Under the pieces are notes generated by a model. It searched no databases and was not told the origin of the DNA. It saw only the letters and a list, made by a program, of their open reading frames with translations. Below, in pieces: positions 1-64,000 of a stretch of DNA of 64,000 nt (the stretch's first letter is position 1; every line of letters starts with the position of its first letter). Origin of the DNA: Stenotrophomonas maltophilia. GTDB taxonomy: Bacteria; Pseudomonadota; Gammaproteobacteria; Xanthomonadales; Xanthomonadaceae. The translations under genes and the position numbers were made by a program. Location of the stretch: contig NZ_NIVS01000013.1 of NCBI RefSeq assembly GCF_002205165.1, positions 62,001 to 126,000 on the forward strand, given 5' to 3'.

Positions 1-2
1 CC

Positions 3-185
3 GGCATGACTCCGGAGCAGATCGTGCACGGGATCTTCCAGCTGATCGGCGCCTGGCCCCCGGGCTACACGGTGGACCAGTGCCGCCTCACGCGGCAGCA
101 GATCGACTACCTGCGCAACGCCGTGGATGAGATGGATCGCGACCTGCTGCGCGAGTCCCTGATCCGCCACAGCCAGGACTGCTGA
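3..185 (+). CDS. 3' end of an unidentified gene, or a complete 59-aa ORF
   Basis: An open frame runs from the window edge to a TGA at 183-185. The first in-frame ATG is at position 6, so this is either the tail of a longer gene cut by the window or a small complete protein of 59 residues. The peptide is soluble-looking, with mixed charge, and ends in DC. I do not recognise a family. Its stop faces the stop of the aldehyde dehydrogenase gene six bases away, so the two genes are convergent with almost no spacer. Confidence 0.5.
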   Translation, partial: GMTPEQIVHGIFQLIGAWPPGYTVDQCRLTRQQIDYLRNAVDEMDRDLLRESLIRHSQDC

Positions 186-191
186 ACGTCG

Positions 192-1694
192 TCAGCTCCC
201 CAGATGGATCCAGGTCGCCTTGAGTTCGGTGTACTTGTCGAAGGCATGCAGGGATTTGTCGCGGCCGATGCCGGACTGCTTGTAGCCACCGAACGGGGCG
301 GTCATGTCGCCGCCGTCCCACTGGTTGACCCACACACTGCCGGCACGCAGCCCCCGTGCCACCCGGTGCGCGCGGCCCAGGTCGCGTGTCCAGACGCCCG
401 CGGCCAGCCCGTAGATCGAATCATTGGCCATGCGCAGCGCGTCCGCTTCGTGATCGAAGGTCAGCACCGACAGCACCGGCCCGAAGATTTCCTCGCGGGC
501 GATCGTGTGCTGCGGATCGACCTCATCGAACACGGTCGGCTCGACATAGCTGCCACCCGGCACCACCGCCAACCGCTTGCCACCCAGCAGCAGCCGCGCG
601 CCATCGGCCTCGCCGCGTGCCACGTAGTCCAGCACGCGCCCGGCGTGCGCCTCGTCGACCAGCGCGCCCATCGCCGCGTCCGGCTCGAACGGGTGCTGCG
701 GCTGCATGTGGCGCCCATGCGCCAGGACCCGGGCGACGAAGGCATCCTTGATCGAGCGCTGGACCAGCAGCCGCGAGCCCGCGGTGCAGACCTCGCCCTG
801 GTTGTAGAAGATCGCCGTGGCGGCCGCCTGCGCGGCCCTGTCCAGATCCGGCGCATCGGCGAACACGAGGTTCGGGCTCTTGCCACCGCACTCCAGCCAC
901 GTGCGCTTGAGATTCGATCTGCCCGCGCATTGCAGCAGGCGGCGACCCACTGCGGTGGACCCGGTGAACGCCAACGCGTCCACCTCCATGTGCAGCGCCA
1001 ACGGTTCGCCAGTGCGCTCGCCATGACCGGGAAGCACATTGAACACGCCGTCCGGCACACCGGCTTCGGCCACCAGGGCAGCCAGCCGGATCGCGCTCAG
1101 CGGTGAGCGCTCGGAGGGTTTGAGCACCACGGAATTGCCTGCTGCCAGGGCCGGGGCGATTTTCCACGATGCCATCAGCAGCGGGAAATTCCACGGCACG
1201 ATCACCGCCACCACACCCACCGGCTCGCGGGTGATCAGGCCCAGCGTGTCGAGCGCGGTGGGGGCGACCTCGCCGTACACCTTGTCCACTGCTTCTGCGG
1301 TCCAGCGCAGGCAACGCAACACACCCGCCAGATCGCCTTCGCGCGCATCGCGCACCGGCTTGCCCATGTCCAGGGTTTCCAGCAACGCGAGTTCATCGGC
1401 GTGCTGCTCGACCAGATCGGCCAACCGCAACAGCACCTGCTTGCGGTGTGACGGCGCGGCCCGTGACCAGTCGCCCGCATCGAAACTGCGCCGCGCCGCT
1501 GTGACCGCGCGGTCGACATCGGTCGTGTCGGCGTCGGCCACCTGCACCAGCACGCGGCCATCGATCGGGCTGATGCACTCGTAGCGCGCGCCACTGGCCG
1601 CGTCGACGTAGCGGCCATCAATAAAGGCCTGCCCCTGAAAGGTCAGGGCATCGGCCTGGCGTTGCCAGTCGTCACGGGTACGTGCGGCAGTCAT
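192..1694 (-). CDS. puuC: PuuC-type NAD(P)-dependent aldehyde dehydrogenase
   Basis: This 500-residue ALDH-superfamily enzyme closely resembles E. coli gamma-glutamyl-gamma-aminobutyraldehyde dehydrogenase (495 aa) along its whole length. Visible signatures are the cofactor segment VIVPWNFPL, the catalytic glutamate in LECGGKS, the nucleophile cysteine in NQGEVCTAG, and the C-terminal PFGGYKQSGIGRD. The family oxidises omega-amino aldehydes from putrescine and related amines to the acids. It is divergent from an omega-amino-acid aminotransferase, which supports a role in polyamine or beta-alanine catabolism. No glutamyl-putrescine synthetase is visible, so a free aminoaldehyde substrate is also possible. 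Confidence 0.85.
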   Translation of the reverse strand: MTAARTRDDWQRQADALTFQGQAFIDGRYVDAASGARYECISPIDGRVLVQVADADTTDVDRAVTAARRSFDAGDWSRAAPSHRKQVLLRLADLVEQHADELALLETLDMGKPVRDAREGDLAGVLRCLRWTAEAVDKVYGEVAPTALDTLGLITREPVGVVAVIVPWNFPLLMASWKIAPALAAGNSVVLKPSERSPLSAIRLAALVAEAGVPDGVFNVLPGHGERTGEPLALHMEVDALAFTGSTAVGRRLLQCAGRSNLKRTWLECGGKSPNLVFADAPDLDRAAQAAATAIFYNQGEVCTAGSRLLVQRSIKDAFVARVLAHGRHMQPQHPFEPDAAMGALVDEAHAGRVLDYVARGEADGARLLLGGKRLAVVPGGSYVEPTVFDEVDPQHTIAREEIFGPVLSVLTFDHEADALRMANDSIYGLAAGVWTRDLGRAHRVARGLRAGSVWVNQWDGGDMTAPFGGYKQSGIGRDKSLHAFDKYTELKATWIHLGS

Positions 1695-1808
1695 CGGCGG
1701 CGTCCTCGTTCACTGATCCGGGTAAGGCGGTTATACCCGCGGCCGTCACGGGATGACGTGATGCAGGTGCGATAAAGTCGTGACCATCGCGACCCTGCGG
1801 AGTGCCTC

Positions 1809-3161
1809 ATGCCTTGTCCCGACTCGTCGTTGTCCACCCTGGCCCGACAGGCCCCGGCAGCGCTGGACGCGTACTGGATGCCGTTCACCGCCAACCGCCA
1901 GTTCAAGGCCTCGCCGCGCCTGCTGGTGCGTGCCGAGGGCATGTACTACCACGACGCCGACGACCGCCCGATCCTGGATGGCGCGGCCGGTCTATGGTGC
2001 TGCAATGCGGGCCACGCGCGGCCGCGGATCGTGCAGGCGATCCAGCAACAGGCGGCCACGCTGGATTTCGCGCCACCGTTCCAGATGGGCACGCCGTTGC
2101 CCTTCGTGCTGGCCGAGCGCTTGGCTGCACTGGCGCCGGCCAGCTTGAACCATGCGTTCTTCACCAACTCCGGCTCCGAGGCCGTCGATACCGCGATGAA
2201 GATCGTGCTGGCCTACCATCGCCTGCGTGGCGAGGGGCACCGCACCCGCTTCATCGGCCGCGAGAAGGCCTATCACGGCGTCGGCTTCGGCGGCATGTCG
2301 ATCGGTGGCCTGCCCAACAACCGCAAGACGTTCGGGCCGTTGTTACCCGGCAGCGATTTCCTGCGCCATACGCTCGATCTGGAGCGCAATGCCTTCAGCC
2401 CTGGCCTGCCACGCCACGGTGCCGAACTGGCCGAGGATCTGGAACGGTTGATCGCGCTGCACGATGCCTCGACCATCGCGGCGGTGTTCGTCGAGCCGAT
2501 CGCCGGCTCCGCCGGGGTAATACTGCCCGCGCCGGGCTATCTGCAGCGCCTGCGCGAGATCTGCGATCAGCACGGCATCGTGCTGGTGTTCGACGAGGTG
2601 ATCACTGGCTTCGGCCGGGTCGGCAACGCCTTCGCCGCGCAGCGCTTCGGGGTCACCCCGGACCTGCTGACCCTGGCCAAGGGCCTGACCAACGGCGCGG
2701 TGCCGATGGGCGCGGTGCTGGTCAGCGATGCGATCCACGGCGCCTTCATGCAGGGCCCGGCGGCCGCCATCGAGTTCTTCCATGGCTACACCTATTCGGG
2801 CCACCCGCTCGCCTGCGCGGCAGCCCTGGCCGCCCTGGACACCTACGCCGAGGAGCATCTGTTCGAGCGCGCCCTCGAGCTGGGCGACTACTGGCAGGAA
2901 CGACTGCACAGCCTGCGCGGGCTGCCGCATGTGGTCGACATCCGTAATTTCGGGCTGATCGGTGCGGTCGAGCTGATGCCACGCAAGGACGCCCCCGGCG
3001 CGCGTGGCTACGAAGTGTTCGAGCGCTGCTTCCGCGATGGCCAGTTGCTGGTGCGCTGCACCGGCGATGTGATCGCACTGTCGCCCCCGCTGATCCTGGA
3101 GCGCAGCCACATCGACCGGATCGTAGACGTGCTGGGCGAGATGATCCGCGCCACCGGCTGA
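1809..3161 (+). CDS. Omega-amino acid:pyruvate aminotransferase (class III)
   Basis: This is a 450-residue class III PLP aminotransferase. It begins with the DAYWMPFTANRQFK motif typical of beta-alanine/omega-amino acid:pyruvate transaminases. The PLP-binding aspartate lies in VFDEVITGFGR and the Schiff-base lysine in LTLAKGLTNGAVPMG. The family moves the terminal amino group of beta-alanine or similar omega-amino acids to pyruvate, giving a semialdehyde and alanine. It shares a 114-bp divergent promoter region with the PuuC-like dehydrogenase, which could oxidise such semialdehydes. Exact substrate specificity cannot be read from the sequence. Confidence 0.85.
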   Translation: MPCPDSSLSTLARQAPAALDAYWMPFTANRQFKASPRLLVRAEGMYYHDADDRPILDGAAGLWCCNAGHARPRIVQAIQQQAATLDFAPPFQMGTPLPFVLAERLAALAPASLNHAFFTNSGSEAVDTAMKIVLAYHRLRGEGHRTRFIGREKAYHGVGFGGMSIGGLPNNRKTFGPLLPGSDFLRHTLDLERNAFSPGLPRHGAELAEDLERLIALHDASTIAAVFVEPIAGSAGVILPAPGYLQRLREICDQHGIVLVFDEVITGFGRVGNAFAAQRFGVTPDLLTLAKGLTNGAVPMGAVLVSDAIHGAFMQGPAAAIEFFHGYTYSGHPLACAAALAALDTYAEEHLFERALELGDYWQERLHSLRGLPHVVDIRNFGLIGAVELMPRKDAPGARGYEVFERCFRDGQLLVRCTGDVIALSPPLILERSHIDRIVDVLGEMIRATG

Positions 3162-3240
3162 GCCTGAATCCGCCGGCGACGACGGCGGCCGCTGCGATCC
3201 TTACAATGGTCGGTCACGTTTCGCTCGCGTACCGGATTGC

Positions 3241-4131
3241 ATGGACATTGTCGTCAAAGAAGAACTCAAGGCCTATATCGACCCGCTGACCCCGGACGAG
3301 CACGACGCCCTGGAGCGCAGCATCCTCGCCGAAGGCTGCCGCGACGCACTGGTGCTGTGGGGCGAGGTGCTGGTGGACGGCCACAACCGCTACGGCATCT
3401 GCCAGAAGCATGGCCTGCCGTTCCAGACGATCCAGAACACCCGCTTCCAGTCGATGGACGATGTCCACCTGTGGATGATCGAACAGCACCTGGGCCGCCG
3501 CAGCGTCTCCGATTTCCAGCGTGGCGTGCTGGCGCTGCGCAAGCGCGACATCCTGGCCGAGCGGCACCGCGCCGATCAGGCCCAGCTGCAGAAGGAAAGC
3601 GACGGCGAGATCAGCGGGCCGGCCGATGCCGCTGACGAAGACAGCCCGCCGTGGGCGGCCGCGCCGAAGGTCAGCCGCGCGGACATGGCCCGCGAAGCAC
3701 GCCTGAGCAGCAGCCAGGTGACGATGATCGAGCGCATCCACAAGCAGGCCGCGCCGGAGCTGGTGGAAGCGGTCAAGACCGGGGTGATCTCGATCAGCGC
3801 CGCGGCCGCCGTGGCCGACCTGCCGGAAGACGAACAGCGCGCCGCCGCCGCGGCCGGCAAGGACGAGCTCAAGCAGGCCGCCAAGCGCGTGCGCGAGTCC
3901 AAGCGCAAGCCGCGCAAGCCGGCCCAGGAGGTGCTGCACAGTGCCGATGGCGACACCGAGGTCGACCCCAGCCGCGCCGCCGAGATCGCCGATGCGCTCA
4001 ACGCGCTGGGCGAAGGCCCGGCCGAGCTGCGCCAGCGCATCATCGCGCTGACCCTGGAGAACGACACCCTGCGCCAGCAGCTGGCCGCGCTGCGCAGGCA
4101 GGTGCAGGACAGCGGGATGGCCGACGCCTGA
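3241..4131 (+). CDS. Orphan ParB/Srx-fold protein (plasmid-partition-related family)
   Basis: This is a 296-residue soluble protein. Residues about 10-90 form a ParB N-terminal-like nuclease/CTPase fold with the VLVDGHNRYGIC motif (compare DGxRR in ParB). About 155-200 look like a helix-turn-helix region (ADMAREARLSSSQVTMIERI), followed by a Lys/Arg-rich coiled-coil tail. No parA lies next to it and it is not near an obvious origin, so a chromosome-partition role is unlikely. Xanthomonads carry proteins annotated this way whose function is unknown. Its position 50 bp before the DUF445 gene suggests possible co-transcription. Confidence 0.7.
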   Translation: MDIVVKEELKAYIDPLTPDEHDALERSILAEGCRDALVLWGEVLVDGHNRYGICQKHGLPFQTIQNTRFQSMDDVHLWMIEQHLGRRSVSDFQRGVLALRKRDILAERHRADQAQLQKESDGEISGPADAADEDSPPWAAAPKVSRADMAREARLSSSQVTMIERIHKQAAPELVEAVKTGVISISAAAAVADLPEDEQRAAAAAGKDELKQAAKRVRESKRKPRKPAQEVLHSADGDTEVDPSRAAEIADALNALGEGPAELRQRIIALTLENDTLRQQLAALRRQVQDSGMADA

Positions 4132-4183
4132 TCACCGGCCCGGCACGACCTCGCAATCATCCGGCGGCCGGTAGACTGCCGGC

Positions 4184-5476
4184 ATGACGCCCCTCTCCCC
4201 TCCCGACCCGCGCCGCGCCCAGCTGCGCCGGCTCAAACTGATCGCCCTGGCCATGCTGGCGGCGATGCTGGCCGGCTTCGCGGTCAGCCACTGGCACGGC
4301 GAACGCGGCATCTGGGCCTGGGTCTCGGCCTTCTGCGAAGCCGCTGCCGTCGGCGCGCTGGCCGACTGGTTCGCGGTCGTCGCGCTGTTCCGGCGGCCAC
4401 TGGGCCTGCCGATCCCGCACACCGCGATCATCCCGCGCAGCAAGGACCGCATTGCCGACAGCCTGGCGCTGTTCGTGCGCGACCAGTTCCTGGAGCCGCA
4501 GGCGCTGCTGGCGAGGCTGCAGGTGTTCGATCCGGCCAGCCGCCTGGGCAGCTGGCTGGCCGAGCCGGCGCGGGCCCGCATGCTGGCCGACATGGCGCGC
4601 GGCTGGGCCCTGCAGGCGCTCGACTTCCTCGACGAGGCGGCGGTTCGGCGCAGCATCCAGAGCTTTGTGATCCAGCAGCTGCGGCAGTGGAACGCGGCCG
4701 CCACCGCGGGCGAACTGCTGGGCCTGCTCACGGCCGACAACCGCCACCAGCGCGTGCTGGATGAGGGCCTCACCCGCATCAGCGAATGGCTGGGCAACGA
4801 GAAGGTCAAGGACCGCGCCTCCACCCTGATCGTGAGTTACATCCAGCGTGAGTGGCCCAAGCTGGCCAGCACGGTCAACTGGGTCAAGCCCATCGACGAG
4901 ATCGGCGACACCCTTGCCGAGCGCCTGGCGCACGCGGTGCTGGAAGAACTGCAGCAGATCCTGGCCCAGCCCGAACATCCGCTGCGACGCGATTACGAAA
5001 CCTGGCTGAGCGACTACATCCAGCGGCTGCGCGAGGACCCGGCCCTGGCCGAGAAGGTCGAGCAGCTCAAACAGCAGGTGATCGACCACCCCGCCGTGCA
5101 GGAGTACGTGCAGGGCCTGTGGGCGCGGATCCATGCCAGCCTGCGTGCCGACCTGGCCAGCGAGGAGTCTGCGCTGGCCGGCCATCTGCGCCGCAGCCTG
5201 GCTTCGGTGGGTGAGGCGCTGCAGGCCGACCCGTCTCTGCGCGAGGCGCTCAACCAACACCTGATGGACGGCGCCGAACGCCTGACCACGCGCCTGCGCA
5301 GCGGCGTGACCGAGCACATCGCGCAGACCGTCAAAAGCTGGGACGAACGCCATCTGGTGGAACAGCTGGAACTGAGTGTCGGCCGCGACCTGCAGTTCAT
5401 CCGTTTCAACGGCACCCTGGTGGGCGGCCTGATCGGCGTGATCCTGCACGCGCTGACGGTCTGGTTCCACTGGTAA
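4184..5476 (+). CDS. DUF445 family inner-membrane protein
   Basis: This 430-residue protein has two N-terminal membrane segments (about 15-60, including the family motif AAAVGALADWFAVVALFRRPLGLPIPHTAIIP), a long helical cytoplasmic or periplasmic middle rich in charged heptads, and a C-terminal membrane helix (GTLVGGLIGVILHALTVWFHW region). This is the layout of DUF445/YjiN proteins, whose molecular function is not established. The start ATG lies 53 bp after the ParB-like gene. A perfect 12-bp stem just downstream separates it from the convergent aminotransferase gene. Confidence 0.85.
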   Translation: MTPLSPPDPRRAQLRRLKLIALAMLAAMLAGFAVSHWHGERGIWAWVSAFCEAAAVGALADWFAVVALFRRPLGLPIPHTAIIPRSKDRIADSLALFVRDQFLEPQALLARLQVFDPASRLGSWLAEPARARMLADMARGWALQALDFLDEAAVRRSIQSFVIQQLRQWNAAATAGELLGLLTADNRHQRVLDEGLTRISEWLGNEKVKDRASTLIVSYIQREWPKLASTVNWVKPIDEIGDTLAERLAHAVLEELQQILAQPEHPLRRDYETWLSDYIQRLREDPALAEKVEQLKQQVIDHPAVQEYVQGLWARIHASLRADLASEESALAGHLRRSLASVGEALQADPSLREALNQHLMDGAERLTTRLRSGVTEHIAQTVKSWDERHLVEQLELSVGRDLQFIRFNGTLVGGLIGVILHALTVWFHW

Positions 5477-5501
5477 CGCGTTGACCGTTGGCGCCGAGCG
5501 G

Positions 5502-5529
5502 CGACGCTGGCGGGGCACCGCCAGCGTCG
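5502..5529. terminator. Convergent-gene hairpin after DUF445 gene
   Basis: A perfect 12-bp inverted repeat (CGACGCTGGCGG with its complement) encloses a GGCA loop, between two convergent stop codons. It has no T-tract on either side, so it may act as a weak bidirectional terminator or mRNA 3'-end stabiliser. Confidence 0.5.
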
Positions 5530-5538
5530 TCGAGTCAT

Positions 5539-6834
5539 TCAGCCCGCGACCGCCCGCACCGCCGCGACCAAGGCGTCCATCTGCGCCGGCGTGCTGAAGA
5601 TCCCCGGCGTCACCCGCAGGCAGGCGCCGGAGGCGAGCCCTTCGCGTGGCACCACGAACACCCCCGACTGCTTCACCATCCGCTGCGAGGTGGCGGTGTT
5701 GTCGCGCATCGTGGTCTGCCCGCGCAGCCGGAACGAGGTGATCGCACTGGACAGGCGCGGGTCGTCCGACCCCAGCAACTGGATGCGCGCATCATCCCGC
5801 AATGCGTCCATCCATTGACTGCGCAGGCGCAGCAGGCGCGCACGCTTGTTGGCGACACCGATGCGCTCGTGCAGGTCCAGCGCGACCGGCAGCGCCATGT
5901 AGGCCGCGAAGTTGACCGTGCCGGTGTGCACGCGCGTGCGGATGTCGTCGTGGTCCTGCTCGCCCATGTACGGATCCAGATCGCGCACCCGGCCGCGGCG
6001 GACATACACCGCCCCGACGCCGACCGGTGCACCGATCCACTTGTGCAGGTTGATGCCGATGAAATCCACGCCCAGCGCGCGCAGCGGCGTGTCCACCTGG
6101 CCGATGCCATGCGCGGCGTCGAGCACCACCTCCACACCGGCCGCCCGCGCCAGCGCGGCGATCTCGGCCACCGGCAGCAGCATGCCGTTGCGGTGGTTGA
6201 CGTGGGTCAACAGCAGCAGCCGCACGCGCGGGTTGGCGGCCAGCGCGCGGCGGTAGGTCTCCACGATGCTGTCGTGGTCGAACGGCTCGGGCAGCGTGAT
6301 CGCCACCGGTTGCACCCCGCGCCGCGTCTGCAGCCACTGCATCGCGCTGATCATGCTGTCGTAGTCGGTGTCGGCGTACATCACCGCATCGCCCGGCGAC
6401 AGACCGCGGTAGCTGCCGATCAGCACCTGCATCGCCTCGGTGGCGCCACGGGTGAGCACGATCTCGTCGGTCTCCACGCCCAGCACCTGTGCCAGGCGCA
6501 CGCGGGCCTGTTCAAACAGCGGTGGAAACGCCAGCCGCCCGAACCAGGCATTGCCGGCATTCACCGTGGCGGTGGCCTGCTGGTAGGCCTGCATCACCGG
6601 GCGCGCCATTGCGCCCCAATAGCCGTTGTCCAGCATCACGACCTCGTCGGTGAGGTCGTACAGCGCACGGACCTGGGCCCACCAGCCTTCATCACCGGCA
6701 AGCTCGGCCGGCGTGCGCGTGCCCACCGCCGGCAGCGTCATCGGCTCAGTGCCCATGGCGGTCGCACCGGACAGCGCCGTGGCGACCGGCAGGGCCAGCG
6801 CGCCACGCAGCAGATGTCGTCGTTGCCGGTCCAT
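5539..6834 (-). CDS. Tat-exported class V PLP enzyme, PvdN/isopenicillin-N-epimerase-like
   Basis: This is a 431-residue fold-type I PLP enzyme of aminotransferase class V. The N-terminus MDRQRRHLLRGALALPVATALS is a twin-arginine-type signal, so the enzyme is predicted to be folded with PLP and exported to the periplasm. The PLP lysine lies in GINLHKWIGAPVGVG, the ring-stacking region in NHRNGML, and the aspartate in VVLDAAHGIGQVD. Its start ATG overlaps the stop of the upstream TonB receptor by one base (TGATG), so the two are translationally coupled. The only well-studied periplasmic Tat-exported member I know in iron metabolism is Pseudomonas PvdN, which modifies the pyoverdine side chain. 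The substrate here is unknown. Confidence 0.8.
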   Translation of the reverse strand: MDRQRRHLLRGALALPVATALSGATAMGTEPMTLPAVGTRTPAELAGDEGWWAQVRALYDLTDEVVMLDNGYWGAMARPVMQAYQQATATVNAGNAWFGRLAFPPLFEQARVRLAQVLGVETDEIVLTRGATEAMQVLIGSYRGLSPGDAVMYADTDYDSMISAMQWLQTRRGVQPVAITLPEPFDHDSIVETYRRALAANPRVRLLLLTHVNHRNGMLLPVAEIAALARAAGVEVVLDAAHGIGQVDTPLRALGVDFIGINLHKWIGAPVGVGAVYVRRGRVRDLDPYMGEQDHDDIRTRVHTGTVNFAAYMALPVALDLHERIGVANKRARLLRLRSQWMDALRDDARIQLLGSDDPRLSSAITSFRLRGQTTMRDNTATSQRMVKQSGVFVVPREGLASGACLRVTPGIFSTPAQMDALVAAVRAVAG

Positions 6835-9221
6835 CAGTAGCGGATCCGGTATTCGGCGTAGAGGTTGCGGCCGTCGGTGTCATACGGCGCGTTCCGCGAG
6901 TAGATCAGGCCGCGGCTGGCCTGGAAGCTGGCCTCGTCCGGGTAGCGGTTGAACAGGTTGTCCGCGCCGATCCGCAGCGTCTGCTGCTCGGTGACGTTCC
7001 AGCTTACCGCCAGATCGACGAAGCTCATCGCCCCGAAACGCTGGAAGATGTCGCCCGTGGCATTGCCCGAAGAGTCTGTCCATGCCCCGTAGTATCGCAG
7101 CTTGCCGAGCACGCTGAACCGGCCCCACGCATAGGTACTGCTGAGCGTGGCCTTCTGCCGCGGCAGGCGCTCTTCGAAGATGCGGCGCTGGCTTTCATTG
7201 GTGGCCACGCCGGTGGCGCCACTGTCGACCTGGGTCTGGTTGTAGTTGTAGCCCAGCGTGGTGCTCAACCGGCCCGCGCCAAGCGCGGTGGTGTGGCTGG
7301 CGACCACGTCGACACCGCGCGTGGTGGTGTCGAAATCGTTGGTGTAGAAACTCACCGAGGTGTACGCCAGCGGATTGGGCACGCCGGCCGGCACCGCGAA
7401 CGAGGCCGACTGGCTGAAGCGATCGGTGACCTTGATGTCGTACAGGTCCACCGAGCCGGAGAAGCCCAGCTCGTTCTTCCAGGTCAGCCCGAGCGAGGCG
7501 GTGCGCGATTGCTCCGGCTTGAGCGGCTTGGCCCCCAGCTGGATCGCCAGCGGATCGCTGGGCGACAGGCGGCCGGTGGTGAACACCTGCAAGGTCACGG
7601 TATCCAGGCCCTGCTGGGTGCTCTGCGTGTAGAGCTGGCCCGGCGTGGGCGCACGGAAGCCGGTGGAAAGCGAACCGCGCAGGGCCAGGTCCGGCGTGAA
7701 CTCGAAGCGGCTGGAGAGCTTGCCGTCCACGCTTTCACCGAAGGCGGAGAAGTGCTCGTAACGGGTTGCCGCGCCGACGGTCCAGCGTGCGGTCAACGGC
7801 GCTTCGACATCGATGTACGCCGCGCGGCTGCGCTGGCTCCAGCGGCCGGCATTGGCCGCGCTGAAACCCGGCGCACCGTTGGCCCCACCGGCCAGGCCGG
7901 TCACCGCACCCGGGCCGATCGCATAGGACGCCGGGTCACCGGCATCCACGCCGTAGGTTTCCTCGCGCGTCTCCGCGCCGAAGGCGATGTTGATCGGCGC
8001 GGCCAGCGCGCTGACCGGCAGCGAGTAGACGAGATCCGCGTTGAGGTTCTTTTCCTCCTGCGAGAGCCGGCCGAGGTAGAAGGCGGTGGGGCTGTCCGGG
8101 CCAAGCGAGGCATTGATCGAGTTGCCCAGCGTGTAGTCGATGCGGTTGCGCCCGTAGGAGCCGCTCACATCCCAGCGCCAGCGCTCGCCCCAATAACCAC
8201 GCAGACCGAGCACGCCCTGCAGATCGTCCTGCTCGTTGCCGTATTTCGGGCTGAAGCCGGTCGGGTACAGGCTGCGTGCGTCCCAGCCGGGGAACACGCG
8301 GCTGCGGTTGTAGACCGAGGCGGTGCCATCGGGGTTGCGCCAGTTGAAATCGCTGACACCCTCGCTATGGCCGTAGAGACCAAAGCCGTAGAGGTCGACG
8401 CTGTCGTTCAAGGCCAGGTTGAGGTTGAAGCCGAAGTGGCGGTTTTCCAGGTCCGGCTGTCCCCAGCGCTGCACCGGGTCGGGCACCACCAGATCGGGGT
8501 GGGCGTTCTGGAAGGCGATCGCATCGGCGCGCTGCCGGCTGCGCGAGGTGGCATCGGATTTGTCCCAGTCGGCGAACAGCGACAGGCTGCCCTTGTCGCC
8601 CAGCGCGAAGCCGTGGCGGCCCCCGATCTTGCGGCCCAGGCCATCGCCCTCGCTGTACTCGGAGACCCCCAGCGACAGCTCTCCGCCGACGCGGTCGTCC
8701 AGGATGATGTTGATGACGCCGGCGATCGCGTCCGAGCCGTACTGCGCGGACGCGCCATCGCGCAGCACCTCGATGCGCTGGATCGCATGTACTGGAATCT
8801 GGGCCAGATCCGGGCCCTGCGCACCGCGCGCGCCCAGCAGCGCCGAGCGGTGGAAGCGGCGGCCATTGACCAGCACCAGGGTCTGGTCCGGCGAGAGGCC
8901 GCGCAGCGTGGCCGGCCGCACGAAGACCAGGCCGTCGTTCATCGGCATGCGCTGGACCACGAACGACGGCACCAGCTGCGCCAGGACATCGTTGAGGTCG
9001 GAGGATTCGATCGCCTGGATCTCTTCCTGCGAGAACACGTCCACCGGGGCCAGCGTGTCGAACTGCGTGCGGTTGCTGCCGCGCGTGCCGGTGACGATCA
9101 TCGTGTCCAGGGTGGCGGGGGCCGCGGCATTCCCTGCCGGGGCGGCCTCGGCGCGCGCATCGGCGGCCAGGGCGAAAGTAAGGACGGACGATACCGCTAC
9201 AGCAAGCACACAACGATTCAC
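6834..9221 (-). CDS. TonB-dependent outer-membrane receptor
   Basis: This is a TonB-dependent receptor of about 795 residues. I chose the GTG at 9221: it is preceded by GGAG and gives a clean signal peptide (VNRCVLAVAVSSVLTFALAADARA). The frame stays open further upstream but without a sensible start. The plug domain includes TMIVTGTRGSNRTQF, LVLVNGRRFHRS and IEVLRDGASAQYGSDAIAGVINI. The barrel follows and ends in an aromatic residue (YRIRY). It lies downstream of a Fur box and is coupled to a periplasmic PLP enzyme, pointing to iron-regulated uptake of a siderophore or similar ligand. The ligand is not predictable. Confidence 0.88.
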   Translation of the reverse strand: MNRCVLAVAVSSVLTFALAADARAEAAPAGNAAAPATLDTMIVTGTRGSNRTQFDTLAPVDVFSQEEIQAIESSDLNDVLAQLVPSFVVQRMPMNDGLVFVRPATLRGLSPDQTLVLVNGRRFHRSALLGARGAQGPDLAQIPVHAIQRIEVLRDGASAQYGSDAIAGVINIILDDRVGGELSLGVSEYSEGDGLGRKIGGRHGFALGDKGSLSLFADWDKSDATSRSRQRADAIAFQNAHPDLVVPDPVQRWGQPDLENRHFGFNLNLALNDSVDLYGFGLYGHSEGVSDFNWRNPDGTASVYNRSRVFPGWDARSLYPTGFSPKYGNEQDDLQGVLGLRGYWGERWRWDVSGSYGRNRIDYTLGNSINASLGPDSPTAFYLGRLSQEEKNLNADLVYSLPVSALAAPINIAFGAETREETYGVDAGDPASYAIGPGAVTGLAGGANGAPGFSAANAGRWSQRSRAAYIDVEAPLTARWTVGAATRYEHFSAFGESVDGKLSSRFEFTPDLALRGSLSTGFRAPTPGQLYTQSTQQGLDTVTLQVFTTGRLSPSDPLAIQLGAKPLKPEQSRTASLGLTWKNELGFSGSVDLYDIKVTDRFSQSASFAVPAGVPNPLAYTSVSFYTNDFDTTTRGVDVVASHTTALGAGRLSTTLGYNYNQTQVDSGATGVATNESQRRIFEERLPRQKATLSSTYAWGRFSVLGKLRYYGAWTDSSGNATGDIFQRFGAMSFVDLAVSWNVTEQQTLRIGADNLFNRYPDEASFQASRGLIYSRNAPYDTDGRNLYAEYRIRY

Positions 9222-9409
9222 TGACGACTCCGCGAACGAACAGGTGGGGGGTGGGGCGTGACGGTGTGTCACGACATCCTCACAGTCTGTTGACGCGATA
9301 TTGCCCGGCAGTGACACGCAGACGACCGTCGCTGCCACACGCCACACATACGCCCGCGCATGGCTTTTTCCCCAGCGCTCCACGCCACCGTGACGCTTGT
9401 CTAACGAGA

Positions 9410-9424
9410 TGATAATGACTATCA
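9410..9424. promoter_or_regulatory. Fur box between divergent TonB receptor genes
   Basis: TGATAATGACTATCA matches the 7-1-7 Fur core (TGATAAT-N-ATTATCA) with one mismatch. The surrounding bases GATAATGACTATCATTC also resemble the 19-bp consensus. It lies about 190 bp from the receptor on the minus strand and about 170 bp from the one on the plus strand. I see no second box, so one site may control both operons. Confidence 0.75.
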
Positions 9425-9592
9425 TTCACTGATCGACTGTACGCCCAGCCAATCCGCGCCCGGATGCATGACGGCTTCCCCGCGCAACGCCCCGTGTACA
9501 CCTCCTGATCCGCTTGCCCTGCCTGCCCTGCTGCCTTCGGCAGCGCCGCTGTGCCTGGCGCGCTGACGTTCTCCCACACTGGAAGTGTTGCC

Positions 9593-11824
9593 ATGCCCTG
9601 CTCGTCTGCTTCACCGTTGTTCCGGCCCTCGTTGTTGGCGATCGCCCTCGTTGCTGCCCTCGCCGGACCGGCGCTGCCGGCATTCGCCGAGGCCGACCCT
9701 GGCGATGCGACCACGCTGGACACGGTCAAGGTGACCGCCGATGGCGAGATCCCGAACGCCTATACGGTCAAGCAGGCCAGCACCGCCACCAAGTTGAGCC
9801 TGTCGCTGCGCCACACTCCCCAGTCGGTCACCGTGCTGACCCGCCAGCGCCTGGACGACATGGGCCTGTACGCGCTGTCCGATGTGATGGGCCAGGTTAC
9901 CGGCGTGCATGTGTCGGTCACCGATTCAGAGCGCATCAACTACATCTCGCGTGGCTACAGCATCACCAATTTCCAGATCGACGGGATGCTCAACACGTTT
10001 GGTGGCTCGCTCAAGACCAACACCGACAGCGCGATCTACGAACGCATCGAAGTGGTCCGCGGCGCGACCGGCCTGACCACCGGCGCCGGTGATCCGTCGG
10101 GCACCATCAACATGGTCCGCAAGCGCCCGACCCAGGAGATGGCGATGAGCGCCGGGCTGACCCTGGGCCGCTGGGGCAACCAGCGCCTGGAAGCGGACAT
10201 CGGCGGCCCGGTCGCGCTGGACGGCCGCGTGCGTGCGCGCTTCGTCGCCGCCAAGCAGCAGAGCGATTCCTTCCGCGATGTGTACCGTCTGGACAAGGAC
10301 GTGTTCTACGGCATCGTGCAGGCCGACCTGACCGACAGCACCCTGTTCGAAGTCGGCTATGACTACCAGTCGCCGGAAACCAAGGGCGTGACCTGGGGCG
10401 TGGTGCCGTACTGGGGTCCGGACGGCAAGCCGGCCAACCTGCCGCGCTCGACCAACCTCTCGGCACGCTGGAGCAGCTGGCCGATCGTGGAGAAGACTAC
10501 CTTCGTGCGCCTGGAGCAGCAGCTCGGCAACGGCTGGTCGCTGAAGGCCAGCGCGACCCAGGCCAAGCGCAACACCGATGGCGACGTCTGGTATGGCGCC
10601 CAGGGCTATCCGGCGCCGGATGGCACCGGTGTGCGCGCCTACCTCTCGCATTTCGCCGAACGCAGCGAAATGACCGTGTTCGATCTCAACGCCAGTGGCC
10701 CGTTCCAGTTGTTTGGCCGTGAGCATGAACTGGTGTTCGGCGTCGGCCAGTCCGTTCGCAAGGGCGAATCGCCGGCCTCGGAGTTCACGCAGCCGCCGGG
10801 CTACGACGTCGTACCGGACTGGCGCACCTGGACCGGGGATGTCGCCCCGTTGCCGCTCACCCAGCATGACTGGCTGGCCTCGGAGAACGAGCTGACGCAG
10901 AAGGCCGCCTACGTGGCCGCCCGCCTGCAGCTGGCCGATCCGTTGCTGGCCGTGCTCGGCGCGCGCTATGGCAGCTGGGAAACCCGCAGCTGGCGCTACA
11001 CCCACGATGCGGCCGGCAACCGCACCGGTACCACCCGTGGCGGCTACAAGCCGGACGATTCGCTGACGCCTTATTTCGGCCTGGTCTACGATTTCAGCAG
11101 GCAGTTCAGCGCCTACGCCAGCTACACCGACATCTTCCAGCCGCAGGACTACCGCGACAAGAACAACGACTACCTGGAGCCGGTGGTCGGCGACATGTGG
11201 GAGGCCGGCCTGAAGGGTGAATTCTTCGGCGGGCGCCTGAACACCTCCGCCGCGGTGTTCAAGGGCGAGAAGGACAATGTGGCCGAGCTCGACGATTCGG
11301 TACCGGCCGCCTCGCTGCCCGATGGCAGCAGCGCCTACCGTTCCACCGGCAAGGGCAACAAGGTCAAGGGCTGGGAACTGGAAGCCCAGGGCAGCCTGAC
11401 CGAGAACTGGAACCTCTCGGCCGGTTTCGCGCACACCACCATCCGCAACCAGGCCGGCGTGGCGCAGAACACCGCCAACCCGGTGGACACGTTCCGCCTC
11501 AACACCAGCTGGCGCCCGAGCGGTGAATGGAACCGCCTGTCGCTGGGCGGCGGGGTGACCTGGCAGAGCCGGATCTACCGCACCAGCACCAAGCCGCGCG
11601 CGGATTACGCGACCAGCGGCCGTACCGAATCGGCGTTCATCACCCAGGACGCGTTCTACCTGGTGAATGTGTTCGCCGGCTACCGCTTCAACGACAACTT
11701 CTCCGCGCAGCTCAACGTCAACAACCTGCTCGACAAGAAGTATTTCAGTAACGTCGGTTTCTACAACGGCGTGTACTGGGGCGAACCGCGCAACGTGATG
11801 TTGAACCTGCGCTGGAAGCTCTGA
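9593..11824 (+). CDS. TonB-dependent siderophore receptor (FhuE/FpvA-like)
   Basis: This is a receptor of about 743 residues. I use the ATG at 9593, preceded by GGAAG, which gives the signal peptide ending PAFAEAD; an in-frame GTG at 9551 is less likely. The plug has hallmarks of the ferric-siderophore receptor class: LSLRHTPQSVTVLTRQRLDD, GYSITNFQIDGML, IERIEVVRG-type sequence and GDPSGTINMVRKRPT. The barrel ends in NLRWKL. It heads an operon with DUF3649, PepSY and DUF3325 membrane proteins, an arrangement associated with siderophore import and inner-membrane reduction. A Fur box lies upstream. Confidence 0.9.
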   Translation: MPCSSASPLFRPSLLAIALVAALAGPALPAFAEADPGDATTLDTVKVTADGEIPNAYTVKQASTATKLSLSLRHTPQSVTVLTRQRLDDMGLYALSDVMGQVTGVHVSVTDSERINYISRGYSITNFQIDGMLNTFGGSLKTNTDSAIYERIEVVRGATGLTTGAGDPSGTINMVRKRPTQEMAMSAGLTLGRWGNQRLEADIGGPVALDGRVRARFVAAKQQSDSFRDVYRLDKDVFYGIVQADLTDSTLFEVGYDYQSPETKGVTWGVVPYWGPDGKPANLPRSTNLSARWSSWPIVEKTTFVRLEQQLGNGWSLKASATQAKRNTDGDVWYGAQGYPAPDGTGVRAYLSHFAERSEMTVFDLNASGPFQLFGREHELVFGVGQSVRKGESPASEFTQPPGYDVVPDWRTWTGDVAPLPLTQHDWLASENELTQKAAYVAARLQLADPLLAVLGARYGSWETRSWRYTHDAAGNRTGTTRGGYKPDDSLTPYFGLVYDFSRQFSAYASYTDIFQPQDYRDKNNDYLEPVVGDMWEAGLKGEFFGGRLNTSAAVFKGEKDNVAELDDSVPAASLPDGSSAYRSTGKGNKVKGWELEAQGSLTENWNLSAGFAHTTIRNQAGVAQNTANPVDTFRLNTSWRPSGEWNRLSLGGGVTWQSRIYRTSTKPRADYATSGRTESAFITQDAFYLVNVFAGYRFNDNFSAQLNVNNLLDKKYFSNVGFYNGVYWGEPRNVMLNLRWKL

Positions 11825-11907
11825 CACCGGCTCCAAGGGACCACTGCGACGCGCAGTGAACACGGCCACGGATGGCCACTCTTCTTCATCACCGGCTGCG
11901 GCCGGTG

Positions 11908-12267
11908 ATGCCCGTTTCCCCGATCGATCAGCAGGTTTCCGTGGACAGCACGCCGCACGCCAGCGCCAGGTTCAACCGTCTTGGTTCCTTCTTCACCCGC
12001 CCCTGGCTGGGTGTCTTGTCACGTTCGCTCGCTGCGATGTTCGGCGGCTACGCACTGGCTGCCACCTGCTCGATGTTCTTCGCGGTCGCGCTGCCGATCG
12101 CGCGCGGGCAAGCCGTGCTGACCGGCATGCTGGTGGCGATCGTGCTGTGCGCCTGCGCGGCCCTGTGGGCGTTCGCTACCCGCACCGCGCTGCGCGCCTG
12201 GGTGGGCATCCTGATTCCCACCCTGCTGTTCTGGGTGGGCACCCGCCTGCTGCAGGGGGCTGCATGA
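11908..12267 (+). CDS. DUF3649 small membrane protein
   Basis: This is a protein of about 119 residues with three predicted hydrophobic segments (SRSLAAMFGGYALAATCSMF, GQAVLTGMLVAIVLCACAALWAF, WVGILIPTLLFWVGTRLL), matching the DUF3649 family found in siderophore-receptor operons. The start is uncertain between ATG 11908 and GTG 11941, which has an AGG upstream. Its stop overlaps the next gene's ATG (ATGA). A role as accessory subunit of the PepSY protein is inferred from this conserved neighbourhood. Confidence 0.7.
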   Translation: MPVSPIDQQVSVDSTPHASARFNRLGSFFTRPWLGVLSRSLAAMFGGYALAATCSMFFAVALPIARGQAVLTGMLVAIVLCACAALWAFATRTALRAWVGILIPTLLFWVGTRLLQGAA

Positions 12268-13880
12268 AGAACGGATTCCGCCAATCGATGGCGTGGCTGC
12301 ACACCTGGACCGGCCTGCTGGTCGGTTGGCTGCTGCTGCTGATCTTCATGGCCGGCACCGCCAGCTATTACCGCGAAGAGATCAGCCGCTGGATGCGCCC
12401 GGAGCTGCCGCGCAGCAGCGTCACCGCCGATGTGGCCGCCGAGCGCGCCCTGACCTTCCTGCAGCACAAGGCGCCGCAGGCCGAGAGCTGGAACGTCACC
12501 CTGCCCGACCCGCGCAATCCGGCGATGCGCATGTTCTGGCGCAATCCCGAATCGATGGTCAAGCCGCCGGTGGAAGGCGAGCGCCGCCGGCGCGGGGGTG
12601 GTCGCTTCGGCGATGCCACCGTCGATCCGAACACGGGCGAGGAAATCGCCGCACGCGAAACCCGCGGTGGCGACTTCTTCTACCGCCTGCATTTCGACCT
12701 GCACTACATCCCGGTGTACTGGGCGCGTTACCTGGTCGGCTTCTGCGCGATGTTCATGCTGGTGGCGATCATCACCGGCGTGATCACGCACAAGAAGATC
12801 TTCAAGGACTTCTTCACCTTCCGCCCGGAGAAGGGCCTGCGTTCGTGGCTGGATTTCCATAACGTCAGCGCGGTGATGGCGCTGCCGTACCACGCGATGA
12901 TCACCTATACCGGCATCGTCACCTTGATGTTCATGTACCTGCCGTGGGGCGTGAGCGTGGCCTACCCCAAGGATGAGGAGGCGTTCTTCAGCGAGGCCTT
13001 CGCGCGTCTGGCCGAGATCGAGACCCCGGCCGAAGGACGCGCCACGCCGCTGCCGATCCAGCAGCTGCTGGACAGCGCCCGCGCCGAATGGAAGGGGGCG
13101 GATGTCGCCGGCTTCACCCTGTACCACCCGGGCGCAGCGAATGCGATCGTGGATATCACCCAGCGCGATGGGAAGCGCCTGTCGGTGGATACCCCGTCGC
13201 TGCGCTTCAACGCCGTCACCGGGCAATTGCTCGAGGCCAGTCCGGCCTCCGGTGGTGCGACCCAGACCCGCGGCGTGATGTACGGGCTGCACCTGGCGCG
13301 CTTCGCCGATTGGGGCCTGCGTGCGCTGTTCTTCCTGTCCGGCCTGATCGGCTGCCTGATGGTCGCCAGCGGCGTGGTGCTGTGGGCGGTCAAGGAGTGG
13401 CCCAAGCACGCCAAGTCCGGCAAGACCGGGTTCGGCCTGCGCCTGGTCGACGCGCTCAACATCGGTGCGGTGGCCGGCCTGCCGATCGCGTTCGCCACCT
13501 ATTTCCTGGCCAATCGCCTGCTGCCGGTGCAGATGGCCGAGCGCTCCAACGCCGAGGTCAATGCGTTCTTCTATGCCTGGGCCGCCGCATTGCTGGCCGG
13601 TTTCATCTGGCCCAAGCGGATGATGTGGACCTGGCAGCTGTACCTGGGGGGCGTGCTGTTCGCCCTGATTCCGGTGGTCAACGCCTTCACCACGCAGGCG
13701 CATCTGGGCGTCACCCTGCGCACCGGTGACTGGGTGCTGGCCGGGTTCGATCTGACCATGCTCGCCTTCGGCGCGATGCTGGCCTACTGCGGCCATCGCA
13801 TGCAGCGTTGGCAGCCACCGCTGAGCGCGGCTGAGAAGAAGCGCCGCCAGCAGGCCGCTGCTGCGGAGGCGACGGCATGA
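12264..13880 (+). CDS. PepSY-domain inner-membrane protein, candidate ferrisiderophore reductase
   Basis: This is a PepSY-associated TM-helix protein of about 538 residues. It starts MKNGFRQSMAWLHTWTGLLVGWLLLLIFMAGT, the usual first helix with its conserved histidine. Other membrane helices lie near RYLVGFCAMFMLVAIITGVITH, LFFLSGLIGCLMVASGVVLW, and three at the C-terminus. Histidines in HFDLHYIP, ITHKKIFKDFF, LDFHNVSAVMALPYHAMITYTG and YGLHLARFAD are candidate haem or metal ligands. Homologues such as Pseudomonas FpvG take part in reductive iron release from siderophores. The start overlaps the DUF3649 stop and the stop overlaps the DUF3325 start, so the three are coupled. Confidence 0.82.
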   Translation: MKNGFRQSMAWLHTWTGLLVGWLLLLIFMAGTASYYREEISRWMRPELPRSSVTADVAAERALTFLQHKAPQAESWNVTLPDPRNPAMRMFWRNPESMVKPPVEGERRRRGGGRFGDATVDPNTGEEIAARETRGGDFFYRLHFDLHYIPVYWARYLVGFCAMFMLVAIITGVITHKKIFKDFFTFRPEKGLRSWLDFHNVSAVMALPYHAMITYTGIVTLMFMYLPWGVSVAYPKDEEAFFSEAFARLAEIETPAEGRATPLPIQQLLDSARAEWKGADVAGFTLYHPGAANAIVDITQRDGKRLSVDTPSLRFNAVTGQLLEASPASGGATQTRGVMYGLHLARFADWGLRALFFLSGLIGCLMVASGVVLWAVKEWPKHAKSGKTGFGLRLVDALNIGAVAGLPIAFATYFLANRLLPVQMAERSNAEVNAFFYAWAAALLAGFIWPKRMMWTWQLYLGGVLFALIPVVNAFTTQAHLGVTLRTGDWVLAGFDLTMLAFGAMLAYCGHRMQRWQPPLSAAEKKRRQQAAAAEATA

Positions 13881-14212
13881 TGCTGCTCGCGATCACACTG
13901 ACCTTCTCCGCGTTTACGGCGCTGTCGCTGGCCATGGACAAGCACCAGCTGGACCTGCACGGCAAAGCCGGCGCCAGCGCATCGCGCATGCGGGTGTGGC
14001 GCTGGGTGGGCTGGACGTTGCTGACCGTCGCCTTCGCATTGTGCGTGCTCGATCACGGCTGGGCGATCGGCCCGGTGCTGTGGCTGGGCGCGCTGACGAT
14101 CAGCGGGTTGCTGATCGCGTTCGGGCTGTATCCGTACCGCCCGCGCTGGATTGCGCCGCTGGCCTGGGTGTTGCCGGTGGTGGGGCTGGCGGTGGCGCTG
14201 GTCGCGCGCTGA
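13877..14212 (+). CDS. DUF3325 small membrane protein
   Basis: This is a 111-residue, four-helix membrane protein beginning MMLLAITLTFSAFTALSLAMDKHQLDLHGK, typical of DUF3325. It is the last gene of the TonB receptor-DUF3649-PepSY-DUF3325 operon, with an ATGA overlap to the PepSY gene. The family occurs almost only in iron-uptake operons, but its biochemical role is unknown. It is convergent with the GNAT gene 34 bp away. Confidence 0.7.
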   Translation: MMLLAITLTFSAFTALSLAMDKHQLDLHGKAGASASRMRVWRWVGWTLLTVAFALCVLDHGWAIGPVLWLGALTISGLLIAFGLYPYRPRWIAPLAWVLPVVGLAVALVAR

Positions 14213-14246
14213 GAAAGCAGGTGCGCAGCCGCATCGCGATCGCCGC

Positions 14247-14795
14247 TCAGGGCACCAGTGAGAACATGTGCGCGTCGGCAGGACGGCCGTCGATGACCAG
14301 TCGGTTGCGCGCCACGCCCTCGCGCAGGGCGCCGGACTTCACCGCGACCCGTTCGCTGGCGAGGTTGCCCACCGCCACGACGATCTCCACCCGTTGCAGC
14401 CCCAGCGGCCCGAACGCTTGGGCAGCCAGTGCCCGGACGACACGGGGCGCCACGCCCCGGCCGCGGCACGACTGCCGCACCCAGTAGCCCAGGTTGCAGA
14501 ACCGCGGATCGCTCTGGATCCGGTTCAGTCCCGCGCCGCCGACGAAGGCAGCCGTGTCCTGCTCGAAGATTCCGTACTCGCAGGCGGTGCCTGCCGCCCA
14601 GCCGTCCCGGCAGGCCTGGAACCATTGCAGCGCCTGCTCGACGCGGTAGTCGACCGAGCTCCACGGCATCCAGCGCTGCATGCCCTCGGCCGATTCGCGC
14701 ACCGCCGCCGCGAACGGGGCGGCGTCGGCATCCTCGAACGGCCGCAGCAGCAGTCCCTCGGCGTGGAGCGGGCCGGCGTCCATGTCAGCCGCCAT
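14247..14795 (-). CDS. GNAT N-acetyltransferase (RimJ/RimL-like)
   Basis: This is a 182-residue acetyltransferase. The substrate arm (LLLRPFEDADAAPFAAAV) is followed by the acetyl-CoA pyrophosphate loop in QSCRGRGVAPRVVRAL and the late motif ERVAVKSGALREGVARNR, as in RimL/RimJ-type enzymes. The start at 14795 has a good GGAG spaced about eight bases upstream and lies three bases after the rlmKL stop, so it is probably the second gene of that operon. The acyl acceptor (protein N-terminus or small amine) is unknown. Confidence 0.8.
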   Translation of the reverse strand: MAADMDAGPLHAEGLLLRPFEDADAAPFAAAVRESAEGMQRWMPWSSVDYRVEQALQWFQACRDGWAAGTACEYGIFEQDTAAFVGGAGLNRIQSDPRFCNLGYWVRQSCRGRGVAPRVVRALAAQAFGPLGLQRVEIVVAVGNLASERVAVKSGALREGVARNRLVIDGRPADAHMFSLVP

Positions 14796-14798
14796 CGG

Positions 14799-16943
14799 TC
14801 AGGCTCCGTAGCGGCGCAGTTCCCACGCGCGGTGGATGCGCGGGTTGCGTTCGAAGTCCGCCCCGATGGTCTCGGGCGAAATCTCCTTGCACTCCGCGAA
14901 TTCCTTGATCGCTTCATCGTCCAGCTTGAAGCGGCGGAAGTTGTTGGAGAAATACAGCACGCCTTCCGGGCTCAGGCGGGCCACGGCCGCGCGCAGCAGG
15001 CGCACGTGTTCGCGCTGGATGTCGAAATCATCGGCACGGGCGGAGTTGGAGAAGGTCGGCGGATCGCAGAAGATCACGTCGAAGCGGTGGCGCTCGGCCT
15101 CCAGCCACGCCAGTGCATCGGCCTGGATCAGCTGGTGCTGGCTGCCGCCCTTGCCGTTCAGGGCGAGGTTGTCGGCACACCACTGCAGGTACGTACCGGA
15201 CAGATCCACGCTGGTGGTGGTCGCGGCACCGGCGACGGCAGCCTGCACCGAGGCGACGCCGGTGTAGCAGAACAGGTTGAGGAAACGCTTGCCCTGGGCT
15301 TCCTGCGCCATGTGCCAGCGCAGCGGGCGATGGTCCAGGAACAGGCCGGTGTCCAGGTAATCGAACAGGTTCACGCGCAGCAGCGCATCGTTCTCGCGCA
15401 CCAGCACGAACTCGCCGCGCTGCTCGAACCGGCCGTACTTGCTGCCGCCCTTGCCACGCTCGCGCGACTTCAGCGCGACCTGCTCGGCCGGCACCTGGAA
15501 GACCTCGCGCGCGGCCGAGAGCAGCTCGTTGCGGCGGCGACGCACATCGACATCCGGAATCGTCGCCGGGGCGGCGTATTCCTGTACGTGCAGGAAGGTG
15601 CGACAGGCACCGCCGTCTTCCTCGTAGACATCGATGGCGGCCGCGTACTCGGGCAGATCGGCATCGTAGACGCGGTAGCAGGTGATGCTCTCGCGCGTAC
15701 GCCACGTCTTGAATTTCTTGATGTTCTTGCGCAGGCGGTTGGCCACCATCTGCGCGCCTTCGCTGAGCTCGCGCGGCTGGCCGGCATTCTCGCGCTGCGG
15801 CACGGCGATCGGGTCGCAGACAATCAGCGCGCACTCGATGGCACCGTTGAACAGCTGGTACTTCTTGTTGGCGCGCAGGCCGGTGGCGAAGGCCAGATCC
15901 GCGCTGCCGCACAGCAGGCTGGCACGCCACTGCGGTACCGCGCGCTTGAGCGCGTCGCCGAGGCGGCGGTACAGCAGCGCATCGGCGGCCAGGCGCTCGT
16001 CGTAGGGCGGATTGCAGACCACGCAGCCGGTTTCCTGCAGTGGCACCTGCACATCGGCCACGTCGCGCACGCCGAACCAGATCGCGTGGGCGACACCGGC
16101 GGTTTCGGCATTTTCCTTGGCCGCGCGGATCGCATGCGGATCGATATCGCTGCCGTGGATGACCTGCTTGAGCGCACCGCGGCCGGCTTCTTCGCGCGTA
16201 CGCGCTTCGGCCATCAGGGTGTTCCAGCTGTCTCGGTCGAAGCCCAGCCAGCGGCTCGGCGGGATGCTGCCGTGGCGCTGCAGGCCCGGGGCGACGTCGG
16301 CGGCCATCAGTGCGCCCTCGATCAGCAGCGTACCACTGCCGCACATCGGGTCGAGCAGGCCACCGCCTTCACTGTGGATCTTCGGCCAGTTGGCACGAAG
16401 CAGCACGGCCGCGGCCAGGTTTTCCTTCAGCGGCGCTTCGTTCTGCGCCATGCGCCAGCCACGGCGGTGCATCGGGCCACCGCCGAGATCGATCGAGATC
16501 GTGGCGCGGCCCTTGCGCAGCGACAGGTTGATGCGCACATCCGGGAACTCCACGTTCACCGACGGCCGCTCCAGGCCCTGTGCGCGCAGACTGTCGACCA
16601 CGCCGTCCTTGACCCGCTGCGCGGCAAAGCGCGCGTGCGTGATCTCGGTGCCGGACACATGCGCGTCCACCGACAGGGTCAGCTCGGGGCTGATGTGCTG
16701 CTCCCACGCCATCGCCGACACGCCCTGGTAGAGCGAGCCCTCGTCCGGGCACTCGAACTCGGCCAGCGGCCACAGCACCCGGCTGGCCAGGCGCGACCAC
16801 AGCACCACGCGCTGCGCCTGCGCCAGCTCGCCCTCGGCGTTGACGCCGGAAATGGTGGCGGTGGCCTTGTCCAGGCCGAGCGCCAACAGTTCGTCGGCGA
16901 GCAGATACTCCAGGCCCTTGGCGCAGGAAACAAAGAATTTCAC
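14799..16943 (-). CDS. rlmL: Bifunctional 23S rRNA methyltransferase RlmKL
   Basis: The fused enzyme makes m2G2445 and m7G2069 in 23S rRNA. A THUMP domain occupies about residues 1-160. The RlmL methyltransferase follows, with a SAM motif ([16 protein letters not shown]) and the catalytic NPPYDERL. The C-terminal RlmK half has [13 protein letters not shown] and [15 protein letters not shown] chose GTG 16943 ([19 protein letters not shown]), which matches the start of known RlmL proteins; a GTG at 16988 is also possible. The length of about 714 aa is normal for the fused form. Confidence 0.92.
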
Positions 16944-17050
16944 GGAATCGGTATCGCAGGTCAGCGGAGAGGGGGTGCCCACGGGCACGGCAAGCAGCCG
17001 GGCGCGAAGCCCGGGGGGCCATTGTACGTGACGTGGGCGGGATCGCCCGG

Positions 17051-17584
17051 TTACAGCGAGGCCAGCAGTTCCTCGAAGGCCCGGCCCGAGGCCTCGACGT
17101 GATCGGTCAGGCGGTGCCCGTCGTCCACCATCAACAGGCGGGCCGAGCGGGCCTGCGCCCAGGCGATCACCTCGGCCGGGGGGATCAGCTCGTCATGCCA
17201 GGCATGCACCACGCTGGTCGGCACCGGCGCGGCATCCAGCGCCGGCATCGGCCCCATCCGGGTCGGCGGCACCATCAGGAACAGCCCGCGCACGGGAACC
17301 TGCAGCGAGGCGATGGCCGAGATGTAGGAGCCCAGGCTGGAGCCGGCCAGGACCACCGGGCCCTGCGCCGCACGGGCGGTAGCCAGGGTGACCAGGCGCT
17401 GCAGGCGGGCGCGTACATCGCCCAGGCTGCTGACCTCGCGCTGGGCATCCAGGTCGGTGTAATCCGGGCGCTCGTGGGTCCAGCCCAGGCGTTCGGCCAC
17501 CTCGGCCAGGGCGGTTACCTTGATGGCGTCCGGGCCGCTTTCAAAGCCATGGGAGAGGATGCAGTGGCCGCGGCTCATGCGCAT
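17051..17584 (-). CDS. Small alpha/beta-hydrolase (YcfP/UPF0227-like esterase)
   Basis: This is a protein of about 177 residues with a compact alpha/beta-hydrolase fold. It has an early HGFESGPDA oxyanion segment, the nucleophile elbow [11 protein letters not shown], an aspartate in [12 protein letters not shown], and the catalytic histidine in [11 protein letters not shown]. The start is taken at ATG 17584; another ATG lies six bases downstream. The frame stays open upstream but crosses the divergent AmpD-like gene, so the long version is not credible. The substrate is unknown; a thioesterase or carboxylesterase is plausible. Confidence 0.72.
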
Positions 17585-17635
17585 ACCGCGCGGGAATCGA
17601 TGGGAGCGTTCATGCCCAAATGCTAGCATCGCCGC

Positions 17636-18205
17636 ATGCCCGACCGCGCCCCGCCCGCCATCGATGCACAGCCCCTGCCCTACCAGGACAGGCTGCTGCC
17701 CCGCACGCACGACGATATCGATCTGGTGGTCATCCACTGCACCGAGCTGCCGGACCTGGCGATGGCCCGCGAGTACGGTGAGCGTGTGCTGTATGAGAGC
17801 GGCACCGGCAACAGCGGACACTACTACATCGACCGCGACGGGCGCATCGTCCAGTACGTGCCACTGGACCGCATCGCGCATCAGGTCAGTGGCTTCAATC
17901 CGCGCTCGATCGGCATCGAGCTGGTCAACACCGGGCGCTACCCGCACTGGTGGGATTCCCGCCACCAGGCGATGGATGAGCCCTACCCCGATGCGCAGAT
18001 CGCGGCGCTGATCGATCTGCTGCAGCACCTGTGCGCAACGCTGCCGGCACTGGCGCATATCGCCGGGCATGAGTGGCTGGATACGCGCGAGGAAGTGGCC
18101 AGCGACGATCCGGAGCGGCGGGTACCGCGCAAGCGCGACCCGGGCCCGCTGTTCCCATGGCCGCGCGTGCTGGCGGCGGTGCCGTTGCAGGAATTGCGTG
18201 GGTGA
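17636..18205 (+). CDS. ampD: N-acetylmuramoyl-L-alanine amidase, AmpD-like
   Basis: This is a 189-residue amidase_2-domain protein. Zinc ligands are visible as His34 in VVIHCTELPD, a second His in IAGHEWLDTRE and the Asp in KRDPGPLFPW. It has no signal peptide, so a cytosolic role cleaving anhydro-muropeptides during peptidoglycan recycling is likely, as for E. coli AmpD (183 aa). In organisms with inducible AmpR/beta-lactamase systems, loss of AmpD derepresses beta-lactamase. The segment between the second His and the Asp is longer than in E. coli AmpD, so an AmpDh-type paralogue is possible. Confidence 0.8.
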   Translation: MPDRAPPAIDAQPLPYQDRLLPRTHDDIDLVVIHCTELPDLAMAREYGERVLYESGTGNSGHYYIDRDGRIVQYVPLDRIAHQVSGFNPRSIGIELVNTGRYPHWWDSRHQAMDEPYPDAQIAALIDLLQHLCATLPALAHIAGHEWLDTREEVASDDPERRVPRKRDPGPLFPWPRVLAAVPLQELRG

Positions 18206-18221
18206 GCGGGTGTGCCGATGA

Positions 18222-19112
18222 TCAGCCGGTTGCGACCGGGCGTGACGGGTCGCTGACCCAGCCGCTCCACGAATCGGCATAGATCCGCGCGCCGTCCAGG
18301 CCGGCGGCTTCCATTGCCAGCAGCAGATGGCAGGCGGTCACGCCGGAGCCGCACATCAAGACGACCTCGTCCGGGGCATGCGTGCCGAGCAGCGGCTGCA
18401 GCGCCGCGCGCAGATCCTCCGCCGGGCGCAACCGCCCGTCATGCACATTCAACGCAAACGGACGGTTCACCGCGCCGGGCACATGGCCGGCCACCGGATC
18501 CAGTGGCTCCACTTCGCCACGGAAGCGTTCGCCGGCCCGCGCATCGATCAGCCAGCCCGGGGCGTGCTTGAGACGCGCCTGCACTTCCTCCACCGAGGCG
18601 ATCTGGCGGCGGTCGAACTGCCCCGGATACGGCGGCAACGGGGTCACCCGCGGCAACGCGGCGGTGACCGGCAGACCGGCCGCCTGCCAGGCCGCGAAAC
18701 CACCGTCGAGCACGCGCACCTGCGCATGCCCGATCAGCCGCAGCAGCCACCACAGCCGTGCGGCGGCCATGCTGCCGTCGCCGGCGTCGTAGACCACGAC
18801 CGCGGTATCCGGCCCGATGCCCCACTCGCCCAGGCGTGCGGCGAACGCATCGCTGTCCGGCAGCGGGTGACGGCCATGGCCGGTGCGGCGCAGGTCGGAC
18901 AGATCCCGGTTGAGATCGGCGTACAGCGCGCCAGGTAGATGACCCTGGGCATACAGCTGCGCACCGGACTGCGGATCGGCCAACGAGAACCGCGCATCCA
19001 CCACCCGCAGGGCGGGGGCGGCACTGGCGGTCGCCCGCGCATCCATGAGGCGCATCGCGCCCTCGCCCAGTGCTTGTGCGAGGGTGGCGACATCGATCAG
19101 CGGCGTGGTCAT
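18222..19112 (-). CDS. sseA: Sulfurtransferase (3-mercaptopyruvate/thiosulfate type)
   Basis: This is a 296-residue, two-domain rhodanese. The N-terminal inactive domain has RVVDARFSLADP and the C-terminal one the active cysteine in CGSGVTACH. The CGSGVT loop is typical of 3-mercaptopyruvate sulfurtransferase SseA rather than thiosulfate rhodanese. The start ATG overlaps the Nudix gene's stop (ATGA), so the two form an operon. It is predicted to be cytosolic, without a signal sequence. Confidence 0.85.
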   Translation of the reverse strand: MTTPLIDVATLAQALGEGAMRLMDARATASAAPALRVVDARFSLADPQSGAQLYAQGHLPGALYADLNRDLSDLRRTGHGRHPLPDSDAFAARLGEWGIGPDTAVVVYDAGDGSMAAARLWWLLRLIGHAQVRVLDGGFAAWQAAGLPVTAALPRVTPLPPYPGQFDRRQIASVEEVQARLKHAPGWLIDARAGERFRGEVEPLDPVAGHVPGAVNRPFALNVHDGRLRPAEDLRAALQPLLGTHAPDEVVLMCGSGVTACHLLLAMEAAGLDGARIYADSWSGWVSDPSRPVATG

Positions 19113-19912
19113 GTGGTCTGCTCCAGGCGGCGACGCAGGTTGTAGAGAATGGCGGCGGTCGCGCCCCAGATCCGCTGGCCCGGCCAGCCGTATTCGAGCA
19201 CGTGGCGGATGCGGCCGCGGTGGTCGATCTCGACGTGGTGCAGGTTGGCCGGGTCCATCAGGTAAGACAGCGGCACTTCGAAGACTTCGGCGACCTCACC
19301 CGGTTCGGGTACGGCCACGAACGCGGGATCGATCACGGCCACCACCGGCATCACCCGATAACCGGTAATCGTCACGAACGGATCCAGATACCCGAGCACC
19401 TGCACCTGATCATGCTTGAGGGCGATTTCCTCGTTGCTCTCACGGATCGCGGCGGCCACCGCATCGCGGTCCTCCGGTTCCATGCGGCCACCGGGAAAAC
19501 CGACCTGGCCACCGTGATGACGCAGCGTGTCGGTGCGCCGGGTCAGCAGCACCTGGGCGCCGCCTTCGCGCGGAATGATGCCGGCCAGCACGGCCGCTTC
19601 AACAGGCGGACCGGGCGGCAACAGATCGATCAGCTCGCTGCGGTTCCAGCCATCGCCGGGCGGCGGCTGGTCCAGCGGATGCAGCGCGCGCAGCAGGCGC
19701 TCGTGTTCGGCCAGCGAACCGCGCAGCGATTGCCGCAGTTGTTCGCGCAGGGGCAGCGTGTGCTGCATGACGTGATGCTGTTCGGGTCGGCTCATGGTTC
19801 GCCAGCGGGTGATTTCATCCACGGTGCGCAGGCAGCCCGTGCAGACACCGGCGCGATCGAGCGCGCAGATTCCGATGCAGGGAGAGGGCACGGCATGCGG
19901 GGATTCTTCCAT
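19109..19912 (-). CDS. DUF1289-Nudix fusion, NudL-like CoA pyrophosphatase
   Basis: This is a protein of about 267 residues. Residues about 8-35 form a DUF1289 module with four cysteines (PCIGICALD, GVCTGCLRT) and the family's ITRW motif. The C-terminal two thirds are a Nudix hydrolase. LRHHGGQVGFPGGRMEPED followed by AIRESNEEIAL matches the CoA-diphosphatase NudL subfamily, including its atypical Nudix spacing and the downstream ITGYRVMPVVAVI. The two modules are usually separate genes. ATG 19912 is chosen; GTG 19921 is possible. It overlaps sseA. Confidence 0.8.
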   Translation of the reverse strand: MEESPHAVPSPCIGICALDRAGVCTGCLRTVDEITRWRTMSRPEQHHVMQHTLPLREQLRQSLRGSLAEHERLLRALHPLDQPPPGDGWNRSELIDLLPPGPPVEAAVLAGIIPREGGAQVLLTRRTDTLRHHGGQVGFPGGRMEPEDRDAVAAAIRESNEEIALKHDQVQVLGYLDPFVTITGYRVMPVVAVIDPAFVAVPEPGEVAEVFEVPLSYLMDPANLHHVEIDHRGRIRHVLEYGWPGQRIWGATAAILYNLRRRLEQTT

Positions 19913-19949
19913 CGATTGCACCGGTCAACAGTAACGCGAATGCACGGAA

Positions 19950-19983
19950 ACAAAAAACGCGCCGGTGTTGCCACCGGCGCGTT
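19950..19983 (-). terminator. Rho-independent terminator of the FKBP gene
   Basis: A 12-bp perfect stem (AACGCGCCGGTG and complement, loop TTGC on the plus strand) is followed on the minus strand by a run of six T. It lies just after the FKBP stop and before the Nudix gene. Confidence 0.9.
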
Positions 19984-19999
19984 CTTGATGTTTCGGAAA

Positions 20000-20701
20000 T
20001 TACTTGACGCTGACGAGCTTGATTTCGAACTGCACCGCGACGTTCGGCGGGAACGGCGTGCGCGGATCGGCACCATAGGCCTGGTCCGGCGGCAGCGTCA
20101 CTTCCCACTTGGAGCCGGCCGGCATCTGCAGCAGGGCTTCACGCATGGCCTTCATTTCAACTTCGCTGACCTTGATGCCCGGGATCTGCTGGGCCGGACG
20201 CGCTTCGGCCGGACGGGTGCCGAACGGGTACGGACCGGCAACTTCCAGCTGCACGGTGCTGGCCTGGGTCGGCTTGGCGCCCTTGCCGGCTTCGATCACG
20301 CGGTACTGCACGCCGCTCGGAAGCGACTGCACGCCGGTCTTGGCCTTGTTCTGGGCCAGGAACTGATCGCTCTTGGTCTTGTTCTCGGCGGCAGCCTTGT
20401 CGTACTCGGCCTTGGCGGCCTGCGCACGACCCTGCTCACGCTTCTGGAAGGCTTCGACGGCGGGCTTCAACTGTTCGGCCGTGATCGACGGCTGCTTCTT
20501 GGCGTAGGCATCCTGCAGGCCCTTCACCACCGAGTTGATGTCCAGCTGCTCGCCGCGTGCGGTGAGTTCAGCCAGGTTGTTTCCGTAGTCGTAACCGAAG
20601 TAATAGCTCAGCTTGCCCTTTTCGGACGAAGTGTCCTGGGCGAAGGCATTGCCCGTCAGGGCCAGGGCCGCGACGGCGACCGCGATAGAACGCAACTTCA
20701 T
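20000..20701 (-). CDS. Periplasmic FKBP-type peptidyl-prolyl isomerase (Mip/FkpA-like)
   Basis: This is a 233-residue protein. The signal peptide is MKLRSIAVAVAALALTGNAFAQ. A helical FKBP_N dimerisation region (about 25-130, rich in Ala, Lys and Glu) precedes an FKBP domain (about 135-233, with SGVQYRVIEAGKG, FGTRPAEARP and WEVTLPPDQAYG). It is a folding helper for periplasmic proteins, related to FkpA and Mip. ATG 20701 has GGAG at the right spacing, and a strong terminator lies immediately downstream. The FKBP domain has some substitutions against the canonical active site, so chaperone function may dominate. Confidence 0.85.
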   Translation of the reverse strand: MKLRSIAVAVAALALTGNAFAQDTSSEKGKLSYYFGYDYGNNLAELTARGEQLDINSVVKGLQDAYAKKQPSITAEQLKPAVEAFQKREQGRAQAAKAEYDKAAAENKTKSDQFLAQNKAKTGVQSLPSGVQYRVIEAGKGAKPTQASTVQLEVAGPYPFGTRPAEARPAQQIPGIKVSEVEMKAMREALLQMPAGSKWEVTLPPDQAYGADPRTPFPPNVAVQFEIKLVSVK

Positions 20702-20868
20702 CAAACTTTTCTCCAGGGGTGGTAACTCAGGACGCGTTGGGCCGCCCTGAGGCGACGGGTTAGGATAGCCGCCGCAACGTTGAACCGCCACTAACGACGC
20801 AGGCTCTGACCTGACTTTGTTTCGAGAGTTCAACATCACTTTTTTTTAACGTTTTCAGGAGTCCTGCC

Positions 20869-21651
20869 GTGGCCGACGCCCTTATCTCGATTATGGACGA
20901 TGCCGCCGTGCGCACCGTGACGGTCAACCGCCCGGACAAACTCAACGCCCTCAACCGGGCGACTCTGGAAGCCCTTGATACTGCGTTCTTCGAGGCCGCT
21001 GCCGACCCGGCGGTCCGGGTGGTGGTGCTGACCGGCGCCGGCCCCAAGGCCTTCGTGGCCGGCGCGGACATTGCGGAAATGAACGGCCTGAGCGCGGTTC
21101 AGGGTCGTGATTTCTCGCTGCTCGGCCAGGGATTGATGCGGCGCATCGAGCGGATGCCCAAACCGGTGATCGGCAAGATCAACGGTTTTGCGCTGGGCGG
21201 TGGCCTGGAACTGGCCATGGCCTGCCACCTTCGGGTGGCGGCGGAGACCGCCAAGGTCGGCCAGCCGGAGGTCAATCTGGGGCTGATGCCCGGCTTCGGC
21301 GGCAGCCAGCGGCTGCTGCGCCTGTGCGGCCGCGCCGCTGCGCTGGAGCTGTGCCTGCTCGGCACCCCGATCACGGCCACCCGCGCCGCGCAGCTGGGCA
21401 TCATCAACGAGGTCGTCCCCGCCGCCGAGCTGGATGCCCGAGTCCAGACCCTCGCGTCGCAATTGGCCTCGGCCGCGCCACTGGCACTGCGCGGCGTCCT
21501 GGATGCGATCCACATCGGCGGCGAGTGCCCGCTGGGCGAAGGGCTGGAATACGAGAGCGCGCAGTTCGGCCTGATGTTCGCCACCGAGGACATGCGCGAA
21601 GGCACCAGCGCGTTCCTGGCGCGCCGCCCGCCGGTGTTCCAGAACCGCTGA
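20869..21651 (+). CDS. Enoyl-CoA hydratase/isomerase family protein
   Basis: This is a 260-residue crotonase-fold enzyme starting at GTG 20869 with GGAG upstream. The CoA-binding and oxyanion motif AFVAGADIAEMN is present, and both catalytic glutamates of hydratases are in place (one in GGGLELAMACH, one in GQPEVNLGLMPGFGG). It probably hydrates short-chain enoyl-CoAs in fatty acid or amino acid breakdown. It stands first of three plus-strand genes leading to nth; the link looks positional rather than functional. Confidence 0.85.
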   Translation: MADALISIMDDAAVRTVTVNRPDKLNALNRATLEALDTAFFEAAADPAVRVVVLTGAGPKAFVAGADIAEMNGLSAVQGRDFSLLGQGLMRRIERMPKPVIGKINGFALGGGLELAMACHLRVAAETAKVGQPEVNLGLMPGFGGSQRLLRLCGRAAALELCLLGTPITATRAAQLGIINEVVPAAELDARVQTLASQLASAAPLALRGVLDAIHIGGECPLGEGLEYESAQFGLMFATEDMREGTSAFLARRPPVFQNR

Positions 21652-21654
21652 GCC

Positions 21655-22017
21655 ATGTCGCCTTCCACTACTGCTTCGCCGGCACACCTGCTGGCACTCG
21701 TCCTTGACGATCAATGGGATGCCGCGCTGGCCGCCGGGCTGATGGACTACGTCCCGCGACCGGGCGACGCGCAGCTGCTGCCTGGGCATCCCGATCTGCC
21801 GCTGCGCCTGCAGCACGCGCAGCAGCAGCTGCAACGGGCCTGGGCCGCCCGCGCGCGTTACCGTCAGCGCCAACAGCGGCTCGCGCGCCGCGCGGCCGAG
21901 CGCGATGCGCGCCGTGCCCCCGCCCCCACCCCGCAGATACAGAAACCCGCCCTGCCCTCGGCCGCCGCCGCGATCCTCGCGCGCGCCAAGGCGAAAGCGG
22001 CAGGCCGCACCTCCTGA
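21655..22017 (+). CDS. Arg/Ala-rich hypothetical protein preceding nth
   Basis: This is a 120-residue protein. The first half is acidic-neutral (HLLALVLDDQWDAALAAGLMDYV). The second half is a Gln/Arg-rich predicted coiled coil (LQHAQQQLQRAWAARARYR) ending in a basic Ala-rich tail. No known domain is recognised. It starts three bases after the hydratase stop, and its TGA shares a base with the nth ATG (TGATG), so translation is coupled. That coupling and the normal codon bias support it as a real gene. Confidence 0.6.
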   Translation: MSPSTTASPAHLLALVLDDQWDAALAAGLMDYVPRPGDAQLLPGHPDLPLRLQHAQQQLQRAWAARARYRQRQQRLARRAAERDARRAPAPTPQIQKPALPSAAAAILARAKAKAAGRTS

Positions 22018-22691
22018 TGGCAACGATGAAGAAAACCACCGCACGTACGGCACGCATGCCCAAGGCCGACGTGATCGAAATGTTCACCCGCCTGCGCGAA
22101 CTCAACCCGCACCCGAAGACCGAACTGGAGTACAGCTCGCCGTTCGAACTGCTGGTGGCGGTGACGTTGTCCGCGCAGGCCACCGACGTGGGCGTCAACA
22201 AGGCCACGCGCAAGCTGTTTCCGGTCGCCAACACGCCGCAGGCGATCCTCGCTCTCGGTGAGGAAGGCTTGAAGCAGTACATCGCGACCATCGGTCTTTA
22301 CAACGCCAAGGCCAAGAACGTGATCGCGGCCTGCGCGATGCTGGTGGACCAGCACGGCGGCGAGGTGCCGCGCGATCGCGGCGCGCTCGAAGCGCTGCCC
22401 GGCGTCGGCCGCAAGACCGCCAACGTGGTGCTCAACACTGCCTTCGGTGAACCGGTGATGGCGGTGGATACCCACATCTTCCGCGTCTCCAACCGTACCG
22501 GCCTGGCACCGGGCAAGGACGTGCGTGCGGTGGAGGATCTGCTGGTCAAGGTCATCCCGGCCGAGTTCCTGCTCGATGCACATCACTGGCTGATCCTGCA
22601 CGGTCGTTACGTGTGCAAGGCACGCAAGCCGGACTGCCCGCAATGCGTGATCCGCGACCTGTGCCGGTTCAAGGAAAAGACCGCGGCCTGA
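22017..22691 (+). CDS. nth: Endonuclease III, DNA glycosylase/AP lyase
   Basis: This 224-residue base-excision-repair enzyme removes oxidised pyrimidines. The helix-hairpin-helix LPGVGRKTANVVL carries the catalytic lysine, VDTHIFR the catalytic aspartate, and four cysteines in the C-terminal pattern CKARKPDCPQCVIRDLC bind the [4Fe-4S] cluster. All key residues are present. The ATG at 22017 overlaps the upstream stop; a further in-frame ATG at 22026 would trim three residues. Confidence 0.95.
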   Translation: MATMKKTTARTARMPKADVIEMFTRLRELNPHPKTELEYSSPFELLVAVTLSAQATDVGVNKATRKLFPVANTPQAILALGEEGLKQYIATIGLYNAKAKNVIAACAMLVDQHGGEVPRDRGALEALPGVGRKTANVVLNTAFGEPVMAVDTHIFRVSNRTGLAPGKDVRAVEDLLVKVIPAEFLLDAHHWLILHGRYVCKARKPDCPQCVIRDLCRFKEKTAA

Positions 22692-22721
22692 ACGGGGCGC
22701 GCGACTGCCATATTCACGCAA

Positions 22722-22743
22722 CCCGGCGGTCATGTCCGCCGGG
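22722..22743. terminator. Hairpin downstream of nth
   Basis: An 8-bp G/C stem (CCCGGCGG/CCGCCGGG, loop TCATGT) lies 31 bp after the nth stop. There is no T-run, so it is a weak terminator candidate. Confidence 0.35.
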
Positions 22744-22800
22744 CATCAATAGCCACCCCTGACGCCGCTTGGGCTACGGGCGATGACGGTTTGTCTGAAA

Positions 22801-22818
22801 CTGTCACATTTACGCAAT
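22801..22818 (+). promoter_or_regulatory. Pho-box-like site upstream of the porin gene
   Basis: CTGTCAC is followed four bases later by the weaker half ACGCAAT, in the 7-4-7 arrangement of a PhoB half-site pair, 54 bp before the porin ATG. It is supported mainly by the similar sites before both pstS genes in this window. Confidence 0.45.
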
Positions 22819-22871
22819 CTTCACTAATTAGCCTGCGCAGCATCTTCCCACCTGCCTGCAAGGCTCCTTCC

Positions 22872-24083
22872 ATGAAACTGCATCGCCAACTTCTTACTGC
22901 GGCCGTGGCGGCTGCGCTGTTCGTTCCGGCCGCTCACGCTGAAGTGGCCATCGATGTGATCGGCGGTTCGGAAATCACGTTCGAAGGCCTGGTCCAGGCC
23001 GACGGCAACTGGTTCGACAACGATGTGACCGACCTCAATGGCGGTGACGCCGGCAACGGCAAGAACAGCGAGTTCGAGCTGCGCCGCGCCGAGCTGGTGC
23101 TCAAGGGCAAGGGCCCGGGCAACGTGGAATGGGTGGTGGGCTACGACGCCAAGGCCGACAAGTTCCTGGACACCAACCTGAAGTACAAGCTGGCTGGCAA
23201 CGCCAACCATTTCGTGCAGTTCGGCCAGTTCAAGCAGCCCAACAGCCTGGAAGAACTCTCCAGCACCAAGAACAACGACTTCATCTCCAAGGCCGCGGTC
23301 ACCAACACCTACGCCGTTGCCCGCCGCCTCGGTGGCGCCTACAGCATCGGCGACAACAACTGGTCGGTCACCGCCAGCGCCTTCGGCCGCGAGCTGACCC
23401 GCAACCTGGCCCACGGCAGCGGCTACGGCGCGCGGGGTACCTGGGCGCCGATCAACGAGAAGGGCCAGGTCCTGCACTTCGGCCTGAGCTATGTCGACTA
23501 CGACACCGACGCCGACACCCTGCGCGTGCGCGCCCGTCCGAACGCCGACCTGGCCACCGCGCGCCTGGTCGACAGCGGCAACCTGGTCGACACCGACCGC
23601 GTCAGCACGCTCGGTGCCGAAGCGATGTACATCGGTGGCCCGTTCAAGGCCCAGGCCGAGTACTACAGCAGCAAGGCCAAGCGTTACTCGCACGACAACT
23701 ACACCAGCGACGGCTACTACGTCAGTGGCCTGTGGAACATCAGCGGCGAAACCTGGGGCTACAAGGGCGGCACCCCGACCACCGGCCTGCCGGACGAGCC
23801 GGGCCGTGGCATGTGGCAGCTGGGTGCGCGTTACGACCACATGGACCTCAACGACGGCAACCTGCTGGCGAACCCGGTGGCCGGTCGCCCGCCGATCGTC
23901 GATGGCGTGCTCGGCGGCAAGATGGACATCTGGACCGTGGGCGTGAACTACTACTGGCGCTCCAACACCAAGTTCGCCCTGAACTACGTGATGGTGGACA
24001 GCAAGAAGTACAGCTCCACCGCCCGTACGTTCGTCAATGACGATCCGAACATCCTCGAAGCGCGCCTGCAGTTCTTCTGGTAA
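22872..24083 (+). CDS. OprP/OprO-type phosphate-selective porin
   Basis: This is a 403-residue outer-membrane barrel. The signal peptide is MKLHRQLLTAAVAAALFVPAAHA. The mature start EVAIDVIGGSEITFEGLVQADGNWF and the FELRRAELVLKGKGPGNVEW strand are characteristic of the OprP/OprO phosphate and pyrophosphate porins. The C-terminus is a terminal-aromatic strand (LEARLQFFW). It stands at the head of a phosphate-starvation block, behind a Pho-box-like site and before two pstS genes, which supports anion (phosphate) selectivity. A strong terminator follows. Confidence 0.85.
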   Translation: MKLHRQLLTAAVAAALFVPAAHAEVAIDVIGGSEITFEGLVQADGNWFDNDVTDLNGGDAGNGKNSEFELRRAELVLKGKGPGNVEWVVGYDAKADKFLDTNLKYKLAGNANHFVQFGQFKQPNSLEELSSTKNNDFISKAAVTNTYAVARRLGGAYSIGDNNWSVTASAFGRELTRNLAHGSGYGARGTWAPINEKGQVLHFGLSYVDYDTDADTLRVRARPNADLATARLVDSGNLVDTDRVSTLGAEAMYIGGPFKAQAEYYSSKAKRYSHDNYTSDGYYVSGLWNISGETWGYKGGTPTTGLPDEPGRGMWQLGARYDHMDLNDGNLLANPVAGRPPIVDGVLGGKMDIWTVGVNYYWRSNTKFALNYVMVDSKKYSSTARTFVNDDPNILEARLQFFW

Positions 24084-24107
24084 GCCCTGCCACACGCGTA
24101 TGACACA

Positions 24108-24135
24108 AAGGCGCAGCTTCGGCTGCGCCTTTTTT
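24108..24135 (+). terminator. Rho-independent terminator of the porin gene
   Basis: A 10-bp stem (AAGGCGCAGC/GCTGCGCCTT) closes a TTCG tetraloop and runs into TTTTTT, 25 bp after the porin stop. Confidence 0.92.
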
Positions 24136-24149
24136 CGTGCCCCCGCACC

Positions 24150-24178
24150 GGTAGAGCCTCCCCATGGGGTGGCTCTTC
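24150..24178. repeat. SMAG-like GTAG palindrome
   Basis: GTAGAGCC and GGCTCT arms enclose the perfect inner palindrome CCCCATGGGG. The 5' GTAG and this stem layout match the Stenotrophomonas GTAG (SMAG) repeat class seen elsewhere in the window, though the core differs. Confidence 0.5.
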
Positions 24179-24223
24179 CCGTGCGCGCGTATGCTGGGCG
24201 CCCTTTGCCCCTGGATGGACCCG

Positions 24224-25000
24224 ATGCGTATCGCACTCTCGCTGTTGCTGGCCGCCGCGTGCGCTGCCCCCCTGCCCGCCCACGCGCAGGACTGCCACGA
24301 CGCCCAGGCTGCCGCGGAGGAGGCGTACGTGGTGCGGGCGGACGACGCACTGCCCGATCGCCTCGGCTACACCCGCGACACCGCCGGCAGCGTCTGCCGG
24401 CGCTGGCCGGCACGCCCCGAGCTGACCCTGCTGGCCACGCCGGTCTGGCGCGACGGCGGCGACGGCGACGCCCGCACTGGCGATGTGGAGGTGCTGGTGA
24501 TCGACTCCGACACCCTCGCCACGCGTGCATGGGCGGTGCTGTCCGGCGCACTCGACAGCGATGCGATCTTCTTCGACGGCATGCACCTGGACACTGCGCG
24601 CTACCAGCTTGCGCCGGATACCCTCGCCTTCGGCCTGCGTGTGCAGCGGCGTAATGGCTCCGGACCCAATCCGTTCAGCGAAGAACAGTTGTATCTGCTG
24701 GCGGTGCAGGCAGACACGCTGCGTACGCTCGGCCCGCCGATGGTGCTGCGTCGCTTCCAGGCCGAGTGGGACACCCGCTGCGCGGGCGACTCCACCGACG
24801 TATCGCGCACCTTGGCCGTTGGACCCAAAGGCAAACACGGCCTGGCCAACCTCATCCTGCGCGAACGCCGGGTCACCACGCACAGCTGGATGGAGGGCGA
24901 CACCTGCCGCGACCAGGACACACCGGTGGAAGGCGAGCGCCATGTGCTGCGCTTCGATGGCCGCCGCTATGCGGTTCCGGAGGCACTGCAGCCGTTGTGA
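24224..25000 (+). CDS. Periplasmic protein of unknown function in the Pho block
   Basis: This is a 258-residue protein with the signal peptide MRIALSLLLAAACAAPLPAHAQ. The mature part has four or more cysteines (QDCHDAQ, VCRRWP, TRCAGD, DTCRDQD) that could form disulfides. It contains a segment resembling a periplasmic beta-sheet protein (DVEVLVIDSDTLATRAWAVLSG, LRFDGRRYAVPEAL). I do not recognise the family. It lies between the phosphate porin and pstS without a Pho box of its own; the porin terminator separates it from the porin. Confidence 0.65.
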   Translation: MRIALSLLLAAACAAPLPAHAQDCHDAQAAAEEAYVVRADDALPDRLGYTRDTAGSVCRRWPARPELTLLATPVWRDGGDGDARTGDVEVLVIDSDTLATRAWAVLSGALDSDAIFFDGMHLDTARYQLAPDTLAFGLRVQRRNGSGPNPFSEEQLYLLAVQADTLRTLGPPMVLRRFQAEWDTRCAGDSTDVSRTLAVGPKGKHGLANLILRERRVTTHSWMEGDTCRDQDTPVEGERHVLRFDGRRYAVPEALQPL

Positions 25001-25050
25001 CACCCCTCCCGGAAAGCGTGTCACGAGGCAGTCATATGACAGTCGCTGCG

Positions 25051-25068
25051 CTGTCATCGAACCGTTAT
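25051..25068 (+). promoter_or_regulatory. Pho box upstream of the first pstS
   Basis: CTGTCAT-CGAA-CCGTTAT fits the PhoB 7-4-7 consensus (CTGTCAT-N4-CTGTCAT) with few mismatches, 56 bp before the pstS start. More CTGTCA-like sequence lies just upstream (25030-25045), suggesting tandem half-sites. Confidence 0.7.
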
Positions 25069-25123
25069 GGAATGAGCACCGGGCGGGACACCCCGCACCT
25101 TCATCCATCCCAGGAGCCACCCC

Positions 25124-26143
25124 GTGATCCACGCCTTCAAATCGCGCGCCGCCGTTGCCGTCCTCGCCGCGTCGTCCGTGTTCGCCGCCAACGCCGCCGA
25201 TGTGACCGGCGCGGGCGCCTCGTTCATCTACCCGGTCATGTCCAAGTGGTCGGCCGACTACAGCACCGCGACCGGCAAGAAGGTCAACTACCAGTCCATC
25301 GGCTCCGGTGGTGGTATCGCCCAGATCAAGGCCGCGACCGTTGATTTCGGCTCCTCCGACGCCCCGCTGAAGCCGGAAGAACTGGCTGCCGCCGGCCTGG
25401 CCCAGTTCCCGTCGGTGATCGGCGGCGTGGTCCCGGTGATCAACGTGGCCGGCATCGCCCCGGGCGCGCTGAAGCTGGACGGCCCGACCCTGGGCAACAT
25501 CTTCCTCGGCAAGATCAAGACCTGGAACGACCCGGCGATCGCCGCGCTGAACCCGGGCGTCAAGCTGCCCGACGGCAAGATCACCGTCGTGCACCGCTCG
25601 GACGGTTCGGGCACCACCTTCAACTTCGTCAACTACCTCTCCAAGGTCAATCCGGAGTGGAAGACCAAGGTGGGTGAAGGCACCTCGGTCCAGTGGCCGG
25701 TCGGCATCGGCGGCAAGGGCAACGAAGGCGTCGCCGCCTACGTGAAGCAGATCAAGGGCGGCATCGGCTACGTCGAACTGTCCTACGCGCTGCAGAACAA
25801 GATGTCCTACGCCGCGATGAAGAACGCCTCGGGCAAGATCGTGCTGCCGAGCGACACCTCCTTCGCCGCCGCTGCCGCCAGCGCCGACTGGGCCAGCGCC
25901 AAGGACTTCTACCTGGTCATGACCAACGCCCCGGGCGCCGATGCGTGGCCGATCACCGCCACCAACTTCATCCTGGTGCGCAAGCAGCCCAAGAACGTCG
26001 CCAACGCCAAGGCCACCCAGGAGTTCTTCCGCTGGATCTACAAGAGCGGCGATGCCCAGGCCAAGCAGCTGGACTACGTGCCGCTGCCGGACACCCTGGT
26101 CAAGCAGATCGAGACCTACTGGTCGCAGAACCTGAAGTACTGA
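25124..26143 (+). CDS. pstS: Phosphate ABC transporter substrate-binding protein PstS (soluble)
   Basis: This is a 339-residue periplasmic phosphate-binding protein. GTG 25124 is preceded by AGGAG. The signal peptide ends VFAANAAD, a type I site, so the mature protein is soluble. Phosphate-binding loops are visible as TGAGASFIYPV, GSGGGIAQIK, DFGSSDAPL and HRSDGSGTTFNF. It is followed by a terminator and by a second pstS encoding a lipoprotein version with most of its sequence shared. Confidence 0.93.
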   Translation: MIHAFKSRAAVAVLAASSVFAANAADVTGAGASFIYPVMSKWSADYSTATGKKVNYQSIGSGGGIAQIKAATVDFGSSDAPLKPEELAAAGLAQFPSVIGGVVPVINVAGIAPGALKLDGPTLGNIFLGKIKTWNDPAIAALNPGVKLPDGKITVVHRSDGSGTTFNFVNYLSKVNPEWKTKVGEGTSVQWPVGIGGKGNEGVAAYVKQIKGGIGYVELSYALQNKMSYAAMKNASGKIVLPSDTSFAAAAASADWASAKDFYLVMTNAPGADAWPITATNFILVRKQPKNVANAKATQEFFRWIYKSGDAQAKQLDYVPLPDTLVKQIETYWSQNLKY

Positions 26144-26203
26144 TCCACCGCACAACGAGGCAATGGCGCCGGAGGGACCTCTCTCCCCCTTCCGGCGCCA
26201 TCG

Positions 26204-26233
26204 GGCGCGGACCGCAAGGTTCCGCGCCTTTTT
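26204..26233 (+). terminator. Rho-independent terminator after the first pstS
   Basis: The stem GGCGCGGA/TCCGCGCC with a nine-base loop is followed by TTTTT. A second, larger inverted repeat (ATGGCGCCGGA/TCCGGCGCCAT, 26163-26201) sits just upstream. Confidence 0.85.
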
Positions 26234-26304
26234 GTTGCCTGGCGCCAAAGGGCCGGCCCTTGTGCCGCAAGGCTTGGCGTGCGCTCGGTCACGGCGTCAT
26301 CAAG

Positions 26305-26322
26305 CTGTAACAAAAACATCAT
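26305..26322 (+). promoter_or_regulatory. Pho-box-like site upstream of the second pstS
   Basis: CTGTAAC-AAAA-ACATCAT has the 7-4-7 spacing, A-rich spacer and a good first half of a PhoB site, 54 bp before the ATG. It implies a separate PhoB-dependent promoter for the lipoprotein pstS and the transporter genes. Confidence 0.55.
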
Positions 26323-26375
26323 TTCATAGTCGCGTCGCCGGAAAGACCGGCTCTTATCCCGCTATGGAGTGACGC

Positions 26376-27467
26376 ATGAAACTGCACACGGCCAGCATTG
26401 CCGCCCTTTCCCTGGCCATCGCGCTGGGTCTTTCCGCCTGCAAGCCGGGCGCTGAAGGCCAGGCCGCCGCGCCGGCCACCGACGCGCCCGCTGCCGCGCC
26501 GGCCGCCGGCGACCGCCTGACCGCCGAGATCTCCGGCGCAGGCGCCTCCTTCATTTTCCCGCTGGTGTCCAAGTGGTCGGCCGACTACAACACCGCCACC
26601 GGCGCCAAGATCAATTACCAGTCGATCGGTTCGGGTGGCGGCATCGCCCAGATCAAGGCCGGCACCGTTGACTTCGGTTCTTCCGACAAGCCGCTGAGCA
26701 GCGAAGAGCTGGCCCAGGCCGGCCTCGGCCAGTTCCCGTCCGCCATCGGCGGTGTGGTGCCAGTGGTCAACATCGACGGCCTGGAAGCCGGCAAGCTGCG
26801 CCTGAGCGGCGCCCTGCTGGCCGATATCTTCCTGGGCAAGGTCAAGACCTGGAACGACCCGGCCATCGTCGCCGCCAACCCGGGTGTGAAGCTGCCCGAC
26901 GGCAAGATCACCCTGGTCCACCGTTCGGACGGCTCGGGCACCACCTTCAACTTCTCCAACTACCTCTCCAAGGTCAGCCCGGACTGGAAGAGCAAGGTCG
27001 GCGAAGGCACCTCGGTGCAGTGGCCGGACGGCGTGGGTGGCAAGGGCAACGAAGGCGTGGCCTCGTACGTGAAGCAGATCAAGGGCTCGATCGGCTACGT
27101 CGAACTGGCCTACGCGCTGCAGAACGGCATGCCGTACGCCTCGATGCAGAACGCCGCCGGCAACTGGGTACAGCCGAGCGCGGAAACCTTCGCCGCGGCC
27201 GCCGCCAGCGCCGACTGGGCCAGCGCCAAGGACTTCAACCTGGTCATCACCAATGCCCCGGGCGACCAGGCATGGCCGATCACCGCCACCAACTTCATGC
27301 TGATGCACAAGCAGCCCAAGGATGCCCAGCGCAGCAAGGACACGCTGGCCTTCTTCAAGTGGGCCTTCGAAAAGGGCCAGGCCCAGGCCAACGAACTGCA
27401 CTACGTGCCGCTGCCGGCCGAACTGGTCACCCAGATCGAAGCGTACTGGACCAGCGAGTTCAAGTAA
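26376..27467 (+). CDS. pstS: Phosphate-binding lipoprotein PstS (second copy)
   Basis: This is a 363-residue PstS. A lipobox LSAC (Cys22) replaces the type I cleavage site of the first copy, and an Ala/Pro linker (about 25-45) follows before the binding domain. The domain is largely colinear with the upstream PstS (GAGASFIFPLVSKWSADYN, GSGGGIAQIKAGTVDFGSSD, HRSDGSGTTFNFSNYLSK), indicating a tandem duplication. Lipid anchoring would keep this copy at the membrane near PstCA, while the first copy diffuses. A hairpin separates it from pstC. Confidence 0.92.
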   Translation: MKLHTASIAALSLAIALGLSACKPGAEGQAAAPATDAPAAAPAAGDRLTAEISGAGASFIFPLVSKWSADYNTATGAKINYQSIGSGGGIAQIKAGTVDFGSSDKPLSSEELAQAGLGQFPSAIGGVVPVVNIDGLEAGKLRLSGALLADIFLGKVKTWNDPAIVAANPGVKLPDGKITLVHRSDGSGTTFNFSNYLSKVSPDWKSKVGEGTSVQWPDGVGGKGNEGVASYVKQIKGSIGYVELAYALQNGMPYASMQNAAGNWVQPSAETFAAAAASADWASAKDFNLVITNAPGDQAWPITATNFMLMHKQPKDAQRSKDTLAFFKWAFEKGQAQANELHYVPLPAELVTQIEAYWTSEFK

Positions 27468-27474
27468 GCCAGAC

Positions 27475-27506
27475 AGCGGGCCTGTGCACAGCGCAGGCCC
27501 GCTTTC
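27475..27506 (+). terminator. Intra-operon hairpin between second pstS and pstC
   Basis: A 10-bp stem (AGCGGGCCTG/CAGGCCCGCT) with a nine-base loop and a short TTTC tail follows the pstS stop. It probably terminates part of the transcripts or protects the pstS mRNA end, giving more binding protein than permease. Confidence 0.65.
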
Positions 27507-27554
27507 CTCGCCGCACCACCCTGCCGAACCACCACTCGGGCCCCCGCCTCAGCC

Positions 27555-28523
27555 ATGAATGCCATCGCCCAGCCTGTTCCCGCACCGTCCCTCCGCGACC
27601 TGCGTGATGCCCGCAACGACACACTGTTCCGCTGGGTACTGATCGCCACCGTCATCCTGGTGCTGGTCGCCCTGGCCTGCGCCGCGCTCTCCATGCTGTG
27701 GGGCGGCCGCCATGCCCTGCAGGAGCAGGGCCTGAGCTTCTTCTACTCGTCCGAATGGAATCCGGTCGAGAACAAATTCGGTGCGCTCGCACCGATCTAC
27801 GGCACCCTCGTCACCGCCCTGATCGCGATGGTCATCGCCGTCCCGGTGAGCTTTGGTATCGCCCTCTTCCTGACCGAGGTCGCCCCGCGCTGGCTGCGTG
27901 GCCCGGTCGGTACCGCCATCGAACTGCTGGCCGGTATCCCCTCGATCATCTACGGCATGTGGGGCCTGTTCGTGCTGGTGCCGGTGATGACCGAGTACGT
28001 CACTCCGTTCCTCAACGACCATCTGGGCACGATGCCGATCATCGGCCCGCTGTTCCAGGGCCCGCCGCTGGGCATCGGCGTTCTCACCGCCGGCTTCGTG
28101 CTGGCGATCATGGTGATCCCCTTCATCTCCTCGGTGATGCGCGAAGTGTTCCTCACCGTGCCGACCCGCCTGAAGGAATCGGCCTACGCGCTGGGTTCCA
28201 CCAAGTGGGAAGTGAGCTGGGACATCGTGCTGCCCTACACCCGCTCGGCGGTGATCGGCGGCATCTTCCTGGGCCTGGGCCGCGCCCTGGGTGAAACCAT
28301 GGCGGTGGCCTTCGTGATCGGCAACAGCGTGCGCCTGTCGCCCTCGCTGCTCGAGCCGGGCACCACGATTGCCGCCCTGATCGCCAACGACTTCGGCGAA
28401 GCCACTGAAACCTACCGTTCGGCACTGCTGCTGCTCGGCTTCGTGTTGTTCATCGTGACCTTCGTGGTGCTGGCGATCGCCCGCCTGATGCTGATGCGCC
28501 TGGCCCGCAAGGAGGGCAACTGA
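27555..28523 (+). CDS. pstC: Phosphate ABC transporter permease PstC
   Basis: This is a 322-residue inner-membrane permease with six predicted TM helices, the first after a cytoplasmic start (LIATVILVLVALACAALSML). It has the binding-protein-dependent permease EAA-like loop (LKESAYALGSTKWEVSWDIVLPYTRSAVIGG) that contacts the ATPase. It pairs with PstA to form the phosphate channel. The TGA shares a base with the pstA ATG (TGATG). It is the first gene of pstC-pstA-pstB-phoU. Confidence 0.95.
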   Translation: MNAIAQPVPAPSLRDLRDARNDTLFRWVLIATVILVLVALACAALSMLWGGRHALQEQGLSFFYSSEWNPVENKFGALAPIYGTLVTALIAMVIAVPVSFGIALFLTEVAPRWLRGPVGTAIELLAGIPSIIYGMWGLFVLVPVMTEYVTPFLNDHLGTMPIIGPLFQGPPLGIGVLTAGFVLAIMVIPFISSVMREVFLTVPTRLKESAYALGSTKWEVSWDIVLPYTRSAVIGGIFLGLGRALGETMAVAFVIGNSVRLSPSLLEPGTTIAALIANDFGEATETYRSALLLLGFVLFIVTFVVLAIARLMLMRLARKEGN

Positions 28524-29389
28524 TGTCCACCGCCAACGCCCAACCGCTGTACCTGCGCCGCCGCATCGTCAACGTGGTCGCGCTGCTGATGTCCTGCCTG
28601 ACCGCGCTGTTCGGCCTGTTCTTCCTCGGCTGGATCCTGTGGACGCTGGCCTCCAAGGGCCTGGCCGGGATCAACCTGGACCTGTTCACCAAGATGACAC
28701 CGCCGCCGATGCAGGAAGGCGGCCTGGCCAATGCGTTCTTCGGCAGCGCCGTGATGTGCGGCCTGGCGATCGCGATCGGCACCCCGCTGGGCGTGCTCGC
28801 CGGCACCTGGCTGGCCGAGTACGGCAACTTCCGCAAGGCCGGCACGGTGGTCCGCTTCGTCAACGACATCCTGCTCTCTGCGCCATCGATCGTGCTGGGC
28901 CTGTTCGTCTACACCCTGTATGTGATGCAGACCGGCGGCCAGTTCTCGGCCTTTGCCGGTGCGCTCTCGCTGGCCTTCATCGTGCTGCCGGTGGTGGTGC
29001 GGACCACCGATGAAATGCTGCGCCTGGTGCCCTCGCAGATGCGCGAAGCGGCGCTGTCGCTGGGCATCCCGCAGTGGAAGGTGACCGTGCAGGTGCTGTA
29101 TCGCAGCGCCGCTGCCGGCATCGTGACCGGCATCCTGCTGGCGCTGGCCCGCATCTCCGGTGAAACCGCGCCGCTGCTGTTTACCGCCTTCGGCAACCAG
29201 TACTGGAACAGCAACGTGTTCCAGCCGATGGCCTCGGTGCCGGTGGTGATGAACCAGTTCGCCGGCAGCCCGTATGAATCCTGGCAGGTGCTGGCCTGGG
29301 CCGGCGCGCTGGTGCTGACCGTGTTCGTGCTGCTGGTCAGCCTTTCCGCGCGCGGCATCCTGCTGCGCAACCGTATCTCCCATGACTGA
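28523..29389 (+). CDS. pstA: Phosphate ABC transporter permease PstA
   Basis: This is a 288-residue, six-TM permease. The conserved EAA loop is [31 protein letters not shown]. It forms the membrane channel with PstC. The start shares one base with the pstC stop, and the stop lies inside the first codons of the annotated pstB start, so the three genes are translationally coupled. Confidence 0.95.
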
Positions 29390-30239
29390 CCTTTCCACGG
29401 ACATCGCCATGAACGATCTCTCCAACGCCGTGCCGATGCAGCGCATCGTGGTCCCGGCCTCGCATGAAAACCTGCTGACCCCGGCGCCGATCAAGCTGGC
29501 CGCGCGCGGTCTGGATTTCTACTACGACAAGTTCCATGCGCTGAAGGGCATCGACCTGGAGATCCCGGAAAAGCGCGTCACCGCGCTGATCGGTCCCTCC
29601 GGTTGCGGCAAGTCCACCCTGCTGCGCATCTTCAACCGCATCTACGCGCTGTACCCCAAGCTGGAAGCGCGCGGTGAAGTGCTGCTGGATGGCGAGAACA
29701 TCCTCTCGCCGAAGTACCCGATGAACCGCCTGCGCAGCAAGGTCGGCATGGTGTTCCAGAAGCCGGTGCCGTTCCCGATGACCATCTTCGAGAACGTGGC
29801 CTACGGCATCCGCCACCACGAGAAGCTCTCCAAATCGGAGATGACCGACCGCGTCGAACAGGCCCTGCGCCAGGGCGCGCTGTGGGACGAAGTGAAGGAC
29901 AAGCTCAACCAGAGCGCGCTGGGTCTGTCCGGTGGCCAGCAGCAGCGTCTGTGCATTGCCCGCGCCGTGGCGCTGCGCCCGGACGTGCTGCTGCTCGACG
30001 AGCCGACCTCGGCGCTGGACCCGATCTCCACCAGCCGTATCGAGCAGCTGGTGGAAGAGCTCAAGCACGATTACACCATCGTGATCGTGACCCACAACAT
30101 GCAGCAGGCCGCGCGCGTCTCCGACTACACCGCCTTCATGTACCTGGGCGACCTGATCGAACACGACCGCACCGAAGTGATCTTCTCGCAGCCCAACAAG
30201 CAGCAGACCGAGGATTACATCACCGGTCGTTTCGGTTGA
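29382..30239 (+). CDS. pstB: Phosphate ABC transporter ATPase PstB
   Basis: This is a 285-residue ABC ATPase with Walker [10 protein letters not shown], signature [16 protein letters not shown], Walker [14 protein letters not shown] and the H-loop [10 protein letters not shown]. The N-terminal ~25 residues before [17 protein letters not shown] are non-conserved. ATG 29409 is therefore an alternative start to 29382, which overlaps pstA by eight bases. It energises phosphate import and, with PhoU, signals phosphate sufficiency to PhoR in the classical model. Confidence 0.95.
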
Positions 30240-30304
30240 CCGGTGCTGTCCCCTCACCCAATGCCCCCGCCAGGCATGGCCTGGCGCTACCCGGATTGCA
30301 GACC

Positions 30305-31012
30305 ATGAATCTTCCCAACGACCACATCGTCAAGAGCTACGACGAAGAACAGCAGCGCCTGGTGGCCGAGATCGTGCGCATGGGCGAGATGGCCGTCGCC
30401 CAGCTGGAGGCGTCCATGGACGTCATCGAGAAGCGCGATGAGAACGCCGCCCAGCGCATCATCGCCAACGATGAAGCCATCGATGCGCTCGAACAGCACA
30501 TCAGCCACGACGTCATGCGCCTGGCGCTGCGCGGTCCGATGGCGCGCGACCTGCGCGAGATCCTGGCCGGTCTGCGCATTCCGGCCGACATCGAACGCAT
30601 CGGCGATTACGCCGCCAACGTGGCCAAGCGCTCCATCGCCCTGAGCAAGGTGCCACCGCTGCCGCAGATCCAGGGCCTGCGTGCGCTGGGCCGGCTGGCG
30701 GCCCAGCAGGTGCGCCGTGCGATCGAAGCCTACCGCGACAACGATGCCGCCGCGGCCCTGGAACTGCGCGACGACGACGCACGCCTGGATGCGCAGTACA
30801 CCGCGCTGTTCCGCGAGCTGCTGACCTACATGATGGAAGACCCGCGCAACATCACCCCGTGCACCCACCTGCTGTTCATGGCCAAGAACCTGGAGCGCGT
30901 GGGCGACCATGCCACCAACATCGCCGAGAACGTGTGGTTCCTGGTGCATGGCGAGCAGGCGCTGCCGCCGCGTGAGAAGCGCGACGAGACCAGCAGTACC
31001 GATCACGTCTGA
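30305..31012 (+). CDS. phoU: Phosphate signalling protein PhoU
   Basis: This 235-residue protein has two PhoU three-helix repeats with the metal-binding ExxxD motifs (PADIERIGDYAANVAKR and NLERVGDHATNIAENV). It links Pst transporter status to the PhoR kinase and represses the Pho regulon when phosphate is plentiful. It lies 65 bp after pstB and ends the operon before a strong terminator. No phoB or phoR is in the window. Confidence 0.95.
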   Translation: MNLPNDHIVKSYDEEQQRLVAEIVRMGEMAVAQLEASMDVIEKRDENAAQRIIANDEAIDALEQHISHDVMRLALRGPMARDLREILAGLRIPADIERIGDYAANVAKRSIALSKVPPLPQIQGLRALGRLAAQQVRRAIEAYRDNDAAAALELRDDDARLDAQYTALFRELLTYMMEDPRNITPCTHLLFMAKNLERVGDHATNIAENVWFLVHGEQALPPREKRDETSSTDHV

Positions 31013-31041
31013 GCACCTGCTTCGGAAGCAGAACGCAACAG

Positions 31042-31070
31042 CCGCTGCCTTCGGGTGGCGGTTTTTTTTT
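31042..31070 (+). terminator. Rho-independent terminator after phoU
   Basis: The stem CCGCTGCC/GGTGGCGG (two G-U pairs) has a TTCG tetraloop and is followed by nine T. It separates the pst-phoU operon from the RiPP operon. Confidence 0.9.
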
Positions 31071-31123
31071 GGCCGGAGCGTCCGGGCACTTCGGGAATGA
31101 CGCGCTGCACTTCACGAAACGTT

Positions 31124-31142
31124 GAATCCTGTGTGAGGATTC
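31124..31142. promoter_or_regulatory. Inverted repeat in the RiPP operon promoter region
   Basis: GAATCC and GGATTC arms separated by seven bases lie about 90 bp before the precursor start, in an otherwise featureless 217-bp spacer. They could form a regulator-binding site. No regulator is identified and chance is not excluded. Confidence 0.3.
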
Positions 31143-31229
31143 GATGAGCCGGGCCGGTCCACCATGGCCGCACCTGCTGCCCCCACGCAGCCATCCCGGG
31201 CCCCAGCCCATTCCAAGGAGATCCACCCG

Positions 31230-31604
31230 ATGAGCACACCCACCCGTTCGCTGTCCCTGTTGGCAGCCACTGCGCTGGCCGCCGGCCTGGGCGTCAGCGC
31301 CTCGGCGTCCGCGTTGAGCATGACCGACCTGGCCCAGGGCTACCTGGTGGCCGGCCAAGCGGCGACCAAGGCGGCCGAAGGCAAGTGTGGCGAAGGAAAA
31401 TGTGGTGCGCACGGCGACAAGGCCGGCAGCAAGGCGGGCGACAAGGCCGCGACCGCCGGTGCCAAGACCGCCGAAGGCAAGTGTGGGGAAGGCAAGTGCG
31501 GTGCCGACAAGGGCAAGGCCGCCGGCGACAAGGCAACGGCCGGTGGCGACAAGAAGACGGCGGAAGGCAAGTGCGGCGAAGGCAAGTGCGGTGCCAAGCA
31601 CTGA
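31230..31604 (+). CDS. Bufferin/HvfA-like RiPP precursor with three [10 protein letters not shown] blocks
   Basis: This is a 124-residue exported peptide starting at ATG 31230 with a strong AAGGAG. The signal peptide (about 1-28, [20 protein letters not shown]) precedes a short leader-like segment [18 protein letters not shown] Lys/Ala/Gly-rich core then carries [10 protein letters not shown] at residues 50-59, 82-91 and 112-121 (Cys 53, 58, 85, 90, 115, 120). EGKCG is the motif of HvfA/bufferin precursors, in which MNIO enzymes convert cysteines to oxazolone-thioamide or related thiol-containing rings, probably for copper binding. The next three genes are the matching enzyme, partner and DoxX protein. 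I know of no other role for this arrangement. Confidence 0.85.
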
Positions 31605-32463
31605 CCTCTCCACCAAGGGCCTGGACCGGTCGCCGCTGCCTGCGGCGGCGACCGGACTTGGCTTGCGCCGCGCCCTGCTGCAGGACCTGCGCGAGGCGCC
31701 CGCGGGCGATCTGGACTTCCTCGAATGCGCGCCGGAAAACTGGATCGGCGTCGGTGGGCCGGCCGGCGATGCACTGACCGAGCTGGCCACGCGCCACCCG
31801 CTCACCTGCCACGGGCTGTCGCTGTCGCTGGGCAGCACCGCGCCCCTGGATACCACCCTGCTCGACCAGGTGGGACGCTTCCTGGAGCGGCACAAGGTGC
31901 CGCTGTACAGCGAACACCTGAGCTACTGCAGCGATGACGGCCACCTCTACGACCTGCTGCCGATTCCCTTCACCGAGGAAGCGGTGCGTCATACCGCAGC
32001 GCGTATCGCCCGGGTGCAGGATCTGCTGGGCCGGCGCATCGCGGTGGAGAACGTGTCCTATTACCTCGCCCCGGAACCGGCCATGGACGAACTGGCCTTC
32101 ACCTCGGCGGTGCTCGCCGAAGCCGATTGCGACCTGCTGCTGGACGTCAACAACGTCTACGTCAACGCCTGCAACCATGGCTACGACGCTGACGCCTTCA
32201 TTGCCGGCCTGCCGGCTGCGCGCATCGTCTGCCTGCATGTGGCCGGTCACCTCGATGAAGCCCCTGACCTGAAGATCGATACCCACGGCAGCGCGGTGAT
32301 CGATCCGGTCTGGGCGCTGCTCGCCCGCACCTATGCCCGCATCGGCGCGCGCCCCACCCTGCTGGAACGCGATTTCAATTTCCCCCCGTATGCCGAACTG
32401 CGTGGCGAGCTGCACACCATCCGCCAGCTGATGGCCGCTCATGCCGGAGGCCGGCATGACTGA
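31591..32463 (+). CDS. MNIO (DUF692) iron-dependent RiPP-modifying oxidase, HvfB/BufB-like
   Basis: This is a TIM-barrel enzyme of about 290 residues in the DUF692/multinuclear non-haem iron oxidase family. Metal-ligand motifs seen in order are [66 protein letters not shown] and LLERDFNFP. The start is GTG 31591, inside the last codons of the precursor gene (14-nt overlap) with AAGG upstream. The frame stays open far upstream, but that stretch is the precursor's coding sequence in another frame. It is predicted to oxidise the cysteines of the EGKCG repeats in the cytoplasm before export. Confidence 0.88.
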
Positions 32464-33211
32464 TGCCCCCGCGCGTCTGCACGCGCAGCAGCGGGCCTTC
32501 ACCGCGCACCTGCGCGATCCGGCCCAGGTTGCCGCGCCCGAAGGGTTGGATGCACGCCGGCTGGGCATCTACCAGCGGTTGGTGTTCAACAACGTGCTCG
32601 GGCTGCTTGGCAACGGCTTCCCGGTCTGCGTGCGCCTGCTTGGCGAGGCAGCGTGGTCCGCGCTCATCCGGCGCTTCTTTGCAGTGCACCCGGCGCAGAC
32701 CCCGTTGTTCACCGAACTGGCCGCCGAGTTCGTGCAGTGGCTGCAGCACCAGGCCACGTTGCCGCACCCGGCACTGGCCGAACTGGCCCATTACGAGTGG
32801 GTGGAAACGGCCCTCTACCAGTGGGATGCGTCCCCCCTGCCGCCCTCGCCCGGCCTGGACCCGATGCACGCGGCGCTGCAGCGCTCCCCCCTGGCCTGGC
32901 CACTGCTCTATCACTGGCCGGTGCATCGGCTCGGCACCGATGACGCGCCCGCGCAGCCCGGCCCCGAGCCGACCGGGTTGCTGGTCCGGCGCGACCCGGA
33001 CGGCCAGGTCCGCTTCGCCGCGATCAGCCCGATGGCCGCGCAGTTGCTGGAGCAGATCGGCCAGCACCCCGGCAGCACCGGGGCCACCTACCTGCAGCAG
33101 CTTGCGCAGGCGCACGGCATGGCGGCCGATGCGCTGCTTCCGCCCGGCGCGGCCCTGCTGCGCCAGTTCCACGACAGCGGCGTGATCGGGCCTGCCGCGC
33201 CCGTTTCCTGA
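32456..33211 (+). CDS. DUF2063 partner protein, HvfC/BufC-like
   Basis: This 251-residue soluble protein has an N-terminal DUF2063 domain ([15 protein letters not shown] through [25 protein letters not shown]) and a C-terminal region that in this family binds the precursor or the MNIO enzyme. Databases often label DUF2063 a DNA-binding domain, which is misleading here. The start at ATG 32456 has GGAGG six bases upstream and overlaps the MNIO gene by eight bases. It probably acts as RiPP-recognition partner, delivering the leader to the oxidase. Confidence 0.85.
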
Positions 33212-33235
33212 CCCCTCCACCAAGGAAGTACCTCC

Positions 33236-33745
33236 ATGAAGTCACTGCATCTGGTCGCCCTGCGCGACCGGCTGGATCGTCTCGGCCCGTGGTTGGCCCC
33301 GCTCGGCCTGCGCTTGCTGATGGGCTGGGAATATTTCGAGTCCGGCCGCGAAAAACTGCGCGGCCAGAACTGGTTCGAGGACCTGCAGCACGCCTTCCCG
33401 TTCCCGTTCGACCAGCTGCCGGCCGCGCTCAACTGGCAGTTGGCCACCTGGTTCGAACTGGTCGGCGCGGTGTGCCTGCTGCTCGGGCTGGGCACGCGCC
33501 TGGCCGCCAGCTGCCTGCTGGTGCTGACCGTGGTCGCCACGGCCGCCGTGCACTGGCCGATGCACTGGAATGGGTTGGCCGAGCTGGCGATGGGCTACGT
33601 CATCACCGACCAGGGCTTTGGCAACTTCAAATTGCCGCTGCTGTTCATGGCCATGCTGCTGCCGCTGGCCCTGCAGGGTGCCGGCCCGTTGAGCCTGGAT
33701 CACCTGCTGCACCGCGGCCGCAGGCGCACGCCGGCGCTGGCCTGA
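33236..33745 (+). CDS. DoxX-family membrane protein of the RiPP operon
   Basis: This is a 169-residue DoxX/DoxD-like protein with four predicted membrane helices ([72 protein letters not shown]). It is the fourth gene of the operon, 24 bp after the DUF2063 gene, with GGAAG upstream. DoxX proteins commonly accompany MNIO-DUF2063 pairs (the bufD position). A redox or quinone-linked role is suspected for the family but not established. The gene is followed 39 bp later by rnt. Confidence 0.82.
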
Positions 33746-33784
33746 GCGCGGGGGGCGTACAGGTCGCTCTGCTAAACTGGGGCG

Positions 33785-34444
33785 ATGACTGACGACCTCC
33801 CCCGCTCCGACGCGCCGGCTGCTGCCGACGCACTGCCCGCTGCCGCCCAGCGCTTGATGGCAACCCGTTTCCGCGGCTTCCTGCCGGTGGCGGTGGACGT
33901 GGAGACCGGTGGGTTCGATTCAGATCGCCATGCGCTGCTGGAAATCGCCGCGGTGCCGATCGAAATGGACGAGAACGGCCTGCTCTATCCCGGGCAGACC
34001 GCCAGCGCCCATGTGGTGCCGGCCGAAGGCCTGGAGATCGATCCCAAGTCGCTGGAGATCACCGGCATCATCCTGGATCACCCGTTCCGGCTGGCCAAGG
34101 TCGAGCGCGACGCGCTGGACCACATCTTCGCCCCGATCCGGGCGGCGATGAAGAAGTACGGTTGCCAGCGCGCGATCCTGGTCGGGCACAACGCGCACTT
34201 CGACCTGGGCTTCGTCAATGCGGCGGTCAACCGGACCGGCCACAAGCGTAACCCGTTCCATCCCTTCAGCGTGTTCGACACCGTGACCCTCGGCGGCATC
34301 GCCTATGGCCAGACCGTGCTGGCACGTGCGGCCACCGCGGCCGGGCTGGGCTGGGATGCCGATGAAGCGCACAGCGCGGTGTATGACACCGAGCAGACCG
34401 CCAAACTGTTCTGCAAGGTCGCCAACAGCTGGCCGCGCCCCTGA
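33785..34444 (+). CDS. rnt: Ribonuclease T
   Basis: This is a 219-residue DEDD-family 3'-5' exoribonuclease that trims tRNA and other stable RNA ends. Catalytic acids lie in [22 protein letters not shown] and [11 protein letters not shown] (the general-base His is present). The first ~24 residues are a variable extension before [15 protein letters not shown], so ATG 33857 is an alternative start. The stop is six bases from the convergent stop of the diguanylate cyclase gene. Confidence 0.92.
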
Positions 34445-34450
34445 GCGGAA

Positions 34451-37423
34451 TCACCCGATAGCGGTTCGATCGCGCCCTTCGCTCTTGGCCCGGTACAGCG
34501 CGCGGTCCGCGCGCTGGTAAAGCAGCATCGGGGTGCGATCGGCAGCGTCCAGCTCGACCAGACCGGCGCTGAAGGTGACCTTCAAGCCCGGAATGCCGGC
34601 CCAGTCCGGATGATCATGGAACAGCCCGCGCAGGCGCGCGCAGACCTGGGCCGCTTCATCCAGGCGGGTATCGTTGAGCAGCAGCGCGAACTCTTCGCCA
34701 CCGGTACGCGCCGGCATGTCCGAATCGCGGCAGGCCGACGCCAGCAGGCGCGCCACTTCCACCAGCACCACGTCGCCCACCGAATGGCTGTGGCGGTCGT
34801 TCACTTCCTTGAAGTGATCGATATCCAGCACCACCAGGCACAACGGGTGGTGGCTGCGCTGCGAGCGCGCGAAGTCACGCGCCAGCGCTTCATCGAAGGC
34901 ACGCCGGTTGGGTAGACCGGTGAGCGCGTCTTCGCGGGCCTGCCGCTCGAAGGCCTCGGCCTGCACCGCCAGACGGTCGGCCAGCTCGGTCTTTTCCTGA
35001 TTGAGTGCCTGCAGGTTGACCGTCTGTGTCTGCAGATCCAGCGTGGCCTCCTGCACCATCCGCGCCAGCCGCACGTTGCTGGCCTTGTAGCGGTTGATCA
35101 GATACCGGTACAGCGCCACCAGCCCGGCCAGCAACAGCAACGCGGCGATCAGTTGCACGCTGTGGCGCTGCCACAGGAACGGCTCCACCGTGAATTCCCA
35201 CACCGCTTCGCTGTCGCTCCAGGCGCCGCCTGGATGCGCGGCGGATACGTGCAGCGTGTAATCGCCCGGCGGCAGGCCGATGAACTCCACGCTGCGCTGC
35301 TGGCCGCGCTCGATCCAGCCTTTGTCCAGGCCATCCAGACGGGTGCGGTAGCGGATACGCTCGGAGAGCAGATAGCTCAGCCCGACGTAACTCACGCTCA
35401 GGCGGCGCCCGCCGGGAATGGAATTGTGGTCGCTGCCCTGCCAATGCAGGGGCGCACCGTCGACCTGCACGTTCTCGATCACCGCCGGCGGGGCCAGTCG
35501 CTCGCGGAAGCGCTGCAGGCGCAGCGGATCGACCGTGCTCAAACCACCGGCGGTCACCACCCAGAACGTGCCGTCCTGGCGGAGGATCGCCGACGGCCCG
35601 GAGCTGCCGTTGGCCTGCGAGTTGGCCATGCCGTCGATCTCGTTGTAATGCTCGACCTCCACCCGCGCCGCGCGCCCGTCAGCGACGGCATTGAGCATCG
35701 TCATGTCGGTGCGCAGCACGCCGCGGTTGCTGCTGATCCAGACGTTGCCGACCCGGTCGGGCACCAGCTGGAACACCGTATCCACCGGCATGCCCTGCTC
35801 CAGGCCGACCCGCGCCAGCGTGCCTTCCTGGTAGCGGTACAGGCCGCGGTCGGTGCTGATCCACATCGCATCGCCGATCTGCTGGAACCCGAACACGCTG
35901 CGGCCGCCGCCCAGGGTCTGCAGGTCGATGGCCTGCACCCGGTCACCGCGCAGCACCCGGATCCCCTCGATGGTGCCGATCCACAACGCACCATCACCGT
36001 CATGCGCCAGGGCGGTGATCAACCCGGTCGGCATGCCCGGGATCGCCGGTTGCTCGACCTTGCCGGCCTCGATGCGGATGACCCCTTTCTGGGTTCCGGC
36101 CCAGACCACCCCGTCGCGATCGATGCTGATCGCGCGGATGTTGCCGCCCGGCAGTCCTTCGGCGTTGCCGTAGTCGCGCAGGCGCTGGCCCTGTTCGTTG
36201 ATCCGGAAGATGCCATCGCCGAAGGTGCCCACCCACAGCGTGCCCTCCCGGTCCTGGGCCAGGCTCAGCACCGAGGGGCTCTTGCCGACGTTGTTGCGCA
36301 GTGGCACCGGGCTGAAGCGCCCCTGCGCGTCGCGCCGGTCCAGGCCGCTGGCGCTGCCGATCCAGAGCTGCCGCTGGCGATCCTCGAACACGGTGCGCAC
36401 GTAGTCGCCGCTGAGCCCGTCGCGCTCGGTGAAGCTGCTGAACAGCGTTTCGCGCAGGCGGTACAGGCCACCATTGGCGCCGACCCAGATACTGCCCTCG
36501 GCATCCTCACGCAGGCTGACCACGCGCCCCCCGGGCAACGACAGGCCCGGCGGCAATCGTTCCAGGCCATGCCGCGACAAGCGCAGCAGACCTTGATTCT
36601 CGGTCCCCAGCCAGAGGTCGCCATGCCGGTCCTGCAGCATCGCGGTGATATGGGTCACGCCGGGCAAGCGGTGCTGCAGCAGCGGTGCGCCATCCTGCAT
36701 GCGGTAGATGCGCTCGCCGGCCACCACCCACATCACCCCATCGGGCGCACGATACGGCCAGACCAGGCCGCGCCCGAGTCCCCAGCTGTCCGGCGCGCGG
36801 CGCAGCACGCCATCGGTGTCGCGCACGACCAGCCCGTCCAGCGTGCCGACCCAGACCCGGTCCTGCGCATCCACCACCAGCTTGGTGAAGCTCAGCGCCA
36901 TCGGCACGTCGGCCGGTGGCGTTTGGTAGTCGAAGGTCCCGTCCGGGCCGAGGCTGCCGATGCCCTTGCCTTCGTACAACAGCCACAGGCGCCCATGGCT
37001 GTCCATCTGCATCGCCTGGATCAGCACCTGCGGGGTATCGGGGCGATGCTCCCAGACATTCCATCGGCCGTCCGCGCCGCGCCGCGTCACATTGCCGCGC
37101 GAATCACTGATCCACAGCCCGCCACTGCGGTCCACCAGCAACGCGCCCACGCCGTTGTCGCGCAGCCCCGGCGTGGTGCTGCGGTCGAATACGGTGAAGT
37201 CCAGCCCGTTGTAGCGGACCAGGCCTTCCCAGGTGGCAAACCATAGATGCCCTTCGGGGGTCTGGGCGATGTCACGCAGGGAGTTGTGTGGCAGCCCGTT
37301 ACGCGAGGTCCAGACATCGATGGCGTAGTCGCGCAGCGGCGGCGGGCCGTCCTGGGCCGAGAGCGGCCACGGGAACGCGCACAGCAGCATCAGCCACAGC
37401 GCGGCCGCCTGCAGGCTCGGCAT
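34451..37423 (-). CDS. Two-propeller sensor diguanylate cyclase (Reg_prop-Y_Y_Y-GGDEF)
   Basis: This is a protein of about 990 residues. The signal peptide is MPSLQAAALWLMLLCAFPWPLSAQ (ATG 37423 chosen; ATG 37480 and GTG 37438 are upstream alternatives). About 14 Reg_prop repeats follow (pattern LWFATWEGLVRY, VWVGTLDGLVVR, LWIGTIEGIRVL), enough for two seven-bladed beta-propellers in the periplasm. Then come a Y_Y_Y domain, one TM helix (LIAALLLLAGLVALYRYLI), a coiled coil, and a cytoplasmic GGDEF domain. The active site GGEEF is intact, and the inhibitory RxxD (RDSD) lies five residues before it. It makes c-di-GMP in response to an unknown periplasmic ligand. Confidence 0.9.
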   Translation of the reverse strand: MPSLQAAALWLMLLCAFPWPLSAQDGPPPLRDYAIDVWTSRNGLPHNSLRDIAQTPEGHLWFATWEGLVRYNGLDFTVFDRSTTPGLRDNGVGALLVDRSGGLWISDSRGNVTRRGADGRWNVWEHRPDTPQVLIQAMQMDSHGRLWLLYEGKGIGSLGPDGTFDYQTPPADVPMALSFTKLVVDAQDRVWVGTLDGLVVRDTDGVLRRAPDSWGLGRGLVWPYRAPDGVMWVVAGERIYRMQDGAPLLQHRLPGVTHITAMLQDRHGDLWLGTENQGLLRLSRHGLERLPPGLSLPGGRVVSLREDAEGSIWVGANGGLYRLRETLFSSFTERDGLSGDYVRTVFEDRQRQLWIGSASGLDRRDAQGRFSPVPLRNNVGKSPSVLSLAQDREGTLWVGTFGDGIFRINEQGQRLRDYGNAEGLPGGNIRAISIDRDGVVWAGTQKGVIRIEAGKVEQPAIPGMPTGLITALAHDGDGALWIGTIEGIRVLRGDRVQAIDLQTLGGGRSVFGFQQIGDAMWISTDRGLYRYQEGTLARVGLEQGMPVDTVFQLVPDRVGNVWISSNRGVLRTDMTMLNAVADGRAARVEVEHYNEIDGMANSQANGSSGPSAILRQDGTFWVVTAGGLSTVDPLRLQRFRERLAPPAVIENVQVDGAPLHWQGSDHNSIPGGRRLSVSYVGLSYLLSERIRYRTRLDGLDKGWIERGQQRSVEFIGLPPGDYTLHVSAAHPGGAWSDSEAVWEFTVEPFLWQRHSVQLIAALLLLAGLVALYRYLINRYKASNVRLARMVQEATLDLQTQTVNLQALNQEKTELADRLAVQAEAFERQAREDALTGLPNRRAFDEALARDFARSQRSHHPLCLVVLDIDHFKEVNDRHSHSVGDVVLVEVARLLASACRDSDMPARTGGEEFALLLNDTRLDEAAQVCARLRGLFHDHPDWAGIPGLKVTFSAGLVELDAADRTPMLLYQRADRALYRAKSEGRDRTAIG

Positions 37424-37632
37424 GCGCGGGAACTTCACTTGTGCCGGCCGCCACCGGTTCCTGCCCCCCCGATCGCTCATCCGTGTGGATCAGCCTTGGG
37501 CAGGCGCCGTGCGCATGGGGGGAACGGCCGTGCACCAGCGCGGGGGCTGGCAGAGTCGTACGCTCTCATGGGGGAGACGCTGGAAAGAGATGCCCATAGT
37601 AGGCAAATCCTTGCGTTTTGGGGGAGCCGGCG

Positions 37633-39051
37633 TCAGCCCCCGCGCGGACCGGGCGCGGCGCGTGCCGGCGATGCCCACCGCACGATCGCTTCCAGCCCAC
37701 CCTGCGGATGGTTGCGCAGGTGCAGGCTCGCCCCGTCCTTCTCGGCCAGCGCGCGGGCGATGGTCAGCCCCAGCCCCGCCCCACCGGTCTGGCGCGAGCG
37801 CGAGGTTTCCAAGCGCACGAACGGATCAAACACGGCTTCCAGCTCGTCCTCGGCCAGGCCGGGGCCGCTGTCACGGATGCGGACCTCCACGTCCTGTCCG
37901 ACCTGCTTCACCCGCACCCGGGCGGTCTGGCCGTACATCACCGCGTTGTCGACCAGGTTGGAGAACAGGCGATGCATCGCCAGCGGCCGCAGCATCAGCA
38001 CCGCCCCGCTCGGCTGCTCGAAATGGACGTCGCCGCCCGCTTCGGCCGCGTCTTCCACAATGCTCTCCAGCAGCGAATCCAGATCCAGCGCGGCCCGCTG
38101 TTCGGCGCTCTCCGCGCTGCGCGCCAGCTCCAGGCCTTCGCGGATCAGCGCCTGCATCGCACCCAGGTCGCCGATCAGGCGCTCACGCAGGGCCTCGTCG
38201 GTGACGTTCTCCAGCCGCAGGCGCAGACGGGTCACCGGGGTCTGCAGGTCGTGGGTGATCGCGGCCAGCATCTGGGTCCGCTCACCGAGGTGGCGCTGCA
38301 GCCGCTTCTGCATGGCGTTGAACGCCTCGGCGGCGCGGCGGACCTCGAACGGGCCCGTCACCGGCATCGGCGCGCCCTGCAGGTCGTCGCCCAGCGCGGC
38401 GGCGGCATCGGCCAACCGCTGCAGCGGTGCGCTGGCCATCCTCGCCACGATGTAGGCCAGGATCGCGATCGCCACCACCAGCAGGGTCAGGAACAACGGG
38501 TCCACCGCGAGCGCACCGTTGTGCGCGACGGCCGGGGAATCCAGCGCCAGCCGCAGCGGCGTGCCATCGGTCAGCTGCAGAGTCACCACGCGGCACTTGG
38601 GCGGGATGAAGGCCGGGTCACGCTCACGCGGCGGATGCCGCATCTTTTCCTTGTCGCGCGGGGGCGGCGGCAGCAGTTCCGGCAGCCGCGGCAGGCACGA
38701 GCGGAACGAAGTGAAGGCGACCTGGCTGCTCGCCACCGGACCCGGCCGGTCGTCCAGGATTTCCATCAACGCCGCATCCGGCCGGCCGATGCGCGCGCCC
38801 TCGGGAAGCTGACGCACACTTGGTCCGCCACTGGTGAGCAGACGCTGGCGCAGTTCCGGATTGCCATCGAGCAGGTTCACGAAGCCCTGCAGGCGGTCGG
38901 CGATGCGGTTGAGATTCTGCCGTTCGAATTCCTGCTGGCGCTTGGTGCTGGCCAGCATGGTCGCACCGATCGCGGCCACGCTCATCCCCAGCAGCAGGAT
39001 GACGAACAGCCGCCCCACCATCGAGGAAAAGAAGCGGCGCAGGCGGTTCAT
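37633..39051 (-). CDS. EnvZ-like sensor histidine kinase
   Basis: This is a 472-residue membrane kinase. TM1 is about residues 12-34, a periplasmic domain of about 140 residues contains a Pro/Arg-rich stretch (LLPPPPRDKEKMRHPPRE), and TM2 is about 185-207. HAMP, HisKA (H-box AAITHDLQTPVTRL), N-box NLVDNAVMYG, G1 DSGPGL and G2 GGAGLGLTIA follow. It is translated with the upstream response regulator (ATGA overlap) and lies divergent from macA-macB-OMF, which the pair may control. The sensed signal is unknown. Confidence 0.9.
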   Translation of the reverse strand: MNRLRRFFSSMVGRLFVILLLGMSVAAIGATMLASTKRQQEFERQNLNRIADRLQGFVNLLDGNPELRQRLLTSGGPSVRQLPEGARIGRPDAALMEILDDRPGPVASSQVAFTSFRSCLPRLPELLPPPPRDKEKMRHPPRERDPAFIPPKCRVVTLQLTDGTPLRLALDSPAVAHNGALAVDPLFLTLLVVAIAILAYIVARMASAPLQRLADAAAALGDDLQGAPMPVTGPFEVRRAAEAFNAMQKRLQRHLGERTQMLAAITHDLQTPVTRLRLRLENVTDEALRERLIGDLGAMQALIREGLELARSAESAEQRAALDLDSLLESIVEDAAEAGGDVHFEQPSGAVLMLRPLAMHRLFSNLVDNAVMYGQTARVRVKQVGQDVEVRIRDSGPGLAEDELEAVFDPFVRLETSRSRQTGGAGLGLTIARALAEKDGASLHLRNHPQGGLEAIVRWASPARAAPGPRGG

Positions 39052-39776
39052 TCCAGGGTGACCGCCGCCGCAAGCACATACCCTTCGTTGCGCACGGTCT
39101 TGATCAGGCCATCGCTGCCGCCGTCATCGGCCAGCTTGTTGCGCAGGCGGCTGACCTGCAGATCGATGGCGCGGTCCTGCGATTCGTAATTGCGACCGCT
39201 GCTCAACGACACCAGCTGTTCGCGCGACAACACTTTGTTGGCATGCCCCACGAACACCCGCAGCAGGCGGAACTCGGCGCCCGACAACACCACCACGCGC
39301 CCATCAGGATCGACCAGGTGGCGATGCTCCAGATCGAAGATCCAGCTGGAGAAGCGCGCACGGCGGATCGCCAGCGGTTCCAGGTTGGCCGGCAGGGCTT
39401 CGGTGCGGCGCAGCACATTGCGGATGCGTGCGAGCAGTTCGCGCGGCTCGAACGGCTTGGCCAGATAATCGTCTGCGCCCATCTCCAGACCCAGCACGCG
39501 GTCGATCGGCTCGCTGCGCGCGGTCAACATGATCACCGGCGTACTCGAGCGCGCGCGCAGGTCGCGGCACAGGGTCAGGCCGTCCTCGCGTGGCAGGTTG
39601 AGGTCGAGCACGATCAGGTCCACGTGCTCGCGCTCCAGCAGCTGGCGCATGCCCTGGCCATCGGCGGCGGTGCTCACCAGGTAACCGGCGCGACCGAGCT
39701 GCTCGGCGAGCAGCTGGCGGATATCGTTGTCGTCATCGACGATCAGCAGTCTATGCATGCTGTTGGCAGTCTCCAT
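39048..39776 (-). CDS. OmpR-family response regulator
   Basis: This is a 242-residue regulator. The receiver domain (about 7-120) has acidic residues in LLIVDDDND, the phosphorylated Asp in LIVLDLNLPREDG, the Thr in VIMLTAR and the Lys in DYLAKPFEPREL. A winged-helix OmpR DNA-binding domain (about 140-240) ends in LIKTVRNEGYVLAA. ATG 39776 is taken; ATG 39758 would remove six residues. It is the first gene of an RR-kinase operon, about 160 bp divergent from macA. Confidence 0.92.
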   Translation of the reverse strand: METANSMHRLLIVDDDNDIRQLLAEQLGRAGYLVSTAADGQGMRQLLEREHVDLIVLDLNLPREDGLTLCRDLRARSSTPVIMLTARSEPIDRVLGLEMGADDYLAKPFEPRELLARIRNVLRRTEALPANLEPLAIRRARFSSWIFDLEHRHLVDPDGRVVVLSGAEFRLLRVFVGHANKVLSREQLVSLSSGRNYESQDRAIDLQVSRLRNKLADDGGSDGLIKTVRNEGYVLAAAVTLE

Positions 39777-39933
39777 GCGGCGATCATCCCCTGTCGGGAG
39801 CTGAACCGCATCTCCTGGTTTACGTACGTCTGTTTCAAAGGGTGATGCAGATACATAACGAAATGCGCTGTGCACCGCAGGGATACATCTTGGTACACGG
39901 CGAGTGTTGAGCCGGCGGTGAACGATCTTCACA

Positions 39934-41217
39934 ATGCTGACAACGCCGATGCAACGGCCAGCCGAGTTGACGATCATCGTGAAGCCCCGTTTGCCCAGAA
40001 CCCGCCGTGCTCGCCTCCTGCTGTTGCTCGTGGTCCTCGCCCTGATTGCCGCGATTGTGGCATGGATGCTGCGCAAGCCCGCTGCCCCTGCCCTGGCCAC
40101 GTCACCCGTCAGCCGCGGCGATATCGAACAGACCGTGGAAGCCACCGGCGTGATCGATGCCTACAAGCTGGTCAGCGTCGGTGCGCAGGCCTCCGGCCAG
40201 ATCAAATCGCTGAAGGTCCAGCTCGGCGATACCGTCAAGGAAGGCGACCTGATCGCCGAGATCGACGCCACCACCCAGCAGAACCAGGTGCTCAACGCCC
40301 AGGCCTCGCTGGACCAGGTCAAGGCGCAGCGCGCGGTGCAGCAGGCCAGCCTGCGCGAAGCCGAGCTCGAGTTCGCGCGCCAGCAGCAGATGCTGGCCGC
40401 CGAGGCCACCTCGCGTGCCGAGTTCGACGCGGCCGATGCCAAGCTCAAGACCGCGCGCGCCCAGATCCAGTCCTTCGATGCACAGATCAAGGGCCGCGAA
40501 ACCGAGCTCGGCACCGCCCGCGCCAACCTGGCCTACACCCGCATCACCGCGCCGATGGACGGCACCGTGGTCGCCGTGGTCGCCGAAGAAGGCCGCACCG
40601 TCAACGCCAACCAGACCGCGCCGACCATCGTGATGCTGGCCCGTCTGGACCTGGTCACGGTCAATGCGGAAGTCTCCGAAGCGGACGTGGTCAAGATCAA
40701 GGCCGGCATGCCGGTGTACTTCACCACGCTGGGCGAGCCGGACCGCAAATTCCACGCCACGCTGCGGCAGATCAACCCGGCTCCCTCCTCGATCTCGAGC
40801 GACAGCTCGGGCAGCTCCGGTTCCTCCGGTTCCAGTTCCAGCACCGCGGTGTATTACAACGCCCTGTTCGACGTGGAAAACCCGGACGGCACGCTGCGCA
40901 TCGACATGACCGCCCAGGTCTCGGTGATGCTCAAGCAGGCCAAGGACGTGCTGATCATCCCGGCGGTCGCGCTCGGGCCGAAGTCCCGCGACGGGCAGTA
41001 CATGGTGCGCGTGGCCGATGCCGATGGCATGCCGGCGCCGCGCAAGGTCAAGATCGGCATCAACAACGGCGCCAATGCCGAAGTGCTGTCCGGCCTTGCC
41101 GAAGGCGACAAGGTCATCGTTGGTGAAGGCGGCGGCGCACAGGGAGCCGGTGCCGGCAACCGCGGCGGCAGCAGCGTGCGGATCAGCGGCCCGGGCATGG
41201 GCGGGCCGCGCCGATGA
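39934..41217 (+). CDS. macA: MacA periplasmic adaptor of the MacAB efflux pump
   Basis: This is a 427-residue membrane-fusion protein. One N-terminal membrane anchor ([19 protein letters not shown], about 28-46) is followed by the barrel-sandwich ([28 protein letters not shown]), an alpha-hairpin, and beta-barrel domains. About residues 284-304 are a Ser/Gly-rich insertion, unusual for MacA. The start is ambiguous between ATG 39934 and ATG 39949. The ATGA overlap with macB marks an operon. Its role is to link the ATPase MacB to the outer-membrane channel encoded third. Confidence 0.88.
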
Positions 41218-43184
41218 GCAGCGCCCCGACCGGCACGCCGCTGCTGCGGCTGCGCGACCTGCGCCGCGAGTTTCCGGCGGGCGAGGAGACCATCGCGGTG
41301 CTGCGCGACGTCAACCTGGACATCGCCGCTGGCGAGATGGTGGCCATCGTCGGCCAGTCCGGTTCGGGCAAGTCCACGCTGATGAACATCCTCGGTTGCC
41401 TGGACCGGCCCACGCGCGGCAGTTACCAGGTGGCCGGCCGCGAGACCGGCCGCATGGAACCGGACGAACTGGCCGAACTGCGCCGCGAGCATTTCGGCTT
41501 CATCTTCCAGCGCTACCACCTGCTCGGCGATCTGGATGCGCGCGGCAATGTCGCCGTGCCGGCCGTGTACGCCGGCAGCCCCGGCCCGGTGCGCACCGCG
41601 CGTGCCGAAGAACTGCTGCAGCGCCTCGGCCTGGGCGACCGCATGAACCACAAGCCCGGCCAGCTCTCCGGTGGGCAGCAGCAGCGCGTGTCGATCGCCC
41701 GGGCGCTGATGAACGGTGGCGAGGTGATCCTCGCCGATGAGCCGACCGGCGCACTGGACACCCGATCCGGCGAAGAAGTGATGGGCATCCTTGGCGAGCT
41801 GCACGCCGAAGGGCACACCATCATCATCGTCACCCACGACATGAGCGTGGCCGAGCACGCCCAGCGCATCATCGAAATCCGCGATGGCGAGATCATCGCC
41901 GACCGCACCAATCCCAATGCGCCCAGCTACCGCGCGCAGCGCCAGCCAACCGTCGCTGCGGGCAAAGGCCACAGCTGGCGGGCGGCGCGCGACCGCTTCA
42001 CCGAAGCGTTCCGCATGGCGCTGCTGGCGATGAACGCCCACCGCCTGCGTACCTTCCTGACCATGCTCGGCATCATCATCGGCATCGCCTCGGTGGTCTC
42101 GGTGGTGGCGATGGGCAACGGCTCCCAGCAGCAGATCCTGCAGAACATCAGCGCACTGGGCACCAATACGATCGATGTGTATCCCGGGCGCGGTTTCGGC
42201 GACATGCGCTCGGCCCGCGTGCAGACGCTCAAGGCCAGCGATGCCGATGCGCTGGGCAGGCAGAGCTACATCGACAGCGCCACACCCAGCGTGTCCTCCT
42301 CGGTGACCGCGCGCTACCGCAACCAATCGGCCACCGCACAGGTCAATGGCGTGGGCGAGCAGTTCTTCCGGGTCAAGGGCGTGACCCTGATCGCCGGCAG
42401 CTTCTTCGATGCCGATGCGGTGCGCAGCCTGGCCCAGGTGGCGATCATCGATGAGAACACCCGCACCCAGTTCTTCCCCAATGGCGAGGATCCGATCGGC
42501 CAGGTGATCCTGCTCGGCAACGTGCCGGTGCGCGTGGTCGGCGTGGCGCAGCGGCAGAGCTTCGGCTTCGGCGGCAGCACCAGCCTGAGCGTGTGGGTGC
42601 CGTACACCACGGTGATGTCACGCATGCTCGGCCAGAGCCACGTCTCCAGCATCACAGTGCGCGTGGACGACGCCACCCCGATGGATGCCGCGCAGGCCGC
42701 GATTTCCAAGCTGCTGATCATGCGCCACGGCACCGAGGATTTCTTCCTCAGCAACAGCGCCGAGATCCGCCAGACCATCGAGCAGACCACGCGCACGATG
42801 ACCCTGTTGATCAGTGCCATCGCCGCGATCGCACTGCTGGTGGGCGGCATCGGCGTGATGAACATCATGCTGGTCTCGGTGACCGAGCGGACCCGCGAAA
42901 TCGGCGTGCGCATGGCCGTCGGCGCGCGGCAGAGCGACATCCGCCAGCAGTTCCTGATCGAGGCGGTGCTGGTCTGCCTGCTCGGCGGCCTGCTCGGGGT
43001 CGGCCTGTCGCTGGTGGTCGGCTGGCTGTTCGGCAAGTTCGCACCGGACTTCCAGATGCTGTTCTCGACCGCCTCCATCGTGGCCGCCTTTGCCTGCTCC
43101 AGCCTGATCGGCGTGGCGTTTGGTTTCCTGCCGGCCCGCAATGCCGCCCAACTTGATCCCGTGGAGGCGCTGGCGCGCGAATGA
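41214..43184 (+). CDS. macB: MacB ATP-binding/permease efflux protein
   Basis: This is a 656-residue fused ABC half-transporter. The N-terminal ATPase has Walker [11 protein letters not shown], signature [15 protein letters not shown] and Walker [15 protein letters not shown]1 follows at about 275-300 ([21 protein letters not shown]), then a large periplasmic domain and three C-terminal TMs ending PVEALARE. MacB drives export of macrolides, outer-membrane components or peptides by mechanotransmission. It overlaps both neighbours by four bases (ATGA), so the operon is tightly coupled. Confidence 0.95.
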
Positions 43185-44620
43185 AGATTTCTCCTGCTCT
43201 GTTGCACCCCGTGTCCCTGCGTCCGCTGGCCCTGGCCTGCGTGACCGCGCTGGCCTTGTCCGCCTGCGTCAGCACCGGCCGCTATCAGGTCGAGGCACCG
43301 GCGGTCCCGGCCACGTACGGCCGGGGCGATGCCACCTTGAACACCCCCACCGAGGCGGTAAGCGAACAGCCGCACGCAGCGACGGCAGATGTCCGCAGCG
43401 ATGCCTGGTGGACCCAGTTCGGCGACCCCGGCCTGGACCGCGTGATTGATCGCGCCCTGGCCGCCAACACCGATCTGGTCTCGGCCGGGCTGGCCGTACA
43501 GCGCGCGCGCCTGCAGGCCGGCCTGGCCGACAACGCGCTGTGGCCGCAGCCCTCGGGCAGCGTGAGCAGCAGCGGCAACCGCCCCATCGACCAGAGCGCG
43601 GACTGGAACCGCGGCAGCTCGGCCGGCGTGTCCCTGCAGTGGGAGATCGACCTGTGGGGGCGCCTGCGCACCCAGCGCGACATCGCCCAGTGGGAAGCCC
43701 AGGCCAACCAGGAAGACCTGCAGAACACCGCGCTGCTGGTGATCAGCGACGTGGCCACGCAGTACTGGACGCTGGCTTTCCTCAACCAGTCGATCAGCGC
43801 CGGCCAGGCCAACCTGGAGCGCCTTGAGCGCACCCGCGAGCTGGTCCAGGCGCGCTTCGACGCGGGGGCGGTCTCGCGGCTGGAAGTGCGCCAGGCCGCG
43901 CAGAGCCTGGAGGCACAGCGTGCCGCGCAGAGTGCGTTGGAGCAGCAACGCGTTGCCGCACGCAATGCGCTGACCGTACTGCTGGATGGGCAGCCGCTGG
44001 CCTTGGCCGACGAGCCACAACAGCTGCAGCGCGTGGCCAGCCCGGTGATCGCCGAAGGCCTGCCGGCCGATCTGCTCGGGCGCCGCCCGGACCTGCGCGC
44101 CGCCGAGCTGCGGCTGCGCAACAGCCTGAAGGCCATCAAGGTGACTGCCACCCAGTACTACCCGGCGCTGAGCCTGACCGGCAGTGTGGGCACCGGTGCC
44201 ACCTCGCTCTCGGACGTGCTGAAGAATCCGGTGGCCACCCTCGGCGCGGGCTTGTCGCTGCCGTTCCTCAACGTGCGCCAGGCGCAGTTGAATACCCGCC
44301 TGGCCGGCACGGATTATCAGATCGCGGCCAATGGGTTCCGCCGCACGCTGTACACCGCGCTGTCGGAAGTGGACAACGCGTTGTCGGCGCGCACGCAGTT
44401 CGCCACCCAGGTCGCGGCCTCGCAGGCGTCCTACGACGAGGCGGTGGAGATCGAGCGGATGTACGAGGTGCGCTACCGGGTCGGTGCCACCGACCTGCGC
44501 ACCTGGCTGGAAGCGCAGCAGACCCGGCGCGATGCCGAGCTGTCATTGGCGTCCGTGCGTCAACGGCAGTTGATCAACGATGTGACGTTGTTCAAGGCGC
44601 TGGGGGGAAGCGCGGGCTGA
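43181..44620 (+). CDS. Outer-membrane efflux lipoprotein (TolC/NodT family)
   Basis: This is a 479-residue OMF. The lipobox LSAC follows the signal [25 protein letters not shown]. It has two outer_efflux repeats with typical motifs: [68 protein letters not shown]. It is coupled to macB and probably forms the exit duct of this MacAB system. A GTAG-type repeat begins nine bases after its stop. Confidence 0.9.
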
Positions 44621-44628
44621 TGCCCGGC

Positions 44629-44693
44629 GTAGAGCCGACCGTTGATCGGCTGCGCTACGCGGCGGATGGCAGCCGACCAACGGTCGGCTCTAC
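44629..44693. repeat. SMAG-like GTAG repeat dimer
   Basis: The unit begins GTAGAGCCGACC and ends GGTCGGCTCTAC. Within it the two halves form separate short stems and also a long imperfect hairpin. It fills the gap between the convergent OMF and rlmB genes. The sequence AGCCGACCAACGGTCGGCTCTAC recurs almost exactly at 60175-60197. Confidence 0.8.
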
Positions 44694-44708
44694 CCGCAAG
44701 CGCGTGGC

Positions 44709-45455
44709 TTACAGCCCGCGCTGGCGCACTGCTTCGAACAGGCTCACGCCGGTGGCGACGGAGACATTCAGGCTCTCGATATCGCCCGGCATCGGAATCT
44801 TGACCAGGCCATCGCAGTTTTCGCGGGTCAGACGACGCAGGCCGTCGGCTTCGCCGCCCAGCACCAGCGCCACGTTGCCCTTGAGGTCGATCGCGTACAG
44901 CGACTCGGTGGCTTCACCGGCCAGCCCGTAGATCCACACGCCCAGCTTCTGCAGGTCCTTCAGGCAGCGCGAGAGGTTGGTCACCTGCACCACCGGGATG
45001 CGGTCGGCCGCGCCGGCCGAGGTCTTGCGCACGGTCGCATTGACCGAGGCCGACTTGTCCTTGGGAATGATCACCGCCGTGGCACCGGCCGCCGCCGCGC
45101 TGCGCAGGCAGGCGCCGAGATTGTGCGGGTCCTGGACTTCATCCAGGATCAGCAGCAGGGCCTTGCCCTCGGCCGCTTCGACCAGCCCTTCCAGTTCGTT
45201 CTCGCCCCAGGTCCGCGCAGCCTGGTAGCGCGCCGCCACGCCCTGGTGACGCACCGAACCGCCCACACCGTCCAGCGCCTGGGTGTTCACCTTGCGCACG
45301 TCGATGCCCTTGCGGCGAGCGTTTTCCTCGATCTCGGTCAGACGCGGGTTCTTCGCACTGGCCTCGATGAGGACCTCGCGGACGTTCTCGGCATCATTCT
45401 CGATCGAAGAGGCGACGGCGTTGACGCCGACGATCCACTGGCTTTGCTTGCTCAT
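44709..45455 (-). CDS. rlmB: 23S rRNA Gm2251 2'-O-methyltransferase RlmB
   Basis: This is a 248-residue SpoU-family (SPOUT) methyltransferase. It has an N-terminal L30e-like substrate-binding domain (SQWIVGVNAVASSIENDAENVREVLIE) and C-terminal knot motifs LILDEVQDPHNLGACLRSA, ALVLGGEADGLRR and IPMPGDIESLNVSVATGVSLFE. It methylates G2251 in the peptidyl-transferase P-loop. ATG 45455 is chosen on family length. The gene follows rnr on the same strand, as in the E. coli rnr-rlmB operon, but with a GFA gene between. Confidence 0.93.
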   Translation of the reverse strand: MSKQSQWIVGVNAVASSIENDAENVREVLIEASAKNPRLTEIEENARRKGIDVRKVNTQALDGVGGSVRHQGVAARYQAARTWGENELEGLVEAAEGKALLLILDEVQDPHNLGACLRSAAAAGATAVIIPKDKSASVNATVRKTSAGAADRIPVVQVTNLSRCLKDLQKLGVWIYGLAGEATESLYAIDLKGNVALVLGGEADGLRRLTRENCDGLVKIPMPGDIESLNVSVATGVSLFEAVRQRGL

Positions 45456-45552
45456 TGCGGGGGGCGGGACCGGTAAAGGGGTTGGTAATGGTAGAGCATC
45501 AAGGCCCACCCTGCCCTGCCGGGCGTTCACGGGGGACGTTCACGGCCTGCCG

Positions 45553-46029
45553 TCAGCGGGGTGGCCAGTCGGTGGTGTCATGGTCCGGATGCTGGTGGGA
45601 GACGATATGCAGCAGGAAATCGCCGGCCTCGGCATCTTCCTCGCTGCGCAGCGCGCTGAGTGCGCCCAGCCGGTCCACGAACGGCAGCTTGGCCTCGATC
45701 CCGTACTGGATCGTCGGCGGCAGGCGGGCGGGTTCGTCGAAAGCGCCGGCCGCAATCGCCATCCCATCGGGGGCTTCGTAGGTCAGCGGGGTGCCACAGT
45801 CGGCGCAGAAGCCGCGCTGGACCATGTTGGACGACTGGAAACGCCGGGGCTCGCCGCGGGTCCAGCGGAACTCGCTGCCACGCACCGACACCAGGGGGGC
45901 GTAGTACGCGCCGAAGGCCTTCTGGCACATCCGGCAATGGCAGATCGAGCTGTGGGTCAGCTCACCGACCACATGGAAGCGGATCGCGCCGCACTGGCAG
46001 CCGCCGCTGTATTCGGGGAGGGACTGCAT
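45553..46029 (-). CDS. GFA/CENP-V family zinc protein
   Basis: This is a 158-residue glutathione-dependent-formaldehyde-activating-like protein. Zinc cysteines appear as GGCQCGAIRF, CHCRMCQKAFG and GFCADCGTPLTYE. Members bind one or two zinc ions. Few have a proven reaction, and the annotation formaldehyde-activating enzyme is often not justified. The start ATG 46029 matches the family N-terminus. It lies between rnr and rlmB on the same strand. Confidence 0.82.
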   Translation of the reverse strand: MQSLPEYSGGCQCGAIRFHVVGELTHSSICHCRMCQKAFGAYYAPLVSVRGSEFRWTRGEPRRFQSSNMVQRGFCADCGTPLTYEAPDGMAIAAGAFDEPARLPPTIQYGIEAKLPFVDRLGALSALRSEEDAEAGDFLLHIVSHQHPDHDTTDWPPR

Positions 46030-46090
46030 GGGATCGCTCCGATGGGGTCCGTGGGAAACACCATGCCACCCCCGGGGGGGCGGGTGGACG

Positions 46091-46142
46091 GTGTGCCGAC
46101 AAACGGTCGGCACTACCGCGTACCGGCCGTGGGCCGGTACGC
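46091..46142. repeat. Double-hairpin GTAG-like repeat downstream of rnr
   Basis: Two adjacent stems are present: GTGCCGAC/GTCGGCAC (46093-46113, loop AAACG), and an 11-bp perfect stem GCGTACCGGCC/GGCCGGTACGC (46118-46142, loop GTG). The first resembles the SMAG core CCGAC-AA-CGGTCGG. The second lies six bases past the rnr stop and may protect or end the rnr mRNA. Confidence 0.65.
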
Positions 46143-46147
46143 GTGGC

Positions 46148-48616
46148 TCAGTACTTCTGTTTCTGGCGCTTGGCCGGCTGGCCGCGCGGCGGCAGCTCGG
46201 GCAGCGAATCGTCCTTCTCTTCGACCAGGCGGAAGTCGATCTTGCGCTCTTCCATGCTGGCCTTGAGCACCAGGATCCGCACCCGGTCACCGAGGCGGTA
46301 GATCTTGCCGCGACGTTCGCCGTTGAGCGTCTTGCGCACTGCGTCGAACTGGTAATAGTCGTGCGGCAGCTGGGTCACATGGACCAGGCCGTTGACCTTG
46401 GATTCGTCCAGTTCCACGAACAGGCCGAAGCTGGTCACGCCACTGATCACGCCGTCGAACTGGCCACCGACGTGCTTTTCCATCCACGCGGCGCGGTAGC
46501 GCTCGTCGACTTCGCGCTCGGCTTCGTCGGCCCGACGCGCACGCTCGGAGCACTGCAGGGCCAGCGCCGCCATCTCGCGCGGCGAGTAGGTGAACTTCTC
46601 CGGCGCGGCCCCGCTGAGCGCATGCTTGATCGCACGGTGCACCAGCAGATCGGGGTAGCGGCGGATCGGCGAGGTGAAGTGCGCGTACGCATCCAGTGCC
46701 AGGCCGAAGTGGCCCAGGTTGTCCGGCGAATACACCGCCAGGCTCTGGCTGCGCAGCAGCACCGATTCCAGCAGCGCCGCGTCCGGGCGATCGCGCACCT
46801 TCTTGAGCAGCTTGGTGAAATCGGCCGGCTGCACCTTCGACCACGGCGGCAGGCTCAGCTTGAATTCCTTCAGGAACTCCAGCAGATCGGCGTACTTGGA
46901 TTCCGGCGGGCGCTCATGGTCCCGGAACGGCGCCGGCACGTGCTTGGCCAGCAGATAGCGCGCGGCCTGCACATTGGCCGCGATCATGCATTCTTCGATC
47001 AGCTTGTGCGCATCGTTGCGCACCATCATCCCGGCCTGGGTGACTTCGCCGGTGTTGTCCAGCACGAAGCGCACTTCGGAGGTTTCAAACTCGATCGCAC
47101 CGCGGCGGGTACGCGCCTTGGCCAGCACGTGATACAGCTGGTACAGGCGATCCACCTGCGGCATCAGCGGACCGATCGCCTTGCGCGCGGCCGGGTCGTT
47201 CTCACCCACCGCTTCCCAGACCTGGTTGTAGGTCAGGCGCGCATGCGAGTTCATCACCGCTTCGTAGAAGCGCGAATGGATGACCTCGCCCTCACGGTTC
47301 ACCTGCATGTCGCAGACGAAGCACATCCGGTCGACCTTGGGCATCAGCGAGCAGATGCCGTTGGACAAGGTCTCCGGCAGCATCGGCACCACGAACCCGG
47401 GGAAATAGACCGAGGTCGCGCGCTTCTGCGCTTCATCATCCAGCGGCGTACCGGGACGCACGTAGTTGGAGACGTCGGCGATCGCCACGACCAGGCGGAA
47501 GCCTTCGGCATTCGGTTCGCAGTAGACCGCGTCGTCGAAGTCCTTGGCATCCTCGCCATCGATGGTGACCAGCGGCGTGTTGCGCAGGTCTTCGCGATGG
47601 CCGATCTGTTCCGGGGTGACCACCATCGGCACTGCGGTCGCTTCAGCCAGCACTTCAGCCGGGAACTCGAACGGCAGTTCATGGCCGTGGATGGCGGTTT
47701 CCACCACCAGCGAGGCGGTCAGCTTGTCGCCGAGCACCGCGATGATGCGGCCGATCGGCGGGCGGCGGGTGTCCGGCGCCTGGGTCAGTTCACAGACCAC
47801 CAGCTGGCCATCGCGGGCCTCGCCGGTCTGATCGGGCGGAATCTGCACGTTGCGCTGCACGCGCTTGTCATCGGGCACCACGTAGTTGATGCCGAACTCG
47901 ACGCTGAAGCGGCCGATCAGGCGGCTCATGCCACGCTCGAGCACACGCGAAATGCTTGCCTCGCGGCGACCACGACGATCGATGCCGGTCACGTTGACCA
48001 GCACGCGGTCGCCATGCAGCACCTTGCGCATTTCGAACGGCGGCAGGAACAGATCGTCGCCACCTTCCACCGGGCGCAGGAAACCGAACCCTTCCGGGTT
48101 GGCGATCACCACGCCGGTGATCAGGTTGACCGCCTGCAGCGGCGCGAAACCGCCACGGCGGTTCTGCACCAGCTGGCCGTCACGGCACATCGCGCCCAGG
48201 CGCTTGCCCAAGGCATCGGCACGGTCCGGCTCGGTCAGGCCGAGGTGGATGGCGATCTCTTCGGCGGTCTGCGGGCCATCGCAGCGGTCGAGCAGCTGCA
48301 GGATCGCCTCGCGGCTGGCAATCGGCTGCGCATAGCGCTCGGCCTCGCGGGCGGCGAAGGGATCCAGCTGCACCTCACCGTCCAGCGGGGTGGGATGCGG
48401 ACGGCGGCGGGTCGGGATCGGCCCGGCATGCGCAGGCTTGGGACCCCGCTTGTTGCCCCGCGGCGGCTCCGGGGTGTTCAGGGATTCGGGCATCCAGGGT
48501 GGCAGCTTGCCGGCCTTCTTGGCGGCAGCGCGGGGCTTGCCCGACGGACCGGCTGCCTTCTTGGGCGCCGGGGACTTGGGGGCTTTCGCGCCCTGGGTCG
48601 GTTTCTTTGGTTTCAT
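46148..48616 (-). CDS. rnr: Ribonuclease R
   Basis: This is an 822-residue exoribonuclease of the RNB family. It has a Lys/Pro/Ala-rich N-terminal tail (MKPKKPTQGAKAPKSPAPKK), a helix-turn-helix region (LLDRCDGPQTAEEIAIHLGL), two cold-shock domains, the RNB catalytic core with DGEDAKDFDDAVY, and an S1 domain (KHVGGQFDGVISGVTSFGLFVELDE). It degrades structured RNA and matures small-subunit rRNA. ATG 48616 has GAGG just upstream. The product is slightly longer than E. coli RNase R because of the N-terminal tail. Confidence 0.94.
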   Translation of the reverse strand: MKPKKPTQGAKAPKSPAPKKAAGPSGKPRAAAKKAGKLPPWMPESLNTPEPPRGNKRGPKPAHAGPIPTRRRPHPTPLDGEVQLDPFAAREAERYAQPIASREAILQLLDRCDGPQTAEEIAIHLGLTEPDRADALGKRLGAMCRDGQLVQNRRGGFAPLQAVNLITGVVIANPEGFGFLRPVEGGDDLFLPPFEMRKVLHGDRVLVNVTGIDRRGRREASISRVLERGMSRLIGRFSVEFGINYVVPDDKRVQRNVQIPPDQTGEARDGQLVVCELTQAPDTRRPPIGRIIAVLGDKLTASLVVETAIHGHELPFEFPAEVLAEATAVPMVVTPEQIGHREDLRNTPLVTIDGEDAKDFDDAVYCEPNAEGFRLVVAIADVSNYVRPGTPLDDEAQKRATSVYFPGFVVPMLPETLSNGICSLMPKVDRMCFVCDMQVNREGEVIHSRFYEAVMNSHARLTYNQVWEAVGENDPAARKAIGPLMPQVDRLYQLYHVLAKARTRRGAIEFETSEVRFVLDNTGEVTQAGMMVRNDAHKLIEECMIAANVQAARYLLAKHVPAPFRDHERPPESKYADLLEFLKEFKLSLPPWSKVQPADFTKLLKKVRDRPDAALLESVLLRSQSLAVYSPDNLGHFGLALDAYAHFTSPIRRYPDLLVHRAIKHALSGAAPEKFTYSPREMAALALQCSERARRADEAEREVDERYRAAWMEKHVGGQFDGVISGVTSFGLFVELDESKVNGLVHVTQLPHDYYQFDAVRKTLNGERRGKIYRLGDRVRILVLKASMEERKIDFRLVEEKDDSLPELPPRGQPAKRQKQKY

Positions 48617-48743
48617 TGACCTCAATAGTAACCGCTGCGGGTGTGCAGAACCGGTCAGCAGCGCGCCCGTGCAGGATTGTGAAGAAATTTCACAAAACCG
48701 TTGACAAGCCTCTCGGACATGCCCAGAATTCGCCCCCTGAGTC

Positions 48744-48830
48744 GCCCAGGTGGCGGAATTGGTAGACGCACTAGCTTCAGGTGCTAGCGGGGGCAACTCC
48801 GTGGAGGTTCGAGTCCTCTCCTGGGCACCA
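48744..48830 (+). tRNA. tRNA-Leu (anticodon CAG)
   Basis: An 87-nt gene with encoded CCA. The acceptor GCCCAGG pairs with CCTGGGC. The D arm contains GGTAGACGC. The anticodon stem CTAGC/GCTAG holds the loop TTCAGGT (anticodon CAG). The long variable arm GCGGGGGCAACTCCGT is typical of tRNA-Leu, and the T arm has GGTTCGAGTCC. A terminator follows at once. Confidence 0.95.
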
Positions 48831-48850
48831 TGACTCGGAAAATGATCAAA

Positions 48851-48870
48851 CCCGCGCAAGCGGGTTTTTT
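48851..48870 (+). terminator. Terminator of the tRNA-Leu gene
   Basis: The 5-bp stem CCCGC/GCGGG with GCAA loop is extended by A-T pairs and followed by TTTTTT, 20 bp after the tRNA. Confidence 0.85.
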
Positions 48871-48884
48871 CGTTTCTGGGCAAT

Positions 48885-48911
48885 AAAAAAAACCCCGCCT
48901 TTCAGCGGGGT
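48885..48911 (-). terminator. Terminator of the emr operon
   Basis: The stem ACCCCGC/GCGGGGT with a six-base loop has an eight-base A-run on the plus strand, which reads as a T-run on the minus strand after emrB. The plus strand also has TTTTT, so it may work both ways. Confidence 0.88.
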
Positions 48912-48935
48912 TTTTCGTTTCAACGTATCACGTGC

Positions 48936-50507
48936 TCAATGCCCACCGGCCGAGGCGGCACCCGCGCCTGCGCCGAACGGCGGCTTGGCCAGCCACAGGA
49001 AGGCGATGATGGCCAGGAAGATCCAGCCCAGCAGGAAGAAGATGTCGTTGAAGCCCATCTGCGAGGCCTGGTGGTTGATCATGTTGTTGAGCGCGGCCGC
49101 GCCATGCTGCAGGTCGCCCTGCCCCATCGCGGTCACCTGGTCCTGCATGCCCGGGGTGTAACCGGAAATGTGTTCGGTCAGATGCGCGTGGTGTTCCTGG
49201 GTACGGCGTGCCCACAACCACGTGGTCAGCGAGGCGGCGAAGCTGCCGCCCAGCGTGCGCAGGAAGGTGGCCAGGCCGGAGCCCGCGGCGATTTCGCGAC
49301 CGTCCAGATCCGACAGCAGGATCTGCAGCACCGGCATGAAGAACAACGCCACGCCAATGCCCATGATCAGCTGGATGCCGGCGACGTGGCCGAAGTCCAC
49401 CTGCAGGTTGAACCCCGAACGCAGGAAGCTGGTGAAGGACAGGAAGATGAAGGCGATCGTGGCCAGCATGCGCATGTCGAACCGCGAAGCGTACTTGCCC
49501 ACGAACGGCGTCATGATCACCGGCAGTACGCCGATCGGTGCGGTCGCCAGACCGGCCCAGATCGCGGTGTAGCCCATGTCCCGCTGCAACCACTGCGGAA
49601 TCAGCAACGCCACGCTGAAGAACGCCGCATACGCCACCACCATCGCCAGCGTACCGGCGCGGAAGTTGCGATGCCGGAACAGGCGCAGGTCGACGATGGG
49701 GTCCTTGTCGGTCAGTTCCCAGATCAGGAACACCGCCAACGCCACCACCGACACACAGGCCAGCACGATGATCTTGGTCGAACTGAACCAGTCTTCGTCG
49801 TTGCCCAGATCCAGCACCAGCTGCAGCGCGCCCACGCCGATCACCAGGGTGATCAGGCCGACGTAATCCATCTTCGGCTTTTCAACGTGTTCCGGGCGCC
49901 CCTTGAGCTGGTTGCCCACCACCAGCGCGGCGAAGATGCCGAGCGGCACGTTGATCAGGAAGATCCATTCCCAACTGTAGTTGTCGGTGATCCAGCCGCC
50001 GAGGATCGGGCCGGCAATGGGTGCGACCACGGTGATCATGGCCAGCAACGCCAGCGCCTGCCCGCGTTTCTCGCGCGGATACAGGGAGACCAGCAAGCTC
50101 TGGGTGATCGGGTACATGGGACCGGCGACGAACCCCTGGATCGCACGCGAGACGACCAGCATGCCCATGCTCTGGGCCAGGCCGCACAGCAGCGAGGCCA
50201 GGGTGAAGGCCAGCGTGGCCCACACGAACAGCTTGGTTTCGCCGAAGCGGCGGCTGAGGTAGCCGGTCAGCGGCAGCGCGATGGCGGTGCTGACCGCGAA
50301 CGAGGTGATGACCCAGGTGGCCTGCTGCGAACTGGCGCCGAGATTACCGGCGATGGTCGGCAACGAGACGTTGGCGATGGTGGTGTCCAGGACCTGCATG
50401 AACGAAGCCATCGCCAGCCCTGCGGTACACAGGGCGACATTGGCCGGCCGGAAGGCCGTGCTTGGCGCCGCGGGGGCGCCCGGCGCGGCGGGAGCTTGTG
50501 CGGACAT
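48936..50507 (-). CDS. emrB: EmrB-type MFS multidrug exporter (DHA2, 14 TM)
   Basis: This is a 523-residue DHA2-family proton/drug antiporter. The first helices carry LAMASFMQVLDTTIANVSLPTIAGNLGAS, the signature of this family, and motif A-like YLSRRFGETKLF follows. Fourteen hydrophobic segments are predicted, and the C-terminus has a cytoplasmic Ala/Gly tail. It is the last gene of emrR-emrC-emrA-emrB, the gene order of the Stenotrophomonas EmrRCAB pump that exports hydrophobic compounds such as protonophores and some antibiotics. The gap to emrA is seven bases. Confidence 0.92.
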   Translation of the reverse strand: MSAQAPAAPGAPAAPSTAFRPANVALCTAGLAMASFMQVLDTTIANVSLPTIAGNLGASSQQATWVITSFAVSTAIALPLTGYLSRRFGETKLFVWATLAFTLASLLCGLAQSMGMLVVSRAIQGFVAGPMYPITQSLLVSLYPREKRGQALALLAMITVVAPIAGPILGGWITDNYSWEWIFLINVPLGIFAALVVGNQLKGRPEHVEKPKMDYVGLITLVIGVGALQLVLDLGNDEDWFSSTKIIVLACVSVVALAVFLIWELTDKDPIVDLRLFRHRNFRAGTLAMVVAYAAFFSVALLIPQWLQRDMGYTAIWAGLATAPIGVLPVIMTPFVGKYASRFDMRMLATIAFIFLSFTSFLRSGFNLQVDFGHVAGIQLIMGIGVALFFMPVLQILLSDLDGREIAAGSGLATFLRTLGGSFAASLTTWLWARRTQEHHAHLTEHISGYTPGMQDQVTAMGQGDLQHGAAALNNMINHQASQMGFNDIFFLLGWIFLAIIAFLWLAKPPFGAGAGAASAGGH

Positions 50508-50514
50508 GGTGGCC

Positions 50515-51696
50515 TCAGCTCGCCTTGGCCTGCTGCGGCAGGTTGCGCTGGATGATCTGGTGGATCACATCGTCGGCGCTGTGCAGCTGCTTGGCGTAGA
50601 CATCGGTATCGAACACCTGGCCCTTGGCGGTTTCGGTCGGCAGCACGGTGCCCTTCTGGTCACGCAGGCTCACTTCGGCCTTGATCGACAGACCGATGCG
50701 CAGCGGATGCTCGGCCAGCTGCTTGGCGTCGATGGCGATACGCACCGGCACGCGCTGCACGATCTTGATCCAGTTGCCGCTGGCGTTCTGCGCCGGCAGC
50801 AGCGAGAACGCCGAACCGGTGCCGAGGCCGAGGCTGTCGATGCGACCCTTGTAGGTGACGTCGCCGCCGTACAGGTCCGAACGCAGTTCCACTTCCTGGC
50901 CCAGGCGCATGTGACGCAGCTGGGTTTCCTTGAAGTTCGCTTCCACCCACATCTGCTCGGTCGGCACCACGGCCATCAGGGCATTGCCCGGCTGCACACG
51001 CTGGCCGACCTGCACCGAACGACGCGCCACGTAACCGGTGACCGGTGCGACGATGCCGGCACGGGCATTGTTGAGATACGCCTGGCGCAGCTGCGCGGCG
51101 GCGGCCTGCACGTCCGGCTGGGTGGCGATCACGGTGTCATCGACCAGCGCGTTGCTCTGCTCGAAGGTCTCGCGCGAACCGGCCACGGCCGCTTCGGCAG
51201 CGGCCAGTTCGGTGCGGGCATGCGCCAGTTCTTCGTTGGAGATCGCGCCGGAGCTGGCCAGATCCTTACGGCGGTTGAAGTCTTCGCGCACACGCTTGAG
51301 GGTGACCTGGCGCGCGTTCAATTCGGCCTGCGCACCTTCCACGCTGCGGTACAGACCGCGCACCTGGCGGACCGTCTTGGCGAGGTTGGCTTCGGCCTGC
51401 TGCAGGGCGACTTCGGTATCGGCCGGGTCCAGCTGGACCAGCAGCTGGCCGCGCTCGACACGCATGCCGTCATCGGCGTTGATCCCGACCACGGTGCCGC
51501 TGATCAGCGGGGTGATCTGGACCTGGTTGCCCTGCACGTAGGCATCGTCGGTTTCTTCGAACCAGCGGCCGAACATGAAGTACCACAGGGCCAGCGCCGC
51601 CAGCAGCAGCACCACGATGACCAGCAGGCCGCGCAGCAGCTTGCCGCGACGGGAGGGAGCTGCCTTCTCGGCAGCGGGGGCGGAGGTCTGACTCAT
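50515..51696 (-). CDS. emrA: EmrA membrane-fusion protein
   Basis: This is a 393-residue HlyD-family adaptor. It has a cytoplasmic basic N-terminus, one TM (LLRGLLVIVVLLLAALALWYFMFG), the lipoyl half-motifs VQITPLISGTVVGINADDGMRVERGQLLVQLD and ARAGIVAPVTGYVARRSVQVGQRVQPG, and a long alpha-hairpin. It links EmrB to the outer-membrane factor EmrC encoded just upstream. It is spaced 7 and 11 bases from its neighbours. Confidence 0.92.
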   Translation of the reverse strand: MSQTSAPAAEKAAPSRRGKLLRGLLVIVVLLLAALALWYFMFGRWFEETDDAYVQGNQVQITPLISGTVVGINADDGMRVERGQLLVQLDPADTEVALQQAEANLAKTVRQVRGLYRSVEGAQAELNARQVTLKRVREDFNRRKDLASSGAISNEELAHARTELAAAEAAVAGSRETFEQSNALVDDTVIATQPDVQAAAAQLRQAYLNNARAGIVAPVTGYVARRSVQVGQRVQPGNALMAVVPTEQMWVEANFKETQLRHMRLGQEVELRSDLYGGDVTYKGRIDSLGLGTGSAFSLLPAQNASGNWIKIVQRVPVRIAIDAKQLAEHPLRIGLSIKAEVSLRDQKGTVLPTETAKGQVFDTDVYAKQLHSADDVIHQIIQRNLPQQAKAS

Positions 51697-51707
51697 GGGG
51701 ATGACTC

Positions 51708-53201
51708 TCAGGAATGCGAGGATTCGGGGGTGGCGGCGACCGTGGCGGCATCGCTGGTCGGGATGAAGCCACCGCCCAACGCCTGGCTCAGGCGGACCGA
51801 AACAAGGATCTGGCGCGACTGCAGGTCAGCCAGCCGCTGCTGGGAGACCAGCAACTGCTCTTCGACACTGAGCACGTCCAGGTAGCTGCCGATGCCGGCG
51901 CGGTAGCGCTGCTCGGCCAGGTCATGGGCGGCACGCGCGGTGCTGACGGCCTGCGCCTGGGCGCTGGCCTGGTCGGCCAGCGAACGCACCGCGTTGACCT
52001 GATCGGCGACATCGCGCAGCGCGTTGAGCACGGACTGGTTGTAATCGGCCACCGCCAGGTCGTACTGCGCGTCGGTCTTGCCCAGGTTGGCGCGCAGGCG
52101 GCCGCCGTCGAAGATCGGCAGGCTCAGCGCCGGGCCGAGGAAGGCGAACGTCGAGCCACTCTTGAGCAGCTGGTCCACTTCACTGGAGACCACGCCGCCC
52201 AGGGCCGTCAGGTTGAGGCTGGGATAGAACTCGGCCTTGGCCGCATGGATCTGGCGGTTGGCCGCTTCCACCCGCCAGCGCGCGGCGACGATGTCCGGGC
52301 GGCGGCCGAGCAGTTCACTGGGCAGCACGCCGGGCAACTGCAGCGCCAACGGATTGAGCACCTGCGGGCGCTCGATCTGCAGGCCGCGGTCCGGGCCCTG
52401 CCCGACCAGCGCGGCGAGCGCGGTGCGCGCCTCGTCGATCTGCTGCTGCGCGGCCTGCTGTTGCTGCTGCGCGGCCGGAATGCGCGCTTCGGCCTGGCGG
52501 GTCTGCAGGTCGCTGTCGATGCCGGCGGCGCGACGCTGGCGGGTCAGCTCCAGGGTCTTCTGCGAACGCGCCAGTTCTTCGCTGGCCACGTCATGCAGCG
52601 TCCATGCATAACCCAGCTGCGCGTAAGCCTCGGCGATGGCGGCGGACAGGTTCAGGCGCGCGGCCTGAGCGTCCACTTCGGCGGCATGGCCGCTGTCCAC
52701 GGCCGCTTCCCAGGCGGCGCGCTTGCCGCCCCACAGGTCGATGCCGTAGCTGAAACTCAAATAGGCCTGGCCACTGCCGGCATAGCTGCCACCCAGTTCG
52801 TCGCCGACCATCGATTCGGGCAGGCGAACGCCGGTGTAGCCCCCGGACGCGGAGACGCTGGGCAGGCGTGCGGCGCGCGCGGTGCCGATCTGGGCACGGG
52901 CCTGGCGCAGCCGCGCATCGGCCGCGTCCAGCCCGGGATTACGCTGCAGGCCTTCGGCGATCAGGGCATCGAGCTGGGGATCGCCCAGCGCGCGCCACCA
53001 GTCGGTAGCCGGCCAGCCCGGCTGGCTCAAGCCGTTGGCGGCCAGGGTGCGCTGGGTCTGCAGGCTGTCGGCGTCGAGCAGGCGGCCCTGCGGCTCCAGG
53101 CCGCGGCTGCTGGCACACGCGGCCAGCGCCAGCGCCAGCGCGGAGACCAGCAATGGCCGCAGCGGGCGCAGTGAATATGAGCGTTCAAACATGGAAGTCA
53201 T
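51708..53201 (-). CDS. emrC: EmrC outer-membrane efflux lipoprotein
   Basis: This is a 497-residue TolC/NodT-family protein with lipobox LAAC (after LRPLLVSALALALAA) and two outer_efflux repeats (DWWRALGDPQLDALIAEGL, YGIDLWGGKRAAWEAAVDSG, LLGRRPDIVAARWRVEAANRQIHAAKAEFYPSLNL). A dedicated OMF inside the operon distinguishes EmrCAB from E. coli EmrAB, which borrows TolC. Its start overlaps the emrR stop (ATGA). Confidence 0.92.
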   Translation of the reverse strand: MTSMFERSYSLRPLRPLLVSALALALAACASSRGLEPQGRLLDADSLQTQRTLAANGLSQPGWPATDWWRALGDPQLDALIAEGLQRNPGLDAADARLRQARAQIGTARAARLPSVSASGGYTGVRLPESMVGDELGGSYAGSGQAYLSFSYGIDLWGGKRAAWEAAVDSGHAAEVDAQAARLNLSAAIAEAYAQLGYAWTLHDVASEELARSQKTLELTRQRRAAGIDSDLQTRQAEARIPAAQQQQQAAQQQIDEARTALAALVGQGPDRGLQIERPQVLNPLALQLPGVLPSELLGRRPDIVAARWRVEAANRQIHAAKAEFYPSLNLTALGGVVSSEVDQLLKSGSTFAFLGPALSLPIFDGGRLRANLGKTDAQYDLAVADYNQSVLNALRDVADQVNAVRSLADQASAQAQAVSTARAAHDLAEQRYRAGIGSYLDVLSVEEQLLVSQQRLADLQSRQILVSVRLSQALGGGFIPTSDAATVAATPESSHS

Positions 53202-53641
53202 GGCGTTACCAGTGAGTCGCGTACACGGGTCATGAGGGAAAGCAGCTGCGCGCGTTCGTCCGGAGACAGATCACGCATGGCGTCGTCGATGGTCTGGTCG
53301 CCCCGCTGTTTGAGGCGGGCCCACAACTGGCGGCCCGGCTCGGTCAGCACGATCTGCAGTGCCCGCCGGTCCTGGGCATGCGGCTCGCGCCGCACACAGT
53401 CCAGGGCTTCCAGCTTGTCCAGCAGGCGGGTGACCGCGCTGGGCACCTGGTCCAGGGCCTGGGCCAACTCGTTGGCGGTACACGGGGCACGCGCCGCGAG
53501 CACCTTCAGGCCGAGATAGTGGGTGAAACCAATACCGAGGTTTTCCTCGGCCATCGACGTGTCTAGCTGACGGACCAGGCCATCGCGCACTTGGCGCAGC
53601 AGGAGTCCGAAGCTGGGGGGATGGGCATCAGGGCAGATCAT
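53198..53641 (-). CDS. emrR: MarR-family repressor EmrR
   Basis: This is a protein of about 147 residues with a MarR winged helix (TANELAQALDQVPSAVTRLLDKLEALDCVRREPHAQDRRALQIVLTEPGRQL). ATG 53641 is chosen. It is first in the emr operon and overlaps emrC. A 42-bp imperfect palindrome starts 15 bp upstream of its start codon, in an unusually A/T-rich patch. It is the probable operator for autorepression, released when a drug ligand binds. Confidence 0.9.
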   Translation of the reverse strand: MICPDAHPPSFGLLLRQVRDGLVRQLDTSMAEENLGIGFTHYLGLKVLAARAPCTANELAQALDQVPSAVTRLLDKLEALDCVRREPHAQDRRALQIVLTEPGRQLWARLKQRGDQTIDDAMRDLSPDERAQLLSLMTRVRDSLVTP

Positions 53642-53655
53642 GGGTGAGCATTCTC

Positions 53656-53697
53656 TTCCAAAGAATATATTTCTCAATAGAAATATTTAATTTGGAA
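53656..53697. promoter_or_regulatory. 42-bp palindrome, probable EmrR operator
   Basis: Outer arms TTCCAAA/TTTGGAA and inner arms ATATTTCT/AGAAATAT are centred on the same axis. Sixteen of 21 base pairs match. It lies in the spacer between emrR and the divergent AraC gene and is much richer in A/T than its surroundings, as expected for an operator overlapping a promoter. Confidence 0.7.
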
Positions 53698-53784
53698 CCA
53701 AATGCTGTGTTGCAGCAATCAGAACAATGGGCAGGTCGCTACCTTAATGGCGCGCCAGACTGGCCCGGTATTACAATCTGGACA

Positions 53785-54663
53785 ATGGATAACACTTTCA
53801 GGCCAGAGCTGGAGACGGCCGCCACCCAGATGATCCGCAACCAGGTGCTGGACTGGTTCGAACGCGATGACGGGCTGGGGGTGCTCGGCTTCCGGATCGA
53901 AAGCGCCCGGGGGCTGGACCGGGAGATCGACTGGCACCAGCACCGGCGTGCCCAGCTGATCTGCGTGGAAGCCGGGCTGCTCACTGTCCGCACCCGCCAT
54001 GGCACCTGGTCGCTGCCGCCCGGCTGCGCTGGCTGGATGCCCCCGGGCGAGCCGCACACCGTGGATATCTGCGGGCCGCTGCGGGGCTGGGGCGTGATCA
54101 TCAGCGCGGCGATGGCCCATGACCTCCCCGGCGAGCCCTGCGTGGTGGCCATTTCCGATCTGCTGCAGGCGCTGTCGCTGCGCGTGACCGAATGGGTGCC
54201 CGCGGCCGAACCCAGCCTGCGCCAGCAGCACATGATCGAGGTGCTGCTGGACGAGATCCGCAATGCCCCGCGCCAGCGCATGCATCTGCCGATGCCCCAG
54301 GACCGCCGCCTGCTGCGCATCGCCTCGCAGCTGATCGCCGACCCGGCCGACGGCCGCAGCCTGGAGCAGTGGGCCCACTGGGCCGGGCTGTCGCCGCGTA
54401 CACTGACCCGGCACTTCCGCGACGAAACCACGCTCAGCTTCGCGCAGTGGCGTCAGCAGGCCCGGCTGGCCGAGGGCCTGCGCCGCCTGTCCGATGGCCA
54501 GAGCGTGTCCGATATCGCGCACGAACTGGGGTTCAGCAGCCCCAGCGCCTTCGTCACGGTGTTCCGCCGCCACTTCGGCAGCCCGCCCGGGCGCTATCTG
54601 GCGCGCAGCGGCCACCCCCTGAACCCATCACGCGGCTTGGCATCCCCGGCCGCATCCGGATAA
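53785..54663 (+). CDS. AraC-family transcriptional regulator
   Basis: This is a 292-residue regulator. An N-terminal cupin-like sensor (DWHQHRRAQLICVEAGLLTVRTRHGTWSLPPGCAGWMPPGEPHTV) is followed by two helix-turn-helix motifs (SLEQWAHWAGLSPRTLTRHFRDETTLSFAQWRQQARL and SVSDIAHELGFSSPSAFVTVFRRHFG). ATG 53785 is used; the frame is open upstream, but that part overlaps the palindrome and is A/T-rich. It is divergent from emrR and may respond to or regulate the pump, though no direct link is visible. Confidence 0.85.
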   Translation: MDNTFRPELETAATQMIRNQVLDWFERDDGLGVLGFRIESARGLDREIDWHQHRRAQLICVEAGLLTVRTRHGTWSLPPGCAGWMPPGEPHTVDICGPLRGWGVIISAAMAHDLPGEPCVVAISDLLQALSLRVTEWVPAAEPSLRQQHMIEVLLDEIRNAPRQRMHLPMPQDRRLLRIASQLIADPADGRSLEQWAHWAGLSPRTLTRHFRDETTLSFAQWRQQARLAEGLRRLSDGQSVSDIAHELGFSSPSAFVTVFRRHFGSPPGRYLARSGHPLNPSRGLASPAASG

Positions 54664-54721
54664 TCGTCCGCCTGCGAGGGCGACAGCCGTCGCCGTCCCT
54701 TGCCACAGGTAACAATCCCGC

Positions 54722-56965
54722 ATGACCGATCTTGCCCGCCCCGCGTTCCACGGCTTTGAACAGCTGCCCCTGCGCGAGTACGCCGAACGGGCGTACCTGG
54801 ACTACTCGATGTACGTGGTGCTCGACCGCGCACTGCCGTTCCTCGGCGACGGCCTGAAGCCGGTGCAGCGCCGCATCATCTATGCGATGAGCGAGCTGGG
54901 CCTGAACGCGTCCTCTAAGCCGAAGAAATCCGCGCGTACCGTCGGTGACGTGATCGGTAAGTACCACCCGCACGGCGACAGCGCCTGCTACGAAGCGCTG
55001 GTGCTGATGGCCCAGCCGTTCTCGTACCGCTACCCGCTGATCGAAGGCCAGGGCAACTTCGGTTCGACCGACGATCCGAAATCGTTCGCGGCGATGCGCT
55101 ACACCGAGTCCAAGCTGACCCCGATCGCCGAAGTGCTGCTGGGCGAGATCAACCAGGGCACCACCGACTGGACCCCGAACTTCGACGGCACCCTGGAAGA
55201 GCCGACCTGGATGCCGGCACGCCTGCCGCACCTGCTGCTCAACGGCACCACCGGCATCGCCGTGGGCATGGCCACCGACGTGCCGCCGCACAACCTCAAC
55301 GAGATCGTCAGTGCCCTGCTGCATCTGCTCGACGACCCGGATGCGACGGTCACCGACCTGTGCGAGCACGTGAAGGGCCCGGACTACCCGAGCTTCGCCG
55401 AGATCATCACCCCGATCGCCGATCTGCGCACCATGTACGAGACCGGCTACGGCAGCGTGCGCGCGCGGTCCACCTTCCTCAAGGAAAACGGCAACATCGT
55501 GGTCAACGCGCTGCCGTTCCAGGTGTCGCCCTCGAAGGTGATCGAGCAGATCGCCGCGCAGATGCGCGCCAAGAAGCTGCCGTGGCTGGAGGACATCCGC
55601 GATGAGTCCGACCACGCCAACCCGGTGCGCGTGGTGCTGGTGCCGCGCTCCAACCGCGTGGACGCCGAACAGCTGATGGGCCACCTGTTCGCCACCACCG
55701 ACCTGGAGCGCAGCTACCGGGTCAACCTCAACGTGATCGGCCTGGATGGCCGCCCGCAGGTCAAGAACCTCAAGACCCTGCTCAGCGAGTGGCTGCAGTT
55801 CCGCGGGACCACCGTTACCCGCCGCCTCAACCACCGCCTGCAGAAGGTCGAGCGCCGCCTGCACATGTTGGACGGCCTGCTGATCGCCTTCCTCAACCTG
55901 GATGAAGTGATCCACATCATCCGCACCGAGGACGAAGCCAAGACGGCGCTGATCGCGCGCTTCGCACTGAGCGAGGAACAGGCCGAGTACATCCTGGAAA
56001 CCAAGCTGAAGCAGCTGGCTCGCCTGGAAGAGATGAAGATCCGCGGCGAGCAGGAGGAACTGGCCAAGGAGCGCGACAAGATCCTGGCCATCCTGGACAG
56101 CAAGGCCAAGCTGAAGAAGCTGATCCGCGATGAGCTGGTGGCCGATGCCAAGAAGTTTGGCGATGAGCGCCGCTCGCCGCTGGTGCAGCGTGGCGCGGCG
56201 CAGGCCATCGACGAAACCGAGCTGGTGCCGAGCGAGCCGATGACGGTGGTGCTGTCGGAGAAGGGCTGGATCCGTGCGGCCAAGGGCCATGACATGGACC
56301 CGTCCACTTTGTCCTACCGCGATGGCGATGCACTGCTCGGTTCGGTCCGCGCGCGCAGCACGCAGCAGGTGGCGTTCCTGGACAGCGAGGGCCGCGCGTA
56401 TTCGACCCTGATCCACACCCTGCCCTCGGCACGCGGCAACGGCGAACCGCTGACCGGTCGCTTCTCACCGGCCCCGGGCAGTGCCTTCATGACGCTGGCC
56501 AGCGGCGAGAACAACACGCGCTTCGTGCTGGCCTCCACGCACGGCTACGGCTTCGTGACCCGCTTCGAGAACCTCACCGGCCGCAACAAGGCCGGCAAGG
56601 CGATGCTCAACCTGACCTCCGGTTCCAGGGTGCTGACCCCGGCCGTGGTCGCCAATCCGGAAACGGACCGCATCGTGGCCGTGACCAGCTCGGGCAACCT
56701 GCTGGCGATCGCCGCCAGCGACCTGCCGGAACTGGACAAGGGCAAGGGCAACAAGATCATCGACATCCCCAAGGCCAAGCTCGCCACCGAGCGTGTGGTC
56801 GCGGTGGTGTCGGTGGCGCCGGGCAACACGCTGCTGGTGCGCAGCGGCCAGCGCACGATGAACCTGTCGTTCAAGGATCTGGACACCTACCTGGGCACCC
56901 GCGCCACCCGTGGCCACCTGCTGCCGCGTGGCTGGCAGAAGGTGGAAGGGCTGGCGGTGGAGTAA
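54722..56965 (+). CDS. parC: DNA topoisomerase IV subunit A
   Basis: This is a 747-residue type IIA topoisomerase subunit. The active tyrosine lies in [10 protein letters not shown]. The quinolone-resistance region [20 protein letters not shown] keeps the wild-type Ser and Glu (E. coli Ser80 and Glu84 equivalents). A coiled-coil gate ([20 protein letters not shown]) and C-terminal beta-pinwheel follow, with motifs such as [16 protein letters not shown]. It decatenates daughter chromosomes with ParE, which is not in this window. A terminator follows 26 bases after the stop. Confidence 0.95.
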
Positions 56966-56990
56966 CGGTCCAGCGCCGACGTGAATCGGA

Positions 56991-57018
56991 ACGGCCGGGG
57001 AGACCCGGCCGTTTTTTT
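56991..57018 (+). terminator. Rho-independent terminator after parC
   Basis: The 9-bp stem ACGGCCGGG/CCCGGCCGT with loop GAGA is followed by seven or more T. Confidence 0.92.
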
Positions 57019-57029
57019 TACGCCCACAG

Positions 57030-57054
57030 AAAAGGCCGGGTTTCCCCGGCCTTT
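57030..57054 (-). terminator. Terminator downstream of the ferritin gene
   Basis: The perfect 10-bp stem AAAGGCCGGG/CCCGGCCTTT with TTTC loop reads into TTTTCT on the minus strand, about 100 bp after the ferritin stop. It resembles the parC terminator in sequence. Confidence 0.65.
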
Positions 57055-57084
57055 CTGCGTGGTGCAACGTCGGCTGGCGGGCGG

Positions 57085-57139
57085 AGGCTGGCTGGCGGAC
57101 GAGGGTTAGACGCGGCGTGCTGGCGAAGGCTGGCTGGCG
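57085..57139. repeat. Short direct repeats between parC and ferritin genes
   Basis: AGGCTGGCTGGCG occurs at 57085-57097 and 57127-57139, with degenerate GCTGGCG copies around and between. This is a low-complexity spacer of unknown meaning. Confidence 0.45.
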
Positions 57140-57159
57140 CGAAGAACCCGGTGCCGCGC

Positions 57160-57648
57160 TCAGTGCGCGGCGGTACCCTTCGCATCCATCTTGCTGGTCT
57201 GGTACAGCGCCAGGCCGATGCGCTTGATCAGGCCCAACTGCTGTTCCAGCCACCAGGCGTGGTCTTCTTCGGTGTCCTTCAACTGCACCAGCAGCATGTC
57301 GCGGCTGACGTAGTCCTGGTGCTGTTCGCACAGCTTCATGCCGGCGGCCAGGTTGTCGCGGACGCTGTACTCGGTGTCCAGATCCTTCTGCAGCATCTCT
57401 TCCACGGTCACGCCGGGCTCGAACACATGCGGGCGCATGTCCGGATCGCCGCCGAGGAAGAGGATGCGACGCAGCAGCGCATCGGCGTGCTGGGTCTCTT
57501 CTTCCATTTCGTGGTTGAGGCGCTCATAGAGCGCGAACAGGCCCTGGTCTTCGTAGCGGCGCGAGTGGATGAAGTACTGGTCGCGCGCGGCCAACTCGCC
57601 GCGCAGCAGTTCCTTCAAGCAGGCGATGACGTCCGGGTTGCCTTTCAT
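57160..57648 (-). CDS. Haem-less bacterioferritin homologue (FtnA/BfrA type)
   Basis: This is a 162-residue four-helix iron-storage protein. The diiron centre is intact: Glu18, Glu51, His54, and the later Glu and Glu-x2-His (TEEDHAWW). At position 52, where bacterioferritins carry the haem-ligand Met, this protein has Thr (EEETQHAD). The sequence from [11 protein letters not shown] to [13 protein letters not shown] closely resembles Pseudomonas FtnA, once called BfrA, which lacks haem. It should store iron but depend on another subunit or reductant for release. It is monocistronic with a downstream hairpin. Confidence 0.9.
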
Positions 57649-57801
57649 GGGGGTGCTCCTGATGAATCAATGCGCGCATGGTGCCCTATCTGAAAATCCG
57701 GTGGTCTAATCGGAATCAGTTGCAGTTGCGCTTCGGTCGGCGTGCACGGGGCGTTCACGCCTCCCCTACAATCCAACCCTACCTACAAGAGGGTACGCAG
57801 G

Positions 57802-60150
57802 ATGCGGCACTGGCTGAAGCGGTTGCTCTGGGGCGTGCTGATCCTGGCACTGGCGGCGGTGTTCACAGTGTGGTGGCTGCTGCGCGGGAGTCTCCCCACG
57901 CTGGAAGGCGAGCAGGCCATGACCGGCCTTGCGGCGCCGGTGAGCATCACCCGGGATGCCTTGGGCGTGGTCACCATCGACGCGGCAAGCCAGGCCGATG
58001 CGATGCGGGCGCTGGGTCTGGTGCATGCGCAGGAGCGCTACTTCGAGATGGACCTGATGCGCCGTAGCGCGGCCGGCGAGCTGGCCGAGCTGTTCGGCCC
58101 GGCGGCGATCGAGATGGACAAACGCATGCGCGTGCACCGGCTGCGGGCGCGTACCACGTCCCATCTGGAGGTCGCCACCGGCAGCAGTGCCGGCGCCCTG
58201 CAGGCTTATGTGGAGGGCATCAACCAGGGCATCGCTGAGCTTCGGGTACGGCCTTGGCCGTATCTGCTGCTGCGCCAGGCGCCGGCACCGTGGCGTGCCG
58301 AAGACAGCGTGCTGACCGGGCTGGCGATGTATGCCGACCTGCAGGACCCCACCAATCAGAACGAACTGGCGATGGCGCGGATCCGTGCGGTGGTGCCACC
58401 GGCGCTGTATGCCCTGCTCAGCCACGATGGGAGCGAATGGGATGCCCCCCTGTTTGGCGAGGCGCGCGGCAACGCCCCGTTACCGGAAGCCGCCACGCTC
58501 GACCTGCGGCGGGCCGGTGCGCCACCGGCCACCGGCGCTGCCACGGCCGGTCATCTGGACCCCGACGTGTTGGGCAGCAACAACTTCGCCGTGGCCGGTG
58601 CCCTGACCGCGGACGGTCGGGCCATCGTCGCCGACGACATGCACCTGGGACTGCGCGCGCCCAACCTCTGGTTCCGGGTGCGGCTGCGTTATCCCGATGC
58701 ACAGGCCCCCGACGGGCGCGTCGATGTCAGTGGCTTCTCGCTGCCCGGCCTGCCAGCCATCGTGGTGGGCAGCAACGGACACGTGGCCTGGGGCTTCACC
58801 AATAGTTACATCGACACGGCCGATTTCCGCAGCGTGCCCGCCAATGCGCCGGGCATCATCACGCATGAGGAGCGTATCCGGGTCGCCGGCCAAGCGCCGG
58901 TGACGTTGCGCGTGCGCGAGACCGCCTGGGGTCCGCTGCTGCACACACGGCAGGACGGCAGTGGCGAGGCACTGCGCTGGACGGCGCAACTGCCCGGCGC
59001 GGTGCGCCTGGACTTCGCCGAGATGGCGCGCGCGGCGTCGCTTGAAGACGCCTTCCAGGTAGCCGACCGCAGCGGGATTCCGGCTCAGAACCTGGTGATC
59101 GCCGACCGTAGCGGTCGCATCGCTTGGCGGTTGATCGGCACACGCCCTGACCGCGCTGCGGACTGCCCGCCGAGCGGCAATACGATCACAGTACCTGCAA
59201 GCTGTGCGCCTTGGCCGATCCGCAGCGATGGCGCCCCGGCATTGATGGATCCGCCCACGCATCGGCTGTGGACCGCCAATGGCCGCGTGCTCGATGGGGA
59301 TGCCCTGGCCATTGCCGGGAACGGTGGCTACGACCTTGGTGCACGCGGCCGGCAGATCCGCGATGGCTTGATGGCGAAAGAGCGCTTCACCGAGGCGGAC
59401 CTGCTGGCGATCCAGCTTGATGATCGTGCCGTGCTGCTGACGCGCTGGTGGCAGCTGCTGCGCGAAGTCGTCGCCACCAGCGACGACCCTGCCCTGCAGC
59501 GGCTTGAGGTGGCGACCCGACGATGGGACGGCCATGCGGCCGTGGATTCGGTCAGCTACCGGATTACCCGCGGTTTCCGCGGGATGCTGATCGACCGCGT
59601 CAGCGAAGGCCTGCTCGCGCCGGCCAAAGCACAGCTCGGGGAGGACTATCTGGAGCCACGGCTGGGGCAGTTCGAGGGCGCGTTGTGGCCACTGGTGAGC
59701 GAACGACCCGCGCATCTGCTGCCGCCCCCCTATTCCCGTTGGGATGCACTGTTGGTCGATACCGCCAAGGCGCTGGAAGCGGACCTGAGCAGTCAAGGCC
59801 CACTGGACGCGCGTACCTGGGGCGAACGCAATACCGCCGCGATCTGTCACCCGATCAGCCGCGCCCTGCCCGCCTTTGCCCGGTCGTGGCTGTGCATGCC
59901 GGCCGACCGCCTGCCCGGCGACCGTGACATGCCGCGCGTGCAGGGGCCCGCATTTGGCGCCTCGCAGCGGATGGTGGTCTCCCCCGGCCACGAGGCCGAG
60001 GGACTGATCCACATGCCCGGTGGGCAGAGCGGTCACCCGCTCTCACCGTTCTGGGGTGCGGGGCACGATGCCTGGGTGAACGGAACGCCGACCCCGTTCC
60101 TGCCGGGCACCACGGTGCATACCCTCAGGCTGGTGCCGACGCGGGAGTGA
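57802..60150 (+). CDS. Penicillin acylase-family (Ntn) hydrolase
   Basis: This is a 782-residue precursor. An N-terminal membrane helix or signal anchor (WLKRLLWGVLILALAAVFTVWWLL) precedes the alpha chain (SITRDALGVVTIDAASQADAMRALGLVHAQERYFEMDLMRRSAAGELAELFG). The autocleavage site is at VLG|SNNFAVAG, making Ser259 the N-terminal nucleophile of the beta chain. The C-terminal part ends with PGGQSGHPLSPFWGAGHDAWVNG, a family hallmark. Relatives cleave amide bonds of beta-lactams or of acyl-homoserine lactones; the substrate here is not known. It is probably periplasmic. Confidence 0.88.
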   Translation: MRHWLKRLLWGVLILALAAVFTVWWLLRGSLPTLEGEQAMTGLAAPVSITRDALGVVTIDAASQADAMRALGLVHAQERYFEMDLMRRSAAGELAELFGPAAIEMDKRMRVHRLRARTTSHLEVATGSSAGALQAYVEGINQGIAELRVRPWPYLLLRQAPAPWRAEDSVLTGLAMYADLQDPTNQNELAMARIRAVVPPALYALLSHDGSEWDAPLFGEARGNAPLPEAATLDLRRAGAPPATGAATAGHLDPDVLGSNNFAVAGALTADGRAIVADDMHLGLRAPNLWFRVRLRYPDAQAPDGRVDVSGFSLPGLPAIVVGSNGHVAWGFTNSYIDTADFRSVPANAPGIITHEERIRVAGQAPVTLRVRETAWGPLLHTRQDGSGEALRWTAQLPGAVRLDFAEMARAASLEDAFQVADRSGIPAQNLVIADRSGRIAWRLIGTRPDRAADCPPSGNTITVPASCAPWPIRSDGAPALMDPPTHRLWTANGRVLDGDALAIAGNGGYDLGARGRQIRDGLMAKERFTEADLLAIQLDDRAVLLTRWWQLLREVVATSDDPALQRLEVATRRWDGHAAVDSVSYRITRGFRGMLIDRVSEGLLAPAKAQLGEDYLEPRLGQFEGALWPLVSERPAHLLPPPYSRWDALLVDTAKALEADLSSQGPLDARTWGERNTAAICHPISRALPAFARSWLCMPADRLPGDRDMPRVQGPAFGASQRMVVSPGHEAEGLIHMPGGQSGHPLSPFWGAGHDAWVNGTPTPFLPGTTVHTLRLVPTRE

Positions 60151-60172
60151 CAGGGGGGTGGGCGGTGACGGG

Positions 60173-60197
60173 GCAGCCGACCAACGGTCGGCTCTAC
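60173..60197. repeat. SMAG-like GTAG repeat
   Basis: The perfect stem AGCCGACC/GGTCGGCT (loop AAC) followed by CTAC is nearly identical to the second half of the repeat at 44629-44693. A degenerate partner may follow to about 60230. It lies between the convergent acylase and antiporter genes. Confidence 0.75.
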
Positions 60198-60248
60198 CGT
60201 GATGTGGGTTGGTGCCGCCCGTTGGTCGTACACCGCACACCGCCAGCT

Positions 60249-61628
60249 TCACCGTCGACAACGCTCGATCAGGCTCAGCAACGGCCCGGTCATGGCCGTG
60301 GTCACCAGCGCCATGATCACCAGGACGGCGAACAGGCGGTCGCCAAGGAAGCCCAGCTCGTAGCCCAGGTTGAGCACGATCAGTTCCATCAGGCCGCGGG
60401 TGTTCATCAGCGCACCCAACCTCCACGCCTCATGGTTGTCCATGCCGGCACTGCGCGCGGCACTCCAGGTGCCGATCAGCTTGCCCAGCGTGGCGACCAC
60501 GATCACGATCAGGCACAGCACCAGGTCGCTGGCCTGCAGGGCGTCGGCGCGCATGCGCAGGCCGGTCATGGCGAAGAACAAGGGCAGCAGCAGCGTGACC
60601 GCGAACGGCTCGACGCGCTCGGCCACGGTGTGCCGCAGCGTCGCGTTGCCGGACACGGCGACGCCAGCCGCGAACGCGCCGAACAGCGCATGGATGCCCA
60701 GCATCTCGGTGACCAGCGCGCAGCCCAGCGCCATCAGCAACATGATCAGCAGCCAGCGTCCTTCCTGGCCAGGTGCGATCACCAGGCGCGAGAACCATGG
60801 GCGCACCACCCCCAGCATCAGTGCGACGAAGGCGACCACGAAGACCAGGTTGATCGTTGCCGGCACCCAGCCCTGCGACTGCGCGGCGGCCACGATCAGC
60901 GCCAGCAGACACCAGGCGGTGGCGTCGCCGAGGGCGGCGCAGGCGATCGCGGTCTGGCCCAGCGGTGTGGCGGTCATGCCGCGGTCGGCAAGGATGCGCA
61001 GCAGCACCGGGAAGGCGGTGATGCTCAATGAAATACCGACGAACAGCGCGAAGCCGGTGAAGCCCACACCGGGCGGTGCGTGCGCGCCATACAGCCAGAT
61101 CGCCAGCAGCACGCCGAGCAGGAAGGGCACGGCGATGCCGGCGTGGCTCACGACGAAGGCGAATCGCCGCCGCCCACGCAGTCCGCCAAGATCCAGTTCC
61201 GCCCCCGCCACCAGCAGGAACATCAGCACCCCGAGCTGGCTGAGCAGGCCGAGCGAGCCGAGGGAAGCGGCCGGGAACAGCGCGCCATGCACCTGGGGCA
61301 GCACGGCCCCAAGCACCAGCGGCCCCATCATCAGACCGGCTGCCATCTCCCCGATCACCCCAGGTTGACCCAGCCGCCGGAACAGCCACCCCGCACCTTT
61401 GGCCACCAGCAGCAGGACCAGCAACTGCAGCAGGAACAGACCCAGCGGCGCATGCAGATGCGCGGCCCAGTCGGCCCCCAGCGACGCCTCGGCACGGGCC
61501 ACCTGTGCCGAGACGGCCGGACCGGCAAACCGTGCCAGGCCCAGGCCGATCAACAGAGGCAGCGCCACCCAGCCCAGATAACGCCAGGCCAGCCCGCTGC
61601 GGCGCGTCCCGGTGGTGTCAGCGTCCAT
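60249..61628 (-). CDS. CPA2-family cation:proton antiporter
   Basis: This is a 459-residue membrane protein with about 12-13 TM helices. Family motifs are GVIGEMAAGLMMGPLVLG, LMFLLVAGAELDL, FVGISLSITAFPVLLRIL, the ion-binding ACAALGDATAW and LNTRGLMELIVLNLG-like MNTRGLMELIVLNLGYELG. It resembles KefB-type and Na+/H+ exchangers without the regulatory RCK/TrkA domain. It is predicted to exchange K+ or Na+ for H+; the ion is not determined. No operon partner is evident. Confidence 0.88.
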   Translation of the reverse strand: MDADTTGTRRSGLAWRYLGWVALPLLIGLGLARFAGPAVSAQVARAEASLGADWAAHLHAPLGLFLLQLLVLLLVAKGAGWLFRRLGQPGVIGEMAAGLMMGPLVLGAVLPQVHGALFPAASLGSLGLLSQLGVLMFLLVAGAELDLGGLRGRRRFAFVVSHAGIAVPFLLGVLLAIWLYGAHAPPGVGFTGFALFVGISLSITAFPVLLRILADRGMTATPLGQTAIACAALGDATAWCLLALIVAAAQSQGWVPATINLVFVVAFVALMLGVVRPWFSRLVIAPGQEGRWLLIMLLMALGCALVTEMLGIHALFGAFAAGVAVSGNATLRHTVAERVEPFAVTLLLPLFFAMTGLRMRADALQASDLVLCLIVIVVATLGKLIGTWSAARSAGMDNHEAWRLGALMNTRGLMELIVLNLGYELGFLGDRLFAVLVIMALVTTAMTGPLLSLIERCRR

Positions 61629-61716
61629 GATCGATCCCCATCGATTGAAGGGGCGATTCTACGGGCTGCACGCGCTGCCACACCACCGCGATCGACGCGG
61701 CGGTGGGGCACATCGA

Positions 61717-63408
61717 TCAGGCCAGTGCCTGCTCGTGCACGCCGGCGATCGCGCGGCCGGACGGATCGGCCATCGCCGCGAAGCTGGCGTCCCACGCGAT
61801 CGCTGCCGGCGAGGAGCATGCAATCGATTTGCCGCCGGGCACCGTCTCCGCCGCCGCCTGGGTCGGGAAGTACTGCTCGAACACGTGACGGTAGAAGTAG
61901 GCTTCCTTGGTCTGCGGCGGGTTGTGCACGAAACGCTTGTCCGCCGCCGCCATCACGCGGTCACTGACCTGGGCCTCGGCATGCGCCTTGAGTCCGTCGA
62001 TCCAGCCGTAGCCGACACCATCACTGAACTGTTCCTTCTGGCGCCACAGGATCGAGTCCGGCAGGTACCCTTCGAACGCTTCGCGCAGGACCGCTTTCTC
62101 AATCCGGCGTGCGCCTGCCGCGCCCTGCCCGACCATCTTGTGCCTGGCATCGATGCGCATGGCAACATCGAGGAACTCGCGGTCCAGGAACGGCACGCGC
62201 GGCTCCACGCCCCAGGCCATCATCGACTTGTTGGCGCGCAGGCAATCGTAGTTGTTGAGCGCGTCGAGCTTGCGCACCAGTTCCTCATGGAACTCACGCG
62301 CGTTCGGTGCCTTGTGGAAGTACAGATAGCCGCCGAAGATCTCGTCGCTGCCCTCACCGGACAGCACCATCTTCACCCCCATCGCCTTGATCCGGCGCGC
62401 CAGCAGGAACATCGGGGTGGAGGCGCGGATCGTGGTGACGTCGTAGGTTTCCACATGGCGGATCACCTCCGGCAACGCATCCAGGCCCTCCTCGAAGGTG
62501 TATTCGAAGCCGTGGTGCACGGTCCCGAGTGCTTCTGCCGCGATGGCGGCGGCGGCCAGATCGGGCGAGCCCTTCAGACCGATCGCAAACGAATGCAGGC
62601 GCGGCCACCAGGCTTCGCTCTGATCACCGTCTTCAACGCGATGGCGGGCATAGCGCGCCGCCACCGCGGCGACCAGCGAGGAGTCCAGGCCGCCAGAGAG
62701 CAGCACGCCGTACGGCACGTCGGTCATCAGCTGGCGGTGCACGGCACGCTCGAAGGCCTCACGCAGCGCGACGCGGTCGGCCTCCACGCCTTCGACCGCG
62801 TCGTACTCGCGCCACGGGCGCTCGTAATAGCGGGTCAGCGTGTCGGTGGCGCTGTCGTACCAGTGGCCTGGCGGGAACTGTGCCGCATCGGCGCAGATGT
62901 CCACCAGCGACTTCAGCTCGGAGGCCACCACCAGGCGGCCATCCTTGTCGTGGCCCCAGTACAGCGGCACCACGCCGATCGGATCACGTGCGATCAACAC
63001 GCGCTGCGCGGCGCGGTCCCACAGCGCGAAGGCGAAAATGCCGTTGAGGCGGTTCAGGAACGAGGCCGGGCTGTCTTCGCGGTACAGGGCGTTGATCACC
63101 TCGCAGTCCGAGCCGGTCTGGAAGGCGTACGGCTGGGCCAGTTCGGCCTTCAGTTCGCGGTGGTTGTAGATCTCGCCGTTGACCGCCAGCGCCAGACCGC
63201 CGTCTTCGGAGAGCAGCGGCTGCGAGCCACCGGCCGGGTCCACGATGGCCAGGCGCTCGTGGACCAGGATGGCACCGTCATCGACATACACCCCGCTCCA
63301 GTCCGGGCCGCGATGGCGCTGGCGCTGCGAGAGGTCCAGCGCATGGCGGCGCAGTGCGGGGAGGTCGTCGCCGGCCTGCAGGCCGAAAATACCGAAGATC
63401 GAACACAT
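61717..63408 (-). CDS. asnB: Asparagine synthase (glutamine-hydrolysing)
   Basis: This is a 563-residue AsnB. The glutaminase domain starts MCSIFGIFG, with Cys2 as nucleophile after Met removal, and has LSQRQRHRGPDWSG and AVNGEIYNH. The synthetase domain has the PP-loop LLSGGLDSSLVAAV and VLSGEGSDEIFGGY. ATG 63408 has AGGAG upstream. It makes Asn from Asp using Gln nitrogen and ATP. The 240-nt leader before it holds an Asn-rich peptide ORF and a terminator/antiterminator pair, so expression is probably controlled by asparaginyl-tRNA charging. Confidence 0.95.
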   Translation of the reverse strand: MCSIFGIFGLQAGDDLPALRRHALDLSQRQRHRGPDWSGVYVDDGAILVHERLAIVDPAGGSQPLLSEDGGLALAVNGEIYNHRELKAELAQPYAFQTGSDCEVINALYREDSPASFLNRLNGIFAFALWDRAAQRVLIARDPIGVVPLYWGHDKDGRLVVASELKSLVDICADAAQFPPGHWYDSATDTLTRYYERPWREYDAVEGVEADRVALREAFERAVHRQLMTDVPYGVLLSGGLDSSLVAAVAARYARHRVEDGDQSEAWWPRLHSFAIGLKGSPDLAAAAIAAEALGTVHHGFEYTFEEGLDALPEVIRHVETYDVTTIRASTPMFLLARRIKAMGVKMVLSGEGSDEIFGGYLYFHKAPNAREFHEELVRKLDALNNYDCLRANKSMMAWGVEPRVPFLDREFLDVAMRIDARHKMVGQGAAGARRIEKAVLREAFEGYLPDSILWRQKEQFSDGVGYGWIDGLKAHAEAQVSDRVMAAADKRFVHNPPQTKEAYFYRHVFEQYFPTQAAAETVPGGKSIACSSPAAIAWDASFAAMADPSGRAIAGVHEQALA

Positions 63409-63494
63409 GGGAACAGCTCCTGATGATGGGGGAATACACGTGTTGCAGGCATTCGACCGGCCACCCAGGCCCGGAAGGGATAAACCCGGGCCAC

Positions 63495-63524
63495 AAAAAA
63501 ACCCGCATCGGTCGATGCGGGTTT
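63495..63524 (-). terminator. Attenuator terminator in the asnB leader
   Basis: On the minus strand the 12-bp complementary arms AAACCCGCATCG and CGATGCGGGTTT (63524-63499), with only a two-base spacer and so a few inner pairs open, run into six T (63500-63495). They lie 87 bp before the asnB ATG, in the same direction, between the leader peptide and asnB. A terminator ahead of its own gene is the signature of attenuation. Confidence 0.88.
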
Positions 63525-63550
63525 TCTGGGGTCCGGGCGTGTTGCTTGTA

Positions 63551-63649
63551 CTAGCCCTGGTCGCAGTCCCGCATCGGCCGCGCACGATTATTCGCGCGCA
63601 GATTATTGCGGTTGGTATTGCTGACAGCGGTGGCCGGGAACGAGGACAT
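63551..63649 (-). CDS. Asn-rich leader peptide of asnB
   Basis: This is a 32-codon ORF (ATG 63649, TAG 63551) upstream of asnB. Asn codons are at positions 11, 13, 15, 16, 20 and 21 (SNTNRNNLRANNR), five of them AAT, in a genome where AAC should dominate. Its stop is 27 bp before the attenuator hairpin. Codons 25-28 (CCG ATG CGG GAC) contain CGATGCGGG, which also forms the 3' arm of the terminator and can pair with its 5' arm. It is a leader peptide whose translation, not its product, matters. No clear Shine-Dalgarno is seen. Confidence 0.8.
   Translation of the reverse strand: MSSFPATAVSNTNRNNLRANNRARPMRDCDQG
63566..63577 (-). promoter_or_regulatory. Antiterminator segment in the asnB leader
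   Basis: Minus-strand CCGATGCGGGAC lies within leader codons 25-28. Its CGATGCGGG is complementary over nine bases to CCCGCATCG in the 5' arm of the terminator. A ribosome stalled at the Asn codons would leave this segment free to pair and block termination. A ribosome reaching the stop would cover it and let the terminator form. Confidence 0.75.
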
Positions 63650-63655
63650 GGACCG

Positions 63656-63684
63656 ACCGTAACCGGCTTTTGGCAGCGGCGCAA
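63656..63684 (-). promoter_or_regulatory. Possible asnB promoter
   Basis: TTGCGC (63684-63679) and TACGGT (63661-63656) are separated by 17 bp on the minus strand. The transcript would start at or very near the leader ATG, so the leader peptide might be translated from a leaderless message, consistent with the missing Shine-Dalgarno. The match to consensus is modest. Confidence 0.35.
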
Positions 63685-63776
63685 CTGTTGCGATGGCAAC
63701 CAAACCGACCGCCGCGGGCAACCCGGCGCTGCGGGGCCGGGCGATAATCACCGCCCTTCCGCATTCCCTGGCCGGC

Positions 63777-64000
63777 ATGATCCCCCGCATCGGACGCATC
63801 GCTTCACGCCTGGGCGGCCTCGCCCTGGCCCTGTCCCTCATCGCCTGCAGCAGCGCCCCATCTCGGACGCCGGCCAGCATCGTGCAGTCGATTGAAACCA
63901 AGGCCGCCGATGGCAGCTTCGAGGGCGCCTGGGACGCAGCCAAGACCTTTGAAACCTTCAACGACCCACGCGCGGTGACGTGGTACGCGCGTGCCGCCGC
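63777..64000 (+). CDS. 5' end of a lipoprotein gene
   Basis: ATG 63777 begins MIPRIGRIASRLGGLALALSLIACSS, a lipoprotein signal with lipobox LIAC. The mature start (SAPSRTPASIVQSIETKAADGSFEGAWDAAKTFETFNDPRAVTWYARAA) looks helical and may open a Sel1/TPR-like repeat region. The gene runs off the window. It is divergent from asnB with about 130 bp between the two start regions. Function unknown. Confidence 0.65.
   Translation, partial: MIPRIGRIASRLGGLALALSLIACSSAPSRTPASIVQSIETKAADGSFEGAWDAAKTFETFNDPRAVTWYARAA

Follow-up and report, generated by a model that had tools for sequence, protein, structure and literature searches.

In Stenotrophomonas maltophilia, the asparagine synthase gene asnB is very likely controlled by a ribosome-mediated transcription attenuator that, in the model developed below, would respond to charged tRNA-Asn. 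The stretch of DNA analysed, hereafter the window, comprises 64,000 nucleotides. The parts of the attenuator, their conservation, the pairing alternatives between them and the dependence of these alternatives on ribosome position are all observed by computation.

The regulation can be envisaged as follows. Transcription would begin on or beside the leader AUG, and the leaderless peptide would be translated close behind the RNA polymerase. When asparagine is ample, the ribosome would pass the Asn codons and cover segment 2 of the leader (codons 25-28), whereupon segment 3 would pair with segment 4 and transcription would stop before asnB. When asparagine is scarce, the ribosome would stall on the Asn codons, leaving segment 2 free to pair with segment 3; once this 2:3 pairing has formed, the terminator would be blocked and asnB transcribed. 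On this view, the leader transcript would be made and translated, ribosomes would stall on it, and read-through into asnB would depend on asparagine.

The asnB locus and its leader

The product of the regulated gene matches the NCBIfam profile NF006949 with 866.6 bits, as compared to a cut-off of 499. The features of the locus are collected in Table 1. The 32-codon leader ORF reported in the preliminary description lies upstream of the gene, and its six Asn codons are exactly those that had been listed, namely, five AAT (codons 11, 15, 16, 20 and 21) and one AAC (codon 13). A chance origin of this cluster is ruled out by its uniqueness: among the 1487 segments of the window that run from stop to stop over at least 11 codons in any of the six frames, the leader ORF alone contains a stretch with six Asn in 11 codons. 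A repetitive palindrome was considered as well and rejected, as the leader DNA matches itself alone in the genome, the second match arising from the hairpin read on the other strand. According to the gene layout of the window, the frame 5' of the leader promoter is divergent, so that the hairpin cannot serve to terminate any other gene. The forward strand carries a 603-codon open frame antisense to asnB (61612-63423), which is probably no gene, such frames being typical of GC-rich codon usage.

Table 1. Features of the asnB leader region, in window coordinates
Feature	Position	Strand	Basis
asnB, asparagine synthase B (glutamine-hydrolysing), regulated gene	61717..63408	-	NCBIfam profile match
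Shine-Dalgarno sequence of asnB, AGGAG	63417..63421	-	sequence; SD-like motif common before asnB of relatives
U-tract of the intrinsic terminator, 7 T	63495..63501	-	sequence
Segment 4, GC core of the terminator 3' arm, GATGCGGG	63502..63509	-	sequence and folding
Segment 3, terminator 5' arm, AGAAAACCCGCATC	63514..63527	-	sequence and folding
Leader peptide ORF, 32 codons, MSSFPATAVSNTNRNNLRANNRARPMRDCDQG*	63551..63649	-	Asn-rich counterparts throughout the order
Segment 2, antiterminator half, CCGATGCGGG, codons 25 to 28 (first base)	63568..63577	-	masked folds; conserved pairing in relatives
Asn codon cluster (codons 11, 13, 15, 16, 20, 21), proposed sensor	63587..63619	-	codon reading, six-frame count
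Predicted -10 hexamer TACGGT, 17-nt spacer, 6 nt 5' of leader ATG	63656..63661	-	conservation
Predicted -35 hexamer TTGCGC	63679..63684	-	TTGC conserved at the same distance in both families

Conservation of the arrangement

The asnB genes were gathered from genome contigs, from the genus and from the order, and 120 upstream regions were retrieved. An Asn-rich leader ORF precedes asnB at 172 of the 175 genome loci. Of the other three, two (L248, L249) belong to an outgroup family, and at L187 the leader is situated at a greater distance upstream and was picked up as L260. For the named loci, the count is 39 of 42. A short ORF rich in Asn, with a terminator-like hairpin behind it, is found in Stenotrophomonas, Xanthomonas, Luteimonas, Thermomonas, Lysobacter, Arenimonas, Rhodanobacter, Dyella and other genera, and the combination of leader ORF, hairpin and antiterminator precedes nearly every asnB of the clade, in Xanthomonadaceae, Rhodanobacteraceae and one further family. 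Throughout the order, the parts retain their succession and spacing; the hairpin of the relatives occupies the same place as in the window, with the U-tract interrupted in some of them. The alignment of upstream regions that had been suggested as a check thus shows the Asn-rich ORF, the hairpin and the competing segment to be kept across genus, family and order, with some compensatory changes.

More distant asnB genes (roughly 60-69% identity; Vibrionales, Alteromonadales and other families of Lysobacterales) do not show such an arrangement, L065 possibly excepted, nor was the leader found at the diverged asnB copies (65-68%) of a few Xanthomonadaceae and Rhodanobacteraceae genomes. Hence, the element goes with one clade of asnB. 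In six cases (L264, L265, L266, L268, L272, L274), a diverged asnB of 65-68% identity is the best match of its genome. L065, a more deeply branching asnB of Lysobacterales (69% identity), has a short ORF that contains TNNTN and, behind it, a GCCCGC hairpin; this may be the attenuator in an early or a decayed state. In two genomes of genus g15 (L169 and L187/L260), additional sequence lies between the terminator and asnB, and leader and terminator are a few hundred bases more distant from the gene. The three named loci that lack the Asn leader (L018, L022, L043) carry an asnB 73-81% identical to that of the window; their records are labelled Holophagales, Rhodococcus and Deltaproteobacteria, so that either the gene was transferred without its leader or the contigs are misassigned.

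What is selected in the leader

Codon usage was determined for 196 distinct leaders, over the final 28 codons of each. Asn accounts for 22.9% of leader codons across the family, with AAT and AAC used almost equally (631 and 625, respectively) and only 11 Lys codons (AAA/AAG), while the other two frames contain a median of 0 Asn; the genes of the window contain on average 2.7% Asn, with AAT making up 16% of the Asn codons. The equal use of AAT and AAC, the scarcity of Lys and the Asn-poor other frames indicate that the amino acid, and not the A+T content, has been kept; in particular, the first two features rule out base composition as a substitute for codon selection. Relative to the genes of the window, the leaders make extra use of AAT, the rarer Asn codon.

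These counts bear on the possibility that the AAT and AAC triplets serve as an A-rich RNA spacer without structure, or as a site for protein binding, with regulation exerted by a protein or a ligand and not by translation. A-rich triplets would tend to stay single-stranded, and several leader attenuators are generally known to bind proteins. However, the triplets are in frame and almost exclusively those of Asn, the spacing between them varies, and no Rfam family matches the leader (the leader and five relatives were scanned, at the gathering score). We therefore regard this explanation as very improbable and retain the reading of the triplets by the ribosome.

Terminator and antiterminator

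The preliminary description placed a strong terminator before asnB, and an intrinsic terminator is indeed found 23 bases past the leader ORF and 86 bases short of asnB: the hairpin AGAAAACCCGCATC-GACC-GATGCGGGTTTTTT, together with seven U (63527-63495, reverse strand), has a free energy of -21 kcal/mol when folded alone. The leader as a whole folds with z = -3.45, and no shuffled sequence was equally stable. Segment 2, CCGATGCGGG, duplicates the 3' arm of the terminator and is able to pair with its 5' arm. A nine-base repeat had been noted here at codons 25-27; the repeat exists, and it is one base longer than had been described, reaching the first base of codon 28.

The capacity of segment 2 to pair with arm 3 has been maintained in evolution. 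Over the 196 leaders, the mean energy of the duplex is -15.0 kcal/mol, as compared to -10.2 for shuffled segments, and in 170 of the 196 segment 2 is bound better by its own arm 3 than by the arms of other clades. The CCCGC/GCGGG core of the pairing is nearly invariant, which by itself says little. At one flanking position of the 2:3 pairing, 65 of the 96 distinct sequences can pair against 37 expected from shuffles (a count uncorrected for kinship), and rare compensatory double changes occur among relatives, such as GGCCTGC with GCAGGCC (likewise uncorrected). The outermost pairs are kept in some clades, not in all. In most clades, the antiterminator segment extends from about 14 to 6 nt 5' of the leader stop codon; in Stenotrophomonas, it lies some codons earlier. 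The competition of an antiterminator for the terminator 5' arm, as claimed at the outset, is thus borne out by conserved pairing, by some compensatory changes and by the ribosome-masked folds described below.

It could be argued that the product of the ORF is a functional small protein rich in Asn, the hairpin being the end of its own short mRNA and the promoter of asnB being situated further downstream. The ORF is conserved, as this explanation demands, and a short mRNA with its end at the hairpin would give this picture. Yet the peptides differ widely from clade to clade outside the Asn cluster, sharing little besides this cluster and the amino acids that segment 2 specifies; furthermore, the 3' part of the ORF tracks the terminator arm, and the order and spacing of the parts are kept throughout the order. 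A small protein thus appears very unlikely, and an attenuator remains the preferred interpretation.

Dependence on the position of the ribosome

The choice between the two structures was modelled by folding the transcript through segment 3 with the footprint of the ribosome masked, the model being simplified with respect to both the footprint and the assumption of equilibrium folding. In the leader of the window, the probability of segment 3 pairing with segment 2 is 0.8-0.9 as long as the ribosome has not moved beyond the last Asn codon, with 0.89 on the Asn codons; it is 0.75 when the ribosome is one codon further, about 0.3 two codons further and about 0.05 at most of the positions beyond. 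The trpL leader of E. coli, used as a positive control in the same model, shows high values near the Trp codons and low ones at the stop codon, as known for this system. Thus, in silico, the choice of structure follows the position of the ribosome at the sensed codons, and the folding check proposed earlier, run with the ribosome masked, puts the switch beside the last Asn codon.

Over the 196 leaders, the mean probability of the antiterminator falls from about 0.72 to about 0.33 within three codons of the last Asn, and this drop is almost gone upon shuffling of segment 2. A switch threshold of 0.2 is passed by 125 of the 196 real leaders versus 42 of the 196 shuffled controls. Individual leaders vary, and for 23 of the 196 relatives this simple folding model yields no positive switch.

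In the ribosome-free transcript, the antiterminator is preferred to the terminator, with a probability of 0.83-0.89 for the sequence of the window and a mean of 0.68 over the relatives. No strong protector (1:2) hairpin was found by folding the leaders of the window and of its relatives; the sole 1:2 alternative in the window is a weak 5-bp CCGCA/UGCGG helix that appears when the ribosome is on the stop codon. The model is therefore two-state, a passing ribosome freeing the terminator by covering segment 2, and gives no account of termination without translation. It is conceivable, with somewhat less than even probability, that the entire order employs a protector-free two-state attenuator whose leaderless leader is loaded with a ribosome as the RNA emerges, and that only a moving ribosome permits the terminator to form. 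In that case, either a shortage of asparagine or a failure of translation to start would turn on asnB.

Direct sensing of tRNA-Asn or of asparagine by the leader RNA, via a T-box or a riboswitch, deserves mention because asn genes are generally known to be under T-boxes in some Firmicutes. In the present case, Rfam yields no T-box or riboswitch match to the leader at the gathering score, only about 120 nt, mostly coding, separate the predicted start from the terminator, and the 2:3 pairing involves the leader ORF itself. Such sensing would be the least probable of all the explanations considered, and sensing through translation of the leader is to be preferred.

Promoter and start of the leader

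A scan for consensus sigma-70 sites yielded no promoter, the cut-off being too strict for TTGCGC/TACGGT, and conservation was used instead. In both main families, TTGC and a TAnnnT-like element keep a fixed distance to the leader ATG. The strict promoter-ATG arrangement is found in 93 of 193 leaders, whereas upstream DNA after shuffling shows it at 0.09% per ATG. The spacer is 17-18 nt long, 6-7 nt separate the -10 element from the ATG, and C occupies position -1 in 91%; this spacing places the predicted transcription start on the A of the ATG or one or two bases away from it. A Shine-Dalgarno sequence was not found at the leader ATG of the window; an SD-like motif precedes the leader ATG in 2 of 93 cases versus 176 of 196 for the ATG of asnB. 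Taken together, the conserved promoter spacing and the missing Shine-Dalgarno sequence suggest that the leader is probably leaderless, so that the possibility raised in the preliminary description holds as a prediction.

Asparagine physiology

The genome encodes an asparaginyl-tRNA synthetase (AsnRS), and neither GatB nor AsnA was found in it; accordingly, the charging of tRNA-Asn should report free asparagine. Among synthetases of the AsnA and AsnB kinds, asnB is the only one clearly found in this genome. Judging from what is known of the pathway, free asparagine, which is made by AsnB when none is supplied, should set the charging of tRNA-Asn, and feedback on asnB would be sensible. An Asn leader was also looked for at asnS of the same genome, and none was found; in a genome-wide search for a second Asn leader, the pattern AAYAAY-N9-AAYAAY occurs 4 times versus 3 for the reversed control.

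Relation to known systems

The classic examples of such attenuators, as noted at the outset, do not include Asn. Searches of the full-text literature yielded no description of an Asn leader peptide, and the surveys of attenuators that were consulted report none, although a prior prediction in subscription papers is possible. If the proposed attenuator is real, asparagine joins the amino acids that are sensed via ribosome-mediated attenuation, and the regulation of asnB would be accounted for throughout Stenotrophomonas, Xanthomonas, Lysobacter, Rhodanobacter, Dyella and their kin. The approximately 200 natural variants would also make a good test bed for the coupling of leaderless translation to attenuation and for the need for a protector hairpin.

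Comparative prediction of a leader peptide, a terminator and an antiterminator has been applied to classical attenuators of Actinobacteria, for Trp, Cys and Leu (PMC1262725), and to the His leaders of hisS/hisZ in bacilli (PMC2965389). The asnB leader was predicted likewise; the amino acids sensed in those systems, however, do not include asparagine, no Asn case being found in either paper. As described in the review PMC9031893 (citing Canestrari et al. 2020), the polycysteine short ORFs of mycobacteria resemble the asnB leader in being leaderless attenuators that contain a stretch of the sensed amino acid and precede metabolic genes; they differ in that they sense cysteine, belong to Actinobacteria and control the downstream genes translationally, whereas the asnB leader has an intrinsic transcription terminator.

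A close resemblance exists to the trp/his type of Proteobacteria (trpL, hisL, thrL, ilvL, leuL, pheL), with which the asnB leader shares a peptide rich in the regulated amino acid, an intrinsic terminator, a mutually exclusive antiterminator and the decision by ribosome position; the trpL leader of E. coli and the asnB leader behave in the same way in the masked-folding model. The initial assignment to this type holds as to the parts and their order, and fails as to the full four-segment design, in that the strong protector hairpin is lacking. Unlike the trp/his type, the asnB leader senses Asn, is predicted to be leaderless and has segment 2 inside the leader ORF, where the advancing ribosome masks it. 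Thus, the sensing of an amino acid by leader translation is of a known kind, and the use of Asn together with a predicted leaderless, protector-free layout is a variant of it.
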